In this document: piece by piece, positions 1 to 64,000 of the stretch
Layout of the letters: each line of letters starts with the position of its first letter
Numbering within the stretch: position 1 is the first letter of the stretch
Origin: Sphingomonadaceae bacterium
GTDB lineage: Bacteria; Pseudomonadota; Alphaproteobacteria; Sphingomonadales; Sphingomonadaceae
Assembly: GCA_030147805.1 (NCBI GenBank)
Contig: JASBUR010000008.1
Coordinates: 124,001 to 188,000, forward strand
DNA: 64,000 nt
Reading direction: 5' to 3'
The notes under the pieces: generated by a model
Databases searched by the model: none
Told to the model about the DNA's origin: nothing
The model's input: the letters and a program-made list of their open reading frames with translations, nothing else
Position numbers and translations under genes: made by a program

Positions 1-315
1 GACCACCTCGGGCAGATGCTGGCAGAGTGCCACCGACAGCGACACCGAGCCGGGAAAGCCGTGGCGGGTCATCGCCTCGGCCATCCGCCAGTGGCCGACG
101 CGGTTGCCATAGTCGCGGTGCGAATAGCCGACGACGTCGGGATGCGCGCGCGTCCAGCTTTTGCGGTGCGGGTTGGCCGGCGGGTCGAGCTCATAATATT
201 CGAGGTTGGGCGACACCCAGACCGCGACGCGCTTGCCGCCCGGCCAGTCGATCGCCGGCCGGTCGCGCCAGGGGCGGAAGTCGTACAGCCCGGGGTCGCG
301 CTCGCCTTCCCTCAT
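1..315 (-). CDS. Polysaccharide deacetylase family protein, N-terminal part (cut by window edge)
   Basis: Only the first 105 codons are in the window; the gene runs off the left edge. The N-terminus (MREGERDPGLYDF, then a VWVSPNLEYYEL stretch and GYSHRDYGNRVG) resembles the PuuE/allantoinase-like branch of the polysaccharide deacetylases. That branch acts on C-N bonds of small molecules rather than on polymers. The start ATG overlaps the stop of the isochorismatase gene by 4 nt (ATGA), so the two are translationally coupled and belong to the leftward operon behind the GntR regulator. A role in hydrolysing an amide or cyclic amide of the catabolised compound is inference. The NodB catalytic motifs lie outside the window. 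Confidence 0.75.
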   Translation of the reverse strand, partial: MREGERDPGLYDFRPWRDRPAIDWPGGKRVAVWVSPNLEYYELDPPANPHRKSWTRAHPDVVGYSHRDYGNRVGHWRMAEAMTRHGFPGSVSLSVALCQHLPEVV

Positions 316-995
316 GCCCGCGCCTCCAGCCAGTCGACGACCTCCTGCACCGCGACGACATCGGCATATTTCAGCTGGAGGTCGGTGAGGTTGGCGAAGT
401 GAAAGCTCTCATGCTTGTCGGCGCAGGTTTCGATCGGGACGATCGTCCGGTAGCCGCGGCTGAGCGAATCGACCGCGGTGGCGCGCACGCAGCCTGACGT
501 AGAGCCGCCGGTGACCACCACCGTGTCGACCCTGTGCCAGACCAGCAGGCTCTGCAGCGGCGTCTCGAAGAAGGCCGACGGCATGCGCTTGGTGTAGATC
601 GCGTCGACGCCGCGATCGATGGCGCAGCGGTCGTCGAAGTCGTGGCGGCGCGAGCCAATCTTGATGTTCTGCAGGCTGTCGGGGGTGTCGGTGCGCGTGC
701 CCCAGACGCCCGCGTCGGCGGCGCTGTCCATATAGGCGACGTGCGTCCAGATCACCGGCATGCCGGCGCGGCGCGCGAGCGCCGAGATCTGGTTGGCATA
801 GTCGATCTGCCGCGGATCGGTCTCGTAGGCGGTCTTGAACTCGTCGATGCGCGTATAGGCATTCTGGAAGTCGACGTTGACGATCGCCAGCTTCTCGCCG
901 AAGCCGAAGCGCGCGCGCTGCGGATTGGCCATGACATCGTCGAAGATCTGCTTGGCGGTCCGCCCGTCGCTGACCATTCTGCTGCCCACGGTCAT
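312..995 (-). CDS. Isochorismatase-family cysteine hydrolase (amidohydrolase)
   Basis: 227 aa, the usual length for the family that includes N-carbamoylsarcosine amidase, RutB and maleamate amidase. The Asp-Lys-Cys triad is visible: Asp42 in VDFQNAY, Lys136 in YTKRMPS and Cys169 in STSGCVRA. These enzymes hydrolyse small amides or ureido compounds to an acid plus ammonia, through a cysteine thioester. The start is supported by an AGGAAGGA Shine-Dalgarno 9 nt upstream. The gene begins 15 nt after the lyase-like gene and overlaps the deacetylase start. In this context it could convert a maleamate-type amide to a dicarboxylate that the LeuCD-like hydratase uses. The exact substrate is not determinable from sequence. 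Confidence 0.85.
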   Translation of the reverse strand: MTVGSRMVSDGRTAKQIFDDVMANPQRARFGFGEKLAIVNVDFQNAYTRIDEFKTAYETDPRQIDYANQISALARRAGMPVIWTHVAYMDSAADAGVWGTRTDTPDSLQNIKIGSRRHDFDDRCAIDRGVDAIYTKRMPSAFFETPLQSLLVWHRVDTVVVTGGSTSGCVRATAVDSLSRGYRTIVPIETCADKHESFHFANLTDLQLKYADVVAVQEVVDWLEARA

Positions 996-1010
996 CTTGT
1001 CCGATCCTTC

Positions 1011-1949
1011 CTACGCTGCCGCGCTCGCCACGCCCGGCCGGAACCCCTTGGGCAATCCGGCATCCGCCACGAAGCCATAGAGCGGCTCGCCCGGCAGCGC
1101 CGCCGCGAGGACGTCGCGCGCCGCCGCCAGCCGCTCGATCGAGATGCCGGTATCATAGCCCATCGCCTCGAGCATGAAGACGAGATCCTCGGTGACGATG
1201 TTGCCGCTCGCGCCGGGCGCGAACGGGCAGCCGCCGAGCCCGCCCATCGAGGCGTCGAAGGTCGTGATGCCGACGTCGAGCCCGGCGACGACATTGGCGA
1301 GCCCGAGCCCGCGCGTATTGTGGAGGTGCAGCCCGCTCACCGCGGCATCGCCGGCCTCGGCACGCACCAGCCGCACCAGCCGCCGCACCTCGTTGGGCGT
1401 CGCATAGCCGGTGGTGTCCGACAGCCCGACCTCGTCGCAACCGGCCGCCATCAATTGCCCCGCCAGCCGCTGGATGGTGCTGTCGGCGATCGCGCCTTCG
1501 AGCGTGCAGCCGAACACCGTCGACAGGCTGCCCTCGAAATGCGGGCGCCGCGCTACCGGCATGTCGGCGATCATGGCGGCGATCGCCCGCGCTTCCTCGA
1601 TCACCTGCGGGTGCGTCTTGCGCAGATTGGCGAGGCTGTGCGTCTCCGACACCGACAGCGGCAGCGTCAGCTTGTGCGCGCCGGCGGCGAGCGCGTCGGC
1701 GGCGCCGCGCCGATTGGGGACCAGCACCGCGACGGTCAGTCCGGCATGGGTCAGCGCGTGACGTACGATCTCGGCGGTGTCGGCGAGCTGCGGGATCAGC
1801 GTGGCCGGCACGAAGCTGCCGACCTCGATCTCGCGGCAGCCGGCGGCGACCAGCGCGTCGATCCAGGCCTTCTTCGCCGCGGTCGGCATCGTCGCCGCGA
1901 CGTTCTGGAGCCCGTCGCGCGGGCCGACTTCACTGACGAGGATCTTCAT
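1011..1949 (-). CDS. HMG-CoA lyase-like enzyme (DRE-TIM lyase)
   Basis: 312 aa. It has the features of hydroxymethylglutaryl-CoA lyases: GPRDGLQN near the N-terminus (residues 9-16), the metal-binding LHLHNTRG segment, and the GGCPFAPGASGN loop with the catalytic cysteine, followed by TEDLV. Family members cleave a 3-hydroxy-3-methylacyl-CoA to acetyl-CoA plus a keto or oxo acid; relatives act on citramalyl-CoA or other tertiary hydroxyacyl-CoAs. I place the start at ATG 1949, which gives the family-typical N-terminus. An upstream in-frame start at 2042 would translate through the promoter and operator motif. It heads the leftward operon and probably performs the final C-C cleavage after CoA activation by the CaiB-type transferase. 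Confidence 0.87.
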   Translation of the reverse strand: MKILVSEVGPRDGLQNVAATMPTAAKKAWIDALVAAGCREIEVGSFVPATLIPQLADTAEIVRHALTHAGLTVAVLVPNRRGAADALAAGAHKLTLPLSVSETHSLANLRKTHPQVIEEARAIAAMIADMPVARRPHFEGSLSTVFGCTLEGAIADSTIQRLAGQLMAAGCDEVGLSDTTGYATPNEVRRLVRLVRAEAGDAAVSGLHLHNTRGLGLANVVAGLDVGITTFDASMGGLGGCPFAPGASGNIVTEDLVFMLEAMGYDTGISIERLAAARDVLAAALPGEPLYGFVADAGLPKGFRPGVASAAA

Positions 1950-1977
1950 CTGCACACGACCTGCCTGCTGACCGTCA

Positions 1978-1998
1978 TTTGTACTAAGTATATGCCAA
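1978..1998. promoter_or_regulatory. Putative GntR-regulator operator in front of the lyase operon
   Basis: The 21-bp sequence matches 2969-2989 at 18 of 21 positions and is in the same orientation. It lies 29 nt upstream of the lyase start. On the minus strand it contains TATACT, a good -10 hexamer, with TTGCCA 15 nt further upstream as a possible -35. A repressor bound here would occlude the promoter. Assignment to the adjacent GntR protein is inference. Confidence 0.65.
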
Positions 1999-2038
1999 AT
2001 GAGCGGATGGCAAGACGGGGGAGGCGGATGGCCCTCGG

Positions 2039-2836
2039 TCAACCGTAGCGGGGCGACAGCTGGTTCTGCTCGTGCATGTCGAGCGTGATCCGGTAGCGGT
2101 CGGCGCGGTAATAGGCGTTGGTGACGAGGACGGTCCGCCGCTCCGCATCCTCGACAAGCCGCTCGACGTGCAGCACCGCAGCGCGCGGCTCGATCGCGAG
2201 CCGTTCGGCGAGATCGGGATCGGCGACCATCGCCTCGATGGTTTGAACCGCGCCGCCGATCTGGATGCCGGCCTCGCGCAGCAGCGCCAGCATCGGCGTG
2301 CCGGTCAGCCGCGTCGGCGTGACCGAGACGCCAAGGTCGGCGCGCATGTGGCTGATGATGAGGCCGAGCGGCACGCCCTTCGACGAGCGCAGCCGCACCG
2401 CGCGGATCGCCGATTCGCCGGCGGCCAGTCCGAGCTTGTGCGCGATCGCCGCCTCGGGCGGCCGCGTCGTCACCTCGAGCACCTTCACCGCGGTGTTCTG
2501 GCCGAAGGCGATCAGCGATTCGACCGCCTGGTCGATATTCGCCTCGATCGGCTTGGTGGGTAGGCGATAGATGACGCGCGTGCCGAGCCGGCGGCGCCGT
2601 TCGACGAAGCCACCGGCGGCCAGCTCGTCGAGCGCCCGGCGCGCGGTGATGCGCGACACGTCGTAGCTTTCACCCAGCGCCATTTCGGTCGGCATCGGCG
2701 ACCCGTAGGGACGGTCGCCGCGCGCGATCTCGTCGCGCAGCGTGAGATAGATCTGATGGTAGAGCGGGATCGCCGCGCCGCGTGCCAGCGCCGGCAATTT
2801 GGCGCCCGGCTTCGCCGACGGCCTGTCTGGATTCAT
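2039..2836 (-). CDS. GntR-family transcriptional regulator, HutC/UTRA type
   Basis: 265 aa. There is a winged-helix GntR domain at about residues 18-85 (IPLYHQIYLTLRDEI, then SRITARRALDEL and GTRV), followed by a UTRA effector-binding domain to the C-terminus. HutC-type members are usually repressors released by a pathway substrate or intermediate. I choose ATG 2836 because a GGGAGG Shine-Dalgarno lies 6 nt upstream; a GTG two codons earlier is less well placed. It lies between two catabolic blocks, each preceded by the same 21-bp motif, so it is the likely local regulator of both and of itself. The ligand is unknown. Confidence 0.9.
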   Translation of the reverse strand: MNPDRPSAKPGAKLPALARGAAIPLYHQIYLTLRDEIARGDRPYGSPMPTEMALGESYDVSRITARRALDELAAGGFVERRRRLGTRVIYRLPTKPIEANIDQAVESLIAFGQNTAVKVLEVTTRPPEAAIAHKLGLAAGESAIRAVRLRSSKGVPLGLIISHMRADLGVSVTPTRLTGTPMLALLREAGIQIGGAVQTIEAMVADPDLAERLAIEPRAAVLHVERLVEDAERRTVLVTNAYYRADRYRITLDMHEQNQLSPRYG

Positions 2837-2968
2837 CGGCACCTCCCGCCCCTCGCCCGCTCCCTCCTAATCCAGCCTCCCGACGGGCGCCAGAACGCTG
2901 CGCGCCGGAGCGCCTCCGGCCATTCGACAATATGCGCAGATAGATAGAAGCTTGCCATTCCCGACCGA

Positions 2969-2989
2969 TTTGTACTAATGATATGTCAA
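2969..2989. promoter_or_regulatory. Putative GntR-regulator operator between gntR and the CoA transferase
   Basis: Second copy of the 21-bp motif (18 of 21 identical to 1978-1998). It sits in the divergent region between the regulator start (2836) and the CoA-transferase start (3039), so one site could control both directions. On the plus strand a TTGCCA at 2952-2957 could be a -35 for the rightward operon. Operator function is inferred from repetition and position. Confidence 0.65.
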
Positions 2990-3038
2990 TTGAACAATCG
3001 CTGCGTGATACGCAGGCGCAACGGCGGTGAACAGCAGG

Positions 3039-4187
3039 ATGGCCGACGATACCCCTTCTCCCGCACCGCTCGCCGGCATCCGCGTGGTCGAGTTCAGCCA
3101 CATGGTCATGGGTCCGTCGATCGGCGTCATCCTCGCCGACCTCGGCGCCGACGTGGTGAAGGTCGAGCCGCCGGGCGGCGACCAGACGCGGACGCTGCTC
3201 GGCTCGGGGGCCGGCTATTTCCCGATGTTCAACCGCAACAAGCGCAGCATCTGCCTCGATCTCAAATCGGCGGCGGGCCTGGCCGAAGCGAAGGCGCTCT
3301 GCCTCGCCGCCGACGTGGTGATCGAGAATTACCGGCCCGGAACGCTCGATCGACTCGGCCTCGCCTACGCCACGCTCGCCGAGCTCAACCCGCGGCTCAT
3401 CTACTGCTCGGCCAAGGGCTTCCTGAAGGGACCCTATGAGAACCGCACCGCGCTCGACGAGGTGACGCAGATGATGGGCGGCCTCGCCTATATGACCGGC
3501 CCGCCGGGACGTCCGCTGCGCGCCGGATCGTCGGTCGTCGACATCACTGGCGGCATGTTCGGCGTCATCGGCATCCTCGCCGCGCTCGAGCAGCGCCATC
3601 GCACCGGCGCCGGCTCCTATGTGAAGTGCAGCCTGTACGAGACCACGGCGTTCCTCGTCGGCCAGCATATCGCGCAGAAGGCGGTCACCGGCCAGGCGGC
3701 GAAGCCGATGCCGGTGCGCATCTCGGCCTGGGCGATCTACGACGTGTTCGAAACGAAGAACGACGGCGAGCAGTTGTTCGTCGGCGTGGTCAGCGACGGC
3801 CAGTGGCAGACCTTCTGCCGCGACTTCGGGCTCGACGACCTCGCCGCGCGCCCCGAATGGGCGACCAACAACCAGCGGGTGCTGGCGCGCGACGAGATCC
3901 TCCCGCGCGTCCAGGCGCTGTTCCGCAGCGTCCCGCGCGACGAGCTCGTCGCGAAGCTCGAATCGAGCGGGCTGCCCTTCGCGCCGATCGTCCGGCCCGA
4001 CGAGCTGATCGACGACGCCCACCTCAACGCGGCGGGCGGCATGATCGACGTGACGATGGCCGACGGCAGCATCGCGCGGCTTCCCGCCCTCCCGCTCGAG
4101 ATCGACGGCGGGCGCCCCGGCCTGTGGCGCGATCTGCCGCGGAGCGACGCGCAGGGCGACGAGATCCGCCGCGACTGGCAGCTCTGA
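3039..4187 (+). CDS. CaiB/BaiF-type (class III) CoA transferase
   Basis: 382 aa, typical for family III CoA transferases, which move CoA between carboxylic acids through an aspartyl-CoA anhydride. The N-terminal GIRVVEFSHMVMGP and LGADVVKVEPP signatures are present. A candidate catalytic aspartate lies in ALDEVTQ, and VIENYRPGTLDRLGL is another family block. The start is uncertain: a GTG at 3027 gives four more residues and neither site has an ideal Shine-Dalgarno. It is the first gene of the rightward operon, 4 nt before the LeuC-like gene. It probably charges the hydroxy acid made by the hydratase so that the HMG-CoA-lyase-like enzyme can cleave it (inference). Confidence 0.9.
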   Translation: MADDTPSPAPLAGIRVVEFSHMVMGPSIGVILADLGADVVKVEPPGGDQTRTLLGSGAGYFPMFNRNKRSICLDLKSAAGLAEAKALCLAADVVIENYRPGTLDRLGLAYATLAELNPRLIYCSAKGFLKGPYENRTALDEVTQMMGGLAYMTGPPGRPLRAGSSVVDITGGMFGVIGILAALEQRHRTGAGSYVKCSLYETTAFLVGQHIAQKAVTGQAAKPMPVRISAWAIYDVFETKNDGEQLFVGVVSDGQWQTFCRDFGLDDLAARPEWATNNQRVLARDEILPRVQALFRSVPRDELVAKLESSGLPFAPIVRPDELIDDAHLNAAGGMIDVTMADGSIARLPALPLEIDGGRPGLWRDLPRSDAQGDEIRRDWQL

Positions 4188-4191
4188 TCCG

Positions 4192-5595
4192 ATGGCGCCG
4201 CGCACGCTCTTCGACCGGCTGTGGGACGCGCATCTCGTCCAGGATCTCGGCGGCGGCACCGGGCTGGTGGCGATCGACCGCATCCTGCTGCACGAACGGA
4301 CCGGCGGCATCGCGCTGAAGGCGCTCGCGGAGAGCGGCCGCGCGGTGCGCGATCCGGCGCGGGTGTTCGTGACGATGGATCATGTCGTCGACACCTTCCC
4401 CGGCCGCAGCGACAGGACGCTGATGCCGACGGGCACGCAGTTCATCGTCGCGACGCGCGAGGCCGCCAACCGCGCCGGCGCGACGCTGTTCGATCTCGAC
4501 GATCCCCGGCAGGGCATCGTCCACGTCATCTCGCCCGAAAACGCCATCGTCCTGCCGGGCCTCACGCTCGTCTGCCCCGACAGCCACACCTGCACGCAGG
4601 GCGCGCTCGGGGCGCTCGCCTGGGGGATCGGCTCCAGCGAGGCCGAACATGCGCTGGCGACGTCGACGCTGCGCGTGTCGAAGCCGGCGACGATGCGCAT
4701 CACCATCGATGGCGAACTCGACCCCACCGTCACCGCCAAGGACCTCGCGCTCTATGTCGTGGCGCAGCTCGGGTCGGGCGGCGCGCGCGCGCATGCCGTC
4801 GAATATGCCGGCAGCGCGGTGCGCGCGCTGCCGGTCGAGGCGCGCATGACCCTGTGCAACATGGCGACCGAACTCGCCGCCTTCACCGCGCTGATCGCCC
4901 CCGACGACGCGACGATCGACTATCTCGCCGGCCGCACCTATGCGCCGACGGGTGCCGACTGGGACGCGGCGGTCGCCTATTGGCACACGCTGGCGAGCGA
5001 CACCGACGCCCGCTTCGACCGCGAGATCGCCATCGATGCCCGCGACGTGACGCCGATGGTCAGCTGGGGCACCAGTCCGCAGCAATCGATCCCGGTCGAC
5101 GGGCGGGTTCCCGCCCGCGACCCGCTCGACAATGCCGAGGGCCACGACCGCTCGCTCGACTATATGGGGCTGAGCGACGGACAGCCGCTGCTCGGCCTCA
5201 AGATCGACGCCAGTTTCATCGGGTCGTGCACCAATTCGCGCCTGTCGGACCTGCGGCGCGCCGCGCGCCTGCTCGAGGGCCGCAAGGTCGCACCGCACGT
5301 CCGCGCGATCTGCGTGCCGGGCTCGACGCGGGTGAAGGCGGAAGCGGAGGCCGAAGGGCTCGACCGCATCTTCACCGACGCGGGGTTCGAATGGCGCGAA
5401 GCCGGCTGCTCGATGTGCTTCTTCGCCGGCGGCGAAAGCTTCGGCGCGCAGGAGCGGGTGATCAGCACCACCAACCGCAACTTCGAGAACCGGCAGGGGC
5501 CGCGGACGCGGACGCACGTCGCCTCGCCCGATACCGTCGTCGCCTCGGCGATCGCCGGACGCATCGCCGATCCGCGCCGGCTGGGGGACGGCTGA
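4192..5595 (+). CDS. LeuC-like 3-isopropylmalate dehydratase/aconitase-family large subunit
   Basis: 467 aa. The [4Fe-4S] ligands are visible: Cys346 in FIGSCTNSR, and Cys406 and Cys409 in GCSMC. The aconitase signature CPDSHTCTQGALG is near residue 130. With the next gene it forms a two-subunit hydro-lyase of the LeuCD/dimethylmaleate hydratase class, which interconverts a substituted maleate and a 2-hydroxy acid. Its position in a catabolic operon with a CoA transferase, away from leuB or leuA, argues for a degradative enzyme acting on a citraconate- or alkylmaleate-like acid rather than for leucine synthesis. The stop overlaps the leuD-like start (TGATG). Confidence 0.9.
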   Translation: MAPRTLFDRLWDAHLVQDLGGGTGLVAIDRILLHERTGGIALKALAESGRAVRDPARVFVTMDHVVDTFPGRSDRTLMPTGTQFIVATREAANRAGATLFDLDDPRQGIVHVISPENAIVLPGLTLVCPDSHTCTQGALGALAWGIGSSEAEHALATSTLRVSKPATMRITIDGELDPTVTAKDLALYVVAQLGSGGARAHAVEYAGSAVRALPVEARMTLCNMATELAAFTALIAPDDATIDYLAGRTYAPTGADWDAAVAYWHTLASDTDARFDREIAIDARDVTPMVSWGTSPQQSIPVDGRVPARDPLDNAEGHDRSLDYMGLSDGQPLLGLKIDASFIGSCTNSRLSDLRRAARLLEGRKVAPHVRAICVPGSTRVKAEAEAEGLDRIFTDAGFEWREAGCSMCFFAGGESFGAQERVISTTNRNFENRQGPRTRTHVASPDTVVASAIAGRIADPRRLGDG

Positions 5596-6206
5596 TGCGC
5601 CCCTTCACGACCTTGCGATCGAAGGCGGTGCCGCTGATCCAGGACAATGTCGACACCGACGCCATCATCCCGTCGCGCGAGATGAAGTCGGTGTCGAAGG
5701 ACGGGCTCGCCGACGGGCTGTTCGCCGGCTGGCGCTATCTCGACGCCGCGGCGCGGATTCCCGATCCCGATTTCGTCCTCAACAAGCCGCAGTATGACGG
5801 CGCGCAGATCCTGCTCGGCGGCGCCAATTTCGGCTGCGGATCGAGCCGCGAGCATGCGGTGTGGGCGCTCGCCGAATATGGATTCCGCGCGGTGATCGCC
5901 GACGGCTTCAGCCCGATCTTTCGCGGCAATTGCGTGCGCAACGGCCTGCTGCCGATCGTCCTCGATCCGCGTCCGCTCGCCGGCGTCGACGGCGAGCTCG
6001 ACATCGACCTGGCGGCGCAGACCGTCCGGGCAGGCGACGCTATCTGGCATTTCGACATCGATGCGGAAGGAAAGATGATGCTCGCCGAGGGGCTTGATCC
6101 GATCGCGCTGACCCTGCGCCTTGCCGCGGCGATCGATGCGCATGAACGCGCCGACCGTGCCGCGCACGCCTGGGCGTGGAACGTGCTGCCGGAGGCGCGG
6201 CGATGA
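5595..6206 (+). CDS. LeuD-like dehydratase small (swivel) subunit
   Basis: 203 aa. It has the small-subunit signatures: DNVDTDAIIPSR near the N-terminus and the GGANFGCGSSREHA loop at about residues 76-89, which shapes substrate specificity in this family. The start ATG shares its first base with the stop of the LeuC-like gene, as expected for a stoichiometric heterodimer. The C-terminus continues past the usual core with an Ala/Arg-rich tail that overlaps the next gene by 4 nt. The substrate is presumably an alkyl-substituted maleate or malate; true 3-isopropylmalate activity cannot be excluded from sequence alone. Confidence 0.9.
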   Translation: MRPFTTLRSKAVPLIQDNVDTDAIIPSREMKSVSKDGLADGLFAGWRYLDAAARIPDPDFVLNKPQYDGAQILLGGANFGCGSSREHAVWALAEYGFRAVIADGFSPIFRGNCVRNGLLPIVLDPRPLAGVDGELDIDLAAQTVRAGDAIWHFDIDAEGKMMLAEGLDPIALTLRLAAAIDAHERADRAAHAWAWNVLPEARR

Positions 6207-7579
6207 ACGAGGCGATGCATGTACCGCTGGTCGTCATCGGCGCCGGCGCCACCGGGCTGTGCACGGCGCTGGCCGCCGCCGACGCCGGTATCGAGGTGCT
6301 GGTGCTCGAGCGCGACGCGACGCCGCTCGGATCGACAGCGATGTCGACCGGGCTGATCCCGGCCGCCGGCACCCCCGAGCAGGCGGCGAGCGGCATCGTC
6401 GATTCGCCCGAAATTTTCGCCGCCGACATCGCGAAGAAGACCAAGGGCGCCGCCGATGCGGCGATGGCGATCAACCTCGCCCGCCAGTCGGCCGAAACCG
6501 TCGCCTGGCTGCGCGATCGCCACGGCATCCCGCTCGGCCTGCTCGACGGCTTCACCTATCCCGGCCACAGCGCGCAGCGCATGTACGGGACGCCCAACCG
6601 ATCGGGCGGCGAGCTGATGGGCAGCCTGCAGGCCGCCTGCGAAGCGGCGGGCGTGATGCTGCTGACGCAGGCGACGGTGACCGAGCTGATCGCCGACGGC
6701 GATCGGGTGACCGGGGTGCGCTTCGGCCGGCCCGACGGCAGCGTCGAGACGGTCGGCTGCGACGCACTGGTGCTCGCCTGTTCGGGCTTCGCCGGCAACG
6801 CCGAGCTCGTGGCGCGCTACATCCCCGAGATGGCCGAGGCGGTGTTTCACGGCCATCCGGGCAACAAGGGCGACGCTTTGCGCTGGGGCGAACAGCTCGG
6901 CGCCGCCACCGCCGATCTCGCCGCCTACCAGGGGCATGGCGGCCTCGCGCACGGCCACGGCATCCCGATCCTGTGGCCGCTGATCATGGAAGGCGGCTTC
7001 CAGGTGAACCTCGACGCGAAGCGCTTCTCCAACGAGGCGGCGGGCTATTCGGAGCAGGCCGCCAAGGTGAATGCGCAGCGCGACCATGTCGCCTGGTCGA
7101 TCTTCGACGAGCGCCTCCACCAGTTGATGTGCAAGTTCGAGGATTATCGCGACGCGCTGTCGGCGCAGGCGGTGGTTCGGGCCGACAGCGTCGGCGACCT
7201 CGCCGCTGCGACGCGGCTGCCCGCCGACGCGCTCGCCGAGACGCTGGCCGAGGTCGCCGCGCTCACCGCCGGCAGCGCCACCGATCGCTTCGGCCGCGAC
7301 TTCACCGGCAAGCCGGTGCTCGCCGCGCCCTTCTATGCCGCCAAGGTGACGGGCGCGCTGTTCCACACGCAGGGCGGCCTCGTCGTCGACGACGAGGCGC
7401 GCGTGCGCAAGCCCGACGGCACGCCCTTCCCCAATCTGTTCGCGGGCGGCGGCGCGGCGCGCGGCATCTCGGGCGTCGGGTCGGACGGCTATCTCGCGGG
7501 CAACGGCCTGTTGACCGCGACGACGCTCGGCAAGCTGGCCGGACGCACCGCCGCGGCGCAGCTGGCGCCTGCCGGCTGA
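6203..7579 (+). CDS. FAD-dependent oxidoreductase of the fumarate reductase/3-ketosteroid dehydrogenase type
   Basis: 458 aa flavoprotein. An N-terminal Rossmann motif (VIGAGATGLCTA, residues about 11-22) and a C-terminal FAD block (GGGAARGISG, then GYLAGNGLL) match the FAD_binding_2 family. That family contains fumarate reductase flavoproteins and Delta1-ketosteroid dehydrogenases, which act on C=C bonds next to a carbonyl. The chosen ATG has GGAGG 7 nt upstream and overlaps the LeuD-like stop (ATGA); an earlier in-frame start at 6176 lies inside that gene. In this operon it may saturate or introduce a double bond in the carbon skeleton before or after hydration. Confidence 0.87.
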   Translation: MNEAMHVPLVVIGAGATGLCTALAAADAGIEVLVLERDATPLGSTAMSTGLIPAAGTPEQAASGIVDSPEIFAADIAKKTKGAADAAMAINLARQSAETVAWLRDRHGIPLGLLDGFTYPGHSAQRMYGTPNRSGGELMGSLQAACEAAGVMLLTQATVTELIADGDRVTGVRFGRPDGSVETVGCDALVLACSGFAGNAELVARYIPEMAEAVFHGHPGNKGDALRWGEQLGAATADLAAYQGHGGLAHGHGIPILWPLIMEGGFQVNLDAKRFSNEAAGYSEQAAKVNAQRDHVAWSIFDERLHQLMCKFEDYRDALSAQAVVRADSVGDLAAATRLPADALAETLAEVAALTAGSATDRFGRDFTGKPVLAAPFYAAKVTGALFHTQGGLVVDDEARVRKPDGTPFPNLFAGGGAARGISGVGSDGYLAGNGLLTATTLGKLAGRTAAAQLAPAG

Positions 7580-7608
7580 GCGGCGGCGCGAACACGAAGG
7601 ACGCAGAG

Positions 7609-8148
7609 ATGACCGACCTCCTGCCGCCGCTCACCGATGCCGAATGGCCCGGCGAGATAGCGCATCTGCTGCCGGGGTTCGCCGGCCGGCTCAACGTCTA
7701 TCGCGTGATGGCGCACAATCCGGCGCTGCTCGCCGCCTGGGAGCGGCTGCGCAACCATGTCGTGCTGGAAAGCGCGCTGACGCCGCAGCAGAGCGAGGTG
7801 GTGATCCTGCGCACCGGCCATCGCTGGGAGGCGCCCTATGAGTGGGCGCACCATGTCGTTCGCGGCCGCGCGACCGGCCTCAGCGAAGCGCGCATCGACT
7901 CGGCGCGGCAGGATCCGGCGGCGTGGGAAGCCGGCAGCGAAGACGCGGCGTTGATGGGCGCAGTCGACTCGCTGCTCGACCACGGCAAGCTTTCGGCGGG
8001 GCAGCTGGCGGATCTTCAGGCGCGCATCGGAACGACGGCAGTGATCGACGTCATGGCGACGGTCGGCATGTACACGACGCTGGCGTTTCTCGTTCAGACC
8101 TTCGCGACGCCGATCGAGCCCGAGATCGCGGCGCAGCTCGGCGGCTGA
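7609..8148 (+). CDS. Carboxymuconolactone decarboxylase/AhpD-like protein
   Basis: 179 aa, all-alpha. The pattern LNVYRVMAHNPALLAAWERL, then SEVVILRTGHRW and YEWAHHVVRGRATGL, is the CMD-like core seen in gamma-carboxymuconolactone decarboxylase relatives. The usual CxxC of peroxidase-active AhpD proteins is absent (RWEAPYEWAHH in its place), so a decarboxylase or isomerase-like role is more likely than a redox one. It starts 29 nt after the flavoprotein gene and is the last gene of the rightward operon, ending 17 nt before the convergent glyoxalase-fold gene. Confidence 0.85.
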   Translation: MTDLLPPLTDAEWPGEIAHLLPGFAGRLNVYRVMAHNPALLAAWERLRNHVVLESALTPQQSEVVILRTGHRWEAPYEWAHHVVRGRATGLSEARIDSARQDPAAWEAGSEDAALMGAVDSLLDHGKLSAGQLADLQARIGTTAVIDVMATVGMYTTLAFLVQTFATPIEPEIAAQLGG

Positions 8149-8165
8149 CCGGGCGTCGGGGCCGA

Positions 8166-8594
8166 TCAGTCCTCGACGAACTCGACGACGTTGCCGGCGC
8201 AGTCGCGCACGAAGAACGCCCGGCCGAAGCTCTCGCCGACGGTGAGCACGATCTCGGCCCCCTTGGCCTTCAGCGCGGCGAGGAAGCCGTCATAGTCGCC
8301 GATCGCGAACGCCACATGCTTGTTGCCGTGGGTCCGGAGGTCGGCGTGCGGATGCCGCCGGTCCTCGGGGAGTGGCGCTGCGCCCTCGACCTCGAACATC
8401 TCCATCCGCAGGCCGTCGCGCTCGAGGAAGACCGCCTTGGCGCGAGCGCGCGGAATGTCGAACCGGCGCTCGACCGCGAAGCCGAGCATGTCGCGATACC
8501 AGGCGATGGCGGCTTCGAGATCGGGGACCGATACGCCGCCATGGTGGAAGCGCAGCGGCTGACGCGTCGCGGTCGGGGATTCGATGTCCGTCAT
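8166..8594 (-). CDS. Glyoxalase/VOC-family protein
   Basis: 142 aa, one vicinal-oxygen-chelate domain. The fold signatures are HHGGVSVPDLEAAIAWYRDMLGF, KHVAFAI and the C-terminal DCAGNVVEFVED block. His at about 17 or 18, His at about 93 and Glu near residue 140 are candidate metal ligands. The family covers glyoxalases, methylmalonyl-CoA epimerases and extradiol dioxygenases; single-domain members of this length are mostly lyases or epimerases. It is the last gene of the leftward operon that begins with the flavin reductase, starting 9 nt after the preceding dehydrogenase. Confidence 0.83.
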   Translation of the reverse strand: MTDIESPTATRQPLRFHHGGVSVPDLEAAIAWYRDMLGFAVERRFDIPRARAKAVFLERDGLRMEMFEVEGAAPLPEDRRHPHADLRTHGNKHVAFAIGDYDGFLAALKAKGAEIVLTVGESFGRAFFVRDCAGNVVEFVED

Positions 8595-8603
8595 CCGCCG
8601 ACC

Positions 8604-9485
8604 CTATATCTCGCCGGCGGAATCGCGCACCATCTTGCCGAGCGCCGCCCAGTCGATGTCGGCGCCATGCTGCGCGACGAGGCCGCGCAGCCGATCGCGC
8701 ACGATGCCGAGCAACGGCGCCGGCACCCGAACGTTCTCTGCCGCCGAATCGAGCAGCCGCATGTCCTTGAGGCCAAGCTCGGCGGCGAAGCCGGCGGGGC
8801 GGAAGCGGTCGTTCACCAGCATCGCGCCATAGTTGCGGTAGATCGGCGAGTCGAACAGCGTGCCCGTCATGACGCCGAGCATCGTCTCGCGGTCGACGCC
8901 GTGCCGCCCGGCGATCGTCATCGCCTCGGCCATCGCCTCGACCGCCGCCATGATCATGAAATTGCCCGACAGCTTGACGATGTTGGCCTGCGAGGGCGTG
9001 TCGCCGACGACGAAGCTGCGGCGCCCCAGCGCGTCGAACAGCGGCTGGCACCGGTCGATGTCGGCGGCCGCCCCGGCGGCGACGATGAACAGTGCGGCCT
9101 GCGCCGCCGCGTCGGGACGGCCGAACACCGGCGCCGAGACGAAGCCCTGATCCTGCGCCGCATGCGCCGCCGCCAGGCCATCGGCGCAGGCGACGCTGAT
9201 CGTGCTCATCGAGACGTGGAGCGCCCCGGCGCGCAAGCCGGCGACGAGGCCGTCGCTGCCGAGCGTCACCGCTTCGAGCGCCGCATCGTCGGCCAGCATG
9301 GTCACCGCGCAGTCGGCCGCCGCCGCCGCCGCGGCGGGCGTCGCCGCGAGCGTCGCGCCCGCCTCGACCAGCGCCGCGGCGCGCTCGGGCGACCGGTTCC
9401 AGACCTGCAGCCGGTGGCCGGCGGCGACGAGGTTACGCGCCATCGGGCCGCCCATGCCGCCGAGACCGATGAAGGCGATATCCAT
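8604..9485 (-). CDS. NAD(P)-dependent 3-hydroxyisobutyrate-dehydrogenase-type oxidoreductase (copy 1)
   Basis: 293 aa, the standard beta-hydroxyacid dehydrogenase length. It has an N-terminal Rossmann motif GLGGMGGPMARNL (residues 7-19), the substrate-binding block with VSAPVFG, and the catalytic lysine in NIVKLSGNF. These enzymes oxidise a 3-hydroxy acid to an aldehyde or keto acid, or reduce tartronate semialdehyde-type products. It lies between the CocE hydrolase and the VOC gene. A second homologue is encoded three genes upstream in the same operon (11263-12144) but is clearly divergent, so two different hydroxy acids or two steps are plausible. Confidence 0.88.
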   Translation of the reverse strand: MDIAFIGLGGMGGPMARNLVAAGHRLQVWNRSPERAAALVEAGATLAATPAAAAAAADCAVTMLADDAALEAVTLGSDGLVAGLRAGALHVSMSTISVACADGLAAAHAAQDQGFVSAPVFGRPDAAAQAALFIVAAGAAADIDRCQPLFDALGRRSFVVGDTPSQANIVKLSGNFMIMAAVEAMAEAMTIAGRHGVDRETMLGVMTGTLFDSPIYRNYGAMLVNDRFRPAGFAAELGLKDMRLLDSAAENVRVPAPLLGIVRDRLRGLVAQHGADIDWAALGKMVRDSAGEI

Positions 9486-9520
9486 GTTCAGGCTCCTCGT
9501 CGCGCCCGCGGGCGCCCGCG

Positions 9521-11260
9521 TCAGATGATCGGCAGCAGCAGATACGGCCGGCGGCTGGCGTCGCTGTGCAGCGTCGTCTGCCCCGCGAAGATCTCGGCCG
9601 GCCGGTCGCGCGGGTCGTCGTGCAGGAACGGCCCGCAGCCGCGCAGCTCGTTCTTGAAGTTCGACTGCTTGCCGCCGCTCGCGCCATAATCATAGTCGCG
9701 GCCGCGGATCGTCAGCGCGATGCGGCACCCCTTCGGCACGACGATGCTCGTCGGCCAGATCTCGACGTCGAGCTCGACGGGCGCGCCGGGGACGAGCGGC
9801 TGAGGCTCGTCATGCGTGTGATAGGGGCGATAGGGCTCGCTCAGCGCCGGGTCGAGCTTGCGGTGCGAGGCCCGCAGCCAGCCCTGGCCGATCGGGGTGT
9901 GCGGGTCGATCGCGCCCTGGAACACCACTTCGCGGAGGTCGGACGTGAACACGCGCAGCACCGCGAAGATGTCGGCATCGGTCGTCGACGAGGAGGCGAA
10001 CAGCTTCACCGCGCTCGGACCGGTGATCTCGGTATCGGCGGCGACCGGCGCGGTCAGGAAGGTCACGCCGTCGCCCATCGCGTCGAAGCCGAGCGCCGCG
10101 TCGCCGTCCACCGTTCCCTCGCCCATCGAGCCGTCGGCGAGATCGAGGTAGAAGCGCGTCCAACGCGTGCGCGGGATCGGCCACGCCGCCTCGGTACGCT
10201 CCTCGAAGCGGTCGACATGGCGGACCTGCAGCCGGACCGGCGGCTCGTCGGCCCAGCTCGCGGCGTCGCCTTTGAGGTAATGATCGAAGAAGCGCTTCTG
10301 CAGCTGCCGGCCATAGTCGGTGTAGAAATGCGTCCAATGCTCGAGGCCATGCGCCTCGAGCCACTTCTCGGTCGAGGCGGCGCGGACGAAGCCCTCGAAA
10401 TTGCCGCGCGTGTGCAGCCCCTGACCGCCCCAGTTGGCGGCCGTCAGGAAGGGCACCGTCACCTTGGCCCAGTCGGGCGACCGCGCCTTGTGGTAGTCGT
10501 CGTCGAGCGGGTGCGCGAGGATCTCGCTCCCGAAGTCGCAGCGGTTGGCGGCGAGCGTCGCCTCGTCGAGCAGTTCGTCGCCGCACACCAGCTCGCCGGT
10601 CACCGCGCTCCGCCGTCCGCGCTCGCCGATGCCGTACTGGACGGTCTTGACCTGCATGTCGGACCAGTTGGCCCAGAAGGTGCTCAGGATGCCGCCATGA
10701 TGAGTCATGTCGCGATAGAAGTCGGTCGCACCCTCCCAGATGCACATCGCGGCGAGATGCGGCGGCTGCAGCGACGCCACCTGCCACTGGTTGATGCCGA
10801 AATAGGAGACGCCGTTGAGGCCGACCTTGCCGTTCGACCAGGGCTGGACGCCGGCCCATTCGATGCATTCGTAGAAGTCGCGCGTCTCGCGCGGCGAGAA
10901 ATGATCGATGTAGCCGGGCGACGCGCCGCAGCCGCGGCTGTCGACGCGCACCACCGCATAGCCCTCGGGCACCCACTTCTCGGGGTCGACGACTTCCCAA
11001 TTCTGATATTTGTTCGACGATCCCGCGGTGACGTCGGGGTGCTTGTCCGCCATCGTCTTCCAGGCGCTCGGATAGCCCTCCTGGAAGGCGAGCCCCTTGG
11101 CGTAGGGGCCGTGCGTCAGCAGCACCGGATAGGCACCGTCGGCGATCGGCCGGAACACGTCGGCGTAGAGCAGCGCGCCGTCGTCCATCGCGATGGCGAC
11201 GTTCCAGTCGATCCGCATGCCGTCGCGCTCCTCGCTCCGCGCCGCCTGAACTTGCCCCAT
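9521..11260 (-). CDS. CocE/NonD-family serine hydrolase (X-Pro dipeptidyl-peptidase fold)
   Basis: 579 aa. The N-terminal alpha/beta-hydrolase part carries the nucleophile elbow GVSYFG (GxSYxG) and the VRVDSRGCGASPG block; the C-terminal beta-sandwich is typical of the X-Pro/cocaine-esterase family. The family hydrolyses esters and some amides or beta-lactams. No signal peptide is visible, so it should be cytoplasmic. A Shine-Dalgarno (AGGGAG) lies 7 nt before ATG 11260, and the gene follows the second dehydrogenase after 2 nt. In the operon it likely opens an ester or amide of an intermediate; the natural substrate is unknown. Confidence 0.88.
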   Translation of the reverse strand: MGQVQAARSEERDGMRIDWNVAIAMDDGALLYADVFRPIADGAYPVLLTHGPYAKGLAFQEGYPSAWKTMADKHPDVTAGSSNKYQNWEVVDPEKWVPEGYAVVRVDSRGCGASPGYIDHFSPRETRDFYECIEWAGVQPWSNGKVGLNGVSYFGINQWQVASLQPPHLAAMCIWEGATDFYRDMTHHGGILSTFWANWSDMQVKTVQYGIGERGRRSAVTGELVCGDELLDEATLAANRCDFGSEILAHPLDDDYHKARSPDWAKVTVPFLTAANWGGQGLHTRGNFEGFVRAASTEKWLEAHGLEHWTHFYTDYGRQLQKRFFDHYLKGDAASWADEPPVRLQVRHVDRFEERTEAAWPIPRTRWTRFYLDLADGSMGEGTVDGDAALGFDAMGDGVTFLTAPVAADTEITGPSAVKLFASSSTTDADIFAVLRVFTSDLREVVFQGAIDPHTPIGQGWLRASHRKLDPALSEPYRPYHTHDEPQPLVPGAPVELDVEIWPTSIVVPKGCRIALTIRGRDYDYGASGGKQSNFKNELRGCGPFLHDDPRDRPAEIFAGQTTLHSDASRRPYLLLPII

Positions 11261-11262
11261 CG

Positions 11263-12144
11263 TCAGTCTCCCTGAATTGCCGTCCGGTCGGGGAAGGAGA
11301 GCGCCACGGCCGCGGTATCGAACTCGCCATAGCCGCGGTCGAGTGCAGCCTCATAGAGCGGCGCGACCGCGTCGAGGAGTGGCGTCGCGACGCCGACCTC
11401 GGCCGCGAACTCCCCGAGCGCCGCCATGTCCTTTGCCCAGACCGACAATTTCATCGTCGCCGGCGTGAAGCGTTCATCGGCGATCAGCGGCGCGCGCAGT
11501 TCGAAGATGCGCGAATTGCCCGCGCCCGCGGTGATCCCTTCGATCAGCGCGTCGGCGGCCAGGCCGGCGGCGACGCCCAGCCGCATCGCCTCCGCCGTCG
11601 CGACATTGTGGATCGCCACGAGATGATTGGCGACCAGCTTCATCCGCGTGCCGTTGCCAAAGGCGCCGAAATCGATCGTGCGGCGCGCGAACCGATCGAA
11701 GACGGGCTGCAGGTCGCGCACCGCTTCGCTATCGCCGCTGGCGTAGATCACGGCATCCTTCACCGCCATCTGCGCGCCGGTACCGCTGATCGGGCAGTCG
11801 AGCAGCCGGTGACCGCTTGGCGCGAGCCGCTGCTGCAGCGCCAGCTTGTCGGCCAGCGGCAGCGTGCTCATCTCGACGATGGTCCGGGGCCCTGCCGCGC
11901 ACACCGCGATGGCTTCCGCCACCGCGTTCACCGCCGCCGCGCTGGCGAGGCTCAGCAGGATCGGTGCTTCGTCATCGGCCACCAGCGCCGCGATCGACCC
12001 GACGACGTCCACCCCGACCGACGCGGTGCGTTCCATCGCCGCCGGGTCGATGTCGTAGCCGCGCACCGTCACCCCGGCTGCCGCCAGGTGCCGGGCGATC
12101 GCGCCGCCCATGATGCCGAGGCCGGCGACCGCGACGGCGGTCAT
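11263..12144 (-). CDS. NAD(P)-dependent 3-hydroxyisobutyrate-dehydrogenase-type oxidoreductase (copy 2)
   Basis: 293 aa, with the Rossmann motif GLGIMGGAIARHL, the DCPISGTGAQ substrate-binding block and a catalytic lysine in RMKLVANHLVA. It is a paralogue-type relative of 8604-9485 but differs through most of its length. ATG 12144 overlaps the stop of the alpha/beta hydrolase gene by 4 nt, so the two are coupled. An in-frame start at 12546 would lie within that hydrolase gene and is rejected. The role is oxidation or reduction of a small hydroxy acid in the same pathway. Confidence 0.87.
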   Translation of the reverse strand: MTAVAVAGLGIMGGAIARHLAAAGVTVRGYDIDPAAMERTASVGVDVVGSIAALVADDEAPILLSLASAAAVNAVAEAIAVCAAGPRTIVEMSTLPLADKLALQQRLAPSGHRLLDCPISGTGAQMAVKDAVIYASGDSEAVRDLQPVFDRFARRTIDFGAFGNGTRMKLVANHLVAIHNVATAEAMRLGVAAGLAADALIEGITAGAGNSRIFELRAPLIADERFTPATMKLSVWAKDMAALGEFAAEVGVATPLLDAVAPLYEAALDRGYGEFDTAAVALSFPDRTAIQGD

Positions 12145-12950
12145 GCGGCGTCCGCGTCGGCCAGGAAGCCGACGACGGCGTCGTTGAACGCCGCTTCCTG
12201 CTCGAGATTGCTCAGATGCGCCGCCCCCGCGATCTCGACGAGCGAGGCGCCGGGAACGAGCGCGCACATCTCGCGCATCGCCGCGGGATGCAGCCCGTCT
12301 TCGGCGCCGACAACGAACCGGGTCGGTCGCCGGATCTCGGGCAGGCGGGGCTTCAGCGCCAGGCGTTCGAGCGCGCGCGTGGCACCGATATAGCCCGCGG
12401 GCGACGTGCCCTCGATCATCGCGCGGACCGCGCCGACGAAGGGCGGCGCGGCGGCCAGCGTGGCCGGGGTGAACCAAGTGGGGAGCGTCGTCTCCGCGAT
12501 CGCCGCGAGGCCGCCGTCGCGCAGCAGCGCGCGGCGCTGCGCCCACATCGCGCGGAAAGCGTCGGGGGCGTCGGACCGACAGTCGGCGGCGACGACCCGG
12601 GTGACCTTGTCGGGAACATCGAGCGCGAGCTGCAACGCGATCATGCCGCCGAGCGACAGGCCGAGCACCGCCGACCGTTCGATGCCGAGCGCGTGCCAGA
12701 TCGCGACGACGTCCTGCGCGAGCAGGTCGAGGCGATAGTCGGGATCGCCCGCCTCGGAGCGGCCGTGGCCGCGCAGGTCGATCCGCAGCACCGAAAAGTC
12801 ACGCTCGAGGACGGGCATCTGCGCATCCCAGAGCCGGCGATCGGTCGCGAGCGAATGCAGGCAGGTGAGCCACGGCCGGCCGGCCTCGCCCGCCACGTCG
12901 ACGTACAGCTCGACCTCGGCCGCCGCGATCAGCCTGCCCTGCTTCGCCAT
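12141..12950 (-). CDS. Alpha/beta hydrolase (enol-lactonase/RutD-like)
   Basis: 269 aa. The nucleophile elbow is GLSLGGM (Ser about 99), the acid is in GAEDGLHP and the base is His in GAAHLSN, so the triad is complete. The overall architecture matches 3-oxoadipate enol-lactonases and RutD-type aminoacrylate hydrolases. It starts directly after the luciferase-like monooxygenase gene, with no intergenic gap. It may hydrolyse the oxygenated product of that enzyme. No leader peptide is seen, so it is cytoplasmic. Confidence 0.87.
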   Translation of the reverse strand: MAKQGRLIAAAEVELYVDVAGEAGRPWLTCLHSLATDRRLWDAQMPVLERDFSVLRIDLRGHGRSEAGDPDYRLDLLAQDVVAIWHALGIERSAVLGLSLGGMIALQLALDVPDKVTRVVAADCRSDAPDAFRAMWAQRRALLRDGGLAAIAETTLPTWFTPATLAAAPPFVGAVRAMIEGTSPAGYIGATRALERLALKPRLPEIRRPTRFVVGAEDGLHPAAMREMCALVPGASLVEIAGAAHLSNLEQEAAFNDAVVGFLADADAA

Positions 12951-14060
12951 TCAGCCCGCCGCGGCCGTCGCTGGCGTCGACGCGGGATTCGCGAAGCGCG
13001 GGGCAATCTTCTCCGCCAGAAGCTCCATCGACCGAATGGCGAGCGCCTTGTCGGCCCAGTCATGGCCGGCATAGAGCAGCGTCCCGAAATCGCCGACCTG
13101 CTCGCGGAACGCCGCGAGATCGTCGGCGACCTTCTCGGGCGTACCCCAGATCACGAGGTCGTCGACGACCGTTTCGACGGTGACCGAGCTGTCGGGCGCG
13201 TTCTGGTCGCGCTTGAACAGGTTGGCGCGGCCGTTGCGAAGCATCTTGGTGACGATCGAGCGATAATAACTGTGATAGGGGCCGTCGGGCGAGGTCGCGT
13301 AGCGGCGCGCGGTTTCGAGATCGTCGGCGACGAAGATGCTCTTGGCGACGCGCCAGTTGGCAAAATCGGCGGGCCGCCCGGCGAGCGCGCAGCCCTCGAC
13401 ATATTTGGGCCAGTGCGTCTTCACCCATTGCGGGAGCAGGAAGTTGGCCGAGATTGGATCCCAGCCGCGCGCCGCCGCCTCGGTAACGCCCTTCGAGAAG
13501 GGCGCGACCGCGGTGACGACGATCGGCGGGTGCGGACGCTGATAGGGTTTGAGAATATGGCCCTGGCCGAGCTCGGGAATGTGCGTCCGCGCCGTCGACA
13601 CCGTCCAATGCTCGCCGACGCGCTCGTAGGGAGCTTCGCCCGACCAGATGGCGAGGATATGGTCCATCGCCTCGACGAACATCGCGGTGCGATCCTTGTC
13701 GAGGTTGCCGAACACTTCGGCATCGGACAACAGCCCGCCGGGGCTGACGCCGAAGTTGAAACGCCCCTCCGCCATATGATCGACCATCGCCACCTGCGCG
13801 GCGACCATCGCCGGGTGATAGCAGGGCAGGTTCACCGTGCCCGTCCCCAGACGGATCGACTTGGTCTCGTTGAGCAGCCAGGCGATGAAGATCAGCGACG
13901 AGGTGATCGTCTCGGCGCCGTCGGTGACATGCTCGCCGAAATAGCCCTCGGTAAAGCCGAGGCGATCGGCGACGAGCGCCAACTCACGGTCCTCCTTCAG
14001 CGTTTCGGTGACGCTGCGCCCCAGGGGGTGGATAGGCATCGTGAAGAAGCCGAGATGCAT
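12951..14060 (-). CDS. LLM-class (luciferase-like) flavin-dependent monooxygenase
   Basis: 369 aa TIM-barrel oxygenase of the bacterial luciferase superfamily. It begins MHLGFFTMPIHP and shows the GYFGEHVTD segment and the YHPAMVAAQVAM and RFNFGVSPGG blocks of group A LLM enzymes. These use reduced FMN supplied by a separate reductase to insert oxygen; relatives cleave C-N, C-S or C=O bonds. The reductase gene ends 14 nt upstream, forming the expected two-component system. It resembles RutA-type pairs in organisation, but nothing here fixes the substrate. Confidence 0.9.
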   Translation of the reverse strand: MHLGFFTMPIHPLGRSVTETLKEDRELALVADRLGFTEGYFGEHVTDGAETITSSLIFIAWLLNETKSIRLGTGTVNLPCYHPAMVAAQVAMVDHMAEGRFNFGVSPGGLLSDAEVFGNLDKDRTAMFVEAMDHILAIWSGEAPYERVGEHWTVSTARTHIPELGQGHILKPYQRPHPPIVVTAVAPFSKGVTEAAARGWDPISANFLLPQWVKTHWPKYVEGCALAGRPADFANWRVAKSIFVADDLETARRYATSPDGPYHSYYRSIVTKMLRNGRANLFKRDQNAPDSSVTVETVVDDLVIWGTPEKVADDLAAFREQVGDFGTLLYAGHDWADKALAIRSMELLAEKIAPRFANPASTPATAAAG

Positions 14061-14074
14061 AAGCCGTATCGCTT

Positions 14075-14596
14075 TCAGTTGAGGCTGGCGATCGCCGCGG
14101 GCCGGCAGTAGCGGCCGGCGCTGTAGATCAGCGGGTCGCCGTCGCGGAACACGAAGCGCTCCACCAGTCCGATGAAGATGATGTGATCACCGGCCTCGAT
14201 CTGCTGATCGGTGCGGCATTCGAAATGGGCGAGGCTCTCGGGCAGGATGGGGCAGCCGCCGAGGCCGCCGTCATGGTCGACGCCCGCGAACTTGTCGGCG
14301 GCCGGAGTCGCGAAATGGCGCGAGAGATGACCCTGGTCTTCGGTCAATATGTTGACCGCGAAATGCTGCGACCGGGCAAAGCTCGTCAGGCAGGGCGAGC
14401 TCTTGCGCAGGCTCCACAGCACCATCGGCGGGTCGAGCGACAGCGAGCTGAACGAGTTGACGGTCAGCCCTTCGGTCTTGCCCTCGGGCGACCGCGTGGT
14501 GATGACGGTGATGCCCGTGGCGAAGCGGCCCAGCGCGGAGCGCAGCCGCCGCGCCTCTTCCATGCTTACCTGATCCGTCGCTGAGGTTGTTTGCAT
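14075..14596 (-). CDS. Flavin reductase (RutF/HpaC-like)
   Basis: 173 aa FMN-binding split-barrel protein. The core LGRFATGITVITT, VNSFSSLSLDPPMVLWSL and FAVNILTEDQ is typical of NAD(P)H:flavin oxidoreductases that feed two-component monooxygenases. It is the first gene of the leftward operon and presumably supplies reduced FMN to the LLM enzyme next to it. The start is ambiguous: ATG 14596 gives 173 aa with a weak Shine-Dalgarno, while ATG 14563 has AGG five bases upstream and gives 162 aa. The divergent LysR gene starts 105 bp away. Confidence 0.88.
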   Translation of the reverse strand: MQTTSATDQVSMEEARRLRSALGRFATGITVITTRSPEGKTEGLTVNSFSSLSLDPPMVLWSLRKSSPCLTSFARSQHFAVNILTEDQGHLSRHFATPAADKFAGVDHDGGLGGCPILPESLAHFECRTDQQIEAGDHIIFIGLVERFVFRDGDPLIYSAGRYCRPAAIASLN

Positions 14597-14701
14597 CGTC
14601 TCGACACTTGGGCAGTTGCCGGCAAATGTCGGGGAGGCGCGGGCCGATGGAAAATGATTAAATCGGCGACATCGCATCACGAAAGTTGATATAGTCGGGG
14701 C

Positions 14702-15601
14702 ATGCAGAGCTTTCGTCTCTTCGTCGCGGCCTATGAGGAGCGGTCGTTCACGCTGGCGGCGGCGCGCGAGCATGCGACGCAATCCGGCGTCTCGCAGCAC
14801 ATCCGCAACCTCGAACAGCGGCACGGCGTGCAGCTGTTCCAGCGCGAGCGGGGGCGCGTCCAGCCGACGCCGGCCGCCGACGTCTTCTACGTCCATTGCC
14901 TCGCCACGCTTCGCGCCACCGACGCGGCGCTCGCCTCGCTGAAGCCGTTCGTCGAGGGGCTGACCGGCGAGGCGGCGGTCGGGGTGATGCCGACGGTCAG
15001 CGCGGGCGCGCTCGCGCCGGCGCTCGTCACCTTCCGCGCGCGCCATCCCAACGCGCGCGTCCATGTCGTCGAGGCCTATAGCGGGGCGCTCACCAACATG
15101 GTGGCCGGCGACGAACTCGACTTCGCGATCGTGCCGGCGATGCCGCCGATCGCGGCGCTTCGCCTCCGACCGTTCTTTCGTACCGAGGAGACGCTGGTGT
15201 CACGGCGCGTGGGCCCCGGGGGTGAACCGGGTGCCGCCCGGCTGAGCGACTTCAGCCAGCTTCGACTCGTCCTGCCCGAGGCGGGAAATGTGCGCACCGA
15301 CAGCATCCGCACGTTCCTGGCCGCCCATTCGGTCGAGATCACCGAGTTCATCGAACTCAATTCGATGATGGCGACGCTCGACCTCATCGCCCGGTCCGAC
15401 TGGAGCGCGATCCTGCCGGGACTGATGATGGCGGCGCATTCGCACCACCCCGATCTGCTGGTCCGGCCGCTCGAACCCGCGCTGCCGCTTGAGCTGGTGG
15501 TGGCCGAACCGGCCCGCAGGGCACCATCGCCCGTGGCCGTCGCGTTTCGCGACATTCTTCTCGACGCCTGCGAAGGGCTGGTCGCCGGCCGCGCTGGCTG
15601 A
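14702..15601 (+). CDS. LysR-family transcriptional regulator
   Basis: 299 aa. The N-terminal winged helix (FRLFVAAYEERSFTLAAA, then SQSGVSQHIRNLE in slightly diverged form) occupies residues 1-60, followed by a periplasmic-binding-protein-like effector domain. It is divergent from the flavin reductase/monooxygenase operon with a 105-bp shared promoter region, the classic arrangement for a LysR activator of the neighbouring operon. The inducer is unknown. The region between contains an AT-rich stretch (about 14655-14700) where LysR sites would be expected. Confidence 0.9.
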   Translation: MQSFRLFVAAYEERSFTLAAAREHATQSGVSQHIRNLEQRHGVQLFQRERGRVQPTPAADVFYVHCLATLRATDAALASLKPFVEGLTGEAAVGVMPTVSAGALAPALVTFRARHPNARVHVVEAYSGALTNMVAGDELDFAIVPAMPPIAALRLRPFFRTEETLVSRRVGPGGEPGAARLSDFSQLRLVLPEAGNVRTDSIRTFLAAHSVEITEFIELNSMMATLDLIARSDWSAILPGLMMAAHSHHPDLLVRPLEPALPLELVVAEPARRAPSPVAVAFRDILLDACEGLVAGRAG

Positions 15602-15704
15602 GCCCTGCCAGCCCATACCAAAAGCGCATGGATGCACGCCGGATGCGATCTTGCTCGTCGCAGCGGCGCGCCTATGGCTGGAGCGACGGCGACAGGAGCG
15701 GCCC

Positions 15705-16850
15705 ATGACCTTTCTCACCAAGCTCGACGACGCGACGCTCGACGCGCGCGCCAAACCCGCCTTCGGCCTTTCGCAGCGAGGTCGGGCGGGGCTCGAAATC
15801 CTCGGCTCGATCCAGAAATACTCCTCCGGCCAGATCCGCCCCCGTGCGCGCGCGGTTTTTGAAGCCGATCCGGAAGCCGCGAACCTCGCCGTCGAGCATG
15901 CCGCCGATGCGAACGGCACGGGTGCGCGCGCCCGGATCGCGCGGGCCCGCCAGATCGCCGACGGGCAGCCGCTGTTCCGGCTCGAGCGCTTCCTGCAGCG
16001 CTATGTCGCCGAGGAGAATTTCAACACCGGCATTCCCGCCGTCGAAGAGCGGCGCGAACAGTTCGAGCGCTTCATGGACCTCCCCGTCGAGAGGGCCGCG
16101 GGCGGCACGCTCGAGCTGGCCGAGGTCGAGCTGCCCAAATATTTCGAGGGGGTGGAATGGCACCTCGAGCCCGGCGGCTGGGACGGCTATGATCTCTACG
16201 GCCCGCTGTTCGCCTTCGGCGTCGGACCGCTGGTGTTCAGCAAGGGCGGCTATGCCGCGGTCGGCATCGGCGACGACATCACCGAACAGCGCGTGCGCAC
16301 CGTCCGCCAGTTCCCCAAGCCGCACTATGCGCGCATCTTCGAACCGGGCTGCGGCGGCGCCACGACCTTCCGCGCGCTCAACACCGTGTTTCCCGACGCC
16401 GAGCTCGTCGGCTGCGACCTGTCCCCGCAGCTGCTGAAGAACGGCCACAAGTTTGCCGAGCGCCAGGGCCTCAAGGTGCATCTGAAGCAGCGCGACGCCG
16501 TCGACACGCGCGAGCCCGACGACAGCTTCGACGGAATCATCACCTACGCCCTGCACCACGAGCTGCCGCCCAAGGTGAACGCCCAGCTGTTCAGGGAACT
16601 GTTCCGCATCCTGAAGCCGGGCGGCGACATCGTCATTTCCGACCCGCCGCCGTTCCGGGCGGTCGACCTGTTCCACGCGGTGATTCTCGACTGGGACACC
16701 CGCAACCGCGAGGAACCGTTCTTCTCGGCGGTGCTCCACTCCAGCCTCGACGCCCAGCTCGCCGATGCCGGCTTCGAGCGGGTCGAATCCTACCCGCTGG
16801 GGCAGGACCAATATCCGTGGATCACCCGGGCCCGAAAGCCGGCGGCATGA
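15705..16850 (+). CDS. SAM-dependent class I methyltransferase
   Basis: 381 aa. A large N-terminal region of about 200 residues without a recognised fold precedes a Rossmann methyltransferase domain with motif I FEPGCGGATT (about residues 211-220), the acidic residue in LVGCDLSPQLL, and a post-motif segment ending in ILKPGGDIVISDPPP. The start has AGGAG 6 nt upstream. The N-terminal region suggests a dedicated substrate-binding domain, as in O-methyltransferases for small molecules. Its stop overlaps the next small gene (ATGA). Together they sit between two LysR genes. Confidence 0.8.
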   Translation: MTFLTKLDDATLDARAKPAFGLSQRGRAGLEILGSIQKYSSGQIRPRARAVFEADPEAANLAVEHAADANGTGARARIARARQIADGQPLFRLERFLQRYVAEENFNTGIPAVEERREQFERFMDLPVERAAGGTLELAEVELPKYFEGVEWHLEPGGWDGYDLYGPLFAFGVGPLVFSKGGYAAVGIGDDITEQRVRTVRQFPKPHYARIFEPGCGGATTFRALNTVFPDAELVGCDLSPQLLKNGHKFAERQGLKVHLKQRDAVDTREPDDSFDGIITYALHHELPPKVNAQLFRELFRILKPGGDIVISDPPPFRAVDLFHAVILDWDTRNREEPFFSAVLHSSLDAQLADAGFERVESYPLGQDQYPWITRARKPAA

Positions 16851-17167
16851 GCGAGGACAGGATGACGACCGATGCCCGGCTCGATACCGGCAACGTGGAT
16901 GACCTCGGCCGCATGCTGATGGCGCTCGTCCAGGAAGTGTGGGTGATGCGCGACCGCATGGCCATCACCGAATTGCTGTTGGCCGAGCGCGCCGGCATCA
17001 CCGCCGCCGACATCGACGACTATGTGCCGAGCGCCGCGACGCGGGCCGAGCTGGAACGGCTGCGCGACCAATTCGCGGCACGCATCGTCGGCGCGCCGAT
17101 CGCCGCGCGCGAGCGCAGCGTCGACCAGATCCTCGCGCGCGCCGGATTCGCTGGCAAGGTGGCGTGA
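16847..17167 (+). CDS. Small conserved protein coupled to the methyltransferase
   Basis: 106 aa, mostly helical and acidic. I do not recognise a family. Visible features are a helical segment with LMALVQEVWVMRDRMAITELLL and a following ADIDDY...ATRAELERLRDQFAARI stretch that could form a short coiled coil. The start overlaps the methyltransferase stop, so it is probably a partner or chaperone of that enzyme. It ends 20 nt before the second LysR gene. Confidence 0.7.
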   Translation: MSEDRMTTDARLDTGNVDDLGRMLMALVQEVWVMRDRMAITELLLAERAGITAADIDDYVPSAATRAELERLRDQFAARIVGAPIAARERSVDQILARAGFAGKVA

Positions 17168-17187
17168 TTTCCGCATAGCTGCGCCGC

Positions 17188-18105
17188 ATGGAGATGCAGC
17201 AGCTACATCATTTCCTGGCGGTCGCGCGGCTCGGGAGCATCGGGCGGGCGGCCGAGGAGCTGAACCTCAGCCAGTCGGGCCTCAGCCGCAGCATCCGCGC
17301 GCTCGAAGACGTGCTCGGCCTGCCGCTGTTTGAGCGCGAGGCGCGCGGCGTCCGGCTGACCGACTATGGCGAGAGCCTCGTCACCCGCGCCGAGATCATC
17401 TGCAACGAGCAGGGACGGGCGATGGTCGAGGCGCGCGCGATCCGCGCACTGAAGCGCGGTGACGTCGCGATCGGGCTGCACGCGGTCTTCGCGCAGTTTG
17501 GCGGTGCCGAAGCGCTCGATCAGTTCATGACCACGCACCCGACGATCAGCCTCTCGATCGTCACCGACGCGCAGCCCAGCATCGCCAGCCGGGTCGCCAA
17601 CAGCGAACTGGATCTCGCCTTCACGCTCTTCGATCCGGTCAACCGCGAGCCGGGCCTCGTCTATGAGGACCTGTTCGAGCTGTCCTGCAGCATCTACCAC
17701 CGGATCGACGGCGCGACCGACATCGGCGCGATCGCCTCGCTCGCCGAGCTGGTCGATCGCCCCTGGGCGCTGGGCGGCGGGGTGGATTTTCGCCACATGT
17801 TCGAAGCCGCCTTCCAGACAGCGGGACTCGCGCCGCCGAGCCGCTTCGTCCAGTCGTCGTCGCTGCGGCTGCTGCTCGATCTCGTGCTTCGCCGCGACCT
17901 GTTCACCATCGTTCCCGATCAGATCGCGCAGACCGAGCCCTACATCGGTCGCCTGCAGCGGGTTGCCGTTCCGGCGCCGGGCGGGCGGCCGCACGGCGGC
18001 CTGATCTTCCGCGCCGAGATCATGAAGATGCCGGCGGTGCGCGCGATCGCCGACCAGCTGCGCGCCACCGGGCGGCTGTTTGGCGGCTTAGCGCCCGCGC
18101 GCTGA
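17188..18105 (+). CDS. LysR-family transcriptional regulator
   Basis: 305 aa. A typical LysR helix-turn-helix covers residues 1-60 (LHHFLAVARLGSIGRAAEEL, SQSGLSRSIRALEDVLG, LFEREARGVRLTDYG), with an effector-binding domain after it. It is the last gene of the three-gene rightward run and ends 20 nt before the convergent propeller-hydrolase gene. Its target is unclear: it could control the methyltransferase pair or the receptor/permease operon that begins at 19.7 kb. Confidence 0.9.
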   Translation: MEMQQLHHFLAVARLGSIGRAAEELNLSQSGLSRSIRALEDVLGLPLFEREARGVRLTDYGESLVTRAEIICNEQGRAMVEARAIRALKRGDVAIGLHAVFAQFGGAEALDQFMTTHPTISLSIVTDAQPSIASRVANSELDLAFTLFDPVNREPGLVYEDLFELSCSIYHRIDGATDIGAIASLAELVDRPWALGGGVDFRHMFEAAFQTAGLAPPSRFVQSSSLRLLLDLVLRRDLFTIVPDQIAQTEPYIGRLQRVAVPAPGGRPHGGLIFRAEIMKMPAVRAIADQLRATGRLFGGLAPAR

Positions 18106-18125
18106 CCGCGCGGCTGCCGGCGGCG

Positions 18126-19172
18126 TCAGCTGCCGTGGCGGCGGAAGGCCGACAGGTCGTCGACCGGCGCGGTGGCAAGCCCGATGCCGCGCAGCCCTTC
18201 GCTGCCGAGCGACTGAAAGCCATAATAATAGAGGTACAGGCGTCCCGAAACCGCCAGCAGGCGATTGGCGGCGACGCCGAATTCGTCCCAGCTACCCGGC
18301 GCGCCCACCCCGAAAATCGCCCCCGTGCCCACATGGTGCCAGCATAGCCCGTCGTCCGAATCGGCGACGGCAATGCGGCGCGCGTGCGCGGCGTTGAGCC
18401 CGGTATAGACCATCAGCCAGCGACGCCCGCCCGGCACGGGATTGGCGAGCACCTGCCGCGTCACCAGCCCGCCCATGTCCCATGGCCGTGGCCCGTCGGC
18501 CCAGGACAACTCGCCCAGCGGCTTCCAGTCGCGGGCATCGTCCGAGGCGAACACGCTGGTGCCGAAGCGTGCCATGTCGATCGTCGGCGTCGTCAGCTGC
18601 AGGATGAAGCGCCGGCCGTCCCAGAACGCGTTGGGCCAGCTGGCATAAAGCTGGTCGGGCGCGAAATCGACGAGCGCCCCGCTGGCGGTCGCGCCGCGCA
18701 CCCGCTGCCAATGGACTCCGTCGCGGCTGCGCGCGAGGCCCGCCCGCATGCCGAGGCCAGCCTGCGTGCCGATGACCGTCCTGGTCGAGGTGCGGGGTTC
18801 GTCGTTGCCGCCGAAATACCACATCAGCCATTCGCCGGCGCTGCGGCTGACGTCGGTCAGCCCGACGTGCAGGCTGTCGAAATCGGTCTTCACGGGGCTG
18901 GGAGCGAAAACCGCCCCCTTCGCCTCGGCGCCATCGACACGTTCCCAGGCGATACCATCGCGCGAGGTCGCCAGCGCGATGCGCCCACTGCCGAGCGCCG
19001 GCGGCCCGGCCATTGCTTCGTCACGGCAATAATACCACATCCGCCAACGCCCGGATAAGGCGTCGTGGTCGACGACGGCGCCGCCGACGCGAAAGTCGTC
19101 GCAGCGACCCGCCGGCCCCGGCGCGAGGACGCGACCGAGCAACATTCGATCGGAAATCGGGGCCTCGATCAT
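18126..19172 (-). CDS. Five-bladed beta-propeller protein resembling glycoside hydrolase families 32/43
   Basis: 348 aa. Repeated blade-like motifs are visible: WRMWYYCRDE, IALATSRDGIAWERV, WLMWYFGG, GLARSRDGVHWQRV, FASDDARDWKPL, WLMVYTGLN and DSDDGLCWHHVG. The alternation of W-x-MxY with SxDGxxW is characteristic of GH32/43/68-type propellers. No signal peptide is visible. Some family members bind rather than hydrolyse sugars, and the catalytic acids cannot be assigned confidently. It faces away from the receptor operon and shares the 540-bp intergenic region with it. Confidence 0.7.
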   Translation of the reverse strand: MIEAPISDRMLLGRVLAPGPAGRCDDFRVGGAVVDHDALSGRWRMWYYCRDEAMAGPPALGSGRIALATSRDGIAWERVDGAEAKGAVFAPSPVKTDFDSLHVGLTDVSRSAGEWLMWYFGGNDEPRTSTRTVIGTQAGLGMRAGLARSRDGVHWQRVRGATASGALVDFAPDQLYASWPNAFWDGRRFILQLTTPTIDMARFGTSVFASDDARDWKPLGELSWADGPRPWDMGGLVTRQVLANPVPGGRRWLMVYTGLNAAHARRIAVADSDDGLCWHHVGTGAIFGVGAPGSWDEFGVAANRLLAVSGRLYLYYYGFQSLGSEGLRGIGLATAPVDDLSAFRRHGS

Positions 19173-19714
19173 GCGTCGATTGTTGGCGCGCCACCCCCGG
19201 CACGCAAATAATTATTCCCGCTGACCCTCATTACCGTTGCAAATGCCACAACAGTCTATGAGCGTTGCGCGCAGGCAACAGCGCGGCCCCGCCGCGCGGC
19301 TTCGGCGCGGCGCATAGCAATTTATCCTGCAGATTCACGGGCCCGGGCCGTGGCGCCGCGTGCGGTGCCGCTTCGGCGCGCCATCGGGTCCGCCTGCCGT
19401 TCGCCATGCCACGACCGGCGACCATGAGGTGATCAAGAAATCTACTGGATACCATCGATTTAAATCATTTTGTCTTGCAGCGCGCTCATGGAACGTTTTC
19501 GTCATGAAAAAGACATCGGCCATGCCCGGTACAGCCGCAGGATCGCCCGGGAAAGCCCCGCGCCGTCCGGCGCGGGCGCCGGCGCGGGTGGCGGTCACGA
19601 CCCGCCTGCCGAAAATCCTTTTAGACGGCGTCATCGATCCACGTAGAAACAGCCACGACGGGGTGCAACCGACCGTGCCCGGAGAGTGGCGTCTCATCAC
19701 CAAAGGGGCAAAGC
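19173..19714. other. 542-bp divergent intergenic region without a gene
   Basis: It lies between the propeller-protein gene and the TonB-dependent receptor. I see no credible ORF. It holds a GC-rich hairpin with a perfect 8-bp stem (19290-19297 with 19305-19312) and an AT-rich island (about 19434-19515) where a receptor promoter could lie. The length suggests a regulated promoter for the receptor, but no operator can be named. Confidence 0.5.
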
Positions 19715-22090
19715 ATGCGCATCAATAAGATCACCCGGCTTATCGGAAGCTCCCACGTCGTCGTTGCCGCGCTTCTGGCGAGCGGCGCCCACGCCCAGGA
19801 AGCTCCGGTCGTCGAGGCGGCCGCCGCCGGAGTCGTCGACGACGCGAACGTCGGCGAGATCGTCGTCACTGCGCGCCGTTCGGCAGAGCGCCTGCAGGAC
19901 GTGCCGCTGTCGATCACCGCGCAGACCGGCGAGCTGATGCTCGAGAAGGGCATCACCGACCTCGAGAGCCTGGCGCGCTTCACTCCGTCGCTGCAGTTCA
20001 AGGACTTCGTCACCACCTTCCACGGCAACGCTACGATCCGCGGTCTGTCGCAGGTCGACACGCTGAGCCCGGTCGGCAACGTCGGTATTTTCGTCGACGG
20101 CATTTATCTGCAGCGCGGCTATATGGTCGACACGTCGCTGGGCGACTGGCAGCGAGTCGAGGTGGTCAAGGGGCCGCAGTCGGCGCTGTACGGCCAGAAC
20201 ACCTTCTCGGGCGCGGTGAATTTCGTCACCAACACGCCGACCGACGAGCTCAAGGTCAATGCGCAGGCCACCGTCGGCAATTATGGCCGCAAGGAGCTGC
20301 AGATCGGCGTCGGCGGCCCGATCGTCGAGGACGTTCTTGCCGCCCGCTTCTACGTCGGCAAGCTGCTGTACGATGGCTCGTGGAAGAACAACGCACCGGT
20401 CGAGGCCGGCGATCTCGAGCGCTTCGGCGGTTCGGACCGCGAGGCCTATTCGGCCAAGCTGCTGTTTACGCCGACCGACGCGATCACCGTCAGCGGCTCC
20501 TATCAGCAGAACCGCCGCAAGGAATGGCTCCGTCCCTATTATTCGGTGGACGGCACCTCGGTCGACGATCGGCTGAACTGCGGACCGATCGGCCCGGTCA
20601 CACGGCGTCCCTCGCTGTTCTGCGGTACCTTCCCGACCGACCCGAGCGGGCTGCGCATCGATCCGAACCGCGCGCCGGAGGCCCCCTTCTCGGTCGAGCA
20701 GCCGCCGACGGTCACCAAGACCGAGGTCGCCAACATCACGGCGGGCTGGCAGGCCAGCGACGAGCTGTTTCTCCAGTATCAATATGGCTATGCCCGCGGC
20801 GAAGCTGCGGAGGACACCGGCTCGTTCAACAACAATGTCAACCCGACGGGCATCGCCAGCCGCAACTTCCAGCACGAAGGCGGCATCCTGAATTACCGCA
20901 GCCATGAAGTGCGCGCGAGCTGGAAGCCGAGCGACCTGATCTCCTTCGATACCGGCTACCTGCGCTGGAAATCGAACGACCGCTTCATCTTCTTCTTCCA
21001 GCCGGTGGTGTCCGGGCAGCGCAACATCCGCTTCTCGTCGGACCCGATCGCGCGCCCGGCGGGTGCACCGCTGAGCCGCAATTTCCACACCTTCTACGAA
21101 ACCGACTCGGTGTTCGGACGCGCCAACGTCAAGCTGCTCGACGAGCGGCTGACGCTCGGCGCCGAAGGCCGCTACAACTGGACCAACATCCGCTTCTTCG
21201 ACCTGATCGCGGCCGGGTCGCCGGCGCTCGAGGCCGACTACAATACGTTCGCGCCGCGCTTCACCGCCGACTATCAGCTGACGCCGCGTAACATGATCTA
21301 CGCCTCGGCGGCCAAGGGCCTGAAGAACGGCGGCTTCAACGGCCGCTTCGCCGGCACCGTTCCGCTCAATCCGTCGGAGCAGGCGTTCGGCGAAGAGGAA
21401 AACTGGACCTACGAGATCGGCTCGAAGAATTCCTTCTTCGACAACACGCTGATCGCCAACGTGACGGCCTTCTACATCGATTGGGGCAAGAAGCAGAGCT
21501 TCGTCCAGCCGCAGAACTATACGCCGCCTGCGGTCCCCGTCCTCGGCGTCGTCCCGCCGAACATCTTTGCGGTGAACGGTGCAGCCGAATCCTATGGCAT
21601 TGAAATCGATGGCCTGTGGCGCGCCACCCCCGAGTTCACGATCAGCTACTCGGGATCGTGGATGAACCCGACCTATGCCGACGGGACGATCGCCGGCAAC
21701 TTCATCGGGCTGTGCACCGGCGACAATTGCCCGGTCTCGGCCGATATCGGCGGCAACCAGATCGAGCGCACGTCGAAGTTTTCCGGCACGCTCGGCGCGA
21801 ACTACACCACCGAAATGACGGACAATTGGGACTTCGTCGTCGGTGGTGACGTGACCTACCAGTCGCGCCAGTTCGCCGACGCCGTCAACGCCGCCAAGAT
21901 CGCGCCCTTCTCGCTGGTGAACACCCGCGTCGGCGTCGAGAATGACCGGTGGAAGGCCTTCGTCTGGACCAACAACCTGTTCGACAAGGAATATGTGCAG
22001 AGCGTGTTCGTCATCCAGAACCTGCGCAACAATCAGGTCGCTTTCGGTGAACGCCGCACGATCGGCGCCACGGTCGCGCTGAATTTCTGA
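19715..22090 (+). CDS. TonB-dependent outer-membrane receptor
   Basis: 791 aa. A signal peptide (MRINKITRLIGSS..., cleavage likely after AHA-Q near residue 28) precedes a TonB-box-like segment GEIVVTARR, a plug domain (LQDVPLSITA, ATIRGLSQ, DGIYLQRGY, VEVVKGPQSALYGQNT, GAVNFVTN) and a beta-barrel ending in an aromatic residue (ALNF), as required for BAM insertion. It imports a large or scarce ligand across the outer membrane with TonB energy. It heads an operon-like group with a GPH permease and hydrolases, so the ligand is probably the substrate of those enzymes. A terminator-like hairpin follows directly. Confidence 0.95.
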   Translation: MRINKITRLIGSSHVVVAALLASGAHAQEAPVVEAAAAGVVDDANVGEIVVTARRSAERLQDVPLSITAQTGELMLEKGITDLESLARFTPSLQFKDFVTTFHGNATIRGLSQVDTLSPVGNVGIFVDGIYLQRGYMVDTSLGDWQRVEVVKGPQSALYGQNTFSGAVNFVTNTPTDELKVNAQATVGNYGRKELQIGVGGPIVEDVLAARFYVGKLLYDGSWKNNAPVEAGDLERFGGSDREAYSAKLLFTPTDAITVSGSYQQNRRKEWLRPYYSVDGTSVDDRLNCGPIGPVTRRPSLFCGTFPTDPSGLRIDPNRAPEAPFSVEQPPTVTKTEVANITAGWQASDELFLQYQYGYARGEAAEDTGSFNNNVNPTGIASRNFQHEGGILNYRSHEVRASWKPSDLISFDTGYLRWKSNDRFIFFFQPVVSGQRNIRFSSDPIARPAGAPLSRNFHTFYETDSVFGRANVKLLDERLTLGAEGRYNWTNIRFFDLIAAGSPALEADYNTFAPRFTADYQLTPRNMIYASAAKGLKNGGFNGRFAGTVPLNPSEQAFGEEENWTYEIGSKNSFFDNTLIANVTAFYIDWGKKQSFVQPQNYTPPAVPVLGVVPPNIFAVNGAAESYGIEIDGLWRATPEFTISYSGSWMNPTYADGTIAGNFIGLCTGDNCPVSADIGGNQIERTSKFSGTLGANYTTEMTDNWDFVVGGDVTYQSRQFADAVNAAKIAPFSLVNTRVGVENDRWKAFVWTNNLFDKEYVQSVFVIQNLRNNQVAFGERRTIGATVALNF

Positions 22091-22099
22091 TACGTCCCG

Positions 22100-22126
22100 C
22101 CGGGGCCGTGATCGTCACGGCCCCGG
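22100..22126 (+). terminator. Hairpin terminator/attenuator after the TonB-dependent receptor
   Basis: Perfect 12-bp stem (22100-22111 with 22115-22126) and 3-nt loop, followed by CCTTCTT. It starts 10 nt after the receptor stop and 19 nt before the permease gene, so it may reduce rather than abolish readthrough into the permease. Confidence 0.7.
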
Positions 22127-22144
22127 CCTTCTTGCGGAGTAATC

Positions 22145-23593
22145 ATGTCCCACAGCCCCGCCCTGCCGGATCGCACGGTCGACGACGTACTGCCGACTTC
22201 GATCAAGGCGAGCTGGGGGGCCGGCGCGCTGGGCATGTCGCTGCTGATGAACTCGGTCGGCGGCCTCATCCTCTTCTACCTGACGACCGTCGTCGGCATG
22301 TCGGGCTGGATCGCCGGGCTGCTGCTGTCGGGCGCGCGGATCTTCGATGCGGTCAACGATCCGTTGATGGGCTTCGTGTCCGACCGAACGCCCGACAAAT
22401 TCGGCGGCCGGCGCCGCCCCTATCTGTTCGGCGGCGCCATCCTGTCGGCGATCGCGATGATCGCCTGCTTCAACGTGCCGTTCGCCGGCGACGACTGGTC
22501 TACCATCCTCTACGTCGGCGTTGCGCTGATCTTCTACGGCACCGCTTATTCGATGTTCAACGTGCCGTTCATCACCATGCCCGCCGAGATGACCGACGGC
22601 TATCATGAGCGGTCGTCGATCCACGCCTGGCGCGTGGTGTTCGCCGGACTCGGCATCATGGGCGCGGGGGCGGGCGCCGGCCTGCTGCTCGACTGGCTGT
22701 CGTCGTCCGAAGTGAACGACGTCCAGGTCAACGCCCAGTCGGATTATACGACGCTGTCGATCCTGTACGGGCTGATCATCCTGTTGAGCTGCCTGACCGC
22801 CTGGTGGGGGACGCGACATGCACCGACACGGCCGCGCGCCACCACCAAGATGGCGTTCAAGGAACAGTTCGCGAGCTTCTTCCGCAACCGCGCCTTCCTC
22901 ACCATCATGGGCGTGAAATGCCTGCAGCTGATCGCGGTCTACGCCAGCCAGGCGGCGACCTTCTTCATGGTGGTCGAGGTACTCAAGCGGTCGAGCAGCG
23001 CCATGGCGCTGATCGGCATGCCGATGGTGCTGACCTCGATCGTCGCCACGCCGCTGCTGCTCAAGATCGCGCGCCGGGTCGGCAAGCGGGCCGCCTATAT
23101 GCTGTCGGCATCCTTCGCGATGACCTCCTATCTGAGCTGGATCTTCGCGCAGCCGGGCGAGTCCGACTGGATGCTCGTGATGCGCGGCGTGCTCGTCGGC
23201 CTCGGCTTTGCCGGCAACGTGCTGTTCGCGATGTCGATGATCACCGACGCGATCGAATGGGACAATCACCAGACCGGGCTGCGCCGCGAGGGCATGTACA
23301 CCGCGGTGTTCAGCTTCGTCGAGAAGATCGCCGGCGCGGTCGGCCCCGCGGTCGTCGGCTTCGCGCTGAGCTATGCCGGCTTCAGCGCCGCCACCAAAGG
23401 GACGGCCGACAACCTCGAGAGCGTTCGCCAAGCCTCGCTGATCGGCGTCGCCTATCTGCCCGCACTCTGCGCGGCGCTCTCGGTGCTGCTGCTGTTTGCC
23501 TACCGGCTCGACGAAAAGACGCTGCAGCGGTCGCGCGCCGCGGCGGCGGCGCGCGACGCCTCGAACGATCCGGCCGCAGGAGTCGCCCGATGA
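22145..23593 (+). CDS. GPH-type sugar/organic-solute:cation symporter (MFS superfamily)
   Basis: 482 aa with about 12 hydrophobic segments. The cytoplasmic-loop signature DRTPDKFGGRRRPYLFGG after TM2-TM3 and the preceding FDAVNDPLMGFVSD are hallmarks of the glycoside-pentoside-hexuronide family. In sphingomonads such permeases often sit beside TonB receptors and carry degradation substrates other than sugars. It likely takes the ligand from the periplasm to the cytoplasm. Its stop overlaps the amidohydrolase start by 4 nt. Confidence 0.9.
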   Translation: MSHSPALPDRTVDDVLPTSIKASWGAGALGMSLLMNSVGGLILFYLTTVVGMSGWIAGLLLSGARIFDAVNDPLMGFVSDRTPDKFGGRRRPYLFGGAILSAIAMIACFNVPFAGDDWSTILYVGVALIFYGTAYSMFNVPFITMPAEMTDGYHERSSIHAWRVVFAGLGIMGAGAGAGLLLDWLSSSEVNDVQVNAQSDYTTLSILYGLIILLSCLTAWWGTRHAPTRPRATTKMAFKEQFASFFRNRAFLTIMGVKCLQLIAVYASQAATFFMVVEVLKRSSSAMALIGMPMVLTSIVATPLLLKIARRVGKRAAYMLSASFAMTSYLSWIFAQPGESDWMLVMRGVLVGLGFAGNVLFAMSMITDAIEWDNHQTGLRREGMYTAVFSFVEKIAGAVGPAVVGFALSYAGFSAATKGTADNLESVRQASLIGVAYLPALCAALSVLLLFAYRLDEKTLQRSRAAAAARDASNDPAAGVAR

Positions 23594-25053
23594 CCGACAC
23601 GCTGATCGTCAATGCCTATGTCATCACTGTCGACGCGGCACGCCGGGTGTTCACCAACGGCTATGTCGCGATCGGCGACGGCGTCATCACCGCCGTCGGC
23701 GCCATGGCGGATCTGGCGCAGGCGCCGATCGATGCAGCCGAGACGATCGATGCTCGCGGCCGCGTGGTGATGCCGGGCTTCGCCAACACGCATAACCACC
23801 TCGTCCAGGGCGCCTTCCGCGGCTACAACGACGACCGCTGGCCGGTGCTCGATCTGCCGGTTGCCGTGAAGAACCTGCTGAGCCAGCTATTCACGATGGC
23901 GGCGCGCATGGACGGCGAGCGCACCAACAGGATCGTCCGCCTGCACCTGCTCGACATGCTGAAGTCGGGCTACACCGCGACGCACGACGAGCATTTCACC
24001 AACATCTGCAAGGACAGCGCCGACGGCGCCTACACCGCCGTCGAGGAAAGCGGCATGCGCGCCTTCCTGGCGCGCTGCATGGTGAGCGGCGAGCGCATCC
24101 CCGAGGCCGGCTGGGAAGACGCCGAGGCGGGGCTGATCGAGGTCGAGCGGCTGCGCGCGCGCTTTTCGTCGTCGCGCATCGAGGTCGTTCCCGGCATTCT
24201 CAACTTCAACTTCTTCGCCGACCAGGAAGACATGCGCCGCGTGCGCGCCGGCGCCGACCGGCTCGGCTCGCGCCTCGACGTCGACATGACCGACAACAGC
24301 CGCGGCGCCGGCCTGAAGGCGCGCGGCTTCGACGGCGGCCAGCTCGAATATTATGCCAGCTTCGGCGTCCTCGACGGGCCGATCTGCGCCGGCAAGGCGC
24401 ACGAGCTGTTGCCGCGCGAGTTCGACAGCCTCGCCGGCTACGACGCGCGCTTCTCGCTGGTGCCGACGCTGCGCTTCTTCGACGGGCGCGGCCTGCCGGT
24501 CCATCATTTCCTGTCGCGCGGCATCCTGCCCGGCATCGGCACCGACGCGCCGCTGGTCGCCGATTGCCAGAGCCCGTTCGAGATGATGCGCAAGGTGATC
24601 CTCGCGCAGAATCTGTGCGTCAAGCGCGAGCAGGCCGAAGGCCGCGAGCGGCCGCCGCTCGAACAATGGGCGACCGCCGAAACCGTGCTCGAGATGGCGA
24701 CGCGCGGCGGCGCGCATACCCTGTTCATGGACGAGGTCAGCGGCTCGCCCGAGGTCGGCAAGTCAGCCGATCTCATCATCGTCGATCTCGATCGCGCCGA
24801 AACGCAGCCGAGCCATGGCGGCCGACGTATTCCCGGGCTGCTCGTCTGGGCGGCGCAATCGTCCAACGTCGACACGGTGTTCGTCGCCGGCCGCAAGCTG
24901 ATCGAGGGCGGACATTCTACCATCTGGGACGAGGACGTCATCATCGCCGAAGCGGCGCAGGCGCTGGCGGACATTGCCGCCGAAACCGGTCTCTATGCGC
25001 AGCTGCCGAGCCGGCTGCCCGGGCAGCGCTTCCGGAACTGGACCTATCTCTGA
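23590..25053 (+). CDS. Amidohydrolase-superfamily protein with non-canonical metal site
   Basis: 487 aa, related to the TrzN/AtzA/cytosine-deaminase-like branch. The beta1 metal motif is present (ANTHNHL) and the beta8 aspartate is present (IGTDAPL). The usual beta5 His (HxAE) reads DVDMTDN, and the usual beta6 His block reads CAGKAHEL. The enzyme may therefore bind metal differently, use other residues, or have lost the classic mechanism. The N-terminal beta-sandwich (LIVNAYVITVDAARRVF) and C-terminal VGKSADLIIVDLD segments are normal for the family. It is translationally coupled to the permease and probably acts on the imported compound. Confidence 0.83.
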   Translation: MTDTLIVNAYVITVDAARRVFTNGYVAIGDGVITAVGAMADLAQAPIDAAETIDARGRVVMPGFANTHNHLVQGAFRGYNDDRWPVLDLPVAVKNLLSQLFTMAARMDGERTNRIVRLHLLDMLKSGYTATHDEHFTNICKDSADGAYTAVEESGMRAFLARCMVSGERIPEAGWEDAEAGLIEVERLRARFSSSRIEVVPGILNFNFFADQEDMRRVRAGADRLGSRLDVDMTDNSRGAGLKARGFDGGQLEYYASFGVLDGPICAGKAHELLPREFDSLAGYDARFSLVPTLRFFDGRGLPVHHFLSRGILPGIGTDAPLVADCQSPFEMMRKVILAQNLCVKREQAEGRERPPLEQWATAETVLEMATRGGAHTLFMDEVSGSPEVGKSADLIIVDLDRAETQPSHGGRRIPGLLVWAAQSSNVDTVFVAGRKLIEGGHSTIWDEDVIIAEAAQALADIAAETGLYAQLPSRLPGQRFRNWTYL

Positions 25054-25114
25054 TGTGCGAGGCCGCATCCTGCGTGCGCCCCGGCATCGATCACGCCATC
25101 AGCGGAGAGCCTCA

Positions 25115-25999
25115 ATGACCCTTGACCGTCGAACCGCTCTGGGCTTTCTCGCGGCGACGCCGCTGCTCGCCGCCGCCGCTCCTGCCGCGGTTACGCCAGC
25201 CACCCCGCCCGCCGGACCCTGGACGCAGCGCGGCGATATCCGCACCTCGGCGGGCGTGCTGCACTGGGAGAGTCTCGGCGAGGGCGAGCCGCTGATCCTG
25301 CTCCACAAGCTCGGCGGCTGGATCGCCGACTGGCGGCATGTGGCGCCGGCGCTGGCCGCCAACCGCCGCGTCATCGCCTTCGACCTGCCGGGGCATGGCG
25401 CGTCGAAGATGTATGGGCCGGCGCCGTGGATGATGACGGTGCCCGAGACCACCGCGATGCTGCTCGGCGCGCTCGACGAGATGGGCATCGATCGCTTCGA
25501 CGTCGCCGGCAATTCGGTCGGCGGCATCGCCGGCATCCTGATGGCGGCGCTGTGGCCCGAGCGGGTGAAGACGCTCGGGCTGGTCAGCGTCAGCCTCATC
25601 GACCGGATGAGCCGCGCCGTCATCGCGCAGCAGGACATCGACCGCAAGAAGGAGGGGCTGAAGGACGGCGTGCTCGGCGTCGGCATCTTCGCGACGATGG
25701 TGCCCTCGGTCACCGAGGAGCAGCTCGCCAGCCGCGCCGCCGCCGGCGACTGGCTGCGCCCGAGCGAACGCGGCGTCGGCTATGTCGGCGTCACCGACTA
25801 TCTGCCGCGCATCAAGGCGCCGACGCTGCTGGTGAACGCCGACCGCGGCCAATATGTTCGCCATATCGCGACGGGGCGCCGCCTCATCGCCGATACCCAG
25901 TCCGTGGTGATCCCCGATGCCGGTTCGTTCATCCATCAGGAGAAGCCTGCCGAAGTCGCCGCGGCGATGAACGAGTTCCTGACGGCGCGCAGCAAGTGA
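25115..25999 (+). CDS. Alpha/beta hydrolase with twin-arginine-like leader
   Basis: 294 aa. The N-terminus MTLDRRTALGFLAATPLLAAAAPAA looks like a Tat signal peptide (RRTALGF), so export to the periplasm is likely. The hydrolase core has the oxyanion region LLHKLGG, the nucleophile elbow GNSVGG and a histidine in SFIHQEKP near the C-terminus. ATG 25115 is preferred; an in-frame start at 24974 lies inside the amidohydrolase gene. It probably hydrolyses an ester or lactone of the compound imported by the TonB receptor before transport across the inner membrane. Confidence 0.85.
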   Translation: MTLDRRTALGFLAATPLLAAAAPAAVTPATPPAGPWTQRGDIRTSAGVLHWESLGEGEPLILLHKLGGWIADWRHVAPALAANRRVIAFDLPGHGASKMYGPAPWMMTVPETTAMLLGALDEMGIDRFDVAGNSVGGIAGILMAALWPERVKTLGLVSVSLIDRMSRAVIAQQDIDRKKEGLKDGVLGVGIFATMVPSVTEEQLASRAAAGDWLRPSERGVGYVGVTDYLPRIKAPTLLVNADRGQYVRHIATGRRLIADTQSVVIPDAGSFIHQEKPAEVAAAMNEFLTARSK

Positions 26000-26844
26000 G
26001 CGGCGTCAGCCGGCGCAGCTTCGTCGGCGGCGCGCTGGCCGGTGCGTTCATCGGCATCCCGGCGCGCGCGGCCCCCGTTGGCCGCGACGAGGTGCTGCGG
26101 CTGGGCGACGGCCGCGAGGTGCCGGTGCGGATCTGGACGCCCGCCGGCCGCACCAGATCGCTGATCGCTTTTTCGCACGGCGCCAACAGCCGACCCGACA
26201 AATATGACCGCCTGTCCGAGCGGCTGGCGGCAGCGGGGCACCAGGTCGTCGCGCCGCTGCACGTCGACAGCCCCGACCACCGCGACGCCGGCAAATTCGC
26301 GCGTCCGGCGCAGATCGCCATGCGCATCGCCGACATGCGCGGCATCTTCGCCGCTTATGGCGGCGCGCTGCCGCAGATCGCCGCCGGCCACAGCTATGGC
26401 GCGATGATCGCCCAGATGATCGGCGGTGCCGGGCCGACGACGCCCGAGGCCGGCGTGAAGGCGGTGATGGCTTGGTCGCCGCCCGGCGCCTATGCGCCGA
26501 TGCAGATCGAGGCGGCGATGTGGAAGACGCTGGCGCGGCCGCAGCTGGTGATCACCGGCACCGCCGACCTGCTCCCCGGTATGGCGCCGAGCTGGGACGT
26601 GCACCGCACCAGCTTCGACGTCGCCCCCGGCCCCGCGGCGATGTTCGTCGGCGAGGGCGTCGATCATTATTTCGGCAACCTGATCTGCCGCCCCGAGCGC
26701 CAGGTCGCGCCGCAGACCGCGCAGTTCGACGACGCGGTCGCCGTGTCGCTGGCATTCCTCGACCGGCTGCTGGCCGGACGGTCACTCCGGCCGCTGCGGC
26801 GCCGCCGCCGGCCGGGGCAGAGCTGGGTCGAGGTGAAAGGCTGA
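25996..26844 (+). CDS. Second exported alpha/beta hydrolase (dienelactone-hydrolase/chlorophyllase-like)
   Basis: 282 aa from a GTG start that overlaps the previous stop (GTGA). A twin-arginine-like motif SRRSFVGG is followed by a hydrophobic stretch and IPARA, a plausible cleavage site. The core has FSHGANS (oxyanion region), the nucleophile elbow GHSYGAM, an aspartate in GTADLLPG and a histidine in GVDHYFGN. It resembles chlorophyllase/PET-esterase-like small hydrolases more than the preceding gene does. Two consecutive hydrolases with Tat-type leaders suggest sequential or alternative periplasmic ester cleavage. The C-terminus ends in an Arg-rich tail. Confidence 0.83.
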   Translation: MSGVSRRSFVGGALAGAFIGIPARAAPVGRDEVLRLGDGREVPVRIWTPAGRTRSLIAFSHGANSRPDKYDRLSERLAAAGHQVVAPLHVDSPDHRDAGKFARPAQIAMRIADMRGIFAAYGGALPQIAAGHSYGAMIAQMIGGAGPTTPEAGVKAVMAWSPPGAYAPMQIEAAMWKTLARPQLVITGTADLLPGMAPSWDVHRTSFDVAPGPAAMFVGEGVDHYFGNLICRPERQVAPQTAQFDDAVAVSLAFLDRLLAGRSLRPLRRRRRPGQSWVEVKG

Positions 26845-26848
26845 GCCG

Positions 26849-28042
26849 ATGACGCCCGTGCGCCGCCTCGCCCGGCTGACGCCGCTGCTGCTCGCCGCGC
26901 TGGCTGGACTCGGCGCCCCCGCCGTCGCCGGGCCGCCGGATTCAGCGACGGCGGCGCTGCTCGCCCGCCGCGACGCGACGCCGATGGCGACGTCGGTCGA
27001 ATCGCCGCAGCGCTACACGCCCGCCGAACGCGTGGCCGGCGGCCGTAGCCCTCCGCTCCGCCGCGGCGACGGGATCGATCCGACGGCGCTGGCCGCGGCG
27101 CAGGCCTATGCCGATGCACAGCACAGCTATGCGCTGATCGTGGCGCGCAACGGCCGACTGGTCCACGAACGCTATGCGCCCGGATTCTCGCGCACGTCGC
27201 GCTATGCGACCGCCTCGATGCACAAGGCGGTGCTGGCGCTTGCCTTCGGCGACGCGATCGCGCGCGGGCGGATCCGCCTTACGGACCCGCTCGCCCGGCA
27301 CCTGCCCGAGCTGAAGGACGATCCGAAGGGCGCGGTGACGATCGAGCAGCTGCTGCGGATGACCGCGGGCGTCGGATCGCCGCCCGCCACCGCGGCCGAT
27401 GTCGTCACGCCGTCGGAGGAGCTGATGTTCGGATCGGACATCCGCGCGGCCGTGCGCCGCTTCACGGTCGTCCTGCCGCCGGGCAGCGAATTCGCCTATC
27501 AGAACATCAGCACGCAGCTCGCCGGCCTCGCGCTGCAGGCGGCGATCGGCGAGCGCTATGCCACCTATCTGTCGCGCACGCTGTGGGCGCCGATCGGCGC
27601 CGGCGACGCCGCGCTATGGCTCGACCGCCCCGGCGGCGATCCGCACCTGTTCTGCTGCCTGCAGGCCACCGCGCGCGACTGGCTGCGCGTCGGCGAACTG
27701 CTCCGTAACGGCGGCAAAGTCGATGGCCGGCAGGTGGTCGACGCCGACTGGGTGCGAGCGGTCGTCGCGCCGTCGCCGTACAATGCGAATTTCGGCATGA
27801 ACGTCTGGCGCGGCACACCCTATCTTCCGGTGCGACGCTATGCTCGCATGGTGGACATGACGGTCGCCTCGGCTGCCCCCTTCGCGCGCGACGATGTGAT
27901 CTTCATCGATGGCGCAGGCGGGCAGCGGGTTTATGTCGTGCCCTCCGCCGGGCTTACGGTCGTGCGGATCGGCAAACCAAGCACGACGTGGGACGAGAGC
28001 TATCTTGTTAACCAACTACTGGCGGGCGTCACCTCGAAGTAG
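26849..28042 (+). CDS. Serine hydrolase of the beta-lactamase (class C/esterase) family
   Basis: 397 aa. A signal peptide (MTPVRRLARLTPLLLAALAGL...AVA) precedes a penicillin-binding/esterase fold with SxxK in ATASMHKA and the YxN motif in FAYQNIS. The third motif is not a clear KTG. Family VIII esterases and D-aminopeptidases share this set, so ester or amide hydrolysis of the transported compound is as likely as beta-lactam cleavage. It starts 4 nt after the second exported hydrolase and ends the operon. Confidence 0.85.
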   Translation: MTPVRRLARLTPLLLAALAGLGAPAVAGPPDSATAALLARRDATPMATSVESPQRYTPAERVAGGRSPPLRRGDGIDPTALAAAQAYADAQHSYALIVARNGRLVHERYAPGFSRTSRYATASMHKAVLALAFGDAIARGRIRLTDPLARHLPELKDDPKGAVTIEQLLRMTAGVGSPPATAADVVTPSEELMFGSDIRAAVRRFTVVLPPGSEFAYQNISTQLAGLALQAAIGERYATYLSRTLWAPIGAGDAALWLDRPGGDPHLFCCLQATARDWLRVGELLRNGGKVDGRQVVDADWVRAVVAPSPYNANFGMNVWRGTPYLPVRRYARMVDMTVASAAPFARDDVIFIDGAGGQRVYVVPSAGLTVVRIGKPSTTWDESYLVNQLLAGVTSK

Positions 28043-28180
28043 ATCGCCCACGCCCGTGGACGTTGCCTTCATCGACACGGCTCCAGCAAGATGTCAGAAG
28101 GCCGCATTGCGCAGCGAGTTCAGGGCTCACCGAAGCCATGGCGATGGCGACACAAGAGTTCGAAGCAACGGAGGACCCAA

Positions 28181-29452
28181 TCAGTCTCCGAGGTTCCACC
28201 CGGTACGATCAGAAGCCCTGCGAACGCACCTGCCGCCGCACTGGGCGGCGACGCGCGGCCAGAGATCACCGCCGGCCCACCGCACCGTCAACAAAGATGC
28301 TCGGTCGCCGCGCTGACCAGCGATGCCACCGTGAACGGCTTGGGCAGCCGCGGTGCGCCGGCGAGATGGGGGTCGGTCAAGGTGCGCTCGACATAGCCGG
28401 TGACCACGAGATAGCGGATACCGAGCTCGCCGCAGCGTTCGGCGACCGGCCCTGACAACTCGCCATCGAGGTTGCCGTCGAGCGTGACCGCGTCGGGACG
28501 CTCGCACTCGATGAGATCGACGGCCTCGGCCACCGTCCGCCCGAGGCCCACCACCTGGCATCCGTTGTCGAGCAGCACGTCTTCGATGAGCATGGCGATC
28601 ATCGTCTCGTCCTCGACGATGACGATGCGCAAGCCGCCAAGGCAGGAAGGGTCGTTCGACGTCATCTTGGCTCCGGATTGGTGAAACGAGAGGCTGGCGT
28701 GCGGCCAGCGGGAAGCTGATCGTCCAGTTCATGCCGTCGGTGTCGGCGACGCCGTCGACCACACCGTTGAGGTCGCCCTCGACCGATCGGGTGATCAGCC
28801 GCAGGCCGAGACCACGCCGCGCCACGGTCGGGCGCGCGGCAAGGCCGTGTTCCCGCCAGCGCAACGTGACGCGCGGCGCCGCGCCATCCTCGTCGATCCG
28901 CCACTCGACGACGAGTCGGCCATCGTCGACCGCGAGCGCGCCATGCTTGGCGGCGTTGGTCGCGAGTTCGTGGAGCACCAGCGCCATGGCGACGCCCTGC
29001 TTGGTACCGAGCCGTCGGTCCTCGCCGCGAACCGAGGCGCGCGTGCCCGGCTCGCCATAGGGCGCGAGGACCTTTTCCACGAATTCGCGCAGCCCGAGGC
29101 CGCGCCAATCGGTATTGAGCAGCAGCGAATGCGCGATCGCCAGCGCCTGGAGTCGTCCTTCGAACGCGTCGCGGAAGCCCGCGAGCGTGTCGGCGCGCGC
29201 CAGCGTGGCCGTAGCGATCGCCTGGACGACGGCGAGGACGTTCTTCACGCGGTGCGACAGTTCGGCGACGAGCAGGCGCTGGTGCTCGGCCGCCAGCTTC
29301 GCCGCGTCGATGTCGACGACTGCGACGACCCCGCCCGTCATCCGACCCTGCGCGTCGCGGACCGGCGCACCGATGATCCAGACCCAGCCGTCGCTGCCGT
29401 CACCGCGCCGGTAGCGATACTCGCCGTCGGCCGGCTCGCCGGTCGCGAGCAC
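28181..29452 (-). CDS. HWE-family sensor histidine kinase, N-terminally truncated and frameshifted at its end
   Basis: The recognisable part has the tail of a PAS domain and the HWE kinase core: phosphoacceptor His67 in ELSHRVKN, N-box VLHELATNAAKHG and the family W-x-E in RWREHG, ending near NWTISFPLA (about 28735). After that the frame runs on for about 180 residues of arginine-rich sequence opposite the normal frame of the response regulator. One base out of frame there is a TGA at 28662 that overlaps the regulator start as ATGA, so a 1-nt indel near 28690-28735 is likely. Upstream, PAS-like coding (DGIRVEGHEYPLAR) continues in frame past 29452 toward the tRNA remnant without a good start. 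It may be non-functional. Confidence 0.7.
   Translation of the reverse strand: MLATGEPADGEYRYRRGDGSDGWVWIIGAPVRDAQGRMTGGVVAVVDIDAAKLAAEHQRLLVAELSHRVKNVLAVVQAIATATLARADTLAGFRDAFEGRLQALAIAHSLLLNTDWRGLGLREFVEKVLAPYGEPGTRASVRGEDRRLGTKQGVAMALVLHELATNAAKHGALAVDDGRLVVEWRIDEDGAAPRVTLRWREHGLAARPTVARRGLGLRLITRSVEGDLNGVVDGVADTDGMNWTISFPLAARQPLVSPIRSQDDVERPFLPWRLAHRHRRGRDDDRHAHRRRAARQRMPGGGPRADGGRGRRSHRVRASRRGHARRQPRWRVVRAGRRTLRRARYPLSRGHRLCRAHLDRPPSRRRTAAAQAVHGGIAGQRGDRASLLTVRWAGGDLWPRVAAQCGGRCVRRASDRTGWNLGD
28288..28665 (-). CDS. Single-domain response regulator (receiver only)
   Basis: 125 aa CheY-like receiver. Visible are the acidic pair in VEDE (residues 18-20), the phosphoacceptor Asp63 in VTLDGNL, Thr in VVTGY and the conserved Lys109 in LPKPF. 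There is no output domain, so it would signal through protein contacts or phosphotransfer. Its ATG is one base out of frame from the kinase and would overlap a kinase TGA if the kinase frame were restored. It is the cognate partner of the HWE kinase. Confidence 0.88.
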   Translation of the reverse strand: MTSNDPSCLGGLRIVIVEDETMIAMLIEDVLLDNGCQVVGLGRTVAEAVDLIECERPDAVTLDGNLDGELSGPVAERCGELGIRYLVVTGYVERTLTDPHLAGAPRLPKPFTVASLVSAATEHLC

Positions 29453-29601
29453 ACGGGCGAGCGGATATTCGTGGCCCTCTACCCGGATCCCGTCGGCATG
29501 AGTGGATGCGCGCAGGGCTGATATCCGAAAGCGGGGGACGGCGCGCCCAATCGAGCGAAGGACCGCCGTGGCCGATGATCGCCTGATGCAAAGGAGAAAA
29601 T

Positions 29602-29651
29602 GGTGGGCGCGGCAAGGATTGAACTTGCGACCCCTGCGATGTCAACACAGG
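29602..29651 (-). other. Attachment-site core: 3' half of tRNA-Val(GAC)
   Basis: Reading the minus strand there is an anticodon arm (5-bp stem 29635-29639 with 29647-29651, anticodon GAC at 29642-29644), a TPsiC arm (29613-29617 with 29625-29629), the 3' acceptor strand CGCGCCC (29606-29612) and ACCA (29602-29605). The bases that should form the D-arm and the 5' acceptor strand (29652 upward) do not pair or resemble a tRNA. This is expected when a phage integrates into a tRNA gene and restores the intact copy at its other end. Confidence 0.8.
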
Positions 29652-29710
29652 GCGTAGCGCTCGGACCGTAGAAAATGCAGTCGATTTCATGGCGCAACAG
29701 TCGGAACATG

Positions 29711-29759
29711 CGCCGAACAAACGGCGAACCTGCGCCAGCTTCACCCAAATTTCACCCAA
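29711..29759. repeat. Small repeats next to the attachment core
   Basis: Direct repeat TTCACCCAA at 29740-29748 and 29751-29759, spaced 11 bp (one helical turn), plus a short inverted repeat CGCCG/CGGCG at 29711-29715 and 29722-29726. Their position 60-110 bp inside the prophage end fits integrase arm-type or excisionase binding sites. This is an inference from location only. Confidence 0.4.
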
Positions 29760-29801
29760 GGAGTATCGCCGCAGCGATGCCGGCCGCGGCCGACGGCGCG
29801 C

Positions 29802-29837
29802 AAAAAAGAGCGCCTCGAGCCGCAGCTCGAGGCGCTC
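29802..29837 (-). terminator. Rho-independent terminator after higA
   Basis: Perfect 13-bp stem (29808-29820 with 29825-29837), 4-nt loop and a run of six T on the minus strand (29802-29807). It lies 57 nt downstream of the antitoxin stop and would end the higBA transcript before the attachment site and host genes. Confidence 0.9.
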
Positions 29838-29893
29838 CTCCCACCGATCGCGCCAATCCAGGAGAAGACGTCAGCGCGCGACCGGCACCCGAC

Positions 29894-30256
29894 CTAGGCC
29901 ACCACCTTGCGGTCCGCCGGCGCCACCCAGCGAGCGATCGTCCGCTTGTACTCTTCGCGCACGGGCAACTCGTTCTTCCGATCGTAGAGCGCCTGCATGC
30001 CGATCAGCAGGTCTGCACTCAGGCCGGTCAGCGCTTCCAGCCGATAGGCCAGGTCGCGCGTCACCGGGGCCTTGCCGTCGAGCACGTTGATGAATGTGCC
30101 GCGATGGAACCCCATCGCCGCCGCCGCCGGCGCCACCTTCAACTTCAGCGGCGCGAGCACCTCGGTGCGAATGAACGGCCCGGGGTGGCGGGCGCCGTCG
30201 GGATCGCCGACGAGGCGCTGCTCCTCAGGATCCGTGATCTTATAATCGTCGCTCAT
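29894..30256 (-). CDS. higA: HigA-type XRE-family antitoxin
   Basis: 120 aa. The pattern HPGPFIRTEVLAPLKL, a helix-turn-helix (VAPAAAAMGFHRGTFINVLDGK) and then DLAYRLEALTGLSADLLIGMQALYD is the HigA/VapI addiction-module antidote family. ATG 30256 is chosen for the GGAGG Shine-Dalgarno 8 nt upstream; earlier in-frame starts would place a 19-bp operator-like dyad inside the gene. It lies downstream of the toxin gene, the usual higBA order, with a 115-nt gap holding that dyad and a hairpin. It neutralises HigB and should repress the locus. Confidence 0.9.
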   Translation of the reverse strand: MSDDYKITDPEEQRLVGDPDGARHPGPFIRTEVLAPLKLKVAPAAAAMGFHRGTFINVLDGKAPVTRDLAYRLEALTGLSADLLIGMQALYDRKNELPVREEYKRTIARWVAPADRKVVA

Positions 30257-30281
30257 GGCTACATACCTCCGCACTAGCATG

Positions 30282-30300
30282 TGTACGCTATTACCGCACA
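30282..30300. promoter_or_regulatory. Operator-like dyad upstream of higA (third copy)
   Basis: 19-bp element matching the two dyads upstream of higB, consensus TGTACGGTnnnACCGTACA with two imperfect positions. It is 25 nt before the antitoxin start. This would allow HigA to control a second, antitoxin-only promoter. Confidence 0.6.
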
Positions 30301-30340
30301 CGACGCAAGCGCAATTGTTCGGTCAAAACGAACAGCATGT

Positions 30341-30362
30341 GGGAGGGGCTGAAACCCCTCCC
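30341..30362. other. GC-rich hairpin between higB and higA
   Basis: Perfect 8-bp stem (30341-30348 with 30355-30362) 9 nt after the higB stop, without a clear T-run on the minus strand. It could attenuate or process the message so that toxin and antitoxin are made in different amounts. Confidence 0.45.
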
Positions 30363-30371
30363 CGCTTCCGG

Positions 30372-30671
30372 CTAGTGGTAATCCTCGTAATCGAGGAGCG
30401 CGACCTCCTGCCGGTCGAGATCGACGTGAAAGGTCAGGCGGTCATTCGGCGTAACCCAAAGGCTCCACTTGCCCGGGTGCCCCGGCGTCAGTTCATGCGC
30501 GCGCCATGCGGGCACGCTCAGCAATTGGAGAGGATGGGTCATCACGCTGATGGCGCCGATCATCTCAGCGACCTTGCGCACCTGAAGCGCGTTGAAGCCA
30601 TTCACCGAGGTGCGCGTCGGGTCCTGCACCAGCGCCTTCACCCGTTTGTCCCTGACACTCACAATCTGCAT
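30372..30671 (-). CDS. higB: HigB/RelE-type mRNA interferase toxin
   Basis: 99 aa. The C-terminal pattern KWSLWVTPNDRLTFHVD followed by LLDYEDYH is diagnostic of plasmid-killer/HigB toxins, which cleave mRNA on the ribosome. The start ATG 30671 has an AGGAGA Shine-Dalgarno; longer in-frame versions would run through two operator dyads. It is located between the lysis genes and the attachment site, a common place for prophage maintenance or anti-phage modules. Confidence 0.9.
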   Translation of the reverse strand: MQIVSVRDKRVKALVQDPTRTSVNGFNALQVRKVAEMIGAISVMTHPLQLLSVPAWRAHELTPGHPGKWSLWVTPNDRLTFHVDLDRQEVALLDYEDYH

Positions 30672-30694
30672 TTGCCTTCTCCTGTGTGCGTGAC

Positions 30695-30758
30695 TGCACG
30701 GTATTACCGTACAGCTTTCGCGCAGGATTGCAATATGTTTGTACGGTGCAACCGTACA
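30695..30758. promoter_or_regulatory. Twin operator dyads upstream of higB
   Basis: Two 19-bp inverted repeats, 30695-30713 (one mismatch) and 30740-30758 (perfect TGTACGGT-gca-ACCGTACA), with centres 45 bp apart. They lie 24 and 69 nt upstream of the toxin start. Together with the copy at 30282-30300 they define a consensus most simply bound by the HigA helix-turn-helix dimer, with possible cooperative or looped repression. Confidence 0.75.
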
Positions 30759-30840
30759 TTTTTGTTGCATCTGTTCGGGCATCTGATATGTTGCGAGTGC
30801 GGGAGAAGATGCGCCGATCGCTGGCATCCGAAACGGCAAA

Positions 30841-30866
30841 AGCGCCCGGGCCGAAGCCCGGGCGCT
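30841..30866 (-). terminator. Terminator at the end of the phage late operon
   Basis: Perfect 11-bp stem (30841-30851 with 30856-30866), CGAA/TTCG-type tetraloop and TTTTGCCG on the minus strand. It is 26 nt after the stop of the small membrane-protein gene and insulates the higBA promoter from late transcription. Confidence 0.85.
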
Positions 30867-30891
30867 CTGCCAGTCCGCGGTGAAGGCGCGC

Positions 30892-31065
30892 CTAGAAGGC
30901 GGTGCGAGCGATGCCCTTGCGCACGAACGCACCGACCAGGCCGGTCACGGCGACCTGCGCCGCGTCGATGAGCGACGCCTCGCCGCTGGCATAGGCAGCG
31001 AGAGCGCCGACGACGGACGCCACCGCGGTGAGATAGGTCTTCTTGCCCTGCAGGAACTTCCGCAT
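30892..31065 (-). CDS. Small membrane protein, holin-like
   Basis: 57 aa (MRKFLQGKKTYLTAVASV...) with a basic N-terminus, a hydrophobic segment at about residues 10-27 and a second, weaker one at about 35-48. This resembles small phage holin/holin-like proteins in which a KKTY-type start precedes the first helix. Shine-Dalgarno GAGGAG is well placed. It is the last gene of the late operon, two genes after the endolysin, which supports a role in lysis. It is too short to assign firmly. Confidence 0.65.
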   Translation of the reverse strand: MRKFLQGKKTYLTAVASVVGALAAYASGEASLIDAAQVAVTGLVGAFVRKGIARTAF

Positions 31066-31142
31066 GGTGATCTCCTCGTTTGAAGTCGCGCGGAGCCGCC
31101 CCGGCGCGCGATCCGTTGATCCCGATGGACGGAGGGAATAGG

Positions 31143-31505
31143 TCATCTGGCGCTGCGCTCAGGCCACGGCGGCAGGTCGACCGTCTGGCCGGCGAGCGCA
31201 TGCGTACAGTCGTTCAGGAACTGGATCCGGCCGTCGCGGATAAAGCTGTGGCAGATACCGCAGGCCTTGCTGCCCTTCTTGCACAGCCAGCAGTCAGCAG
31301 CCGGTGTGCCGTCGGCATGGTGACCGCTCTTGCAGTGCAGAGAGGGGCTGAACGTCGGCCGCTCGACGTTGCCGTTGAACGTCCAGCGCGCGCCGTTGCG
31401 GAACGGCGTTCCGACCGCGACGGTGTGCGAATACCCACAGCCGGGGCAGTGAAAGGCGAAGTTCCCGCCCTCGACGTTCCGCAGGATGCTGGACAGCGCA
31501 CCCAT
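31143..31505 (-). CDS. DUF6527-like zinc-binding phage protein
   Basis: 120 aa. A zinc-ribbon-like CPGCGYSH at the N-terminus, an aromatic stretch with FNGNVERPTFSPS, then cysteines in CWLCKKGSKACGICHSF and a C-terminal DCTHALAG. The pattern matches the DUF6527 family found in tailed phages, of unknown function. The start shares one base with the endolysin stop (TGATG), so it is co-translated with the lysis cassette. Cys/His clusters suggest one or two metal sites. Confidence 0.75.
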   Translation of the reverse strand: MGALSSILRNVEGGNFAFHCPGCGYSHTVAVGTPFRNGARWTFNGNVERPTFSPSLHCKSGHHADGTPAADCWLCKKGSKACGICHSFIRDGRIQFLNDCTHALAGQTVDLPPWPERSAR

Positions 31506-32194
31506 CAGGCTGCCGCCGCAAAGCCGCGCGCCTTCTGCGCCAGACGGATGTCGTATCGGTTGAGCTTGTAGGCGGTCCCATTGTACCCGCGGGCGAAGGC
31601 GACCCAGTCGCCCTTGCGCAACGCCGGGAGCAGGCCCGCCGCGATGATGAAGTGCTCGAAGCCGAGCAGCTGCGCCGCCTCGTCGAACGCCATCGCGTTG
31701 GCGAACTCGAACGGATTGCGGAAGCCGCAGGCCCGATAGTTTTCGCCGAGGATCTGGAAGCGTCCGTAGCTCGCTGAGGCGAAGCCGGCGTCGACGTCGA
31801 GGCCGACGGCCGTCACCAGCTGCGCGTAGCGCTGCTCCTGCGTCGCCGGGTACCGGGTCCGGTCCCATTTCGGGTAGCTCACCTCCGGGTGCGCCGCGTC
31901 GAAGCGGCGGCCGGTCGCTTTCGAGAAGCGGTGCGGCTCGAACAGGATGACCGGCCGGCCGCCGGCGAAGCCGGATCCTGCGCTCTCGACCGCGTCGACG
32001 GCGCGGACATGCGCGACCGGCGCCTTCAGCCGCCGCGCACTCGCCTCGAGGTCGGCGAGCGTCAGCTTCGTGTCCGGCCCGTCGGTCATGGCCTCGATCA
32101 CGGCGGCGCGGTTCAGTCGGCCATAGATGCCGTCAATCGCGCCGGTGTAATAGCCGAGCGCCGCGAGGCGCTCCTGGAGCTCGCGGTGGTTCAT
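31505..32194 (-). CDS. Endolysin: peptidoglycan-binding plus N-acetylmuramidase domain
   Basis: 229 aa. Residues 1-38 form a short PG_binding_1-like repeat (LQERLAALGYYTGAIDGIYG). The rest is a DUF3380/N-acetylmuramidase domain with the catalytic glutamate at about Glu70 in VESAGSGF and the conserved FEPHRFSKATG and YGRFQILGENY blocks, as in SPN1S-type endolysins. It degrades the host cell wall at the end of infection and has no signal peptide, so it depends on a holin. Confidence 0.9.
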   Translation of the reverse strand: MNHRELQERLAALGYYTGAIDGIYGRLNRAAVIEAMTDGPDTKLTLADLEASARRLKAPVAHVRAVDAVESAGSGFAGGRPVILFEPHRFSKATGRRFDAAHPEVSYPKWDRTRYPATQEQRYAQLVTAVGLDVDAGFASASYGRFQILGENYRACGFRNPFEFANAMAFDEAAQLLGFEHFIIAAGLLPALRKGDWVAFARGYNGTAYKLNRYDIRLAQKARGFAAAA

Positions 32195-32248
32195 GGTGAT
32201 CGCTCACAAAAATGGCGGCCAAAGCCGCCGCTGGAAAATGAGAGGCGC

Positions 32249-32386
32249 CTAGTGGGCCGTCAGGTTCGTCCGCTTGCGCCGCCCGGGCGGCCGCAGCTCA
32301 GCCCGGATCGCCACCGCTGCGCCGATCGCCGCGATCAGCAGGCAGGGGATTGCCAGCAGCCAGACCAGCCGCACCGCGATGCGCAT
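32249..32386 (-). CDS. 45-aa single-span membrane protein in the lysis cassette
   Basis: MRIAVRLVWLLAIPCLLIAA... has one N-terminal transmembrane helix (about residues 6-27) and a short basic C-terminus. GGGGGAGG lies 3 nt before the ATG. It is nested largely within the 3' end of the preceding gene in another frame, a layout reminiscent of overlapping spanin/holin genes. No lipobox is visible, so a classical Rz1 is unlikely. Confidence 0.55.
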   Translation of the reverse strand: MRIAVRLVWLLAIPCLLIAAIGAAVAIRAELRPPGRRKRTNLTAH

Positions 32387-32591
32387 CGGCCTCCCCCTTC
32401 TCGATCGCCGCCAGCAGGTCCGCGTCGGGGTGGGCCTCCCCCGCCCAGCCGCCGGCGAGCGGCAGCATCCGCAGGTTCCGCCGCACGTCGGGAAAACTGT
32501 CGCGCAGCGCCGCCGAGGCGCGCTGCGACACCGCGAAGGCCCCCGCCGAAAGCCCGGCGCTGGCGAACGCCACGATCGCTTCAACCAGCAT
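32298..32591 (-). CDS. 97-aa lysis-region protein of unknown function
   Basis: MLVEAIVAFASAGLSAGAF... begins with a hydrophobic segment and is followed by a polar region (SQRASAALRDSFPDVRRNLRML). It starts inside the end of the 125-aa membrane-protein gene (11-nt overlap), and its last 30 codons overlap the 45-aa gene in another frame. The arrangement suggests a membrane-anchored lysis accessory protein, possibly the inner spanin subunit. I recognise no family. Confidence 0.55.
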   Translation of the reverse strand: MLVEAIVAFASAGLSAGAFAVSQRASAALRDSFPDVRRNLRMLPLAGGWAGEAHPDADLLAAIEKGEADAHRGAAGLAAGNPLPADRGDRRSGGDPG

Positions 32592-32958
32592 GGCCCGTGC
32601 TCCCCAGCTTGCGCTCGATCGCCGCCTTGGCGATGCCGCTGACGAACGGGAAGCCCAGGCTGCCCATCGCCAGCCCGAACAGCCCGCGCAGCTCGCCCGA
32701 CGCCGCCGGCACGTGCAGCACCCAGGCCAGCCACTCGGCAGGAAACAGGATGGTCAGCGCGACGAAGCACGGAATCGCCGACAGTTCGGACAGCAGCAGC
32801 CACCGCCGCTTGCGCTCCCAGATCTTCAACAGCGCCGGATCCTCGGGCGGCAGCTCGGCGCTGCCGCCGAACAGCAGGTACCCGGCGCGCGCCGCGAACC
32901 CCACCGTCACCATCGACGCGGCGAACATCGCCGCGCCGCGCCATTCATTTCCCTGCAT
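32581..32958 (-). CDS. Multi-span membrane protein, candidate holin
   Basis: 125 aa with hydrophobic segments at about residues 9-30, 53-75 and 90-108 (MFAASMVTVGFAA, LSAIPCFVALTILF, LFGLAMGSLGFPF), separated by charged loops. Position directly after the tail fiber and before the endolysin fits a holin that releases the endolysin. No specific holin family signature is seen. Confidence 0.6.
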   Translation of the reverse strand: MQGNEWRGAAMFAASMVTVGFAARAGYLLFGGSAELPPEDPALLKIWERKRRWLLLSELSAIPCFVALTILFPAEWLAWVLHVPAASGELRGLFGLAMGSLGFPFVSGIAKAAIERKLGSTGHAG

Positions 32959-32976
32959 CTGTGGCCTCCCGGTTCG

Positions 32977-34221
32977 TCAGGCTTCCAGCGCGGCGAGCGC
33001 GCTCTCCAGTGCCGCAAGCCGCTGCTCCTGCGCGGCGCAGATGAAGAACAGCAGCTCGTCGGGCCGGATGCCGTAGCGGTTGCCGGCCTCCTGTCCCGGC
33101 TGGGCCGGCCTGACCAGCGCCTCCCGCGTCGTCTCCACGCCGGTTTCGGGGTCGGTATCGATCACCGTGACATATTCGGCCTCGTTGGGCGGAATGGCGT
33201 CCCACTCATCGTAACAGAAGAATCCATAGGCTGCCGGATCGAGCCCTTCGTCGACCATGATGGCAGCGACCTGCTGAGCTATGACGCCGACATGAAGTCG
33301 CGCCGCGTCGCCCTTTTCGGCGATTGCCGCATGCCAGCGGTAAACGCCAATCTCGCTCGCGATGCGCTTCGCCGCTGCCAGCTCCGCTGTCGTCAGCGCG
33401 CCGCGCCAATCCTTGTCGATTTCGTCGGAGGTGTTGATCATGCCGGTGCCAGCATAGATCGTCGACCAGCGTCGGGACGACGTGCCCATGCTCATGGTGT
33501 TGTCGGCGCCGGGATAGAAGTCCGTGCCGGTCAGCACGGCCCGTTCGGTGAAGCTCGCCCCATCCGCCGTCCCCGTCCCCATGCGGAGCACGGAGCCCGG
33601 CGAGATCGCCTCGTACACCTCCGCCCCGGATGAGGCGTAGGCGCTCCAGTGGGTCGTGGCGGATCCGACAAGAATGCCCGCCGAAGCATAGGCGGCGCTG
33701 CCGACCTGCGACCTGGCAGCGCCGACCCCCGCCGATGTCGTCGTGCCGACGAGTAGCGTGGCTGGCGCGGTTACGGCCGAAGCCGTGACGGTGACCGCGT
33801 CAACTCCGCCGGTGGTCAGCGCCATCCCGTTTGCCCCGGTGCGCCGCAAGCCGGTGTCGGGGTCGGAGATGAAGCGCATGCCGGGCGCCGAGATCGTCCC
33901 GTCGCCGAACAGCCCGGCGCCCGCATTGTCGCGCACCGCGGCGAATTCATTGAGCAGCTGCGTCGTCGCCTCGGTCAGCGCGACGATCCGCCCCTGCGTC
34001 GGCGCGATCCAGTAGGTCAGGCCCGAGGCGTCGACACCCTGATACGGGACCGAAAGCGTCAGCGTCGTCTCGGTGCGCGCGGCGATCGGGTAGGGGATGC
34101 CGTCGCCGAGCGCCACGAACAGGTCACCCGGCGCGACGTTGGCAACGAATTCGGTGCCGGTGCCGGTGACGGTGACCGAACCCTCTTCGACCGCGACCGT
34201 GCCCGTGCTGTAAAGCGTCAT
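32977..34221 (-). CDS. Tail fiber with C-terminal S74 self-cleaving chaperone
   Basis: 414 aa. An N-terminal beta-rich region is followed by low-complexity Ser/Thr/Gly fiber sequence and a C-terminal intramolecular chaperone (peptidase S74) domain from about residue 262. The catalytic Ser265/Lys270 dyad is in NTSDEIDK, followed by RWHAAIAEKGD and VGVIAQQVAAIM. The domain trimerises the fiber and then cuts itself off. A helical segment (LAALESALAALEA) ends the protein. This is probably the receptor-binding fiber. It follows the tail-tip gene after 10 nt. Confidence 0.87.
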   Translation of the reverse strand: MTLYSTGTVAVEEGSVTVTGTGTEFVANVAPGDLFVALGDGIPYPIAARTETTLTLSVPYQGVDASGLTYWIAPTQGRIVALTEATTQLLNEFAAVRDNAGAGLFGDGTISAPGMRFISDPDTGLRRTGANGMALTTGGVDAVTVTASAVTAPATLLVGTTTSAGVGAARSQVGSAAYASAGILVGSATTHWSAYASSGAEVYEAISPGSVLRMGTGTADGASFTERAVLTGTDFYPGADNTMSMGTSSRRWSTIYAGTGMINTSDEIDKDWRGALTTAELAAAKRIASEIGVYRWHAAIAEKGDAARLHVGVIAQQVAAIMVDEGLDPAAYGFFCYDEWDAIPPNEAEYVTVIDTDPETGVETTREALVRPAQPGQEAGNRYGIRPDELLFFICAAQEQRLAALESALAALEA

Positions 34222-34231
34222 CGTCTCTCTC

Positions 34232-37200
34232 CTAGGCTCGCACGAAGCTGGCCGCGGTCACGGTGCCGATCGCGCCGCCGCTGCTCGAGGCGAAGGCGCG
34301 CAGGCGCAGCGCCTGCTTCACTCCGCTACTGTTGGTGTAGGTGCCGTCGGCGGTCACGTTGACCGGCTCGCCGACGTCGCCGAGCGCGCTGCCCGGCGTG
34401 CCGAGGTCGGTCCAGCTGCCGCCATCGACCGAATATTGGATCTTGATCGCGACCGTCGAGGCCCCCGAAAGCCCGGTGTAGCCGAACTCGGCCTCGGCGC
34501 TGCGCGACGCGCCGGCGTTCAGCACGAAGTAGAGCTCGGGGCTGGCGCCCAGCGCGGTGATCGGAGCGGTCTGCACCCCGCCCGAGGTCGCCGTCGCTGC
34601 GATCGTGGCCGCCGGAACGCCCGCCACGTCGCCGATCACGTCGCCGCCGAAGATCACACGCCCGCTCGAAACGCCGAAAATCAGGTTGTCGTCGGTGTCG
34701 TAGAAATAGACGTTTTCCGCCTGGTAGATGATGTCGCCGTCGGCGCCCTCGATTCGCATCGAGGTGATCCGCCCGCCGACGTTCGTCGACAGCGCGACCG
34801 TTGCCTCATTGCCGTTCGCGGTCGACAGCGCCAGCGTGGCCGTGGCCGAGGCATCGCCGACGTCGCTCGTCACCGCGATCAGCGCCGCAGCTTGCGCATC
34901 GATCGCGCCCTCGGCCGACATCACTCTGGTGTCGAGCGCACTCACCGCCGACGCCGACGCCTTGCCCGCCACATCGCTTTCCAGCGTCGTGACGTCCGAC
35001 GCGATCGAGGTGATCGTGCCCTCGGCCGTGGTCACGCGCGTGTCGAGCGCCGAAAGGGCGGAAGACGACGCCTTGCCGGCAACGTCGCTTTCGAGGCTGG
35101 TGATGTCCGACGCCAGCGTCGTGATCGTACCCTCGGCCGCCGTGACGCGGGTATCGAGCGCCGACAGCGCCGAGGATGACGCCTTGCCGGCAACGTCGCT
35201 TTCGAGGCTGGTGATGTCCGACGCCAGCGTCGTGATCGCGCCCTCGGCCGTGGTCACGCGCGTGTCGAGCGCCGAAAGGGCGGAAGACGACGCTTTGCCA
35301 GCGACATCGGTTTCCAGATCGGTGATCGAGGCCGCCTGCGCGTCGATCGCGCCTTCCGTTACCGTGACCCGGCCCGACAGCGTGTCGACAGCCGACGCAT
35401 CCGCCTTGCCGGCAACCGTGACGCTCAGCGCCGCGATGATCTCGGCCTGATCCTCGAATGCCGAGATCGTGATCTCGGCCGCCGACAGCCGCTCGCCGAG
35501 CCGGTCGACCGCGAAGATGCGCACCTCGCCGTTCGCCGGGTCGAGCACGATGCCGGCGTCGCGGAACATGGCGCGCGTCGTCGAGGCTTCGAGGGTCAGC
35601 CGGGTGACGCTGTTGCTGAGGTTGTCGAGGCTGCGCGTCAGGTACCGCGCGTTGTCGCCGATCGCCTCGCGCCCCGCCACGCCCTCGGCCGTCAGCAGCG
35701 CCAGCGCGTTGGTCGAAGGGTCGAACGGCACCGGCGCCACCGGCTGCACCGACCCGACCTCGTCCTCGTCCCATTCGTGGACGGCGGCATTCTCCTCGCG
35801 CAGCACCACGTCGACGCTGCCGTCGGCGTTGAAGGTCTGCTTGCGCACCCGGAACAGTTTCCCGTCCCAGTCGCGCGCCGCATGGTCGACCATCACCACC
35901 ATGTTCCGGCGCAGCAGCCAGCCGCGCACCTTGACGCGCACCGACAGCTCGCCGCGATACAGCGACCGCTGCGCCGCGATGTTGGTCAGCCGCTGCGCCT
36001 GGCCGTCGTGCTGCACCATGCGCAGCTCGAGGTTGAGCGTGCGCGGCGCCGCCGAGCTGCGCGGGATGGCCACCTCGGGAACGTCGATCATCCCGAACAG
36101 CGACGGCGCTTCGGCATCGGTGCGCTTCGCCCGCGCCACCGTGAACTGCTCGGCGATCGGCGGCTGCGGCACCCAGCGCAGCGGCCCCATGAAATCGTCG
36201 TCGGTCAGCGTGATCGTCGCGGTGGCGAGGTCGTTGTGCGCCACGCGCAGCGACAGCTCGCCCTCGTCGTCGACCCATTCGCCGCAGCAGGCGGCGGCGA
36301 ACGCGCCGAGCACCGCCATCGGATCGTCGCTGTCGAGCACCGCGCCGCCGGCGCGGTACCGCGGCTCGGTGCCGCCCGCCGCCAGCGTGACGTCCTCCTC
36401 GCACAGCCGCGCCGATGCCGCCATCGCCGCGCGGCCGATCCGCGTCACCGGTAGCGCCGGCCCCACCGACACCACGTCGCCGACCCGCCAGCCGATCAGG
36501 TAGCTCAGCGACTGCAGCGCCGGGTTCGCACCGATCTCGACGCCGTCCGCCTCATATTCCCAGGTCGACGTGTCGTCCCAGCGCATGGCACCCGACCCGC
36601 CCGGCATCGTCGAATCGCGCGCCGGGTCGTACACCGGCATGCCCCGCCCCTTGGCAGTGATCCGCCCCGGCAGCCCGCCCTGCAGCGGCGACGGCGTCTT
36701 GGCGTTGGCGCTGCGCTTGATGCGCAGCTTCATCGTCGCGCAGCCGGTCATGCGCTGCGCCGCGCCCCACCGGCTGCCGTCGTTGACGGTGTGATAGGCG
36801 GTGGCGCCGGCTTCCTCGATCACCTCGACCCATAGGAACCCGGCATAGGGCGCCTGCACGCTGCCGTTCCACGCCAGCTTCTCGTCGAACCAGATCTCGT
36901 CGACCGCGTGAATGCGATGCCCGGCGAGCGCGATGACATAATCGATATATTCGTCGTCGGTCCCCGAAGGCTCGACATAGCGCACGTTGATCGGGAAGGC
37001 GCACGGCCCGAAACAGATCGTGCGCGGCGCGTTCGGGTCAGTGTTGACCGCGCGCGGGTCAAAGGCGCTCAGGCCGACCTTGCCGCCCTTGGTGCCGCTG
37101 ACCGCACCTATCACCCCTTGCACCGCGGTCAGCGCCGCGGTGGTCAGCAGCGTGGCGCCGATCGCCGTCGTCGACAGGCCGATGCCGATGCCGCCGGTCA

Positions 37201-37294
37201 GCGTAGCGGTGAAGCCGAGCGACGCACCGCCCGTCACGAACGCCAGCGCGGTGAGGCCGGCGGCGATCGCCAGCGGTTTGACGACCTTGCCCAT
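34232..37294 (-). CDS. Tail-tip/host-specificity protein with 37-residue repeat stalk
   Basis: 1020 aa, positional counterpart of GTA gp15 and lambda J. It has an Ala/Gly-rich hydrophobic N-terminus (about 1-70), a conserved tail-tip core (FGPCAFPINVRYVE, HAVDEIWFDEKLAWNG) and a long middle region. Five copies of a 37-aa heptad-like unit (ALDTRVTTAEG...) follow in the C-terminal third, and the end is beta-rich. The repeats should form a trimeric coiled-coil or beta stalk holding the fiber. ATG 37294 shares a base with the previous stop (TGATG). It probably sets adsorption specificity. Confidence 0.85.
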   Translation of the reverse strand: MGKVVKPLAIAAGLTALAFVTGGASLGFTATLTGGIGIGLSTTAIGATLLTTAALTAVQGVIGAVSGTKGGKVGLSAFDPRAVNTDPNAPRTICFGPCAFPINVRYVEPSGTDDEYIDYVIALAGHRIHAVDEIWFDEKLAWNGSVQAPYAGFLWVEVIEEAGATAYHTVNDGSRWGAAQRMTGCATMKLRIKRSANAKTPSPLQGGLPGRITAKGRGMPVYDPARDSTMPGGSGAMRWDDTSTWEYEADGVEIGANPALQSLSYLIGWRVGDVVSVGPALPVTRIGRAAMAASARLCEEDVTLAAGGTEPRYRAGGAVLDSDDPMAVLGAFAAACCGEWVDDEGELSLRVAHNDLATATITLTDDDFMGPLRWVPQPPIAEQFTVARAKRTDAEAPSLFGMIDVPEVAIPRSSAAPRTLNLELRMVQHDGQAQRLTNIAAQRSLYRGELSVRVKVRGWLLRRNMVVMVDHAARDWDGKLFRVRKQTFNADGSVDVVLREENAAVHEWDEDEVGSVQPVAPVPFDPSTNALALLTAEGVAGREAIGDNARYLTRSLDNLSNSVTRLTLEASTTRAMFRDAGIVLDPANGEVRIFAVDRLGERLSAAEITISAFEDQAEIIAALSVTVAGKADASAVDTLSGRVTVTEGAIDAQAASITDLETDVAGKASSSALSALDTRVTTAEGAITTLASDITSLESDVAGKASSSALSALDTRVTAAEGTITTLASDITSLESDVAGKASSSALSALDTRVTTAEGTITSIASDVTTLESDVAGKASASAVSALDTRVMSAEGAIDAQAAALIAVTSDVGDASATATLALSTANGNEATVALSTNVGGRITSMRIEGADGDIIYQAENVYFYDTDDNLIFGVSSGRVIFGGDVIGDVAGVPAATIAATATSGGVQTAPITALGASPELYFVLNAGASRSAEAEFGYTGLSGASTVAIKIQYSVDGGSWTDLGTPGSALGDVGEPVNVTADGTYTNSSGVKQALRLRAFASSSGGAIGTVTAASFVRA
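34890..35420. repeat. 111-bp tandem repeat in the tail-tip gene
   Basis: Five units in register, with equivalent points at 34959, 35070, 35181, 35292 and 35403, all 111 bp (37 codons) apart. The two central units are nearly identical over about 60 bp. In-frame length means copy number could change by recombination and alter stalk length without breaking the gene. Confidence 0.9.
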
Positions 37295-37716
37295 CAGGCG
37301 ATCCGCCAGGCGCGCTCGATATGGTGCCGCGGCACCACCACCAGCCCGCCGGTCTCCGCCATCCGCAGCATCCCCGTCGCCACCATCCCGCCCAGCGCCG
37401 AGCCGTCGAACGCCAGGTCGCCGCGCCGCGCCAGCAGCGGCGCGATCTCGCGGCCGACGCTCGCCGCCGCCGCCGGCAGGTCGCGCCAACCATGCCGGCG
37501 GATCGCCCGCAGCCAGCCGAGCTCGGTCGCGTAGCGGCCCGCCAGCGGCGTCCAGGGGTTGTCGCCCGTCATCGCCTCGACCCACGCGCCGGCGAACGCG
37601 CCGCAGTCGCAGCGCCCCAGCCGGTGCTCGCGCTTCGCCCAATCGACGAGCACCGCGTCGAGCCGCGCTTCCCAGTCCTTCAGCCGCCCGCCCGCGGCTG
37701 CGTCCGAGGCGTTCAC
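37294..37716 (-). CDS. DUF6950/NlpC-P60-like tail peptidase candidate
   Basis: 140 aa. The segment RLGRCDCGAFAGAWVEAMTG, then GRYATELG and later a conserved HHIERAWRI near the end, gives a Cys...His layout like the small cysteine peptidase-like proteins (DUF6950) at this position. In the GTA and related tails the equivalent gene is an NlpC/P60 cell-wall peptidase that opens peptidoglycan during injection. It overlaps both neighbours by 1-4 nt. Confidence 0.72.
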   Translation of the reverse strand: MNASDAAAGGRLKDWEARLDAVLVDWAKREHRLGRCDCGAFAGAWVEAMTGDNPWTPLAGRYATELGWLRAIRRHGWRDLPAAAASVGREIAPLLARRGDLAFDGSALGGMVATGMLRMAETGGLVVVPRHHIERAWRIA

Positions 37717-38342
37717 TTCAGCTGCTCATACTGCCGGTCGGACATGACCCCGACGCTCCCCGCGTAGGCGAGGCCGATCGCCGCCAGACTATTCCCCGAG
37801 CCGGACGCCGCGTCCGCAGATTCATCGTCCGGGTCGATTGCCTTCTGCATCTGCCAGGTCCGCGCCGGCGGCGCCGCCAGCAGCGCCGCGAACCCCTCGC
37901 ACGCCATCGTCGCGATCATCGCCGTCGACGAGGTCGTCACCTCCGGCCCGATCATCGTGCCGTTATAGACGCGCCGCGCCTCGATCACCGTGCCGCCGCC
38001 GTCGTGCAGCACCGTCCAGATTTTCACCGATCGGCCCGCGTACAGGCTGGCATCGTCGATCCGGTTCATCATCTCGGCGTTCAGCGGCGACGCCGTCAGG
38101 CTGATCGCCAGCGCGTCCGATCCGCCTTCCTCGGCGCCGAAGCTGCCGATCGACAGCACGTCGCTGTTCGCCACGTCGAAGATCTCGCCGTCGGCATCGG
38201 CATCGCCGGTCATTGCCGCCGGCACCCCGATCGGCATCGGCGCCAGCGCCACGCGCACCGGCTCGTCGGCGAAGTCCATGAACAGCAGGATGGCGACCGC
38301 CAGCGGCGACGCATCGAACGAGGATTCGGTCAGGTCGGTCAT
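37713..38342 (-). CDS. Tail-tip hub-type protein (DUF2163-position homologue)
   Basis: 209 aa, beta-rich. There are no motifs I can name with certainty, but the order tape measure - this pair - peptidase - host-specificity protein copies that of GTA gp12-gp15 and many siphoviruses. Here it corresponds to the DUF2163 hub component. ATG 38342 shares a base with the previous stop. It likely forms a ring at the tail end together with the preceding gene product. Confidence 0.6.
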   Translation of the reverse strand: MTDLTESSFDASPLAVAILLFMDFADEPVRVALAPMPIGVPAAMTGDADADGEIFDVANSDVLSIGSFGAEEGGSDALAISLTASPLNAEMMNRIDDASLYAGRSVKIWTVLHDGGGTVIEARRVYNGTMIGPEVTTSSTAMIATMACEGFAALLAAPPARTWQMQKAIDPDDESADAASGSGNSLAAIGLAYAGSVGVMSDRQYEQLK

Positions 38343-38950
38343 CAGAACGCCTCCACCGCCTGCAGCGCGTGCCGGTAGATCAGCCCCGGCTCGACCGACC
38401 ACGCCGCCGGGTCGGCGGCGCGCATCAGCGCATAGGGCCGCTTCGTCTCGACCGCCGACGCATCGGTCGGCGATCCGCGCAAGGGGCTGCCCAGCGTCGC
38501 CGTCGCCTCGCCGGCGCCGTCGAACTCCAGCGGCTCGGTCAACCCGATCAGCTGCTTGTCGCCCGATCCATAGGACACGGTGATCAGCGCCCCGGCCGGC
38601 AGCAGCGTGACGCTCGCGATCGACGCCGACGACACCGCCAGCGTGAAGCCGCCCTGGCCGGCGCCGTCGATCACCACCCCCGGCGTGCCGCCATGCTGGT
38701 CGGCGTCGGCCGCCTCGAGCGGAAAGGCGTTGAGCCCGCCGCGCAGCGCGAAGACGAACGCCCGCCACAGCAGCGCGCTGGCCGCCTTCATCGGCGGCAG
38801 CTCGACGTCGCACGTCCAGCGCGCCGCGGTACCGTAGATCAGCGGCGACGTCGCGCCGGTGAACTCAGACCGCTGCAGCAGCACGCCGCCGACCTGCCGC
38901 CAGTTGTTCGCCCGCGGCGCGATCGCCGCCGGCCAGTCGATCGTCGCCAT
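38342..38950 (-). CDS. Distal tail/minor tail protein
   Basis: 202 aa, starting MATIDWPAAIAP 4 nt after the tape-measure stop. Sequence is beta-rich with alternating hydrophobics (GVLLQRSEFTGATSP, ITVSYGSGDKQLIGL). Its place right after the tape measure is that of distal tail proteins, which join the tube to the tip. The family is not recognised. Confidence 0.6.
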   Translation of the reverse strand: MATIDWPAAIAPRANNWRQVGGVLLQRSEFTGATSPLIYGTAARWTCDVELPPMKAASALLWRAFVFALRGGLNAFPLEAADADQHGGTPGVVIDGAGQGGFTLAVSSASIASVTLLPAGALITVSYGSGDKQLIGLTEPLEFDGAGEATATLGSPLRGSPTDASAVETKRPYALMRAADPAAWSVEPGLIYRHALQAVEAF

Positions 38951-38954
38951 TCGC

Positions 38955-40997
38955 TCAGGCTCCGCGGAAGGAGGGCAGCGCCGGCCGCGCGACCCGGCGA
39001 AGCATGTCGGCGCTGGCTCCCACCGCACGCCGCACCGCCATCTCGGTGGCCATAGGGTCGGTCGATCCGCGCGCGTCGATGTAGCCGATCAACGGGGCAG
39101 TGCCGCCGACTCCGCCAGCGCCCTGCGCCGCCCACGCCGGGACGATCCGCCCCGGCACCGTCGGCTCGAAATATTCCTGGCCTCGCTCGTTTACCTCGTA
39201 GAAGAACCCGGGCTTCACTTGCCCGCCACCAGAACGACCGCCACCGAATAGCGAGGTGCCGACAGACGCGAGGATGCCGCCGATCCGACCGCCGTCCGTC
39301 GTCTTCTTGCCGAGAAGCAGGTCGAGCAGACCCGACGCTATGAGCTCGGCCGCCGCAGCCTTGATGCTGTTGACCAGCGCATCGCCGAGCGACTGCCCGT
39401 AGATGATCGCCTGCCCGAGGCCGTCGGTAAGGTTCGTGGCGAAGTTATCCAGCCGGCGGTTGGCTTCGTCGATCGCTGCGAGGCGCACTTCCGACGCCTT
39501 CGCCTCGGTGATCATCTCCTTTTCCCACGCCTCGTCGAGCTTCTTTACGCTGTCCTCGAGGGTGGTGACCTCCTTGCCCCAGTCTCGCTCCTCGATCATC
39601 GCTGCAATGAGCGGATCCTGCTTGAAGCGATCGGTGTAGGTCTTCGCAAAGTCGCCACTGTCGGGGACGTCGATCGAATAGTCCGGCTTGAACTCAGGCG
39701 CCTTCTTGCCCTTTTTGTCCTTCTTGCCGTCAAGGTCTGCGCCAGCTGGTTTATCGGATGCCGGAGCACGGCCGGTGACGACGATCTCCTCGTCGCCCGG
39801 CATGTATCCATACTTCGAATAGAATGAGCGTTCGAGCTGATCACGAGCGGCCGTGCCTCGCCCCAGCGAGTTGATGGCACGGAGGTCGTTCTGCTCAGGG
39901 CTGATGGTCTTGCGGCCCTGGGCCCGCGCCTGCGCTTCGGGAGGGCGCATGAACAAGAATTTCTCAAAATCCCCGTCGGCTAATGCACGCCCATACTCAC
40001 CTAGCGCTTCGCGGTTGGATATCGCGCTTCCAGCTACAGCGCCGACTGCCGCGCCAGGCAGGCCGCCGAACCGGCTACCGATGCCCGCGCCGAAGAGGAC
40101 GCCCGCCGCGTCCGGGTTGCTGCTCAGCCACCTAGCTACGTCTGCGCCGGCGCTGATTAGCTTTCCAGCGACGTTCCCGATCTCGCGAGCGAAGTCCTGC
40201 GCGCCGCTCGCACCATCAGCGAGCGACCGGGCAGCTTCGTTCACAGCCTCGTTGAACCCGCCTTCGCCGAACTCGCTGGTCAGGATCGCGACGCTGTCGG
40301 ACAGGTTGGAAAGCGCACCGCCGAGCGTCTTCGCCTGTTTCTCCATGCCGCCGGCGAACTGCACCTGCCCTATCCCGCGAAGATAGCCCTCGATCTCCGC
40401 CGAGTTTGCTTTCACCGTCGTGGTGACGCCCTGAAAGGTGAAGCGAACCTCGTCGCCCTGCTTGCTCGCGCGGATGCCGAACTCTTTGAGCCGCTCGAAT
40501 TCGCCCGTTGCCGCGTCGGCGATCGCCTCGACGAAGTCGTTGAGCGTCTTGCCCATCGCCCCCGCGGTATTGCCGTACGAGGTCAGCGCCTCGATCGATG
40601 GGTCGAGCCCGAGGTTCTTCAGCTTGACGAACGCCTGCACGACCTCCTGCAAAGCGAAGGGCGTCGTCGCAGCGAAGTCCTTCAACTTGTCGAAGGCCCT
40701 GTCTGCCTTCACCGCCGAACCGGTCGCCGTCTCCAGCGACACCCGAAGCGAGCTGAATTCCTTGTTGGTCTGGACGATTTGCCCGACGACGGCGCCGGCG
40801 AGCGCGCCCTTCAGGACCCCGCCAAGCGTCAGCGCGCCTTTCCCGAGATCGGCGAATCGCTGGTCGATCTTCTTCAGTTCGCTATCGACGCCGCCGCGAA
40901 ACCTGCCCACGTCGCGCTCCAGCGCAGACATGTTGCGGCGGGCGAGCTCGACCGAGGCGTCGACCTGGAGCATGAGCTGCTTGACATCATCGGCCAT
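38955..40997 (-). CDS. Tail tape measure protein
   Basis: 680 aa. A helical N-terminal part (DASVELARRNMSALERDVGRF) leads into the conserved phage tape-measure region with KDFAATTPFALQEVVQAFVKLKNLGLDPS and AATGEFERLKEFGI. A hydrophobic stretch (about residues 305-325), a Lys-rich linker (KKDKKGKK) and a C-terminal tip-binding region follow. The length predicts a tail of roughly 100 nm using about 0.15 nm per residue. It programs tail length and is ejected at infection. There is an ideal position after the chaperone pair, apart from the inserted plus-strand gene. Confidence 0.93.
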   Translation of the reverse strand: MADDVKQLMLQVDASVELARRNMSALERDVGRFRGGVDSELKKIDQRFADLGKGALTLGGVLKGALAGAVVGQIVQTNKEFSSLRVSLETATGSAVKADRAFDKLKDFAATTPFALQEVVQAFVKLKNLGLDPSIEALTSYGNTAGAMGKTLNDFVEAIADAATGEFERLKEFGIRASKQGDEVRFTFQGVTTTVKANSAEIEGYLRGIGQVQFAGGMEKQAKTLGGALSNLSDSVAILTSEFGEGGFNEAVNEAARSLADGASGAQDFAREIGNVAGKLISAGADVARWLSSNPDAAGVLFGAGIGSRFGGLPGAAVGAVAGSAISNREALGEYGRALADGDFEKFLFMRPPEAQARAQGRKTISPEQNDLRAINSLGRGTAARDQLERSFYSKYGYMPGDEEIVVTGRAPASDKPAGADLDGKKDKKGKKAPEFKPDYSIDVPDSGDFAKTYTDRFKQDPLIAAMIEERDWGKEVTTLEDSVKKLDEAWEKEMITEAKASEVRLAAIDEANRRLDNFATNLTDGLGQAIIYGQSLGDALVNSIKAAAAELIASGLLDLLLGKKTTDGGRIGGILASVGTSLFGGGRSGGGQVKPGFFYEVNERGQEYFEPTVPGRIVPAWAAQGAGGVGGTAPLIGYIDARGSTDPMATEMAVRRAVGASADMLRRVARPALPSFRGA

Positions 40998-41040
40998 GAG
41001 TCATTCTCTCCGGCGGTTCTGGCGGTAGGATGGGCCCGAT

Positions 41041-41247
41041 ATGGAAGGCTGGTCGCGACTGGCGATATTCATCTTCGCCTCACTATTGGCGCCATTGCTG
41101 ACGCTGTTCGTGGGCGCGATGATTGATTTTGGCAGCTGGAGCTTGCTCATGATGCTGCTCGGAGCGCTGGTCCTGCTGACAGCACTGCTTTGGCTATTCA
41201 TTCGCGGAATAGCTTGGGTACGTCAGGGCTTCAGCGAGGCAGATTAG
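41041..41247 (+). CDS. Opposite-strand two-helix membrane protein (candidate moron)
   Basis: 68 aa, MEGWSRLAIFIFASLL..., with two clear transmembrane helices (about residues 7-28 and 34-54) and an acidic C-terminus. It is the only plus-strand gene inside the minus-strand late operon and fills the gap between the chaperone and tape-measure genes. Its 3' end overlaps the small chaperone gene by 17 bp. Base composition is visibly less GC-rich than its neighbours. Such lone, independently expressed genes (morons) often give the lysogen new traits such as superinfection exclusion. The function here is unknown. Confidence 0.65.
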   Translation: MEGWSRLAIFIFASLLAPLLTLFVGAMIDFGSWSLLMMLLGALVLLTALLWLFIRGIAWVRQGFSEAD

Positions 41248-41359
41248 CCCGCTCGTGATATTCGTAGCAGGCCACCCACTCCACTGGAGTTGCCTGCCAG
41301 AATTGCTCCGGTGACCAGCCGAACAATCCGAGAGCCGTCGACAGGTAGCGGCGAAGCAT
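41231..41359 (-). CDS. Small tail assembly chaperone, rcc01693-like
   Basis: 42 aa (MLRRYLSTALGLFGW...). The central GLFGWSPEQFWQATPVEW fits the conserved phage protein family found next to GTA-gp10 (rcc01693/DUF2376 type). It begins 11 nt after the gp10-like stop and completes the two-component tail chaperone that coats the tape measure. In many phages the two are joined by a programmed frameshift; here a TAG and a separate ATG suggest independent translation. The 3' end overlaps the plus-strand membrane gene. Confidence 0.78.
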   Translation of the reverse strand: MLRRYLSTALGLFGWSPEQFWQATPVEWVACYEYHERANLPR

Positions 41360-41370
41360 AGGTCGATCGT

Positions 41371-41751
41371 CTACTTCGCCGCCTTCGGAGGGTCCTTGCG
41401 TTCACCTGCCGCAGTGTAACCACCTGTCGATGCCAGCGAGAGCAGCGCGGCCAGCCGCTTCTGGGCGATGAACAACCCCCCGTCAGCCTCGTAGATCAGC
41501 TCGCCGACCCGCTCCGGCGCGACCTTGTCGAGGTCGCGCTTCGCCGCCGCATTGATGCACTCGGTCACAACGGCCTGCGCCCCCGACATCGAAAGCGAGC
41601 CGAGGCGCGCCGCGTCGGTGAGTTGGATGAGCGACAGGCCTGTCGCCCGCTCGAAGGCGGCGATCGCTTGGAAACTCGGCCGCAGGACATAGGTCTTGCC
41701 GCCGAGCACCATGTCGATCTCGCCGCGATGCTCGTTCGCCGCGCCAGCCAT
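41371..41751 (-). CDS. Tail assembly chaperone, GTA-gp10 family
   Basis: 126 aa. The core LGGKTYVLRPSFQAIAAFERATGLSLIQL is characteristic of the gene-transfer-agent gp10/phage tail chaperone family, followed by a helical C-terminal half and a polar tail. It acts during tail assembly, keeping the tape measure in solution. It overlaps the tail-tube gene by one base. Confidence 0.85.
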   Translation of the reverse strand: MAGAANEHRGEIDMVLGGKTYVLRPSFQAIAAFERATGLSLIQLTDAARLGSLSMSGAQAVVTECINAAAKRDLDKVAPERVGELIYEADGGLFIAQKRLAALLSLASTGGYTAAGERKDPPKAAK

Positions 41752-42170
41752 TACGACGTTGCGCCCAAGTCGTCGATGTCGGGCGTCGCGACACAGCCCA
41801 TGTTGAAGCTGAAGGTGGCGACGCCCTCGTTCGGGAAGTCAGTCGTGAAGTTGCCGATGCCCACGGCGCATTTGAACAGCACGACCGCGCCGCGCTTCAC
41901 CTCGACGTTGACCTCATTGGTCGACGATTTGGCGACGGTGTCGATCCGCTCGAGCGCAGTGTCAGGCAGCTTCAGCTTGCCGCTGGCAGACAGCGTCAGC
42001 TTCGGATTGACGTAGGTCGAAAGTCCGGGGTCGCCCTTCGACGACAGGTCGACCTCCGTCGACGACCGCGCCCAGGACAGCGAACCTTCGCCGCCAAGCG
42101 CCGTGAACACTTCCGAGCCGGCGCCATCGCCGACGAAAAGCTTCACGTCTTTGCCAAGAACATAGGCCAT
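41751..42170 (-). CDS. Major tail (tube) protein
   Basis: 139 aa, beta-rich, starting MAYVLGKDVKLFVGD. The pattern with SLSWARSSTEVDLSSKGDPG and a C-terminal GVATFSFNMG is that of the TP901-1/GTA-type tail tube proteins. It polymerises around the tape measure. A Shine-Dalgarno is present and the gene stands alone with a 66-nt leader, which could carry its own strong translation signal because this protein is needed in many copies. Confidence 0.85.
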   Translation of the reverse strand: MAYVLGKDVKLFVGDGAGSEVFTALGGEGSLSWARSSTEVDLSSKGDPGLSTYVNPKLTLSASGKLKLPDTALERIDTVAKSSTNEVNVEVKRGAVVLFKCAVGIGNFTTDFPNEGVATFSFNMGCVATPDIDDLGATS

Positions 42171-42236
42171 CGTGGCTTCCTTCGCATGAAAAAGCCGGCA
42201 CGATGGCCGGCGTGGGTGGAACGGGATGAGCGGGCG

Positions 42237-42629
42237 TCAGTCCGCCGGTTGAACGTAAACCTCGAAGCGGCTGCGTCCGATCTTTACGCCGTCCTCAAGC
42301 GCGCTGTCATCGTCGCTCAGAAAGCGGATCGACGAGAAGATCAGCCCGGGGGCCGCCGGGGTCCAGTCGTGCAGCCGTGATCGCACCGACGCCATGATCG
42401 CGTTGAGCGGCTTGCGGCTTTCGCCCTTGGTGATCGTCACGATCTCGAACGGGTACAGGTCGAGCCCGCCCGACTTCTCGCCGGCTTCCTCGCGCGCCAG
42501 CTGGTCCACGATCACCACCGGCGGCGGCGTGTTGTCGGGTATGTCGGAAAACACCCCCACCCCGCTTCCGACCTCACCGTCGAGCCGAGCGACCAGTGCC
42601 TCCATCAAAGGCGTGCGCGTGTCAGTCAT
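42237..42629 (-). CDS. Tail completion/terminator protein (DUF3168-like)
   Basis: 130 aa. The segment VARLDGEVGSGVGVFSDIPDNTPPPVVIV and the later SRKPLNAIMASVRSRLHDW and FLSDDD match the DUF3168/gp17 family that caps the tail tube before joining the head. It overlaps the gp10-like gene by 8 nt and precedes the tail-tube gene in the standard order. Confidence 0.83.
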   Translation of the reverse strand: MTDTRTPLMEALVARLDGEVGSGVGVFSDIPDNTPPPVVIVDQLAREEAGEKSGGLDLYPFEIVTITKGESRKPLNAIMASVRSRLHDWTPAAPGLIFSSIRFLSDDDSALEDGVKIGRSRFEVYVQPAD

Positions 42630-43104
42630 AGGTGCCGCTCCCGCTGGCTGCCTTGCGCAGTGCGCGGTCGTATGCGCGGCTGAGCAGCGGCCGCAGCAGT
42701 CGCAGCGCGAGCGTCCGCGTCCGACCGCGCACGATATCGAAGCGCGACGCCGGCATCGCCTTTACGTTCATCGCGTAGCTGATCACCCCGTTGGAAGTGC
42801 GTCGCTTGACGTTGACACGCTGCGGCTTGCGACCTGCCTCGAGAATGCGCCCATACCAGCCCGCCCGGTTCGCGGCCTTTCCGATCAGTCCGACGCGGAG
42901 CCGTAGGGTCTTATCGTAGAACTTCGTCGACAGCAGCGAGGCTAGGCGTCCGCTGCGACGCGGCGTCTCGCGCCGGGCCGCTCCGAGGATGGCTGGCGCC
43001 GCCCCTTTCATGTCGCGCGCGAGTTCGTTGCGGAGATCGATCGGCAGGCGCTTCAACAACCGGCGCACGCGACCGGCGCCCTTGACCCCAGACCCGCGCC
43101 TCAC
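42622..43104 (-). CDS. HK97 gp10-family head-tail/tail completion protein
   Basis: 160 aa from a GTG start that overlaps the preceding stop (GTGA). It is a strongly basic protein with the segment ARRETPRRSGRLASLLS and the ILEAGRKPQRVNV block, typical of HK97 gp10-like proteins at the tail-completion position. An ORF start at 43251 in the same frame is inside the closure-protein gene and is rejected. Confidence 0.82.
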   Translation of the reverse strand: MRRGSGVKGAGRVRRLLKRLPIDLRNELARDMKGAAPAILGAARRETPRRSGRLASLLSTKFYDKTLRLRVGLIGKAANRAGWYGRILEAGRKPQRVNVKRRTSNGVISYAMNVKAMPASRFDIVRGRTRTLALRLLRPLLSRAYDRALRKAASGSGTYD

Positions 43105-43430
43105 ACCATCACCCCGCTCTCGGCAAAGATCAGCAAGGCTACGCGATCGCCGGCAGGATCGGCTACCGACCGGATATTGAGTGTCTTGCCGTCGAACAGA
43201 ACCCGGTGGGTTGTGTCGATATCTCGACGATATCGAACCGTGATCTTCCAACCCTGTACGCCAGCTTGAGCGCCGGTCAGCAAAGCCTCACGCCCACCCG
43301 TCGGAAGCACTTCGGCGCGACAGGTTGCGAAGGTCGTCCAGGCGCCTTCGCGCCCGCCGGCGCCGTCCGACGTCGATGGCGGCGACTGAAAGCTGATCTG
43401 GTGGCGCAGCCGACCGGCGCTCAAGCTCAT
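43101..43430 (-). CDS. Head-tail closure (stopper) protein
   Basis: 109 aa. MSLSAGRLRHQISFQSP, then WTTFATCRAEVLPTGGRE and KITVRYRRDIDTTHRVLFDG, is the classic phage head-tail joining protein (SPP1 gp16-like, phage_H_T_join). It closes the capsid after packaging and receives the tail. It overlaps both neighbours by 4 nt. Confidence 0.9.
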   Translation of the reverse strand: MSLSAGRLRHQISFQSPPSTSDGAGGREGAWTTFATCRAEVLPTGGREALLTGAQAGVQGWKITVRYRRDIDTTHRVLFDGKTLNIRSVADPAGDRVALLIFAESGVMV

Positions 43431-44014
43431 ATCGGACACACCCTGAAGCTCGCGATCAGCGATCGGACCGCGTTCGGCAGCTCGTTGACGATGTTGCCGA
43501 TGTTCGTATTCTCGCGGTCGCGGTACCAGTCGCCGAGGAGGAGAAGGATCGCCTGGCGCAACGGATCCGGCAGCGCGTTCTGCGCATAGCCGACCACCGC
43601 GGTGATCGTCACGGCGTCCGGCTGCGCCCGGGTCGACGGCCAAGACTGGCCGGGCTTGAGCGCGATCATCGGCGACAGGCCGTAGGGGTAAACCGCATAG
43701 ACCGAGGTCGGCAGCGCCTGGGTCGTGCCATCGGTGTCGACATACTGGATCTGCGTCACCGATTGCAGCGGCGGCCGCGCCAGTTCGAATTCGGTGGCGC
43801 GGAAGCCGTCGGCGCGGAACTTGACGGTCTGTGTCGCGAACCGCACGCCGGTCACCACCTCGAGATGTCCGCGCGCCGCCATGAGATAGCTGTAGACGAG
43901 GGCGTCCTCCGAGGTGTCATCGCCGAGGCGCAGGTGCCCCCGCCCCTCGCCGAGGGACACCGGCTCGAACGTCGGCGCCACCGTCACTTCAGGCTCGAGC
44001 CAGTTCATCGTCAT
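43427..44014 (-). CDS. Head-tail connector protein (gp6/phiE125 gp8-like adaptor)
   Basis: 195 aa. The N-terminal EPVSLGEGRGHLRL, a helical AARGHLEVVTG segment and the C-terminal DPLRQAILLLLGDWYRDREN are typical of the phiE125 gp8 / HK97 gp6 adaptor family. This family binds the portal and forms the first ring of the neck. It overlaps the next gene by 4 nt. Confidence 0.9.
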   Translation of the reverse strand: MTMNWLEPEVTVAPTFEPVSLGEGRGHLRLGDDTSEDALVYSYLMAARGHLEVVTGVRFATQTVKFRADGFRATEFELARPPLQSVTQIQYVDTDGTTQALPTSVYAVYPYGLSPMIALKPGQSWPSTRAQPDAVTITAVVGYAQNALPDPLRQAILLLLGDWYRDRENTNIGNIVNELPNAVRSLIASFRVCPI

Positions 44015-44289
44015 ACCGCCACCGCCGGCCCGATCAGGAACGTCACCGTCCGCGGATCCTTGCGCCCCTGGTTGGTCACCACTCTGCAGGTGACGTCGTA
44101 CCGCTTGCCACGCTCGCCGCCGGTAAGGAGGCAGCTGACGGTCGCACCCGAGATGTCCTCGCTGCCTTCCTTGACGGCGAGCTCGCCCGCCGGCTCGACC
44201 GACCAGGTCGCTGTTTCGATGGTCTCGCCCGTGGCCAGCACATAGGTGATCGGCCAGTCGAGCTCGGCATCCGCCGCCTTGATCTTCAT
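44011..44289 (-). CDS. Small Ig-like phage structural protein (fiber/tail adaptor-like)
   Basis: 92 aa. A single beta-sandwich-like pattern (WPITYVLATGETIETATWSVEP, then ATVSCLLTGGERGKRYDVTCRV and RTVTFLIGP) resembles immunoglobulin-like phage decoration or adaptor proteins. ATG 44289 shares a base with the stop of the 54-aa gene. It could decorate the head or neck. Confidence 0.72.
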   Translation of the reverse strand: MKIKAADAELDWPITYVLATGETIETATWSVEPAGELAVKEGSEDISGATVSCLLTGGERGKRYDVTCRVVTNQGRKDPRTVTFLIGPAVAV

Positions 44290-44453
44290 CACGCCGCTCC
44301 CATGCTGCGGTCGTTGCCGGCGCTCAAAGCGCGCGAGCCGGATGCCACGAGGTTGCGATCGCCGGCCGAAGCCGTGAGCGCCCGTGCCGTCGACGGCACG
44401 CGCGTCGCGCCGTCGCCGCTGGTCCAGCGGTAAGGAAACCGCAGCAGGATCAT
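44289..44453 (-). CDS. 54-aa small protein in the connector region
   Basis: MILLRFPYRWTSGDGATRV..., basic and Ser/Ala-rich, with no family recognised. Its ATG overlaps the upstream stop (ATGA) and its stop overlaps the downstream ATG (TGATG), which supports real translation within the operon despite its size. Confidence 0.62.
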   Translation of the reverse strand: MILLRFPYRWTSGDGATRVPSTARALTASAGDRNLVASGSRALSAGNDRSMGAA

Positions 44454-45349
44454 GTCGGGTCGATCGATGTGATCGGATCGCCCGCCGCGGTTGCAACGGT
44501 GGCGGTCCACGCCGGGGTGCTGTCGTCCTCCTGACAGACGGTGAAGGTCCCGGCGGCGATCGATGTCTTGTTGCGCAGCGCGCGCAGCGCGGAGGTCACC
44601 GTGCGGCCGCCGTTCGCGCCGCCCGAGATCGTCCGGCCGAGCAGCGCGTCGGCATTCTCGACCGCCGTCGGCACCGCCGCGATAGCCGCGGCGATCTCGC
44701 CGATCTCGGTGTCGATATAGCCCGCCACCGTGGCGAGGTTCGCCGCCGACGCCAGCGCCGTCAGCCCGGCGCCGGCGGCGCCGATCTCGGCAGTGTCGAC
44801 GAGAATCGCGTCGACAACGGTGTCGACCGTCGCGAGGTTCGCCGCCGTCGCATAGTCCGCCGCGGCGATCGTCCGCGCCTCCATCTCGGCGTTCGTCGGC
44901 GGGTCGTACGCCGCCAGCGCATCGGCGCATTCGCTCTGCACCTCGGCGTCCCACGCCGCGTTCCACGGCAGTGCGGTCAGCCCGGCGCCGGCGGCGCCCA
45001 GCCGCGCGAAGGCGTCGCCGGTGGCGGCGGTCAGCACGTCATAGGCGGCGGCCGTCACCACCAGGCATTCGCGCCGCACCGGCAGCGCGCCGGCGACGTG
45101 CACGTTGATCTCCATCGACCCCAGCGTGTCGGTGTCGGTCGCGTCGAGCACCGCCGTATAGCGGCCGCCGGCGACATGCGTCGCCCCGCCGCTGTTCTTC
45201 GACGCCTCGCTGGTGCCGCCGGCCTTCCAGATCTTGATGTCGGTGTTCGCGATCGACAGGCCCGTCTCGGCCGTCTTGCCGTCGCTGTCGTCGAGGAACG
45301 GCCCGATCAGGATCTCCTGGCTGGCCACCGACTGCTTGAGCAGGATCAT
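44450..45349 (-). CDS. Phage structural protein with Ala-rich repeats
   Basis: 299 aa. A beta-rich N-terminal domain (IGPFLDDSDGKTAETGLSI, RYTAVLDATDTDTLG) resembles tailed-phage proteins that precede a helical stalk. The middle has repeated AAGAGLTAL and AANLATVxxxxD segments predicted to form a trimeric coiled coil, and a short C-terminal beta domain follows. It may be a head fiber or neck whisker. It is co-translated with its neighbours by overlapping stop and start codons. Confidence 0.7.
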   Translation of the reverse strand: MILLKQSVASQEILIGPFLDDSDGKTAETGLSIANTDIKIWKAGGTSEASKNSGGATHVAGGRYTAVLDATDTDTLGSMEINVHVAGALPVRRECLVVTAAAYDVLTAATGDAFARLGAAGAGLTALPWNAAWDAEVQSECADALAAYDPPTNAEMEARTIAAADYATAANLATVDTVVDAILVDTAEIGAAGAGLTALASAANLATVAGYIDTEIGEIAAAIAAVPTAVENADALLGRTISGGANGGRTVTSALRALRNKTSIAAGTFTVCQEDDSTPAWTATVATAAGDPITSIDPT

Positions 45350-46071
45350 CAGGCAAACCCCTGCTGGCGAAAGTGGTTGGCGAACACCGCCAGCGGCGCG
45401 GCCCCGCCGCCGCCGCTGGCCTGCAGATAGCCGACGATGACGTGCGCCCGGTTTGCCGAGCTCGCGGCGCTCCAGTCGAAGCTCTGCGACCCCGATCCGA
45501 CGACCGATGCCGTGCCGAGATTCTGCTCGTTCGTCGTTCCTGCGCCGGTCCGCGATGGCGAAAGGCTCGTCTGCGTCTGCGAGCAGCCGGTGATCGAGAA
45601 ATCGCCCGCCGCGTTGTTCGAGTTGTTCAGCAGCGCGGCGATGGCGATGCCGGCGGCCGAAAGCGTGACCGCGGCCGATAGGTTGTTCGAGCTGACCGCC
45701 GTCGGCGTCGGCGCGCCCTGCTCGACGTCCTCGAGGACGAAGGCGTGGATGATGCAGCCCAGCGTCGAAGCATTGAAGGTGACGCTGAGATCCGAGATTG
45801 CTTCGGTCGAGCCGAGTGCCAGGTCGAAGGCCGCGACGCGGGCGCCCGTGCCCGTAGCCGTCACCGCCTGCGCCTGCGAGGTCAGGCTGTTGCCGTTCCA
45901 GGTTGCCGACGAGATTGTGCGCGCCGGCGTCCCGCCAGCGCCGCGCGCCGTCTCGAATATCGCCACCAGCCGCTTATCGCCTCCGGCAGGCACCGCGAAG
46001 CTCGGCAGCGTGAACGTCGACTGGACGAGGGTAGTCTCGTATTTCGCCGAATGGATGATCGCGGCGGCCAT
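45349..46071 (-). CDS. Beta-rich phage structural protein of unknown function
   Basis: 240 aa, Thr/Ser/Ala/Gly-rich, with repeated hydrophobic strands (AIIHSAKYETTLVQSTFTLP, HVIVGYLQASGGGG) and no membrane segment. It resembles virion surface proteins but I cannot name a family. It lies between the small helical protein and the Ala-rich fiber-like protein, suggesting a head-fiber set. Confidence 0.65.
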   Translation of the reverse strand: MAAAIIHSAKYETTLVQSTFTLPSFAVPAGGDKRLVAIFETARGAGGTPARTISSATWNGNSLTSQAQAVTATGTGARVAAFDLALGSTEAISDLSVTFNASTLGCIIHAFVLEDVEQGAPTPTAVSSNNLSAAVTLSAAGIAIAALLNNSNNAAGDFSITGCSQTQTSLSPSRTGAGTTNEQNLGTASVVGSGSQSFDWSAASSANRAHVIVGYLQASGGGGAAPLAVFANHFRQQGFA

Positions 46072-46073
46072 GT

Positions 46074-46352
46074 CTACGCCCCCTCGCTGTCATCCTCAGC
46101 AGGAGCGGGTGGCAGTCCCGCCGCCAGCGCCGGAAGGTCGATGCCGATCTGTGCCAGAAGCGCCCCGCCGCGCCGCTTGATGGCCGCCGACAGCTCCAGC
46201 CTCGTCGCGGCGGTGATCTGCCGCTCGCCCTCGGGAAGCAGGTTGTCAGCCTCGATCGCGAGCCGCGCCGCGCGGATGTTGGTCGCAAGTGCCGCCGCGT
46301 TGGGGTCGACGTTGTAGGCGATCTGCAGCAGCGTGACGTTGATGTCGGTCAT
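46074..46352 (-). CDS. Small helical phage protein
   Basis: 92 aa, largely alpha-helical (LLQIAYNVDPNAAALATNIRAARLAIEA in shorter pieces), acidic C-terminus. No family recognised. It is the first gene after a terminator-like hairpin at 46364-46399, so it may begin a separately controlled transcript. It ends 2 nt before the next gene. Confidence 0.65.
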   Translation of the reverse strand: MTDINVTLLQIAYNVDPNAAALATNIRAARLAIEADNLLPEGERQITAATRLELSAAIKRRGGALLAQIGIDLPALAAGLPPAPAEDDSEGA

Positions 46353-46363
46353 CCCGCGCTCCC

Positions 46364-46399
46364 AAAAAGAGAAGGGGCCGCCCGTCGCCGGCCGGCCCC
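46364..46399 (-). terminator. Terminator-like hairpin inside the late operon
   Basis: On the minus strand a 7-bp GGGGCCG/CGGCCCC stem (46374-46380 with 46393-46399) is followed by TTCTCTTTTT. It lies between the head genes and the fiber/connector block and probably lowers expression of the downstream genes relative to the capsid protein. Confidence 0.75.
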
Positions 46400-46426
46400 A
46401 GGTGTTTCCCTTGGGGAGGAAACCGA

Positions 46427-46903
46427 TCAGGCCTTGGCCTTGACGGCCTTCTTCTCGCCCTCGCCGGCCGGCGGCGATGCCGCGGCTTCCAGCGCGGCGA
46501 TGCGGACGGTCAGCGCAGCCTCGCGCTGCGCAGCCTCGGCGGCGGCGAGCTTGCTGGCCTCGAGGTCGGCTTCCGCCGCCTGCAGCTTTTCGGCATAGCC
46601 GGCCGGAGCGGCATTCGCTTCGGCCGTCTTCAGCGCATCGCCCAGGCGGGTGACCTCGGCGTTCAGCAGCTCGATCTCGGCATCGCGCGCGCCGATGGCC
46701 TCCTCAGCGTTGCGCAGCGCTGCGAAGAGCGGATGGTCGGCCATGTCGCCGCCCGGCTGGCGGCCGCCGGTGTCGATCAGCCCGGCCTCTTCGAGGCCGG
46801 CGATGAACTCGTCGCGGATGTCCGACTCGTCGCCGGGCGACAGCATGACCGACTTGGTGCCCTCCGCCGCATAGGGGAAGGGCTTCAGGATCTTTACCCG
46901 CAT
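46427..46903 (-). CDS. Phage protein with C-terminal coiled coil
   Basis: 158 aa. A compact N-terminal domain (MRVKILKPFPYAAEGTKSV, about 1-50) is followed by a long heptad-rich helix (ARDAEIELLNAEVTRLGDALKTAEAN... to about residue 140) and a Lys/Ala tail. Similar proteins after the capsid gene are head-completion or minor structural proteins. The family is not recognised. Confidence 0.68.
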   Translation of the reverse strand: MRVKILKPFPYAAEGTKSVMLSPGDESDIRDEFIAGLEEAGLIDTGGRQPGGDMADHPLFAALRNAEEAIGARDAEIELLNAEVTRLGDALKTAEANAAPAGYAEKLQAAEADLEASKLAAAEAAQREAALTVRIAALEAAASPPAGEGEKKAVKAKA

Positions 46904-46978
46904 GTGCGGTCTCCATCATCGTGAGGATGACGGGGCGGCCGGCTCGACCGCCCCGTCAGTGTGCCAGGCGCGCTAGCG

Positions 46979-47404
46979 TCAGGCCGGCGGGTTGGCGGTC
47001 GGCGCATCCTTGGGATGGCCGAGCAGCGCGATCGCCGCGAGGAACGCGTTGCCGCTGTTGCCCGCCGGCGTCACCGTCAGGCGCACGTAGCGCTTGGAGC
47101 CGATGTAGCCGATCTTGCGGGTTTCGCTGTCGTCGGCAAACGTCGCCGACGCGAGCGCCTCGGTGCCGATCAGCTGCGCGTCGGCAACTGCGGCCGAGCC
47201 CGATCCGTCGCTCTCGTCCGAATGCTCGACGAGCGTGGTGAACGTCGCGTCGGCATCGGCGAGACCGCCGAAGATCAGCAGGAAGGTGAGCGACAGATAG
47301 CCCTTCAGGTCGATCCAACCCGAAACGAAGGCGGTGTTGTCGGCCACCGCGGCGGCCGGCGCGATGGCGACGACCGGATGCACGTTGTTGACGAGGTCGC
47401 GCAT
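46979..47404 (-). CDS. Putative head decoration/structural protein
   Basis: 141 aa, beta-rich (VSGWIDLKGYLSLTFLLIF, KRYVRLTVTPAGNSG), starting MRDLVNNVHPVV. It directly follows the major capsid gene, where decoration proteins are usually encoded. A Shine-Dalgarno (GGAGAT) precedes the ATG. No family is recognised. Confidence 0.68.
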   Translation of the reverse strand: MRDLVNNVHPVVAIAPAAAVADNTAFVSGWIDLKGYLSLTFLLIFGGLADADATFTTLVEHSDESDGSGSAAVADAQLIGTEALASATFADDSETRKIGYIGSKRYVRLTVTPAGNSGNAFLAAIALLGHPKDAPTANPPA

Positions 47405-47497
47405 GGCGATCTCCTTTCCTGTTCAAAGCGAAGAGAGGTGAAGCGGGCGGCCGGGGACAGCCTGCCGCCCGCTTCCGAGGCCGAAGCTGGGCGGCGC

Positions 47498-48844
47498 CTA
47501 GGCGGCGCAGACCAGCTTCTTGATGGCCTCGGGGAGAGTGACCTTGCCACCGACGCGGCGACGGAAGCGGAAACGGATCACGCCGTTGTCCGCCTGCGTG
47601 AACGGGTCACGCAGCATGCTCATCGCGATGCGATCGAGCATGGTGTAGCCGCGGCGGAAGTCGCCGAACGCCACCGGGGCGGCCGCAGCGGCCTCGTCCG
47701 GCATGTCGGGCAGCTCGACATAGGGCGCGCCGTTGATCGAGTTCGGCTGCCCCTGCGCGAGGCCCGGCATCCAGAGATACTGGTTCTGGCTGTCCTTGAG
47801 CCGGCGGATCGCGCCCAGCGTCTTGCGGTTGAGCACGTAGACGCCGTTGCGCGCGTAGGCGGTCTTCACCTCGTGGTAGAGCTTCAGAACGCCGTCGGCG
47901 GTGACGGTGGTCGCGTGCCCGCTGTTGATCGAGCCGATCGACGCGTTGACGAGGATGCCCTCGAGTTCGTCCGACTTGGCGCCGGCGGCGAACTCGACGC
48001 CCTCGCGGACCTCGAACTGCTCCTGCGCCTCGAAGCGGATCTCCGCCTCCAGGTCGAACGCCGAATCCTCGAGGTTCTGCTCGTGGATGTCGATGATCGC
48101 GTACATCTCGGGCGCATTCACCTCGACCATGCCGTAGCGCAGTCCGTCGGTTTCGGTCCGGGTGTCGGTCTCACCGGTGCGGCGCGCGGCGAACTGGCCG
48201 GTCCGCTTCGGGATCATGATCGACTTCGACGCGGTGGTGCGCAGCCGGACGAGGCTGCGAACCGGGCTCATCTCGGTGACGCCCTTGATGATCTCGGCGA
48301 CATACTCGGCCGGCGCGAGATAGCCGCCGGTCGTGTCGTTCGAGATCGACATCGCCTTGTACTGGGCGTTGACGTCGTCGAGCGCCTTGCGCTGATCCTC
48401 GGGCAGGTTCGGCAGGCCGTCCTGGTAGGCGGCGATGACGCCGCGGGCCCAGGTGTTGACGGTCGACTTCATCTCGACCTTCGGGTCGACGCCCGGCGCG
48501 CGCATGCGGCCGAACTTCGTCTCGATGGCGTCGAGCTGCGCCTTGAGCTCGTTGGCGCCCTCGGCAGCCTGCTTCGCCTGCTGCTCGGCGAGGGTGAGCT
48601 TCTGGCCCATCCCTTCGGTCGCGGCGATCGTCGCCTCGATCTTCTGCAGCTTCTCCTCGGTGAGGACGTCGACGGTGCCCTTGGCCTCGATCGCCTTCAG
48701 GCGAGCGTCGTTGGTGGCCTTGAACTCCTCGAACGCGTTCATCATCCGCTGGACGGCGGCGTCGGTCTTGCTCGGCGGGGCGTCTTCCTTACGCTCGAAC
48801 GGCGCGCGGGTCTGACGCTCCAGCACGTTGTGCTGTCGGTTCAT
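47498..48844 (-). CDS. Major capsid protein, HK97 fold
   Basis: 448 aa. Residues about 1-120 form a charged coiled-coil delta domain (MNAFEEFKATNDARLKAIEAKG) that serves as internal scaffold and is cut off by the protease. The rest is the HK97 fold with SNDTTGGYLAPAEYVAEIIKG, VRLRTTASKSIMIPKR and C-terminal DNGVIRFRFRRRVGG. ATG 48844 has GGGAG upstream; an earlier in-frame start is inside the leader. Protease, portal and terminase genes precede it in the canonical HK97 order. Confidence 0.93.
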   Translation of the reverse strand: MNRQHNVLERQTRAPFERKEDAPPSKTDAAVQRMMNAFEEFKATNDARLKAIEAKGTVDVLTEEKLQKIEATIAATEGMGQKLTLAEQQAKQAAEGANELKAQLDAIETKFGRMRAPGVDPKVEMKSTVNTWARGVIAAYQDGLPNLPEDQRKALDDVNAQYKAMSISNDTTGGYLAPAEYVAEIIKGVTEMSPVRSLVRLRTTASKSIMIPKRTGQFAARRTGETDTRTETDGLRYGMVEVNAPEMYAIIDIHEQNLEDSAFDLEAEIRFEAQEQFEVREGVEFAAGAKSDELEGILVNASIGSINSGHATTVTADGVLKLYHEVKTAYARNGVYVLNRKTLGAIRRLKDSQNQYLWMPGLAQGQPNSINGAPYVELPDMPDEAAAAAPVAFGDFRRGYTMLDRIAMSMLRDPFTQADNGVIRFRFRRRVGGKVTLPEAIKKLVCAA

Positions 48845-48881
48845 GGTAATCTCCCAATGTGGGCGGTTGGTGAAAACCCGG

Positions 48882-49631
48882 CTAGGCGCGGAGCAATTCC
48901 GCGAGCCGGTCGAAGGCGGCTGCCGCCGCCAGGTCGTCGCTGTCCGCGGCATCCCGCGCGCCTTCGAGCGACTTGTAGCCAGAGGCGATGAACGCCTTGG
49001 CTTCGCGAGCCGACAACCCAGCTTCCCGCATGAGCAGCCGTTCGAGATCTCGTTCGGTCGGCATCTGACCCTTCACGTCGGTGATGGTCGCCAACTCGTT
49101 CATGCCGAACAAAACGACGCTGACCTCGAAGAGCTTCAGCTCCTTGATGGTCCGCCACGCCTGGTCGGGCTTCGTGCCGTACTTGAAGTCGATGGCCTTG
49201 TAGCCGATCGACAGGCCGTCGAGCGTGCGGTTGCGCAGCCCGGCATAGATCTGCTTGCCGCGGTCGGTGTCCATCGGGTCGAGGCGGCCGGTGACCTTCA
49301 GGCCATAGTCGTCCTCTTCCATCGACGTCCACACGCCGATCGGCAGCATGGCGTCGGCGCCGTAGCTGCCGTGATGCAGCAGCATCTTCGGCAGCTTCTT
49401 CTTCGCCTTCCACTCGGCGAGCGACTTTCTGAAGGCGCCCTTCAGGATGACGTCGCCGCCCTGATCCTCGTTGTTAAAGACCGCGCCATAGCCGGAGAAG
49501 GTGCCGTCGTCGGCGACGTCCTCGGCCTTCACCTCGAGGTCGCACGCAAAGTGCTGCATGCCGTCGAGGCGCTTCACTTCGAGGCCCGACAGCGCGGTCG
49601 CGCCGGCGAGCAGGTTGCTCCGGTGGATCAT
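48882..49631 (-). CDS. HK97-family prohead protease
   Basis: 249 aa. The conserved GTFSGYGAVFNNEDQGGDVI and MLLHHG (catalytic His) and the catalytic Ser in TLDGLSIGY identify the U35/HK97 gp4 protease. It removes the capsid delta domain during maturation. ATG 49631 lies 1 nt after the portal stop; an upstream start in the same frame would overlap the portal gene by 45 nt. The C-terminal helical region may act as its own scaffold anchor. Confidence 0.92.
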   Translation of the reverse strand: MIHRSNLLAGATALSGLEVKRLDGMQHFACDLEVKAEDVADDGTFSGYGAVFNNEDQGGDVILKGAFRKSLAEWKAKKKLPKMLLHHGSYGADAMLPIGVWTSMEEDDYGLKVTGRLDPMDTDRGKQIYAGLRNRTLDGLSIGYKAIDFKYGTKPDQAWRTIKELKLFEVSVVLFGMNELATITDVKGQMPTERDLERLLMREAGLSAREAKAFIASGYKSLEGARDAADSDDLAAAAAFDRLAELLRA

Positions 49632-49632
49632 G

Positions 49633-50868
49633 TCAGTCCTCGCTTGCTGGCGCTGGCTTCGTCGGCGCCGGCGCACTGGTCGGCTTCGGGAGAACGGCCG
49701 CGTCGCCCCCCATCGGGTTGAGGCCCTCTTCGGCCCTGACTTCGTCCTGGGTCATCCACGCCGGCGATCCGCCGCTGCCCAGCGCCTTGGCGTTGTACTC
49801 CGACCGGTCCTTCGACGAGCCGCGCATCAGGCTGCGATAGTTGAGCTCGACGAGCAGGTCGTCTTCGTCGGGGAAGAGATCGCGGGCGCAGGCCTGCTCC
49901 CACCGCTCGCCCCACGGCATCAGCGAATGCGTGACGTGCGCCTGGAAGAACGCCTCGGCGCTTGCGAACGTCGCCGTCTTGTCGGTGTGCCCGACCATCT
50001 GCGGGAACACCCGGATCGCGCGGCAGCACTCCTCGATCTGGAAGCGCCGCGTTTCGAGGTGCTGGGCGTCGACGCCCTTCATGCCCGACGGCTCGAACTT
50101 CGCGCCGCGGTCGAGCACCAACGTCTTGAAGGCGTTGGTCAGCCCGCTCTTCTGGTCCTTGATCTGCTTGATGATGCGGGCGCGCGCATCGTCCGAAAGA
50201 TTCGGGTCCGTCGTCAGGATGCCGGACGTCTGCATCCCGTTGCCGTGTAGCCGCGCGTGGGCCTCCTCGGTGGCGATCGACAGGCCGATCGCCTCGCGCG
50301 CCTCACGGATGATGTCGATGGCGTTGATGCCGTCCCAGCTAGGACCGCGCAGGCGGAAGATGTCCTTCGCCGGAAATCGGCCGATCAGTCCGTTGATATC
50401 GCTGACGTCGTAAGCGACCTCGAAGTTGCCGAGCGCCACCGGCACGCAGGATCCGGCGGCCAGCGGCAGCAACTCGCGGATCTGATTACCCGTGACGCCG
50501 CGGTTGATGTAAGCGAATCCGCCGCGCGCGAGCACTGCGTGCCACATCATGATCTCGCGGAACTCGAACGACGTCATCCACTCGTTCGGCTGCCGGTACA
50601 GGATCCGGTAGAGCGGATGATCGATCGCCGGCTCCTTGCCGCCGCCGGGCTTGCGGCGGTAGAGGATGCACGGCTGCTGCGCGATGCCTTCGGCCAGGAC
50701 GCGCGTGCCCGAAAGGATCGTCGACACCCTGATCGCCGAGTGCGACGTTACCGACGTACCAGACTTGCTCCCGAGCATCTTCTCGAAGAACTCGATATAT
50801 GAGCTCTCGAGACCGACATGCTTCGCCTCGAGCGCGCCGGCAGCAAGCGTGCCGAACAGCCCCCTCAT
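49633..50868 (-). CDS. Portal protein, HK97 type
   Basis: 411 aa. It shows HK97-portal landmarks: SAIRVSTILSGTRVLAEGIAQQP, PLYRILYRQPNEWMTSFEFREIMM and LEECCRAIRVFPQM-like sequence (IEECCRAIRVFPQMVGHTD). ATG 50868 with GAGGAG 6 nt upstream overlaps the preceding stop (ATGA). It forms the dodecameric DNA channel at one capsid vertex and contacts terminase and the connector. Confidence 0.93.
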   Translation of the reverse strand: MRGLFGTLAAGALEAKHVGLESSYIEFFEKMLGSKSGTSVTSHSAIRVSTILSGTRVLAEGIAQQPCILYRRKPGGGKEPAIDHPLYRILYRQPNEWMTSFEFREIMMWHAVLARGGFAYINRGVTGNQIRELLPLAAGSCVPVALGNFEVAYDVSDINGLIGRFPAKDIFRLRGPSWDGINAIDIIREAREAIGLSIATEEAHARLHGNGMQTSGILTTDPNLSDDARARIIKQIKDQKSGLTNAFKTLVLDRGAKFEPSGMKGVDAQHLETRRFQIEECCRAIRVFPQMVGHTDKTATFASAEAFFQAHVTHSLMPWGERWEQACARDLFPDEDDLLVELNYRSLMRGSSKDRSEYNAKALGSGGSPAWMTQDEVRAEEGLNPMGGDAAVLPKPTSAPAPTKPAPASED

Positions 50869-51059
50869 CGGGCACTCCTCGCCGCCAGCCATGCCGCGGC
50901 GAGCAGCATGATGCCGCCGACGATCCACCCGGCGGGCGCGTAGATCTCGGCGGCGCCATGGGCGACCATGCCGGCGCCGGCCAGCCCGGCCGCATCGCGC
51001 AGCACGGCCGGTGCCGCCGCGGCCGCCAGGCGGCCAACGCTCTTCAGCTTCTCGAGCAT
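50865..51059 (-). CDS. Small membrane protein between terminase and portal
   Basis: 64 aa with one C-terminal transmembrane helix (about residues 42-60, GWIVGGIMLLAAAWLAA) and an Ala-rich amphipathic first half. Short hydrophobic ORFs at this position occur in several HK97-like prophages, function unknown. The stop overlaps the portal start. Confidence 0.7.
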   Translation of the reverse strand: MLEKLKSVGRLAAAAAPAVLRDAAGLAGAGMVAHGAAEIYAPAGWIVGGIMLLAAAWLAARSAR

Positions 51060-51069
51060 GGCGGCTCCG

Positions 51070-52926
51070 TCAGAGAACGATGATGTCTTCGGTTTCGACG
51101 TAGCTCGCCGCAGGCGGCGGCGGCTTCACGCCGAGCATCGGCGCGACGGCGTTCACCAGCGCGTCGATGCCGTCGATCTTGTTCGGACTGTTCGGCTTGT
51201 CCTTTTTGGGAAGGAGCGAGCCGTCGATCTTGCGGGTCACCACCGCATTCGAAGCCATCCACGCCATGACCGGATTGACGTCGGGCGCGATCTGGTGGGG
51301 CCCGGCCTTCAGCCTCGCCTCGATCTCCTTCGACGGGTCGGAGAAGTTCGCGGCGTTCTTCTGCATCAACACGGCGATCGGCTCGGCAAGCCCCTTGTTC
51401 AGGTTGACAGCCATCCCCTGCGCCGACGAGAAGTGATCCGAGGTCACCCTGCGCACCGCGAAGCGCGCCATCATCCAGCGGATGATCTGCTCGACAATCT
51501 CCAGGTCGACGAAGTCCCCGGGCGTGATCACCAGCGGATGGTCGAAAGCCGGCGGCGGCACCGGCAGCGGCGCGCCGTCTTCGGCGAAGAGCCGGAAGTC
51601 GGTCTCGACATCCTCGAGCGGCGGCCCGCCGTTATGTCCCGACCAGGTCGCGTACAGCGTCTGCGACGTGTCCGACTGATCGTCGCGATCGAGCACGCTC
51701 TCCGGCAGGAAGAACAGCGACTTGAAGATCAGCCGCCCCGTCTTGTCGATCGCCGCGATTACCACCGCGGTGATGTCGTCGCGGTCCGAAAGGTCGGTAC
51801 CGACATAACAGTCGAGCCCGTCGAAGGCCGACCAGTCGTGAACCTCCTCCGCCGCCTTCCACTGCGCGGGCGAAAGCCAGTTGGTGGCGGCGCGAAGCCA
51901 GATGTTGAGGCGCTTCGTGAGGAATTCGCCGAGCGATGCCGGTGACGCCTTCGCCTCCTTGGCGTAGCCCTTGAACTCCTCGAGGTCGACCGCCTTGCCG
52001 AGCAGCGGATTGGCCTTGATCCAGACCCGCGGGTCGAACGGGTCGTCGCCCTCGTCGATCGTGAAAACGATCCCGAAGTAGTGATCCAGCTCGAGCACGC
52101 CCTCGAGCATCTTCGTCACCATCGTGCGCTGCTCGTAGCAGACGCCCGTCATGTTGAAGCCCGCCGTCGTGATCATCCACATCAGCGGCTGCTTGCGCGC
52201 GCCGAAGGCCGACCGGATGACGTCGAACAGACCGCGGTCCTTGTGCGCGTGCAGCTCGTCGAGGATCCCGACGTAGGGGTTGTGCCCGTCCTGCGTCGAC
52301 GACTTCGAGTTGATCGTCTCGATCGAGCCGCCGTTGAAATCGCAGGTGACCGCCCTCGCCCACGGCCGAAGCGCGAACGCATCGCGAAGCGCGGCGGTGC
52401 GCGCCACCATCTTCTTGGCCGGTTCGAAGACCTTCTTCGCCTGGTTGCCAGTCGTCGCGCCGATGATGATCTGCGGCCCGAGCTCGTTCTCGCAGCACAG
52501 GCAGTAGAGCGCGACCCCGGCGGTCAGCGTCGACTTGGCGTTCTTACGCGCGACCTCGCAATAGACGCGGGTGAAGCGCCGCCGCCCGTCAAGCTTGCGG
52601 CGCCAGCCGAAGACGCAGGCAAGGATGAAGACCTGCGCAGGCTCGAGTTCGAGCGTCGCGCTCTCCCAGCTCCCCTCGACGTGCGGCAACTTCTCGATGA
52701 AGTCGCAGGCGTTGTTCGCCTCCCACGCATCGAAGTAGAAGTCGCACCCCTTCTTCGCCGCGCGTTTCAGGTCGTCGAGGTGACGCTGCGCGGCAAGGCG
52801 CACCCACTTGCAGAACTTCTTGCCAGCCTGGTCTGCAGCCGCCGCCTTCGCGTAGGCGTGCGCGACCTTGGCGTAATCCTTACCGTGGCCGGTTCCGGAC
52901 GAAGGGGTTTCCGCTCGGCTGGTCAT
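51070..52926 (-). CDS. Terminase large subunit
   Basis: 618 aa of the Terminase_1/HK97 TerL family. The ATPase has a Walker A-like VARKNAKST (about residues 125-133), Walker B with catalytic Glu in VGILDELHAH, and a C-terminal nuclease with acidic residues in CYVGTDLSDRDD and near DGIDALVNA. It pumps and cuts phage DNA. It overlaps the small-subunit gene by 47 nt. Full length, with no break. Confidence 0.94.
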   Translation of the reverse strand: MTSRAETPSSGTGHGKDYAKVAHAYAKAAAADQAGKKFCKWVRLAAQRHLDDLKRAAKKGCDFYFDAWEANNACDFIEKLPHVEGSWESATLELEPAQVFILACVFGWRRKLDGRRRFTRVYCEVARKNAKSTLTAGVALYCLCCENELGPQIIIGATTGNQAKKVFEPAKKMVARTAALRDAFALRPWARAVTCDFNGGSIETINSKSSTQDGHNPYVGILDELHAHKDRGLFDVIRSAFGARKQPLMWMITTAGFNMTGVCYEQRTMVTKMLEGVLELDHYFGIVFTIDEGDDPFDPRVWIKANPLLGKAVDLEEFKGYAKEAKASPASLGEFLTKRLNIWLRAATNWLSPAQWKAAEEVHDWSAFDGLDCYVGTDLSDRDDITAVVIAAIDKTGRLIFKSLFFLPESVLDRDDQSDTSQTLYATWSGHNGGPPLEDVETDFRLFAEDGAPLPVPPPAFDHPLVITPGDFVDLEIVEQIIRWMMARFAVRRVTSDHFSSAQGMAVNLNKGLAEPIAVLMQKNAANFSDPSKEIEARLKAGPHQIAPDVNPVMAWMASNAVVTRKIDGSLLPKKDKPNSPNKIDGIDALVNAVAPMLGVKPPPPAASYVETEDIIVL

Positions 52927-53389
52927 TGGGCTTGGTGCCCCCGGAGGCGCGGGCGCGCGGCCCGGCGATGCCGAGCAGCTCGCGCATCCGGCGCAGTTCG
53001 GTCAGGTAGGCTGCAGGCGGCGGGGCGGGCGGCGTCGCTGGTGTGCCGCGCGAGGCTTTCGTTCCCTGCCATGCCTTGCGGCAGGCGGCTTCGAGTTCGC
53101 AGTAGGTGGCGAAGAGCGAGCTGTCGCGCTCGAGCACGCCGCCGATCATCACCCGCCCGAGCTCCTCCTGCCAGATCAGCTGGGCGCCTGGCGACAGGTA
53201 GTCGGGCATCGCCGGCACCGCGCCGGCGTCCATGACCTCGCCCTGGAGCGCCGGCCGGGCCAGCGCCGCGACGGTCGCGTCGGCCGCGGTCCGCGCCGCC
53301 GCCGCCGATGCGCCGCCGTTGCGGCTCGGCTTGTAGGTGCCGCGCGCCAGCTTGGTGGCCGGCGTCTGCGGCTTGGGCCCGCGCTTCAC
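52880..53389 (-). CDS. Terminase small subunit, P27 family
   Basis: 169 aa from a GTG start (MKRGPKPQTPATKL). The N-terminal KxGxKP motif and the later YLSPGAQLIWQEELGRVM and SLFATYCELEAACRKAW helices fit P27-type small terminases, which recognise the packaging site. The C-terminus overlaps the large subunit. There is no strong Shine-Dalgarno before the GTG, but no better start is available. Confidence 0.88.
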   Translation of the reverse strand: MKRGPKPQTPATKLARGTYKPSRNGGASAAAARTAADATVAALARPALQGEVMDAGAVPAMPDYLSPGAQLIWQEELGRVMIGGVLERDSSLFATYCELEAACRKAWQGTKASRGTPATPPAPPPAAYLTELRRMRELLGIAGPRARASGGTKPNDQPSGNPFVRNRPR

Positions 53390-53541
53390 GGCCGGCCCGC
53401 GTGATAGCTGAGGTCCAAAGGATGTTCCAAATTTAATTGGGGTGGCGAAATTTTAATTTGTCAGCGCAGAAAAAAGGGCTTGGGCGCGGTGTCCGCGCCA
53501 TCGACCCCTGAAGATCAGCCCCCCCGGGGGGGGGTCTGAAG
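53390..53541. other. Gene-free 152-bp region with GC palindrome; candidate packaging (cos) region
   Basis: Between terS and the HNH gene lies a run of 7 C followed by 9 G (53519-53534), a perfect short palindrome, next to an AT-rich stretch (about 53425-53475). In HK97-like phages the HNH gene and the cos site are commonly near terS, so this is the best candidate in the window. No direct proof. Confidence 0.45.
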
Positions 53542-53868
53542 TCACCTGAGGTGAGGGGCGGCCTGTCGCCGTGCTGAAGCCTCGGCTTCAGTCTTCTCGC
53601 GGTGGTGGTCGCCGCAGAGGGGCTGAAGGTTGCGGCGTTCGTTCGATCCGCCCTCGCTCAGCGGAGTGATGTGATCGACTTCGGTCGCGGCGCTGACCAG
53701 GCCGAGGCGCCTGCAGACCCTGCAGAGCGGCTCCTCATCAAGCACGGCACGGCGCAGGCTCTGCCCCTTGCGCCCCCGCAGGCGGCGACCGGCAGCCTTC
53801 GATGGCCGCGCCCACGACTTGCGCTGCGGCGCGGCCGTCATGCTGAACGACGGGGGGCGCTTAGCCAT
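53542..53868 (-). CDS. HNH endonuclease (packaging-associated)
   Basis: 108 aa. The HNH core is clear: CRVCRRLG, then ATEVDHITPLSEGG and NLQPLCGDHHREKT, with two CxxC-type zinc ligands. HNH proteins directly upstream of terS act with the terminase in cos cleavage and are needed for morphogenesis in HK97-like phages. It overlaps the zinc-protein gene by 8 nt. Confidence 0.92.
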   Translation of the reverse strand: MAKRPPSFSMTAAPQRKSWARPSKAAGRRLRGRKGQSLRRAVLDEEPLCRVCRRLGLVSAATEVDHITPLSEGGSNERRNLQPLCGDHHREKTEAEASARRQAAPHLR

Positions 53869-54085
53869 GCCACACCCGGCGGCGGTCGTTCACCTGCTGC
53901 CAGGTGAGGCCGCACACTCCGCAGTGAAGCCGGCGCGTCACCGTCCAGCCGTGGAACCGACCGCCCAGCACCTCGACATCGGACGGCGCGCCGCCGCCAT
54001 GACCTTCCGCCCCGCAGTCGATGCAGGTCAGCGGCTTCATGTTCCTGACGATGAGGCTCTCGACGTCGGGGCTGCGCTGAGCCAT
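53861..54085 (-). CDS. Small zinc-ribbon-like phage protein
   Basis: 74 aa with two Cys pairs: CIDCGAEGHGGG near residue 21 and CGVCGLTW near residue 55, which would bind one zinc. No catalytic motif. Possibly a DNA- or RNA-binding accessory factor. It is the first gene after a terminator-like hairpin at 54109-54138. Confidence 0.72.
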   Translation of the reverse strand: MAQRSPDVESLIVRNMKPLTCIDCGAEGHGGGAPSDVEVLGGRFHGWTVTRRLHCGVCGLTWQQVNDRRRVWHG

Positions 54086-54108
54086 CCGCGTCCCCCGAAA
54101 CGAAGAGC

Positions 54109-54138
54109 GCCCCGACAGCCTATCGGCCCGGGGCGCAC
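54109..54138 (-). terminator. Terminator-like hairpin between early and packaging genes
   Basis: 8-bp GC stem (54109-54116 with 54131-54138), 14-nt loop and TCTTCGTTT on the minus strand, 19 nt after the stop of the 280-aa gene. It may separate early from late transcription or act as the site of a late antiterminator. Confidence 0.55.
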
Positions 54139-54157
54139 CTTCTCACGCTCGTCCTTT

Positions 54158-55000
54158 CTACGCTCCGAGTGCGGGTTCCGGCAAGACCTTTTCGACGGCG
54201 CTGTAGTCGATGACGCCGTCGAGCCTCGGCATGCGCTGGCGAACGGGCGCGAACCAGCGTGGCGCGCGATCGCGCAGCGAGAGCAGCAGCCGGTTCACCG
54301 CGATCTTGTAGAGCGTCCCAGCCCATCGCTTCACCGCAAGCCGGTGCGCCTTCTCGGCGACATCCCGCGCCGCGCGGGCGCTGGCGTCCGTCTCGTCGAT
54401 CGCCGGATTGCTGAACGGTCGCTCGGCCAGCCCGAACTCGGTGAAGGTCTGATCCTCGACGATCACGGCACGCAGGATCCTCAGCTCGACGCCAAGGTCG
54501 GTCGGCACGCGCTGGCGCTTGCCGATCGGCTGCGAGGCGCGCGTGAACAGCCAGTCGACCCATTCGACGTCGATGCGCGCCATGGCGGCGCGCTCATTGA
54601 TCGGCAGGTGGTCATAGGCCGAGCCGCCGGCGCCACATGCCAGGACGGAACGGGTGAGCCCCGCCTGCGCCATCTCGCTGACCTCGTCCATCCACTTGGC
54701 GGCGCGGTAGAGCTCATAGTCGTGCGGCGTCTGTTCGCTGCGATTATAATAGGTCTCGTAGCGCGGCACGCGCCGAACGATGCGGTGGTACTTCCCCGGA
54801 CCCTCGCCGAGCTCGCCGGTCAGGTCGACGAGCCGGTCGGGCTTGTAGTCTCGGTGCGCCGCGGCGTGGGGGTTGATCGCCTCGGCCGTCGCGCTGTGTG
54901 CCGCAGGCGCCTGCCTGCCCCTTGCCGCGCCGAGGATCGTCGATACGCTGGCGGCTGCGGTCCGGAGGGCGCCGTCGCGCCCCGCCTGGTTCCTACCCAT
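54158..55000 (-). CDS. Phage protein of unknown function (280 aa)
   Basis: Soluble, mixed alpha/beta. Visible landmarks are HRIVRRVPRYETYYNR, an acidic EWVDWLF segment and a basic C-terminal half (KRWAGTLYKIAVNRLLLSLRDR). The position at the end of the replication module and before packaging is where late regulators or recombination nucleases are often found, but I see no recognisable domain. It has a 79-bp leader in front, the largest gap in the early block, which may hold a promoter. Confidence 0.7.
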   Translation of the reverse strand: MGRNQAGRDGALRTAAASVSTILGAARGRQAPAAHSATAEAINPHAAAHRDYKPDRLVDLTGELGEGPGKYHRIVRRVPRYETYYNRSEQTPHDYELYRAAKWMDEVSEMAQAGLTRSVLACGAGGSAYDHLPINERAAMARIDVEWVDWLFTRASQPIGKRQRVPTDLGVELRILRAVIVEDQTFTEFGLAERPFSNPAIDETDASARAARDVAEKAHRLAVKRWAGTLYKIAVNRLLLSLRDRAPRWFAPVRQRMPRLDGVIDYSAVEKVLPEPALGA

Positions 55001-55079
55001 ATTACCCCGCTCACGCTCGCCGACAGCAAATATATCGCGAGCCGGTGGGGCGCCACAGGTAGGATAGCGCGGGGATATC

Positions 55080-55289
55080 TCAGCTGCCCTGGGCGCGTGT
55101 CACGAGCTGATAGCGGCCTTCAAGGTTCACCTCCCGATCGCCTACGCGGCACCATCCGCCCCGCGCCGCCTCGACGCACTCGACAGTGATGTCGTTATAT
55201 TCCCCGACCTCGATCACCTTCTGTCGGTCGCTTCCGTCCCTGGTCACGATGTCGCCAATCGCGAATGAGCGCCCTAGATCCTTTGTCAT
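55080..55289 (-). CDS. Small phage protein (69 aa)
   Basis: A beta-rich, SH3-like-sized protein (IGDIVTRDGSDRQKVIEV, then CRVGDREVNLEGRYQLV). Similar short early proteins bind nucleic acid or host factors. Its ATG overlaps the stop of the DnaC-like gene, so it is co-translated. No family recognised. Confidence 0.65.
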   Translation of the reverse strand: MTKDLGRSFAIGDIVTRDGSDRQKVIEVGEYNDITVECVEAARGGWCRVGDREVNLEGRYQLVTRAQGS

Positions 55290-56092
55290 CGCGTTCGGTA
55301 GTCATCCCAGCCGAACGTCAGCACCACACCATCCCCGTCCTGCAGCCGCGACACCGCCCGCTCGCCGAGGTATGCCTTCATGCCGTTGAGGTCGACGTTG
55401 CCGGCGGCGATCGTCGGCTTCAGCTGCTGATACCGCAGGTCGATCACTCGGTGCAGCAGCGCACGCTCGGCATCGGTTCCGTACTGCACGCCGATCTCGT
55501 CGATCAGCAGCAGGTCTGGCGCCACGAAGCGCGCGATGACGGACGCCTCATCCTCCTTCGCGCTGCGCGCCCAGCTGGCCTTGATCGCGGCGATCATCGA
55601 CCAGGCGTCGGTGTAGAGCGGTTGGCAGCGGCCATGCAGTGCCAGTGCTGCGGCGCAGAGCAGGTGCGTCTTCCCCGTCCCCGGGCGGCCGATCAGCATC
55701 AGGCCGCTGCCGACCTTCCGCCGCGTATCGAAGCGCTCGCAGTAGAGCCGCACCGTCCGCAGCACCTTCGCCTGGTCACTGCCCGCCGGCGCCTCGTAGT
55801 TGTCGAAGGTCGCGCCGCGGAAGCGAACCGGCACGCCGAGCGCCACCATGCGCGCCTCGGTGCGGCGCCGCGTCTCGTCGGCTTCGCGCTGCGCCTGCTC
55901 GTGGCGGCGCCGCGCCTCGTCCTCGGCTTCGCATGTCGCGCAGCTCGGGTCGAAGTCGAGCCGGCGCCCGCCGACCCAGACGTACGACACCCGGCCGATG
56001 AAGCTTCCATGCCGGGCGCAGTTGAACGGCTGTTCGGGCCCGCACTCCTCGCGCGGGGCTTCGGCTTCAGTGGGCAGCGGCTGCGTGGCCAT
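55286..56092 (-). CDS. DnaC-like helicase loader (AAA+ ATPase)
   Basis: 268 aa. Walker A GRPGTGKT at residues 135-142, Walker B LLLIDEIG near 195-202 and a sensor region with TIAAGNVDL are those of DnaC/IstB-type loaders. An N-terminal Cys cluster (C17, C25, C51, C54) could bind zinc. It delivers the host DnaB helicase to the phage origin. It overlaps the end of the DUF1376 gene by 26 nt, the usual initiator-loader pair. Confidence 0.9.
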   Translation of the reverse strand: MATQPLPTEAEAPREECGPEQPFNCARHGSFIGRVSYVWVGGRRLDFDPSCATCEAEDEARRRHEQAQREADETRRRTEARMVALGVPVRFRGATFDNYEAPAGSDQAKVLRTVRLYCERFDTRRKVGSGLMLIGRPGTGKTHLLCAAALALHGRCQPLYTDAWSMIAAIKASWARSAKEDEASVIARFVAPDLLLIDEIGVQYGTDAERALLHRVIDLRYQQLKPTIAAGNVDLNGMKAYLGERAVSRLQDGDGVVLTFGWDDYRTR

Positions 56093-57101
56093 CGTCTATC
56101 TCCCAGCGGCTGAGGCGCTGCTCGCGAGCAGCAATCTGTTCGGGGGTCTCGTCGAAGCTGGTGGCGGGTTCGGCCATGCCGAGGCCGTTGCCGCGGCGGG
56201 GACGGCCGGCGCCGGTCGCGCCCGCTGCCTTGGCGGCACGTCGGGCGATCGCCTGGCGCACCGGGGCGTCGAAGTAGTTCAGCGAATGGATGGGCACCTG
56301 GCTGATGGCGACCGTGTCGCGGATCAGCTCGATGATGTCTGTCTCGAAGACCGCACCTGCGTCCAGCCACTCGCGGACGATCTGCTGGCTGCGGACGATC
56401 TGGCCGGGGTCGATGTTCCGGACGCCGGCCGTGCGGCACACATGGTCGGCAAGCTTGAGGTAATCGACCTCGGCAGCCGGCTCGCTCGCGCCCACGCCAA
56501 CATCAACCACCCTAGACCCGGTCACTGTCCCTGTCTCTTGGGACCCCGGTGGTAGTCCCGTTGCGCTCCCGGTGGGAGGCGTGGCGGCTCCCACCGGGAG
56601 CGCCTTGGCAGCGCGTCGGGAGAGCGCCTTGGACTGCGGGTTGAGTGCCGCCAGCATTCCGACGGCCTCGGCGAGCGCGGCATCGAAAGGCTGTGGGTCG
56701 AAGGTGTGGCTGTAGCGGCGCGCATTGCCGGCGCCGCTCGACTTGCGCTGCGCGACCTTCTCGATCCACGCCTCGAGCGCCATCTCGGCGACGACCTTGT
56801 GATAGAGCCGGCCGTCGCTCGCCTTCACCCAGCCGCGTAGCGCTTCCGCCTTCAGCTTGCGCCAGGTGCGCAGGTCGCGCCCAAGGCCCGCCAGCTTCAC
56901 AAGCTGCGTGTCGTCGTCGGCGAGCGAAGCGGCAGGCACCTGATGCCAACTCGAAAGCCAGAGGTTGAAGCCCGCCCGCCAGGCGCCGTCGTCGGCGATG
57001 GCGTCGAACTCCGACGCGCGCAGGCGCACGATGTCGATCATCATCCGCGGGAAATCGCGCAGGTCGCAGGCGGCAGGTGTCATGGGTTCAGGTTCGTTCA
57101 T
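56067..57101 (-). CDS. DUF1376-containing replication protein
   Basis: 344 aa. The N-terminal part has the DUF1376 (YdaU-like) pattern: MMIDIVRLRASEF, then FNLWLSSWHQVPAASLADDDTQL and KASDGRLYHKVVAEMALEAW. A Pro/Thr/Gly linker follows (about 165-205), and then a C-terminal helical region. Such proteins serve as replication initiators in phages and are nearly always followed by a DnaC-type loader, as here. It likely binds the phage origin, possibly within its own gene. Confidence 0.85.
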   Translation of the reverse strand: MNEPEPMTPAACDLRDFPRMMIDIVRLRASEFDAIADDGAWRAGFNLWLSSWHQVPAASLADDDTQLVKLAGLGRDLRTWRKLKAEALRGWVKASDGRLYHKVVAEMALEAWIEKVAQRKSSGAGNARRYSHTFDPQPFDAALAEAVGMLAALNPQSKALSRRAAKALPVGAATPPTGSATGLPPGSQETGTVTGSRVVDVGVGASEPAAEVDYLKLADHVCRTAGVRNIDPGQIVRSQQIVREWLDAGAVFETDIIELIRDTVAISQVPIHSLNYFDAPVRQAIARRAAKAAGATGAGRPRRGNGLGMAEPATSFDETPEQIAAREQRLSRWEIDDGHAAAAH

Positions 57102-57110
57102 TGTACTCGC

Positions 57111-57284
57111 CTACGCTGCTGAGTGGTCCAGCTGCCGGGATGCGGCGCTGTGGCATTCACAGATGTCCTCGATGATCATGCGGCGCAGCTCCAGCATCTG
57201 CAGCCTGTCCTCTGCAACCGGGAGAAGATCTATCGCCGCGCCGGGGGCTAGACCGACCTGAAGGATTTCAGGTGAGGTCGTCAT
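57111..57284 (-). CDS. Small acidic phage protein (57 aa)
   Basis: MTTSPEILQVGLAPGAAID..., with a helical Leu-rich middle (VAEDRLQMLELRRMIIEDI) and a CxCH pair near the end. Function unknown. The ATG overlaps the stop of the DndC-like gene (ATGA), which supports that it is translated. Confidence 0.65.
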   Translation of the reverse strand: MTTSPEILQVGLAPGAAIDLLPVAEDRLQMLELRRMIIEDICECHSAASRQLDHSAA

Positions 57285-58519
57285 GCGCCCACCAGTTCGC
57301 GAAAGAGGATCGGCTCGACCGTGCCGTCCGGGTTCTTGCGATCGAGCCACGCATCCATGCTGGGCTCGCTGCCATCCCACTTGTTCGGCCAGGTCCGCGC
57401 TGCGATGAGTTCGCGGATCCTCTCCTCCTCTTCAGCATTGAGGATGTCGACGCCCGGCCGGCCGAGACGCGCAGCGGCGTCGTTGCACCGCGTCTGGATG
57501 TCGAGGACGCGACTGAGCGCCCAGCTGCGGGCCTCGAGCTTCAGCGGCCCGCCCCGCTGCCCCGAAGACGACAGCTTGCCATTCTTGAGCACCTCCGGCT
57601 CTGACTTGCGCAGCCGATGCTTGGCGAGGCGCAGTTCGCGGTATAGCGGCTTGAGCTCGAGCAACGGCGTCAAGTGCGTCCAGCCTTCCATGGCGACGAT
57701 CACGTTGAGCGCGATGTCCTCGCTGGCCAGCGGGCAGCCGATGCAACCGGTCCTAGCGGCGATGTCGCGCGCCTGATCGTCGCCGCCATATGCATCGACG
57801 AGGATCCGGGTGTCCCAACCGCCGAACTCGCGCATGGGCGCGAACGCGACCAGCCAGTCGAAGACGTTGCAGACCCGCCAGTGCAGGATCGGCGCCAGCG
57901 TTGCCACGCGGCCGCGGATGCCCGGGCTGTCGGGCAGTACCTGCTGATACCACCCCTGCCCGCACTCGGCGCCATCCTTCGAACACGACATGGCGATCCG
58001 GCCGTCGCGCACCGCGCTCTCGCCCTCGCGGACGCCGGTCAGCATGAGGATCGAGCCCTCGACGCCGGCGAGCGCAGAGGCCAGCGCCGCGGACATAGGG
58101 TCGACCTTGATCTGCCGCGTGCACCAGCGAAGCGTGCCGTTGTTCGGTGGCGGGACACCGCGTCCGAGCATGTAGACCATGAAGCGCTTGTCGAGCGGCG
58201 CCCGAACCACCTGAAGGTCGATCCACGGCCGCTGCGCCAGCTTTGCCATGATTGCCGCAGCGGCAGCCTGGATCGGCGGAAGCTCTTGCCGGGTGTCGGC
58301 GTAGTAGACGCGGAGCACATCGGGCTGGGTCAGCTCGCCCGCCTCGATGAGGTGGATGAGCAGCGTGAGCAGCAATGTCGAATCCTTGCCGCCCGACCAC
58401 GCGACGGCCTTGTGCCTGTGCTCGCTCCAATAGGCCTTGAGCGACTGCAAGGTCAGCTCGACAGCCTCCTCGTGCACCATGCGGGCGTCGCCAGCGAAGA
58501 TGTTGGCTTGCCGCGTCAT
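57281..58519 (-). CDS. PAPS-reductase/DndC-like PP-loop protein
   Basis: 412 aa. The ATP-pyrophosphatase loop SGGKDS is at residues 42-47. Further blocks are RWCTRQIK (Cys133), TGVREGESAVR, CSKDGAECGQGW and RTGCIGCPLASED (Cys259, Cys262), the cysteine layout of DndC-type proteins that carry an Fe-S cluster. DndC activates sulfur for DNA phosphorothioation; phage PAPS-reductase-like proteins are common but mostly uncharacterised. It is coupled on both sides (ATGA overlaps) and lies directly after a helicase-methyltransferase, suggesting a nucleic-acid modification role. Confidence 0.87.
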   Translation of the reverse strand: MTRQANIFAGDARMVHEEAVELTLQSLKAYWSEHRHKAVAWSGGKDSTLLLTLLIHLIEAGELTQPDVLRVYYADTRQELPPIQAAAAAIMAKLAQRPWIDLQVVRAPLDKRFMVYMLGRGVPPPNNGTLRWCTRQIKVDPMSAALASALAGVEGSILMLTGVREGESAVRDGRIAMSCSKDGAECGQGWYQQVLPDSPGIRGRVATLAPILHWRVCNVFDWLVAFAPMREFGGWDTRILVDAYGGDDQARDIAARTGCIGCPLASEDIALNVIVAMEGWTHLTPLLELKPLYRELRLAKHRLRKSEPEVLKNGKLSSSGQRGGPLKLEARSWALSRVLDIQTRCNDAAARLGRPGVDILNAEEEERIRELIAARTWPNKWDGSEPSMDAWLDRKNPDGTVEPILFRELVGA

Positions 58520-61227
58520 GCCGCCTCCGCGTCTGCGCCGAGCAGCGCGAACATCGTCGGCATGGCGATCTTGTCCTCGGCGGCGCGCGTATAGCGGACC
58601 GCATCCGGGTAATATTTATCGCCGTTGAGCTCGACGCCGAGCCCGCGCCGGCCGAGCGCCACCGCGCGCGCCGGCACGGTGCCGATGCCCGCGAAGGGGT
58701 CGAACACCAACTCGCCCGGCATCGAGCGCAGCCGGATGAGCCGGTCGACGATATCGATCTGGAGAGGGCATACGTGCTTCTCGCGGTTGCCGAGCGACTG
58801 CTCGTTGTTGAGCGTCCGCATCCGCGTGATGTCGCTCCACACCTGATCGCTGACCGCTTCGGGTGCGAGGCTCATGTAAGTCCGCGGCAGCCCGCCGCGC
58901 GGGTCGGCGGGGTCGCGGCCCGCCACGAGCTCGCCGAGGCGGACATGCTCCTCATGGTCGTAGATCGTGCCCTGCTGCGCTTCCTTGAACGCCTTGGGCA
59001 GCAGCGACGTCGGCAGCTTGGCCAGCTCGTCCGCGGTGAGGAAGCGGTCGCCCGACGATCGCCAGTGAGCGTGCGCGTCCACCTGCCACCGCGCCAGGCT
59101 GTACCCCTCCCCAGGGAGGGGTGTGAGCTCCCGGTGGTAGGGCTGGGGCTCGGCGTCCGGATCGTCGAAGTCGATGCACCGCGGCGGCTCGAGGCTCACT
59201 GGTGTGTCGGCATAGCCGCGCGATCGGTCGGTCTGCGGCCGGCGGAAGATGAGAACATATTCCGGCACGCCGGCGCCCATCTTCGTGCTGTCCTTGAGCA
59301 GCTCGCCGTAGCTGAGGCGGTAGGTCTGGTTGTTCTCGCGCACGACATCGGTGTCGACGGTGATGCGCGCCATCAGGTCGAAGCCGTGGCGGCGGAAGTG
59401 CGCGCTGACCTCGTCGCTGAACGGATCGAGCGTCGGCGCGCCCTTGCCGGTGACGTTGCCGAATCGGATGCGGTCCTTGACGTGCACGCACGCCAGCCGC
59501 CCGGGCTTCAGGATCCGGAGCAGGTTCGGCGTCAGAAAGTCCATTTGCGCGAAGAAGTGGCCGTTGTCGTCGGTGTGGCCGAAGTCGTTGTAGCTCGGCG
59601 TGTACTCATACTGGTTGCCGAACGGCACCGAGGTGACGATCAGGTCCACCGACGCGTCCGGCATCGCCGCCGTCTCAACGACGCTGTCGTTGTTGATCAT
59701 CCGCCACCGCGGCGCCGGGCCGTCGGGCGTCTCGATGATGTCGCCGACCGCCTCCTGGCGGACGCAGCCGATCGACCGGTAGAAGCCGCTGTCGGCGTCG
59801 ATGTGGTTGAGGCCGTAGCGGCGGATCAGCTCGGACATCCGCTCGACGAGCAGCTTGTGATCCTTCCACTTGCGCAGCAGGTCGCGCAGGATGGCAGCTT
59901 CGGTCTCGGCATAGATCAGGTCGATGACGACGGTCTTCGACTGCATGAAGCGCCACACCCGATGCACCGCCTGCAGGAAATCGTGGAACTTGTACCCGAC
60001 GCCGACGAAGATTTCCCGGTGGCAGTGGTATTGGAAGTTCCGACCGGCGCCGAGCATAGACGGCTTGGCGGCCAGCCGGGCCACCCTGCCCTCGGCAAAA
60101 TCGTCGGCGAGCGCCTCGTTCTGCTCGATGCGCTGCTTTCCGAAGACCGACGCGACCTCTGGCAGCGCCGCCTCGATCGCCTTCCGCTCATCCTCGAGAT
60201 CGTGCCAGAGGATGAAGTGATCATCCGGCGACGCCTCGACGATCTCGACGGCCTTGGCGACGCGCAGGTCGATGGTCGACCGCTTTTCGCGCGCCGCCTG
60301 CACCACGCCGATCGCCGCGTCGCGGAACAGCGCCGCCTGTCCGCGATCGTCGGCGTCGGTACCGGCGATATCGGTCTTCACCTCGTGGAAGCGCACGTCG
60401 AGCTCGGGGAGGACATAGCCGTCGTCCGGCAGGCCGAGGTCTGAAGGCTTCTGAAGGAAGCATGCCCAGCTGCTGACCCAGAGCCAGAACTCCTCCTCCT
60501 TGTGCGGATAGAGGGTGAGGTCGCCCGCCTTCTCGCTGTTGCGCTGGAAGAAGCGCGTCAGCGCCTGGCCGCTGTCCATGATGCCGAGGAAGGCGGCGTA
60601 GTGGATCAGCTCCTTATACCGGTTCGGCGCCGGCATGGCGGTGGCCACCAGCCGGTAGGGCACGCGCGCGAACATCGGCACGAAGATCTGATAGGTCTCC
60701 GACCCATAGTCGCGAAGGCAGGCCGCCTCGTCGAGGCTGGCGAAGGTGAACAGGTCGACGTCGATCTTGCCGTCGCGCACCGTCTCGATGTTGGTCAGGA
60801 AGTGGCGCGCGCCCTCCGCGGCGAGCGCCAGCACCTCGTCCGTCGACCGCACGAAGCGCAGGTCGATGCCGAGCAGCGCGGCGTCCTTCAACATCTCCGT
60901 CCGCGCGCCGAGCGGTCCGACGATCAGCGCCAGGTGCGGCAGCTCGGCGCGGCGCGGCGCGATCCCGTGCCGGAAGGCAAGCGCCAGCACCGCACGGCTC
61001 GCCGACAGCTGCATCGTCGACTTGCCGAGCCCGAAGGCGGCGAAGATCGCGCGGCGGCCGCCCTGCACCGCCCAGCGCACGATGTGCCGGTGATGCGCCT
61101 TCTCCGGCTTGCCGTCGGAGCGGTCGAGCAGGATGTCGGCGTCGGTGCACGGCAGCCCGAGCATCGGCGCCGGCGGGCGCTTCGCCTCGAGGAAGGCGCG
61201 ATAGGCGTCGGGCGCGAGCGTGGTCAT
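58516..61227 (-). CDS. Helicase-DNA methyltransferase fusion protein
   Basis: 903 aa with two parts. Residues about 40-430 form an SF2-like helicase: Walker A-type AFGLGKST (64-71), a DEAA Walker B in SLDEAAC (165-170) and a motif VI-like QAVHRVWRFMQ (419-429). Residues about 505-900 are a beta-class DNA methyltransferase: motif IV in TSVPFG (532-537, in place of the usual S/D/N-PP-Y/F) and, later, motif I DPFAGIGT (843-850). The motif order IV then I is that of many N4/N6 enzymes. It may remodel DNA while methylating it, or methylate unusual sites. ATG 61227 shares a base with the previous stop; a start at 61599 is rejected. Confidence 0.88.
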   Translation of the reverse strand: MTTLAPDAYRAFLEAKRPPAPMLGLPCTDADILLDRSDGKPEKAHHRHIVRWAVQGGRRAIFAAFGLGKSTMQLSASRAVLALAFRHGIAPRRAELPHLALIVGPLGARTEMLKDAALLGIDLRFVRSTDEVLALAAEGARHFLTNIETVRDGKIDVDLFTFASLDEAACLRDYGSETYQIFVPMFARVPYRLVATAMPAPNRYKELIHYAAFLGIMDSGQALTRFFQRNSEKAGDLTLYPHKEEEFWLWVSSWACFLQKPSDLGLPDDGYVLPELDVRFHEVKTDIAGTDADDRGQAALFRDAAIGVVQAAREKRSTIDLRVAKAVEIVEASPDDHFILWHDLEDERKAIEAALPEVASVFGKQRIEQNEALADDFAEGRVARLAAKPSMLGAGRNFQYHCHREIFVGVGYKFHDFLQAVHRVWRFMQSKTVVIDLIYAETEAAILRDLLRKWKDHKLLVERMSELIRRYGLNHIDADSGFYRSIGCVRQEAVGDIIETPDGPAPRWRMINNDSVVETAAMPDASVDLIVTSVPFGNQYEYTPSYNDFGHTDDNGHFFAQMDFLTPNLLRILKPGRLACVHVKDRIRFGNVTGKGAPTLDPFSDEVSAHFRRHGFDLMARITVDTDVVRENNQTYRLSYGELLKDSTKMGAGVPEYVLIFRRPQTDRSRGYADTPVSLEPPRCIDFDDPDAEPQPYHRELTPLPGEGYSLARWQVDAHAHWRSSGDRFLTADELAKLPTSLLPKAFKEAQQGTIYDHEEHVRLGELVAGRDPADPRGGLPRTYMSLAPEAVSDQVWSDITRMRTLNNEQSLGNREKHVCPLQIDIVDRLIRLRSMPGELVFDPFAGIGTVPARAVALGRRGLGVELNGDKYYPDAVRYTRAAEDKIAMPTMFALLGADAEAA

Positions 61228-61970
61228 CAGAATGCTCCTGACGGGATGCCGCCGAGCGTGCGGATCGGATCGGGCATCGGGATGTGCGGGATGAAGATGA
61301 GCTCGGCACCGGCCGCGGCCGCCGCGAGCTGCTCGTCGAAGGACAGGCGCCGCTTGGGACGGCCGCGCGCCGCCCGCTCCTTGGCGAGCACGTCGGCGAG
61401 GATGATGCGCTTCGCCTCCTTCGCGCTCTTCAGCTTGACGCGCAGCGCGCGATATTCCTCGAGCCGCTCCGGCGGACACCAGGCGGTGTGCGCCAGCCCG
61501 CCCTTCCGGCCTTGCGCCGCGGCGACCTCGGCGGGCAGCGACGTCCGGTACCGCCGAAGCCCTTCGATCGTGCGGGCCCGGGTCTCGGCATCGCGCCACT
61601 GCTTGCGCGCCGCGCGCGAGCGGCGGAGGCGGTTCTTTGTCTTCGCGTTCGTCTGCTTTTGGCTGGCGGTGCGCTTGGCGATCGCTACCGGATCCGCCCC
61701 GATGACCGAGAGGTGCGCGCGGCAGCGCTCGACGCGCGCTTCGTCATCCATCTTGAGCCCGAGGCGGCGGATCGCGGCGCCGGCGGCCCGGTGGTCGCAG
61801 CCGAAGTGCGCAGCCAGGTCCTTCAGCGAGACCTTGCGGGCGATCAGGCCCTCGACTTCGCCGCGCCGGCCCTTCCAGTCGATGTACGGCCGCACCGGCT
61901 TGGCCCGGCCGTCGAGGCCGAGCTGCCGCCCTTCTTCGGCGCGTTGGTCCCAGTCGATACGCTTCTTCAT
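61227..61970 (-). CDS. DNA-binding-type phage protein
   Basis: 247 aa, very basic in the middle (NRLRRSRAARKQWRDAETRAR). The N-terminal half has a helix-turn-helix-like SLKDLAAHFGCDHRAAGAAIRRLGL, and the C-terminal half has AHTAWCPPERLEEYRALRVKLKSAKEA, a block found in sphingomonad and rhizobial phage early proteins. It could be a transcription or nucleotide-modification accessory factor. It starts with TGATG overlap after the cysteine-rich protein and ends with the same overlap. Confidence 0.7.
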   Translation of the reverse strand: MKKRIDWDQRAEEGRQLGLDGRAKPVRPYIDWKGRRGEVEGLIARKVSLKDLAAHFGCDHRAAGAAIRRLGLKMDDEARVERCRAHLSVIGADPVAIAKRTASQKQTNAKTKNRLRRSRAARKQWRDAETRARTIEGLRRYRTSLPAEVAAAQGRKGGLAHTAWCPPERLEEYRALRVKLKSAKEAKRIILADVLAKERAARGRPKRRLSFDEQLAAAAAGAELIFIPHIPMPDPIRTLGGIPSGAF

Positions 61971-62707
61971 CAATGCCTCGCGAAGGAGATGTTGCGGGTG
62001 GTCGACCAGCAGAGCGCGCAGGTGGCGCAGCAGTCGGTGGCGCCGGTCTGCGCCGGGCAGGGAATGGCCGACGTCGGCGTGCCCGGGTCGGCGATCTCGG
62101 CGCCGCGCGTCTCCAGCCCGCGGTTGGAAAAGCGGATGGCGAAGCGGTCCCACATCATCCGCGACAGGCCGTTCAGCAGCTTGCCGATCGGGTCGGTGTC
62201 GGGGCAGCGCGCCGTGAAGCCGAAGACGCGCAGGCCGGGGATGCGGGCCAACGCGCGTTTCCAGAGATAGACGTAGGCGATAGAATAGAAGTCGCCGAGG
62301 ACGTGCAGCCGCACCGCGAATCCGGCCGGGTGCTGCCGCGCGAGCGCGTCGAGCTCGCGGTCGAGCGCGGCCTCGAGGTCGCCACCGGCGACGATCCGCT
62401 GCGCCCAGTTCATCCCGTTGCCGTAGCAATAGGCGAAGGCGGCGCAGTCGCGCGGGCAGGTGGCGCGCTCTTCCAGCGTCAGCGTGTAGATCGGCAGGCC
62501 GCGCCATTTGCCCTTCAGCACCGTCTTGCCGATCTTGCGGCTATTGTGCCCCGACTTCAGCACATGACCGGCGTCGGCCGGCGTCGTGACGCGGTTGCCG
62601 AAGATGGTCCGCGCCGATCGCAGCGCCGGGTCGTAGGCGGGCAGCACGACGCTGTGCCCGGAGGGCTTGATCGACCCGTGTCGGCGGAGCGTGGTCGCGG
62701 TCGGCAT
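61970..62707 (-). CDS. Cysteine-rich phage protein (gp88-like), function unknown
   Basis: 245 aa. Two cysteine clusters stand out: CPRDCAAFAYCYGNGM near residue 90, and a C-terminal CPAQTGATDCCATCALCW. Between them are an LHVLGDFYS and an RVFGFTARCP block. The layout recalls the phage gp88-type family and could bind an Fe-S cluster or zinc. ATG 62707 (TGATG overlap) is preferred to the TTG one codon earlier. It is embedded in a module of DNA methyltransferases and a DndC-like protein, so a base- or nucleotide-modifying role is possible, not shown. Confidence 0.72.
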   Translation of the reverse strand: MPTATTLRRHGSIKPSGHSVVLPAYDPALRSARTIFGNRVTTPADAGHVLKSGHNSRKIGKTVLKGKWRGLPIYTLTLEERATCPRDCAAFAYCYGNGMNWAQRIVAGGDLEAALDRELDALARQHPAGFAVRLHVLGDFYSIAYVYLWKRALARIPGLRVFGFTARCPDTDPIGKLLNGLSRMMWDRFAIRFSNRGLETRGAEIADPGTPTSAIPCPAQTGATDCCATCALCWSTTRNISFARH

Positions 62708-63804
62708 CAAAGGATCTCCCCGACGACGCCGAAGCGGATGCCGTCATCGCTCGTGCGCAGCACCGGGCGCTCGATGACGCCCAGCCGCCTCGCGGCCTCG
62801 AGCTGCTCTTCGAAATTGGCGAAGCGCAGCTTGAACGGCTTCGGCGCAACGTCAGCCTTGGCCGCTGGTGGAGACGTCGGCGCCGGCCGGACGGCGGGGA
62901 TGGCAACCTTCGCAGGCTCAGGCTTCGGCGCGACGGGCGCGGGCGCGGGTTGCCGCGGCACGGGAGGGGGAGAGATGCGCGGCGGAAGGTCGGCGGCCGC
63001 CGCGGCGCGCGGCTCGGTGGCGTAGACCTCCGCGATTACCGCCTGCATCGCCAGTCGGCGCGGCTGGCCGCTCGCCAGGCGGCGCTGGGTGGCGACCTTC
63101 ACCCAGGTCGATTGCGAGCGACGCGACAGGCAGCGCACGGCGGCGGCCCGATCGAAGCCGCTGGCCGCGCCCTCCTTCGCCGCGAAGCCGAACAGTCCCT
63201 CGAGCATCTGCCCGGCGAACTGCAGGACATGGCCGTCGAATGCCTCGGCGAGCAGGTCGAGCGCGCGGCGCGTCGCCGCCGGGCCGATGACGCGATAGGC
63301 GCGCTGAATGCCGGGAACGCAGAACAGCATGCCCGGCTTCCAGGCTGTGTAGTTCGAATGCGGCGCGACCTTCAGCCCCGCGGCGGTGATCATCGCCTCG
63401 ATCGCCGCCGCCTCCGTGTCGCCGGCCGCCAGCGCGGCGCGGTAGAGGTCGACCTTGCCCAGCGGCTTGCGCTGCTGGTTGATCGACACGAACGCCGCAG
63501 CCTCGTCGCTGAGGCTGGCGTAGGCGGTGACGACGCAGGGCAGCTCATCGATGTCGCCGCGCAGCTGCGCCGCGGCGTGGCGATGCTGGCCGTCGACGAC
63601 GAACAGCGAACCGTCTGCGCGGCGGGTGACGGCGAGCGGCTGGCACAGCGACCAGTCCCAGAAGCGCGCGATCTTGCGGATCAGCGTGCGCGACGTCTCA
63701 TTGTCGGTCGACCGCTGGTAGCTCGCATCGACGCTGAGCGCGGCGACGGGCAGCCACTCCATCGTCGGCCGCTCGCCGACCGGCGGGTTGAAGGCGGGGT
63801 TCAC
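62707..63804 (-). CDS. ParB/DGQHR-domain phage protein (DUF6551-like)
   Basis: 365 aa from a GTG overlapping the methyltransferase stop (GTGA). The N-terminal ParB/Srx-like domain has VDASYQRST, the LAVTRRADGSLFVVDGQHRHAAA motif and FVSINQQRKPLGKVD. A middle helical domain follows, then a long Pro/Ala linker (about 275-320) and a small C-terminal domain. DGQHR-type domains occur in phage ParB-like proteins and in DndB-like components of DNA-modification systems. It could bind or nick DNA, or guide modification. Confidence 0.83.
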   Translation of the reverse strand: MNPAFNPPVGERPTMEWLPVAALSVDASYQRSTDNETSRTLIRKIARFWDWSLCQPLAVTRRADGSLFVVDGQHRHAAAQLRGDIDELPCVVTAYASLSDEAAAFVSINQQRKPLGKVDLYRAALAAGDTEAAAIEAMITAAGLKVAPHSNYTAWKPGMLFCVPGIQRAYRVIGPAATRRALDLLAEAFDGHVLQFAGQMLEGLFGFAAKEGAASGFDRAAAVRCLSRRSQSTWVKVATQRRLASGQPRRLAMQAVIAEVYATEPRAAAAADLPPRISPPPVPRQPAPAPVAPKPEPAKVAIPAVRPAPTSPPAAKADVAPKPFKLRFANFEEQLEAARRLGVIERPVLRTSDDGIRFGVVGEIL

Positions 63805-64000
63805 AGCCGCACCTCCTGGCTCGAGGTGTCGACGGCGAGCGCGATCTCGAGCGGGCTGACCCAGATGGCGTCCGACGAAAGCTCGAAGCTGTCGCCCGCC
63901 CACGCCTTCAGCAGCGTGCGGCCCATGACGCCGGCGACGCTGCGCGCGGCCGCGCTCGGCACCGCGTTGCCGATCTGCTCGCGCCACTCGGCATCGGATT
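63801..64000 (-). CDS. C5-cytosine DNA methyltransferase, C-terminal end (cut by window edge)
   Basis: Only the last 65 codons are present. They contain QIGNAVP, the motif X signature of Dcm-family cytosine-C5 methyltransferases, followed by a helical end and a ~30-residue tail (KAWAGDSFELSSD...). The catalytic Pro-Cys and SAM-binding motifs lie past the right edge. It is the first visible gene of the early module and is coupled to the ParB-like gene. It may protect phage DNA from host restriction. Confidence 0.8.
   Translation of the reverse strand, partial: SDAEWREQIGNAVPSAAARSVAGVMGRTLLKAWAGDSFELSSDAIWVSPLEIALAVDTSSQEVRL

What the first reader, a model, noticed from the sequence alone, without database searches (positions are those of the whole stretch)
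41041..41247. Lone plus-strand membrane-protein gene inside the minus-strand tail operon
A 68-aa, two-helix protein is encoded opposite to all surrounding genes, precisely in the gap between tail chaperone and tape measure, with lower GC than its neighbours. This is the profile of a moron expressed from the lysogen, for example a superinfection-exclusion protein that blocks DNA injection.
Basis: partly seen in the sequence, partly recalled or inferred. Interest (0 to 1): 0.6.

Follow-up and report, generated by a model that had tools for sequence, protein, structure and literature searches.

The report
Antisense membrane gene beside tape-measure gene
A small two-helix membrane protein is encoded backwards among the tail genes of a probably dormant virus of a bacterium, at a spot where related viruses either have nothing or carry other envelope proteins, so it is probably an accessory gene that shields the host cell from rival viruses, although this has not been tested.

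Summary
ORF 41041-41247(+), 68 aa, is a predicted two-helix hairpin, opposite to all tail genes and lower in GC. The ORF therefore fills a 233-bp gap between TAC_6 and the tape measure gene (TMP).

Relatives make the case. Of 36 distinct related phage loci (window included; sphingomonads where the host is named), 24 are empty there (2-33 bp) and 12 are occupied (182-527 bp). All 12 carry an ORF with a transmembrane helix, signal peptide or lipobox: antisense in 10, sense in 2. Two antisense cargo families show coding-type substitution patterns. One cargo family (phrog_2320-like, unknown function) sits beside TMP again in Klebsiella, Salmonella, Paracoccus and Gordonia phages, antisense in the last two. 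HK97 gp15, a superinfection-exclusion protein linked to tail tube or TMP, occupies the same junction.

Best reading: a moron slot for envelope proteins, probably lysogen-expressed, that block DNA injection. "Moron" is well supported. "Exclusion" is inferred from location, topology and precedent; expression and phenotype were not tested, and the window protein itself has no detectable relative.

The parts
41041..41247 (+). 68-aa two-helix membrane protein ORF, antisense to the tail operon (candidate moron, the subject of the finding)
   Evidence: ORF; two helices; codon-position GC; chance rate
41027..41030 (+). AGGA, possible ribosome-binding site 10 nt before the ATG
   Evidence: read directly; not tested
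40981..41009 (+). weak promoter-like pair TTGACA-17-TTCTCT straddling the tape-measure start codon
   Evidence: best score around the start; the strict scan finds no promoter, so this is a hint only
   Evidence: PF09550, E 1.7e-7; frame
38955..40997 (-). tape measure protein (680 aa), downstream neighbour in the operon
   Evidence: PF20155, E 5.5e-15; phrog_1716, E 2.9e-61
41371..41751 (-). tail assembly chaperone, Phage_TAC_11 / GTA-gp10 type (126 aa)
   Evidence: PF11836, E 3.6e-8
41751..42170 (-). major tail (tube) protein (139 aa)
   Evidence: PF06199, E 7.3e-8; phrog_1407, E 2.3e-10

Best explanation
The ORF is a real moron gene sitting in a moron slot at the TAC_6/tape-measure junction of these siphophages. 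Shown here: the insertion, the antisense layout, the predicted membrane topology, and the repeated use of the junction by unrelated envelope-directed proteins. Inferred: it is transcribed from the prophage while the late operon is silent, from a plus-strand promoter near the tape-measure start. The hairpin sits in the inner membrane and interferes with the step in which the tape measure protein of an incoming, tail-related phage lets DNA pass the inner membrane (superinfection exclusion, working like HK97 gp15). The gene would lie next to TMP because exclusion gene and tail target are exchanged together, or because the junction tolerates inserts without hurting the late operon. My estimate: real moron gene about 0.8; acts by blocking injection about 0.45.
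For: Junction empty in 24 of 36 distinct loci and occupied in 12, with no gap size between 33 and 182 bp. All 12 occupied loci carry an ORF with a transmembrane segment, signal peptide or lipobox; antisense in 10. Shuffle probabilities of such an antisense ORF in 11 of these loci sum to 0.59, against 11 seen, the ambiguous L106 counted. Coding-type substitution in antisense frames: L097/L141 dN/dS 0.34, differences by codon position 15,13,29; L096/L112 34,23,55. Two predicted helices in the window protein. Same junction used by HK97 gp15, empty in HK022; [quoted passage not shown] A phrog_2320-like envelope cargo family lies beside TMP in sphingomonad, Klebsiella, Salmonella, Paracoccus and Gordonia phages, antisense in three of these settings. 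An S24-type repressor outside the window suggests a temperate phage.
Against: No relative of the window protein anywhere searched, so no conservation argument for this very ORF. No convincing promoter and no terminator-like site after the ORF in the scanned stretch. The ORF alone is only moderately unlikely by chance (0.9% for two hydrophobic segments). The one-helix cargo family has weak resemblance to Rz-like spanins (L101: E 4.5e-4; distant matches L207 and L208 lie in a lysis-like cassette), so some occupants may have another role. The phrog_2320-like family also sits elsewhere in five inspected phages. No integrase model above cut-off near the phage. No phenotype or expression data.
Confidence: 0.45

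Rival explanations
1. Chance ORF: the 233 bp are a decayed insert or spacer and the hydrophobic frame is an accident of the base composition of the plus strand.
For: No homologue. A covering plus-strand ORF arises in 36% of shuffles, one with a hydrophobic segment in 12%. No promoter by the strict scan.
Against: Two hydrophobic segments arise in 0.9%; codon-position GC follows the coding order; the other occupied junctions carry antisense envelope ORFs, two families of them with coding-type substitutions.
Confidence: 0.15
2. Moron with another membrane function in the lysogen (for example envelope modification, stress or receptor change at adsorption) and not an injection block at the tape measure.
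For: Many morons act otherwise (general knowledge). The cargo types at this junction are diverse (helix hairpins, one-helix, lipoproteins, a peptidoglycan-binding protein in Paracoccus phage Pkon1).
Against: Recurrent position next to TMP and the gp15 precedent favour an injection step.
Confidence: 0.25
3. Lysis-related protein (holin, antiholin or spanin-like) displaced into the tail operon.
For: Two-helix proteins of about 70 aa are typical of one holin class (general knowledge). The one-helix cargo of L101 weakly matches Rz-like spanins (E 4.5e-4); distant relatives L207/L208 lie in a lysis-like cassette just before the chaperone and TMP frames.
Against: The window ORF matches no holin family. 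An endolysin of this phage lies elsewhere (31505-32194). Antisense orientation would take it off the late transcript.
Confidence: 0.08
4. The useful product is antisense RNA: plus-strand transcription through the ORF into TAC_6 dampens tail gene expression in the lysogen, and the protein is incidental.
For: The ORF runs into the 3' end of TAC_6 in the window and in L096; Gordonia Bunnybear gene 15 likewise overlaps its chaperone gene.
Against: Envelope signals and coding-type substitution in the antisense frames of relatives are not expected of a mere transcript.
Confidence: 0.04
5. Blocks tail assembly of incoming phages, like Tab of Pseudomonas phage JBD26.
For: Tab is an 83-residue reverse-strand moron with its own promoter inside the late operon and targets TMP (PMC10884400, passages).
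Against: Tab lies between the terminase genes and was soluble when expressed alone (same passages); the window protein is a predicted membrane hairpin; no anti-Tab-like partner was looked for.
Confidence: 0.03

Closest known systems
HK97 gp15 superinfection-exclusion moron
   Same: Small predicted inner-membrane protein (62 aa) encoded in an insert between tail chaperone and tape measure genes; the junction is empty in the relative HK022.
   Different: gp15 is on the sense strand and followed by an annotated putative terminator; it belongs to phrog_5031, which the window ORF does not match. gp15 has one N-terminal helix (recalled); the window protein has two predicted helices.
phrog_2320-like cargo (Gordonia Bunnybear gene 15, ES18 gp20, Klebsiella VIPKPNMC05, Paracoccus Pkon1 p57, sphingomonad locus L098)
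   Same: Envelope-directed proteins encoded beside TMP, antisense in Gordonia, Paracoccus and L098; in Bunnybear the gene overlaps the 3' end of the chaperone gene as here.
   Different: No sequence relation to the window protein. They share a C-terminal domain with a conserved Cys-Gly-x-Val-Asn-Ala-x-Asn stretch that the window protein lacks.
Tab of JBD26, SieA of P22, Ltp of TP-J34
   Same: Prophage proteins that stop incoming phages; Tab is reverse-strand inside the late operon and acts on TMP; SieA is an inner-membrane injection blocker; the Ltp block is overcome by TMP changes (PMC10884400 and PMC10883804, passages).
   Different: Tab lies between the terminase genes; the positions of SieA and Ltp were not checked here; no sequence comparison with them was made.

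Membership tests
phage moron | inserted between two genes that are adjacent in related phages | tested here: met
   24 of 36 distinct related loci have 2-33 bp at the junction, the window has 233 bp
phage moron | base composition different from the neighbours | tested here: met
   GC 0.56 for the ORF; most neighbouring windows 0.60-0.70
phage moron | own promoter and terminator | tested here: inconclusive
   strict scan: no promoter, no terminator-like site after the ORF between 41247 and 41800; weak TTGACA-17-TTCTCT across the TMP start
phage moron | expressed from the prophage while lytic genes are silent | not testable with these tools
   no RNA data; an S24-type repressor near the far end of the phage suggests a temperate phage, but no integrase model reached its cut-off there
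HK97 gp15 family | sequence relation to gp15 (phrog_5031) | tested here: not met
   gp15 matches phrog_5031 at 5e-29; the window ORF has only two unrelated PHROG matches at E 0.4 and 0.77
HK97 gp15 family | encoded between tail chaperone and tape measure genes | tested here: met
HK97 gp15 family | membrane protein that blocks entry of phage DNA | not testable with these tools
   membrane hairpin predicted; phenotype needs an experiment
phrog_2320-like junction cargo | match to phrog_2320 | tested here: not met
   no match for the window ORF
holin | match to a holin family, or place in the lysis cassette | tested here: not met
   no holin match; an endolysin lies at 31505-32194, far from the ORF

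The most novel reading that the evidence does not exclude
The chaperone/tape-measure junction is a general cargo slot of temperate siphophages, seen in sphingomonad, Paracoccus, enterobacterial and Gordonia phages. Prophages keep there, often antisense so that the silent late operon does not matter, envelope-anchored proteins matched to the neighbouring tape measure. Lock (exclusion protein) and key (TMP) then travel as one exchangeable cassette, and the tape-measure class of a phage would predict which lysogens it can enter.
Probability: 0.3. Interest if true: 0.75.

Novelty: new variant of a known kind. Interest (0 to 1): 0.58.

Why it matters
HK97 gp15 is one proven exclusion gene at this junction. 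Finding that the same junction is repeatedly filled, in phages of unrelated hosts and often on the opposite strand, by unrelated proteins whose common trait is envelope targeting gives a positional rule for finding new injection-blocking genes that sequence search misses, because such proteins are small, fast-evolving and sometimes not annotated. It also makes testable whether exclusion genes travel with the tape measure they act on.

Tried and rejected
Homologue searches for the window protein: Pfam and PHROGs, phage records, own genome (self only), 397 family genomes (142 of 397 with a match at E<=1; apart from the self match none below 7.6e-4; those listed lie mostly in long reading frames and look like hydrophobic-stretch matches), viral contigs, PADLOC: no relative.

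Codon-usage model from 91 long host ORFs: rejected, because GC1 0.79 and GC3 0.76 suggest that wrong-frame ORFs were in the training set; no number from it is used.

Promoter scoring around the tape-measure start: 10 occupied loci score higher than 24 empty loci (one-sided Mann-Whitney p 1.3e-4), but some loci are near-identical, occupied gaps may be richer in A+T, and the test was devised after seeing the loci; treated as a hint only.

Other junctions: where measured, the TAC_6 motif starts 5-44 bp after the TAC_11 stop, so nothing is inserted there (the value for the window in that call is an offset error of my script and is not used). Between tail tube and TAC_11 some loci have 219-395 bp; in L105, L118 and L120 this holds a same-strand gene; the others were not read.

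Rows dropped before the 36-locus count: L095 (a Bro-N-like antirepressor precedes TMP, by eye), L131, L132, L191 (no TAC_6 there), L145, L188, L189, L190 (no tape-measure motif found by my script), L185 (the window itself), L022 (same contig as L096), L146-L183 (second scan, 38 loci, apparently the same contigs, not re-analysed), L037-L039 (compact by eye, not counted), L032, and L021, L023-L025, L027-L031, L033, L034 (junction not examined). Chaperones of L112, L119 and L120 were assigned by eye.

Three comparison phages among the tape-measure hits (Alteromonas R7M, Pseudomonas ZQG1, Stenotrophomonas A1432) show no annotated antisense gene at the junction; ZQG1 has 270 bp there without a listed gene, not read.

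Full report
Observation. The 68-aa ORF at 41041-41247 on the plus strand is there, starts with ATG and stands against minus-strand tail genes. AlphaFold2, without an alignment, gives a two-helix hairpin with mean pLDDT 85.5. GC is 0.56; most neighbouring 200-bp windows lie between 0.60 and 0.70. The minus strand beyond TAC_11 gives a 42-aa frame that matches Phage_TAC_6 (PF09550, E 1.7e-7). It ends at 41231, inside the plus-strand ORF. The free gap between TAC_6 and the tape measure start is 40998-41230, 233 bp.

Is it more than chance? For the window alone, only moderately. In 5000 shuffles of the gap that keep dinucleotides, with real flanks, a plus-strand ORF covering at least 80% of the gap arises in 36%, with at least one hydrophobic segment in 12%, with at least two in 0.9%. 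Codon-position GC (0.57, 0.43, 0.68) follows the coding order; the 66-aa mirror frame on the other strand does not (0.42, 0.56, 0.73). A codon-usage model was discarded because its training set was contaminated.

The protein itself is an orphan. No family in Pfam or PHROGs (matches only above E 0.2) or PADLOC, no hit in 50,697 phage records, none in viral contigs, only itself in its own genome. Among 397 family genomes 142 had matches at E<=1, but apart from the self match the best was 7.6e-4, and the matches listed look like ordinary hydrophobic stretches, mostly of long reading frames.

The junction, by contrast, is informative. A viral contig with the same gene order (L022, the same contig as L096) has at the same place an antisense 70-aa two-helix ORF behind a strong ribosome-binding site (read by eye), also overlapping the 3' end of TAC_6. 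I then collected loci by the conserved N-terminus of the tape measure: 38 viral loci, 9 loci from species genomes, 8 of them Sphingomonas or Sphingobium and one Lonepinella that was dropped, and matches in 7 of 397 family genomes. Of the window plus the 38 viral loci, TAC_6 was located by motif in 33 of 39; 24 were empty (3-33 bp) and 9 occupied (182-475 bp). With L112, L119 and L120 assigned by eye and loci from genomes added, 48 loci collapse to 36 distinct ones, 24 empty (2-33 bp) and 12 occupied (182-527 bp). No gap lies between 33 and 182 bp.

All 12 occupied junctions carry an ORF with a transmembrane segment, a signal peptide or a lipobox, by simple hydropathy or by eye. In ten it is antisense: the window (two helices), L096 and L112 (two helices, 37% identical to each other), L097, L101 and L141 (one helix, related to each other), L098 (one helix), L113 (lipoprotein-like), L121 (one helix), L126 (signal-peptide-like). 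In two it is sense: L106 (lipoprotein-like; an antisense frame with a hydrophobic stretch also exists there) and L036 (signal-peptide-like). For the 11 loci tested (all but L036), the shuffle probability of an antisense ORF covering 80% of the gap with such a signal is 0 to 0.15, summing to 0.59, against 11 seen, L106 counted. The loci are not independent: they represent about eight cargo types.

Antisense coding is supported by comparison within two cargo families. L097 against L141: 78% nucleotide identity, differences by codon position 15, 13, 29, dN/dS 0.34. L096 against L112: 34, 23, 55, with synonymous sites saturated. L097 against L101 is weaker (28, 26, 36; dN/dS 0.72); L101 against L141 gives 28, 21, 39 and 0.38. 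One sense frame shares the wobble positions and gives similar ratios, but no sense ORF covers 80% of the gap in L096, L097, L112 or L141.

The slot is not limited to sphingomonad phages. The L098 cargo matches phrog_2320 (E 6.1e-14, unknown function). Relatives lie beside the tape measure gene in Klebsiella phages VIPKPNMC05 and ST899-OXA48phi17.2 (sense, between tail genes and TMP), in Klebsiella phage 5 LV-2017 (sense, not annotated in the record), in Salmonella phage ES18 as gp20, annotated 'possible moron', in Paracoccus phage Pkon1 as p57, antisense, with a signal-peptide-like start and a peptidoglycan-binding domain, and in Gordonia phage Bunnybear as gene 15, a lipoprotein-like frame that is antisense and overlaps the 3' end of the chaperone gene, in a phage annotated with integrases and an immunity repressor. 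All of these match phrog_2320. Sixty Gordonia records match one of the queries; only Bunnybear was inspected. Against a strict link, the family also occurs at other places in five inspected phages: Fraca, 48ST307, PAJU2, SEN5, YMC11/02/R656.

Mechanism. HK97 gp15 occupies the same junction (8203-8391), which is empty in HK022. [quoted passage not shown] the original paper was not held). [quoted passage not shown] Tab of JBD26 shows that a reverse-strand gene with its own promoter inside the late operon can be expressed from the prophage and act on TMP (PMC10884400, passages). From these and the anatomy I infer that the window protein is made by the lysogen and interferes with the passage of DNA of tail-related phages through the inner membrane. 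Shown: insertion, orientation, predicted topology, recurrence of envelope cargo at the junction. Inferred: expression, target, phenotype.

Results that cut the other way. The one-helix cargo weakly resembles Rz-like spanins (L101, E 4.5e-4), and its two distant matches L207 and L208 (E 2e-5) lie in what looks like a lysis cassette just before chaperone-like and tape-measure-like frames (by eye), so a lysis role for some occupants is not excluded. The antisense promoter is unresolved: the strict scan finds none; a weak TTGACA-17-TTCTCT pair lies across the tape-measure start codon, and occupied loci score higher there than empty ones, with the reservations given under Tried and rejected.

The phage is probably temperate: an S24-type repressor (PF00717, E 1.3e-9) lies on the plus strand outside the window (L198 5685-6473). 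No tyrosine or serine recombinase model reaches its cut-off on this contig, so integration was not shown.

Literature. Searches for moron, tape measure, tail assembly chaperone, superinfection exclusion and hotspot, for Sphingomonas prophage exclusion and for Gordonia phages with opposite orientation and tape measure listed no paper whose title or abstract start describes this junction as an antisense slot for envelope proteins. Of the listed papers I saw passages of five (PMC10883804, PMC10884400, PMC9936078, PMC11436027, PMC13190303); the rest only as search listings, and most subscription journals are not held.

Verdict. An orphan ORF in an unusual place. As a gene it is a new occupant of a known kind of site; the recurring, often antisense, envelope-directed cargo at the chaperone/tape-measure junction is the part worth following up.

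Noticed in passing
   Followed up: yes
window 57281-58519 and 58516-61599 (-): A phosphoadenosine-phosphosulfate-reductase-like protein (phrog_12882, E 1.2e-199) lies next to a large protein with an N6/N4 DNA methylase domain.
   Followed up: no
L198 5685-6473 (+), outside the window: S24-type repressor on the same contig, with no recombinase above cut-off on that contig; how this phage integrates is unclear.
   Followed up: partly
L095 1754-2986: A Bro-N-like antirepressor frame, not a chaperone, precedes the tape measure in this viral contig (by eye).
   Followed up: no
L207 2382-3950 and L208: Holin-like, endolysin-like and Rz/Rz1-like frames stand just upstream of chaperone-like and tape-measure-like frames, an unusual place for a lysis cassette (by eye).
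   Followed up: no
L201 3453-3806 (Klebsiella phage 5 LV-2017, 36669-37019): A signal-peptide-like, phrog_2320-like ORF before the tape measure gene is not annotated in the public record.
   Followed up: partly

Follow-up and report, generated by a model that had tools for sequence, protein, structure and literature searches.

Proposed stacking of DNA-modification modules in a prophage operon and a phage family of DndC-like proteins preferentially coupled with C5-cytosine methyltransferases

Six overlapping genes in a prophage of a Sphingomonadaceae bacterium, among them two DNA methyltransferase genes and a gene for a DndC-like protein, raise the question of whether they encode one DNA-modification process, as the preliminary description of the locus had proposed, or several that happen to share an operon. 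We analysed them within a stretch of 64,000 nucleotides of one contig (the window). The features concerned, all on the minus strand, are as follows.

55286..56092, minus strand: DnaC-like helicase loader (phrog_50, 191.9 bits)
56067..57101, minus strand: DUF1376-like replication protein (phrog_22470 replication protein, 130.9 bits; PF07120, 24.5 bits, under the cut-off of 30.1)
57281..58519, minus strand: DndC-like PP-loop ATP pyrophosphatase, 412 aa (phrog_12882, 664 bits; Pfam PAPS_reduct, 30.1 bits)
58516..61227, minus strand: SF2-type helicase fused to an N6/N4 DNA methyltransferase, 903 aa (phrog_16 DNA helicase, 305.9 bits; PF01555 N6_N4_Mtase, 51.1 bits)
61227..61970, minus strand: 247-aa protein, possibly HTH/DNA-binding (open reading frame, no family match)
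61970..62707, minus strand: GP88-family protein (PF17338, 25.0 bits, marginal against the cut-off of 24.4; phrog_2554, 100.9 bits)
62707..63804, minus strand: ParB-like protein, DUF6551, GTG start (PF20188, 53.9 bits)
63801..64000, minus strand: C-terminal end of a C5-cytosine DNA methyltransferase, stop at 63801 (PF00145, 56.7 bits)

The six open reading frames of the 57281–64000 region are all intact and, as first described, lie in a row with overlaps of 1–4 nt; read head to tail from the C5-methyltransferase, whose stop is overlapped by the start of the ParB-like gene by 4 nt, the junction overlaps are 4, 1, 1, 1 and 4 nt. The run of overlapping genes extends upstream past the six, through genes for a DUF1064 protein, an SNF2 helicase, a small nuclease-like protein, a DNA polymerase sliding clamp and a GapR-like protein, which marks the region as the replication/early operon of a tailed, temperate prophage. 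Downstream, a gap of 179 nt separates the six from the DUF1376-like gene, and farther on the window contains genes for the portal, terminase, capsid, tape measure and tail fibre, so that the prophage setting given in the preliminary description stands. Because the coupling extends to ordinary replication genes, overlaps of 1–4 nt alone are no evidence for one common process.

The annotation of the DndC-like protein is at odds with its sequence. The family to which it belongs, phrog_12882, is annotated as phage PAPS reductase in the PHROG category ‘moron, auxiliary metabolic gene’, and the PAPS reductases of viruses have as a whole been read as genes of assimilatory sulfur metabolism (PMC7785012). 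Both points, together with the Pfam PAPS_reduct match, would suit a true PAPS reductase serving sulfate assimilation. The motifs speak against this, as the protein has the ATP-type loop SGGKDS where E. coli CysH has SFGIQA, and has no ECG(L/I)H. In a maximum-likelihood tree of 31 proteins, the phage DndC-like clade is sister to DndC together with DndC-like proteins (joint branch 96/95), is one-sided in 96% of bootstraps, and stands apart from YbdN/IbrA, SspD and also CysH, although the branch of E. coli CysH, itself lacking SGGKDS, is very long (3.39) and its exact position uncertain. We accordingly give scarcely any credence to a sulfate-assimilation enzyme; the protein does not cluster with CysH, and the earlier description of it as DndC-like is borne out. 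Judged by motifs and tree, DndC is a better label for the phrog_12882 protein than the database ‘PAPS reductase’, and the evidence for the family points to DndC-type chemistry, contrary to the sulfate-assimilation label.

How close the protein is to DndC itself can be seen from an alignment with four DndC sequences, with which it shares SGGKDS, GxGxxxP...RWCT..K..P, GxRxxES and RxGCxxC; these motifs, with the grouping in the tree, place it on the DndC side of the PP-loop proteins in a broad sense, apart from CysH, SspD and YbdN. Although DndC is thus the closest clade, the score against the DndC model (TIGR03183) is 84.3 bits, well under the curated cut-off of 290.4, and the cysteines differ. 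The GECP and SCG cysteines, present in the four DndC (one with GDCP) and in three DndC-like proteins, are missing from the window protein, from 12 close phage members and from the homologue of Thermus phage Tsatsa. The phage family has its own SC-x6-ECGQG insert and Cys217, neither found in DndC; the insert recurs, slightly shorter, in the Tsatsa homologue, and Cys 133, 179, 186, 217, 259 and 262 are invariant in a 43-row alignment. A metal or Fe-S site may be formed by these cysteines.

A divergent phosphorothioation enzyme, placing sulfur in the backbone as DndC does with phage partners in place of DndD and DndE, would account for DndC being the nearest relative by sequence and for the PP-loop, RWCT and CxxC that the two have in common. 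We consider it distinctly unlikely in view of the score far below the DndC cut-off, the missing GECP and SCG cysteines, and a genome (91% complete) in which, as stated earlier for this locus, DndD has no match; the DndC-like gene is the sole DndC-related match in a search of the whole genome. Host class V aminotransferases are present and could include a cysteine desulfurase, and IscS is able to substitute for DndA in some Dnd systems (PMC8569181). Among 100 genomes of the host's bacterial family, the gene was found in two, one of them that of the window itself, a rarity expected of a mobile accessory gene.

The predicted structure (AlphaFold, fair, pLDDT 80) has the PP-loop ATP pyrophosphatase/PAPS-reductase fold. 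The cysteine loops have a pLDDT under 50, and cysteine geometry was not read from the model. Among its best structural matches are FAD synthase, GMP synthetase, TilS, LarE, TtuA and NcsA. In VIA-align, DndC and SspD were not among the matches listed, which excludes nothing, and a phmmer search of PDB sequences found no relative. Our reading is that the protein is probably an ATP-dependent sulfur-transfer enzyme of the DndC type. Its fold is, however, common to tRNA, nucleotide and amide chemistry, so that it might instead thiolate or amidate tRNA or a nucleotide in the manner of TtcA, NcsA or TilS, and lie near methyltransferases only because both come to occupy the same accessory slot of early operons in phages. 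The position with DndC in the sequence tree argues against this, and gene neighbourhoods bear on it from both sides.

We collected relatives of the DndC-like gene from viral contigs and from named bacterial genomes (chiefly those of Alpha-, Beta- and Gammaproteobacteria, with a few of Bacteroidota), giving 99 non-redundant loci, and located C5-methyltransferases by profiles, an early motif search having been too strict. A C5-methyltransferase lies within ~10 kb of the DndC-like gene in 43 of the 99 loci, and in 25 of these 43 it is adjacent (same strand, within 400 bp). Uniform placement predicts adjacency in about 9% of cases, for a binomial p of about 1e-15 that is only indicative, since phage genes are not uniformly placed. 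Counted over distinct C5 proteins, the C5 gene comes first in 28 cases and the order is reversed in 7. The partners do not all belong to one type: motif IV is SPDC in most, and in some it is SAPC, the form found in the window. That both orders and several C5 types occur argues for a repeated, functional association of the two genes. Such adjacency far exceeds uniform expectation, whereas gp88 and C5-methyltransferase genes are adjacent in 1 of 7 cases, which is not beyond chance.

The partnership is nevertheless optional, because 56 of the 99 loci have no C5-methyltransferase within 10 kb and because the gene of Hymenobacter rigui is part of a replication module (sliding clamp, DUF1376-like, DnaC-like, nuclease, SNF2) with no methyltransferase evident, on reading the sequence, among the open reading frames listed around it. 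Other methyltransferases sometimes adjoin the DndC-like gene. Most loci are without an adjacent methyltransferase, and primase, DnaB-like, DUF5131 or DUF1643 genes are frequent neighbours, much as a shared accessory slot would predict; weighing this with the tree and the C5 adjacency, we hold action on tRNA or a nucleotide to be possible, if doubtful. The preferential adjacency suggests, rather, that the DndC-like family may modify phage DNA.

For the C5-methyltransferase, the greater part of which lies beyond the window, the sequence was completed from the same contig; the full gene (63801..66251-equivalent, L002:7801-10251) encodes 816 aa. It contains FCGLGG, APCKG, ENV, QSRKR and GNAV, with motifs I, IV (PC), VI (ENV), VIII (QSRKR) and X (GN) of the class all present, and both the catalytic residues and the motif-X residue Asn762 are invariant among 18 relatives. 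Between motifs VIII and X lie about ten tandem repeats of ~40 aa, spaced 39–46 aa apart and each ending in (S/A/C)VADPR. This region is unfolded in the predicted structure (pLDDT about 25), and the recognition region may be built from the repeats.

The helicase-methyltransferase was correctly named as a fusion, the helicase and N6_N4_Mtase matches falling in one protein. It has a Walker A motif (AAFGLGKS at 64), a DExx box (DEAA at 167), TSVPF at 533 and DPFAGIGT at 844, the TSxPF and DPFxGxGT expected of a helicase-fused N6/N4 methyltransferase, and TS(I/V)PF is typical of 61 aligned relatives. The DNA-modification character ascribed to the locus is supported. Searches of Pfam, PHROGs, NCBIfam and PADLOC assigned the 247-aa protein, which had been labelled ‘DNA-binding’, to no family.

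The ParB-like protein had been described as a DGQHR, or DndB-like, protein. It does contain the letters DGQHR, and among 23 relatives D71, Q73 and H74 are invariant and G72 and R75 are conserved in at least 90%. Its score against the DGQHR (DndB-like) model TIGR03187 is nevertheless 26.2 bits, short of the cut-off of 58.85, and against DpdB of the Dpd 7-deazaguanine system it scores 12.7 bits, where the curated score is 300. We therefore rejected both identities, and DUF6551 fits instead. The gp88-like label held, if narrowly, with PF17338 just over its cut-off, and seven cysteines of the protein (85, 89, 95, 218, 228, 231 and 234) are conserved in a 46-row alignment. Searches for ParB relatives by exact peptide patterns found none, hence the ParB profile was built from hits inside other loci. 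With this profile, a ParB-like gene was found near gp88 in 17 of 48 non-redundant gp88 loci and adjacent to it in 16 of the 17, and in three viral contigs gp88 and ParB lie within a single open frame. The same 48 loci contain no DndC-like gene, and in just 2 of 99 loci does a ParB gene adjoin the DndC-like one. The gp88 and ParB genes are a separate, independent pair.

We examined the six genes as a system through viral relatives of four of them. One composite modification pathway built from all six would be in keeping with the translational coupling in this prophage, and with the two loci L067 and L075, which have four of the five testable families. Apart from the window, DndC-like, C5-methyltransferase, ParB and gp88 genes occur together in no more than three loci, L067, L392 and L075, and L392, which is from a genome, is apparently the same locus as L067, with identical gene spacings; all five testable families were found together in no locus examined but the window's own. 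Against a single pathway, a DndC-like gene is present in none of the 48 gp88 loci, in 1 of 66 helicase-methyltransferase loci (C5-methyltransferase in 22 of 66) and in 1 of 25 loci of the window's C5-methyltransferase subfamily, and the coupling takes in ordinary replication genes too. Of the co-occurrence claimed for these homologues, then, the part that stands is the placing of the DndC-like gene next to C5-methyltransferases (25/43), while the other genes are mostly found without it (present at 1–4% of helicase-methyltransferase and C5-subfamily loci). Loci of DnaC relatives, taken as a control, have a C5-methyltransferase in 1%, a helicase-methyltransferase in 4% and a DndC-like gene in 0%, but these relatives are distant (33–42% identity) and the baseline weak, and the control was not used for the main claim. 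A ‘smallMT’ profile was disregarded, as it had drifted into the helicase-methyltransferase family (76/76). A six-gene pathway is very unlikely on these counts, and the earlier view of the six as one process is not supported; the best reading is of stacked modules in a phage operon, not a conserved system.

We propose that several separable DNA-modification or anti-restriction genes, recognised as such from their co-occurrence, may have been stacked into the early operon of the prophage: a C5-methyltransferase with a repeat region, the ParB–gp88 pair, a helicase-N6/N4-methyltransferase and a DndC-like enzyme. The last would bind ATP through its SGGKDS loop and adenylate an oxygen of its substrate, and sulfur would be delivered through the RWCT cysteine, aided by a metal or Fe-S site from other invariant cysteines. 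The likely substrate is phage DNA, often also C5-methylated by the neighbouring enzyme; the sulfur could come from host cysteine desulfurases, and the role would be protection from host restriction. To stacked modules with a DndC-like enzyme that acts with ATP and sulfur on phage DNA we assign a probability of roughly 0.45. The enzyme probably introduces a DNA modification that depends on ATP, is likely based on sulfur and often goes together with C5 methylation, although DNA as the substrate, sulfur chemistry and protection from restriction are each deduced from sequence and context. A bolder reading, that the family is dedicated to modifying bases with sulfur (or by another ATP-activated chemistry) in DNA methylated by the neighbouring C5 enzyme, a hypermodification independent of DndD and DndE and mislabelled as sulfate assimilation, seems to us rather unlikely. 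The main interest is narrower than first claimed and lies in a monophyletic phage sister family of DndC, with its own set of cysteines and preferentially coupled to C5-methyltransferases.

Among known systems, several have PP-loop proteins with which the DndC-like protein may be compared. SspD forms a separate clade, and its PADLOC match (31.8 bits) covers part of the PP-loop domain only; likewise, the PADLOC match to BrxP of type 4 BREX (45.5 bits) is to a partial PP-loop domain, and the family search found no full-length BrxP. IbrA/IbrB and YbdN/YbdM resemble the locus in that, broadly, a PP-loop protein is paired with a ParB-like one, but YbdN belongs to another clade and is without RWCT, and the DndC-like gene is seldom ParB-adjacent.

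CmoX/CmoY, a phage cytosine hypermodification system, is the closest experimental precedent for a C5-methyltransferase homologue working with an ATP-dependent enzyme (PMC12783734). As in the window, a C5-methyltransferase homologue is accompanied by an enzyme that is ATP-dependent (AMP-forming), and a ParB protein is often present as well; CmoY differs in that the ATP enzyme of the window is DndC-like, not asparagine-synthetase-like. CmoX has Arg350 where HhaI has Asn304 (PMC12783734). Because the window C5-methyltransferase, unlike CmoX, retains the motif-X Asn (GNAV), its product is expected to be ordinary SAM-dependent 5-methylcytosine. Carboxymethylation of the CmoX type was also rejected for the partners elsewhere, since the 33 C5 proteins next to a DndC-like gene in which motif X could be read all have GN and none has Arg.

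The PAPS-reductase homologue of Thermus phage Tsatsa (PMC11437467) belongs to the same clade and has the SC...ECGQG motif in common with the window protein, but is 33% identical, and the 8.6 kb around its gene contain no annotated methyltransferase; the same paper notes that viral PAPS reductases may have a function other than sulfate assimilation (PMC11437467). The phrog_12882 proteins of phages Dobby, RR1-A, phiC725A, Mae-JY29 and Rhizobium RHph_N28_2 are of the same family, about 59–67% identical. In Dobby, RR1-A, phiC725A and Pseudomonas phage OQ658365, a C5-methyltransferase directly adjoins the DndC-like gene, unlike in the window, where it is five genes away and the helicase-methyltransferase is the direct neighbour. 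The DndC-like/C5 pair is present in phages already isolated, Dobby and phiC725A among them, in which a DNA modification could be looked for directly.

The C5-methyltransferase whose C-terminal end lies in the window carries ten tandem repeats of ~40 amino acids, with the consensus GVxxWDxPAxTVxGxxxPxxGxxSVADPR, in a region located as follows:

Within L002:7801-10251 (same contig, reaching beyond the window; window 63801 onward), C5-methyltransferase repeat region, between motifs VIII and X

Relatives of this enzyme hold about 1–9 ADPR copies, and similar repeats, DxPxxTI(T/A), are present in another C5 group. No tandem repeat is left at the DNA level in this region, and no fold was obtained for it from AlphaFold. 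The repeat stretch is perhaps a modular recognition region.

C5-methyltransferases usually carry (P)PC at the catalytic cysteine of motif IV. SPDC precedes this cysteine in 24 of the 29 readable enzymes adjoining the DndC-like gene, compared with 32/59 of the others. Two of the adjoining enzymes, from loci of relatives, are:

L005:9905-11995, C5-methyltransferase
L006:15229-17289, C5-methyltransferase

At 14 of 88 loci the DndC-like gene has, within ~9 kb, a gene for the phage protein DUF5131 (Gp37/Gp68), which contains a cysteine motif of the CxxC type; sometimes the two genes directly adjoin (L078 and L436). One of the 14 is:

L029:3545-4606, DUF5131

The genes for gp88 and ParB (DUF6551), at 61970-63804 in the window, form a conserved adjoining pair, fused into one ORF of 557–563 amino acids in three viral contigs (L144, L147 and L149). 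Seven cysteines of gp88 are near-invariant.

The DndC-like gene is also carried by Bacteroidota (Hymenobacter and Salinimicrobium; loci L445, L443 and L444). In Hymenobacter rigui, where no methyltransferase was evident among the ORFs listed around the gene, its setting is a replication module of prophage-like character. This module also contains genes for a sliding clamp, a nuclease, an SNF2 protein and DUF1376-like and DnaC-like proteins, resembling the genes found around the window.
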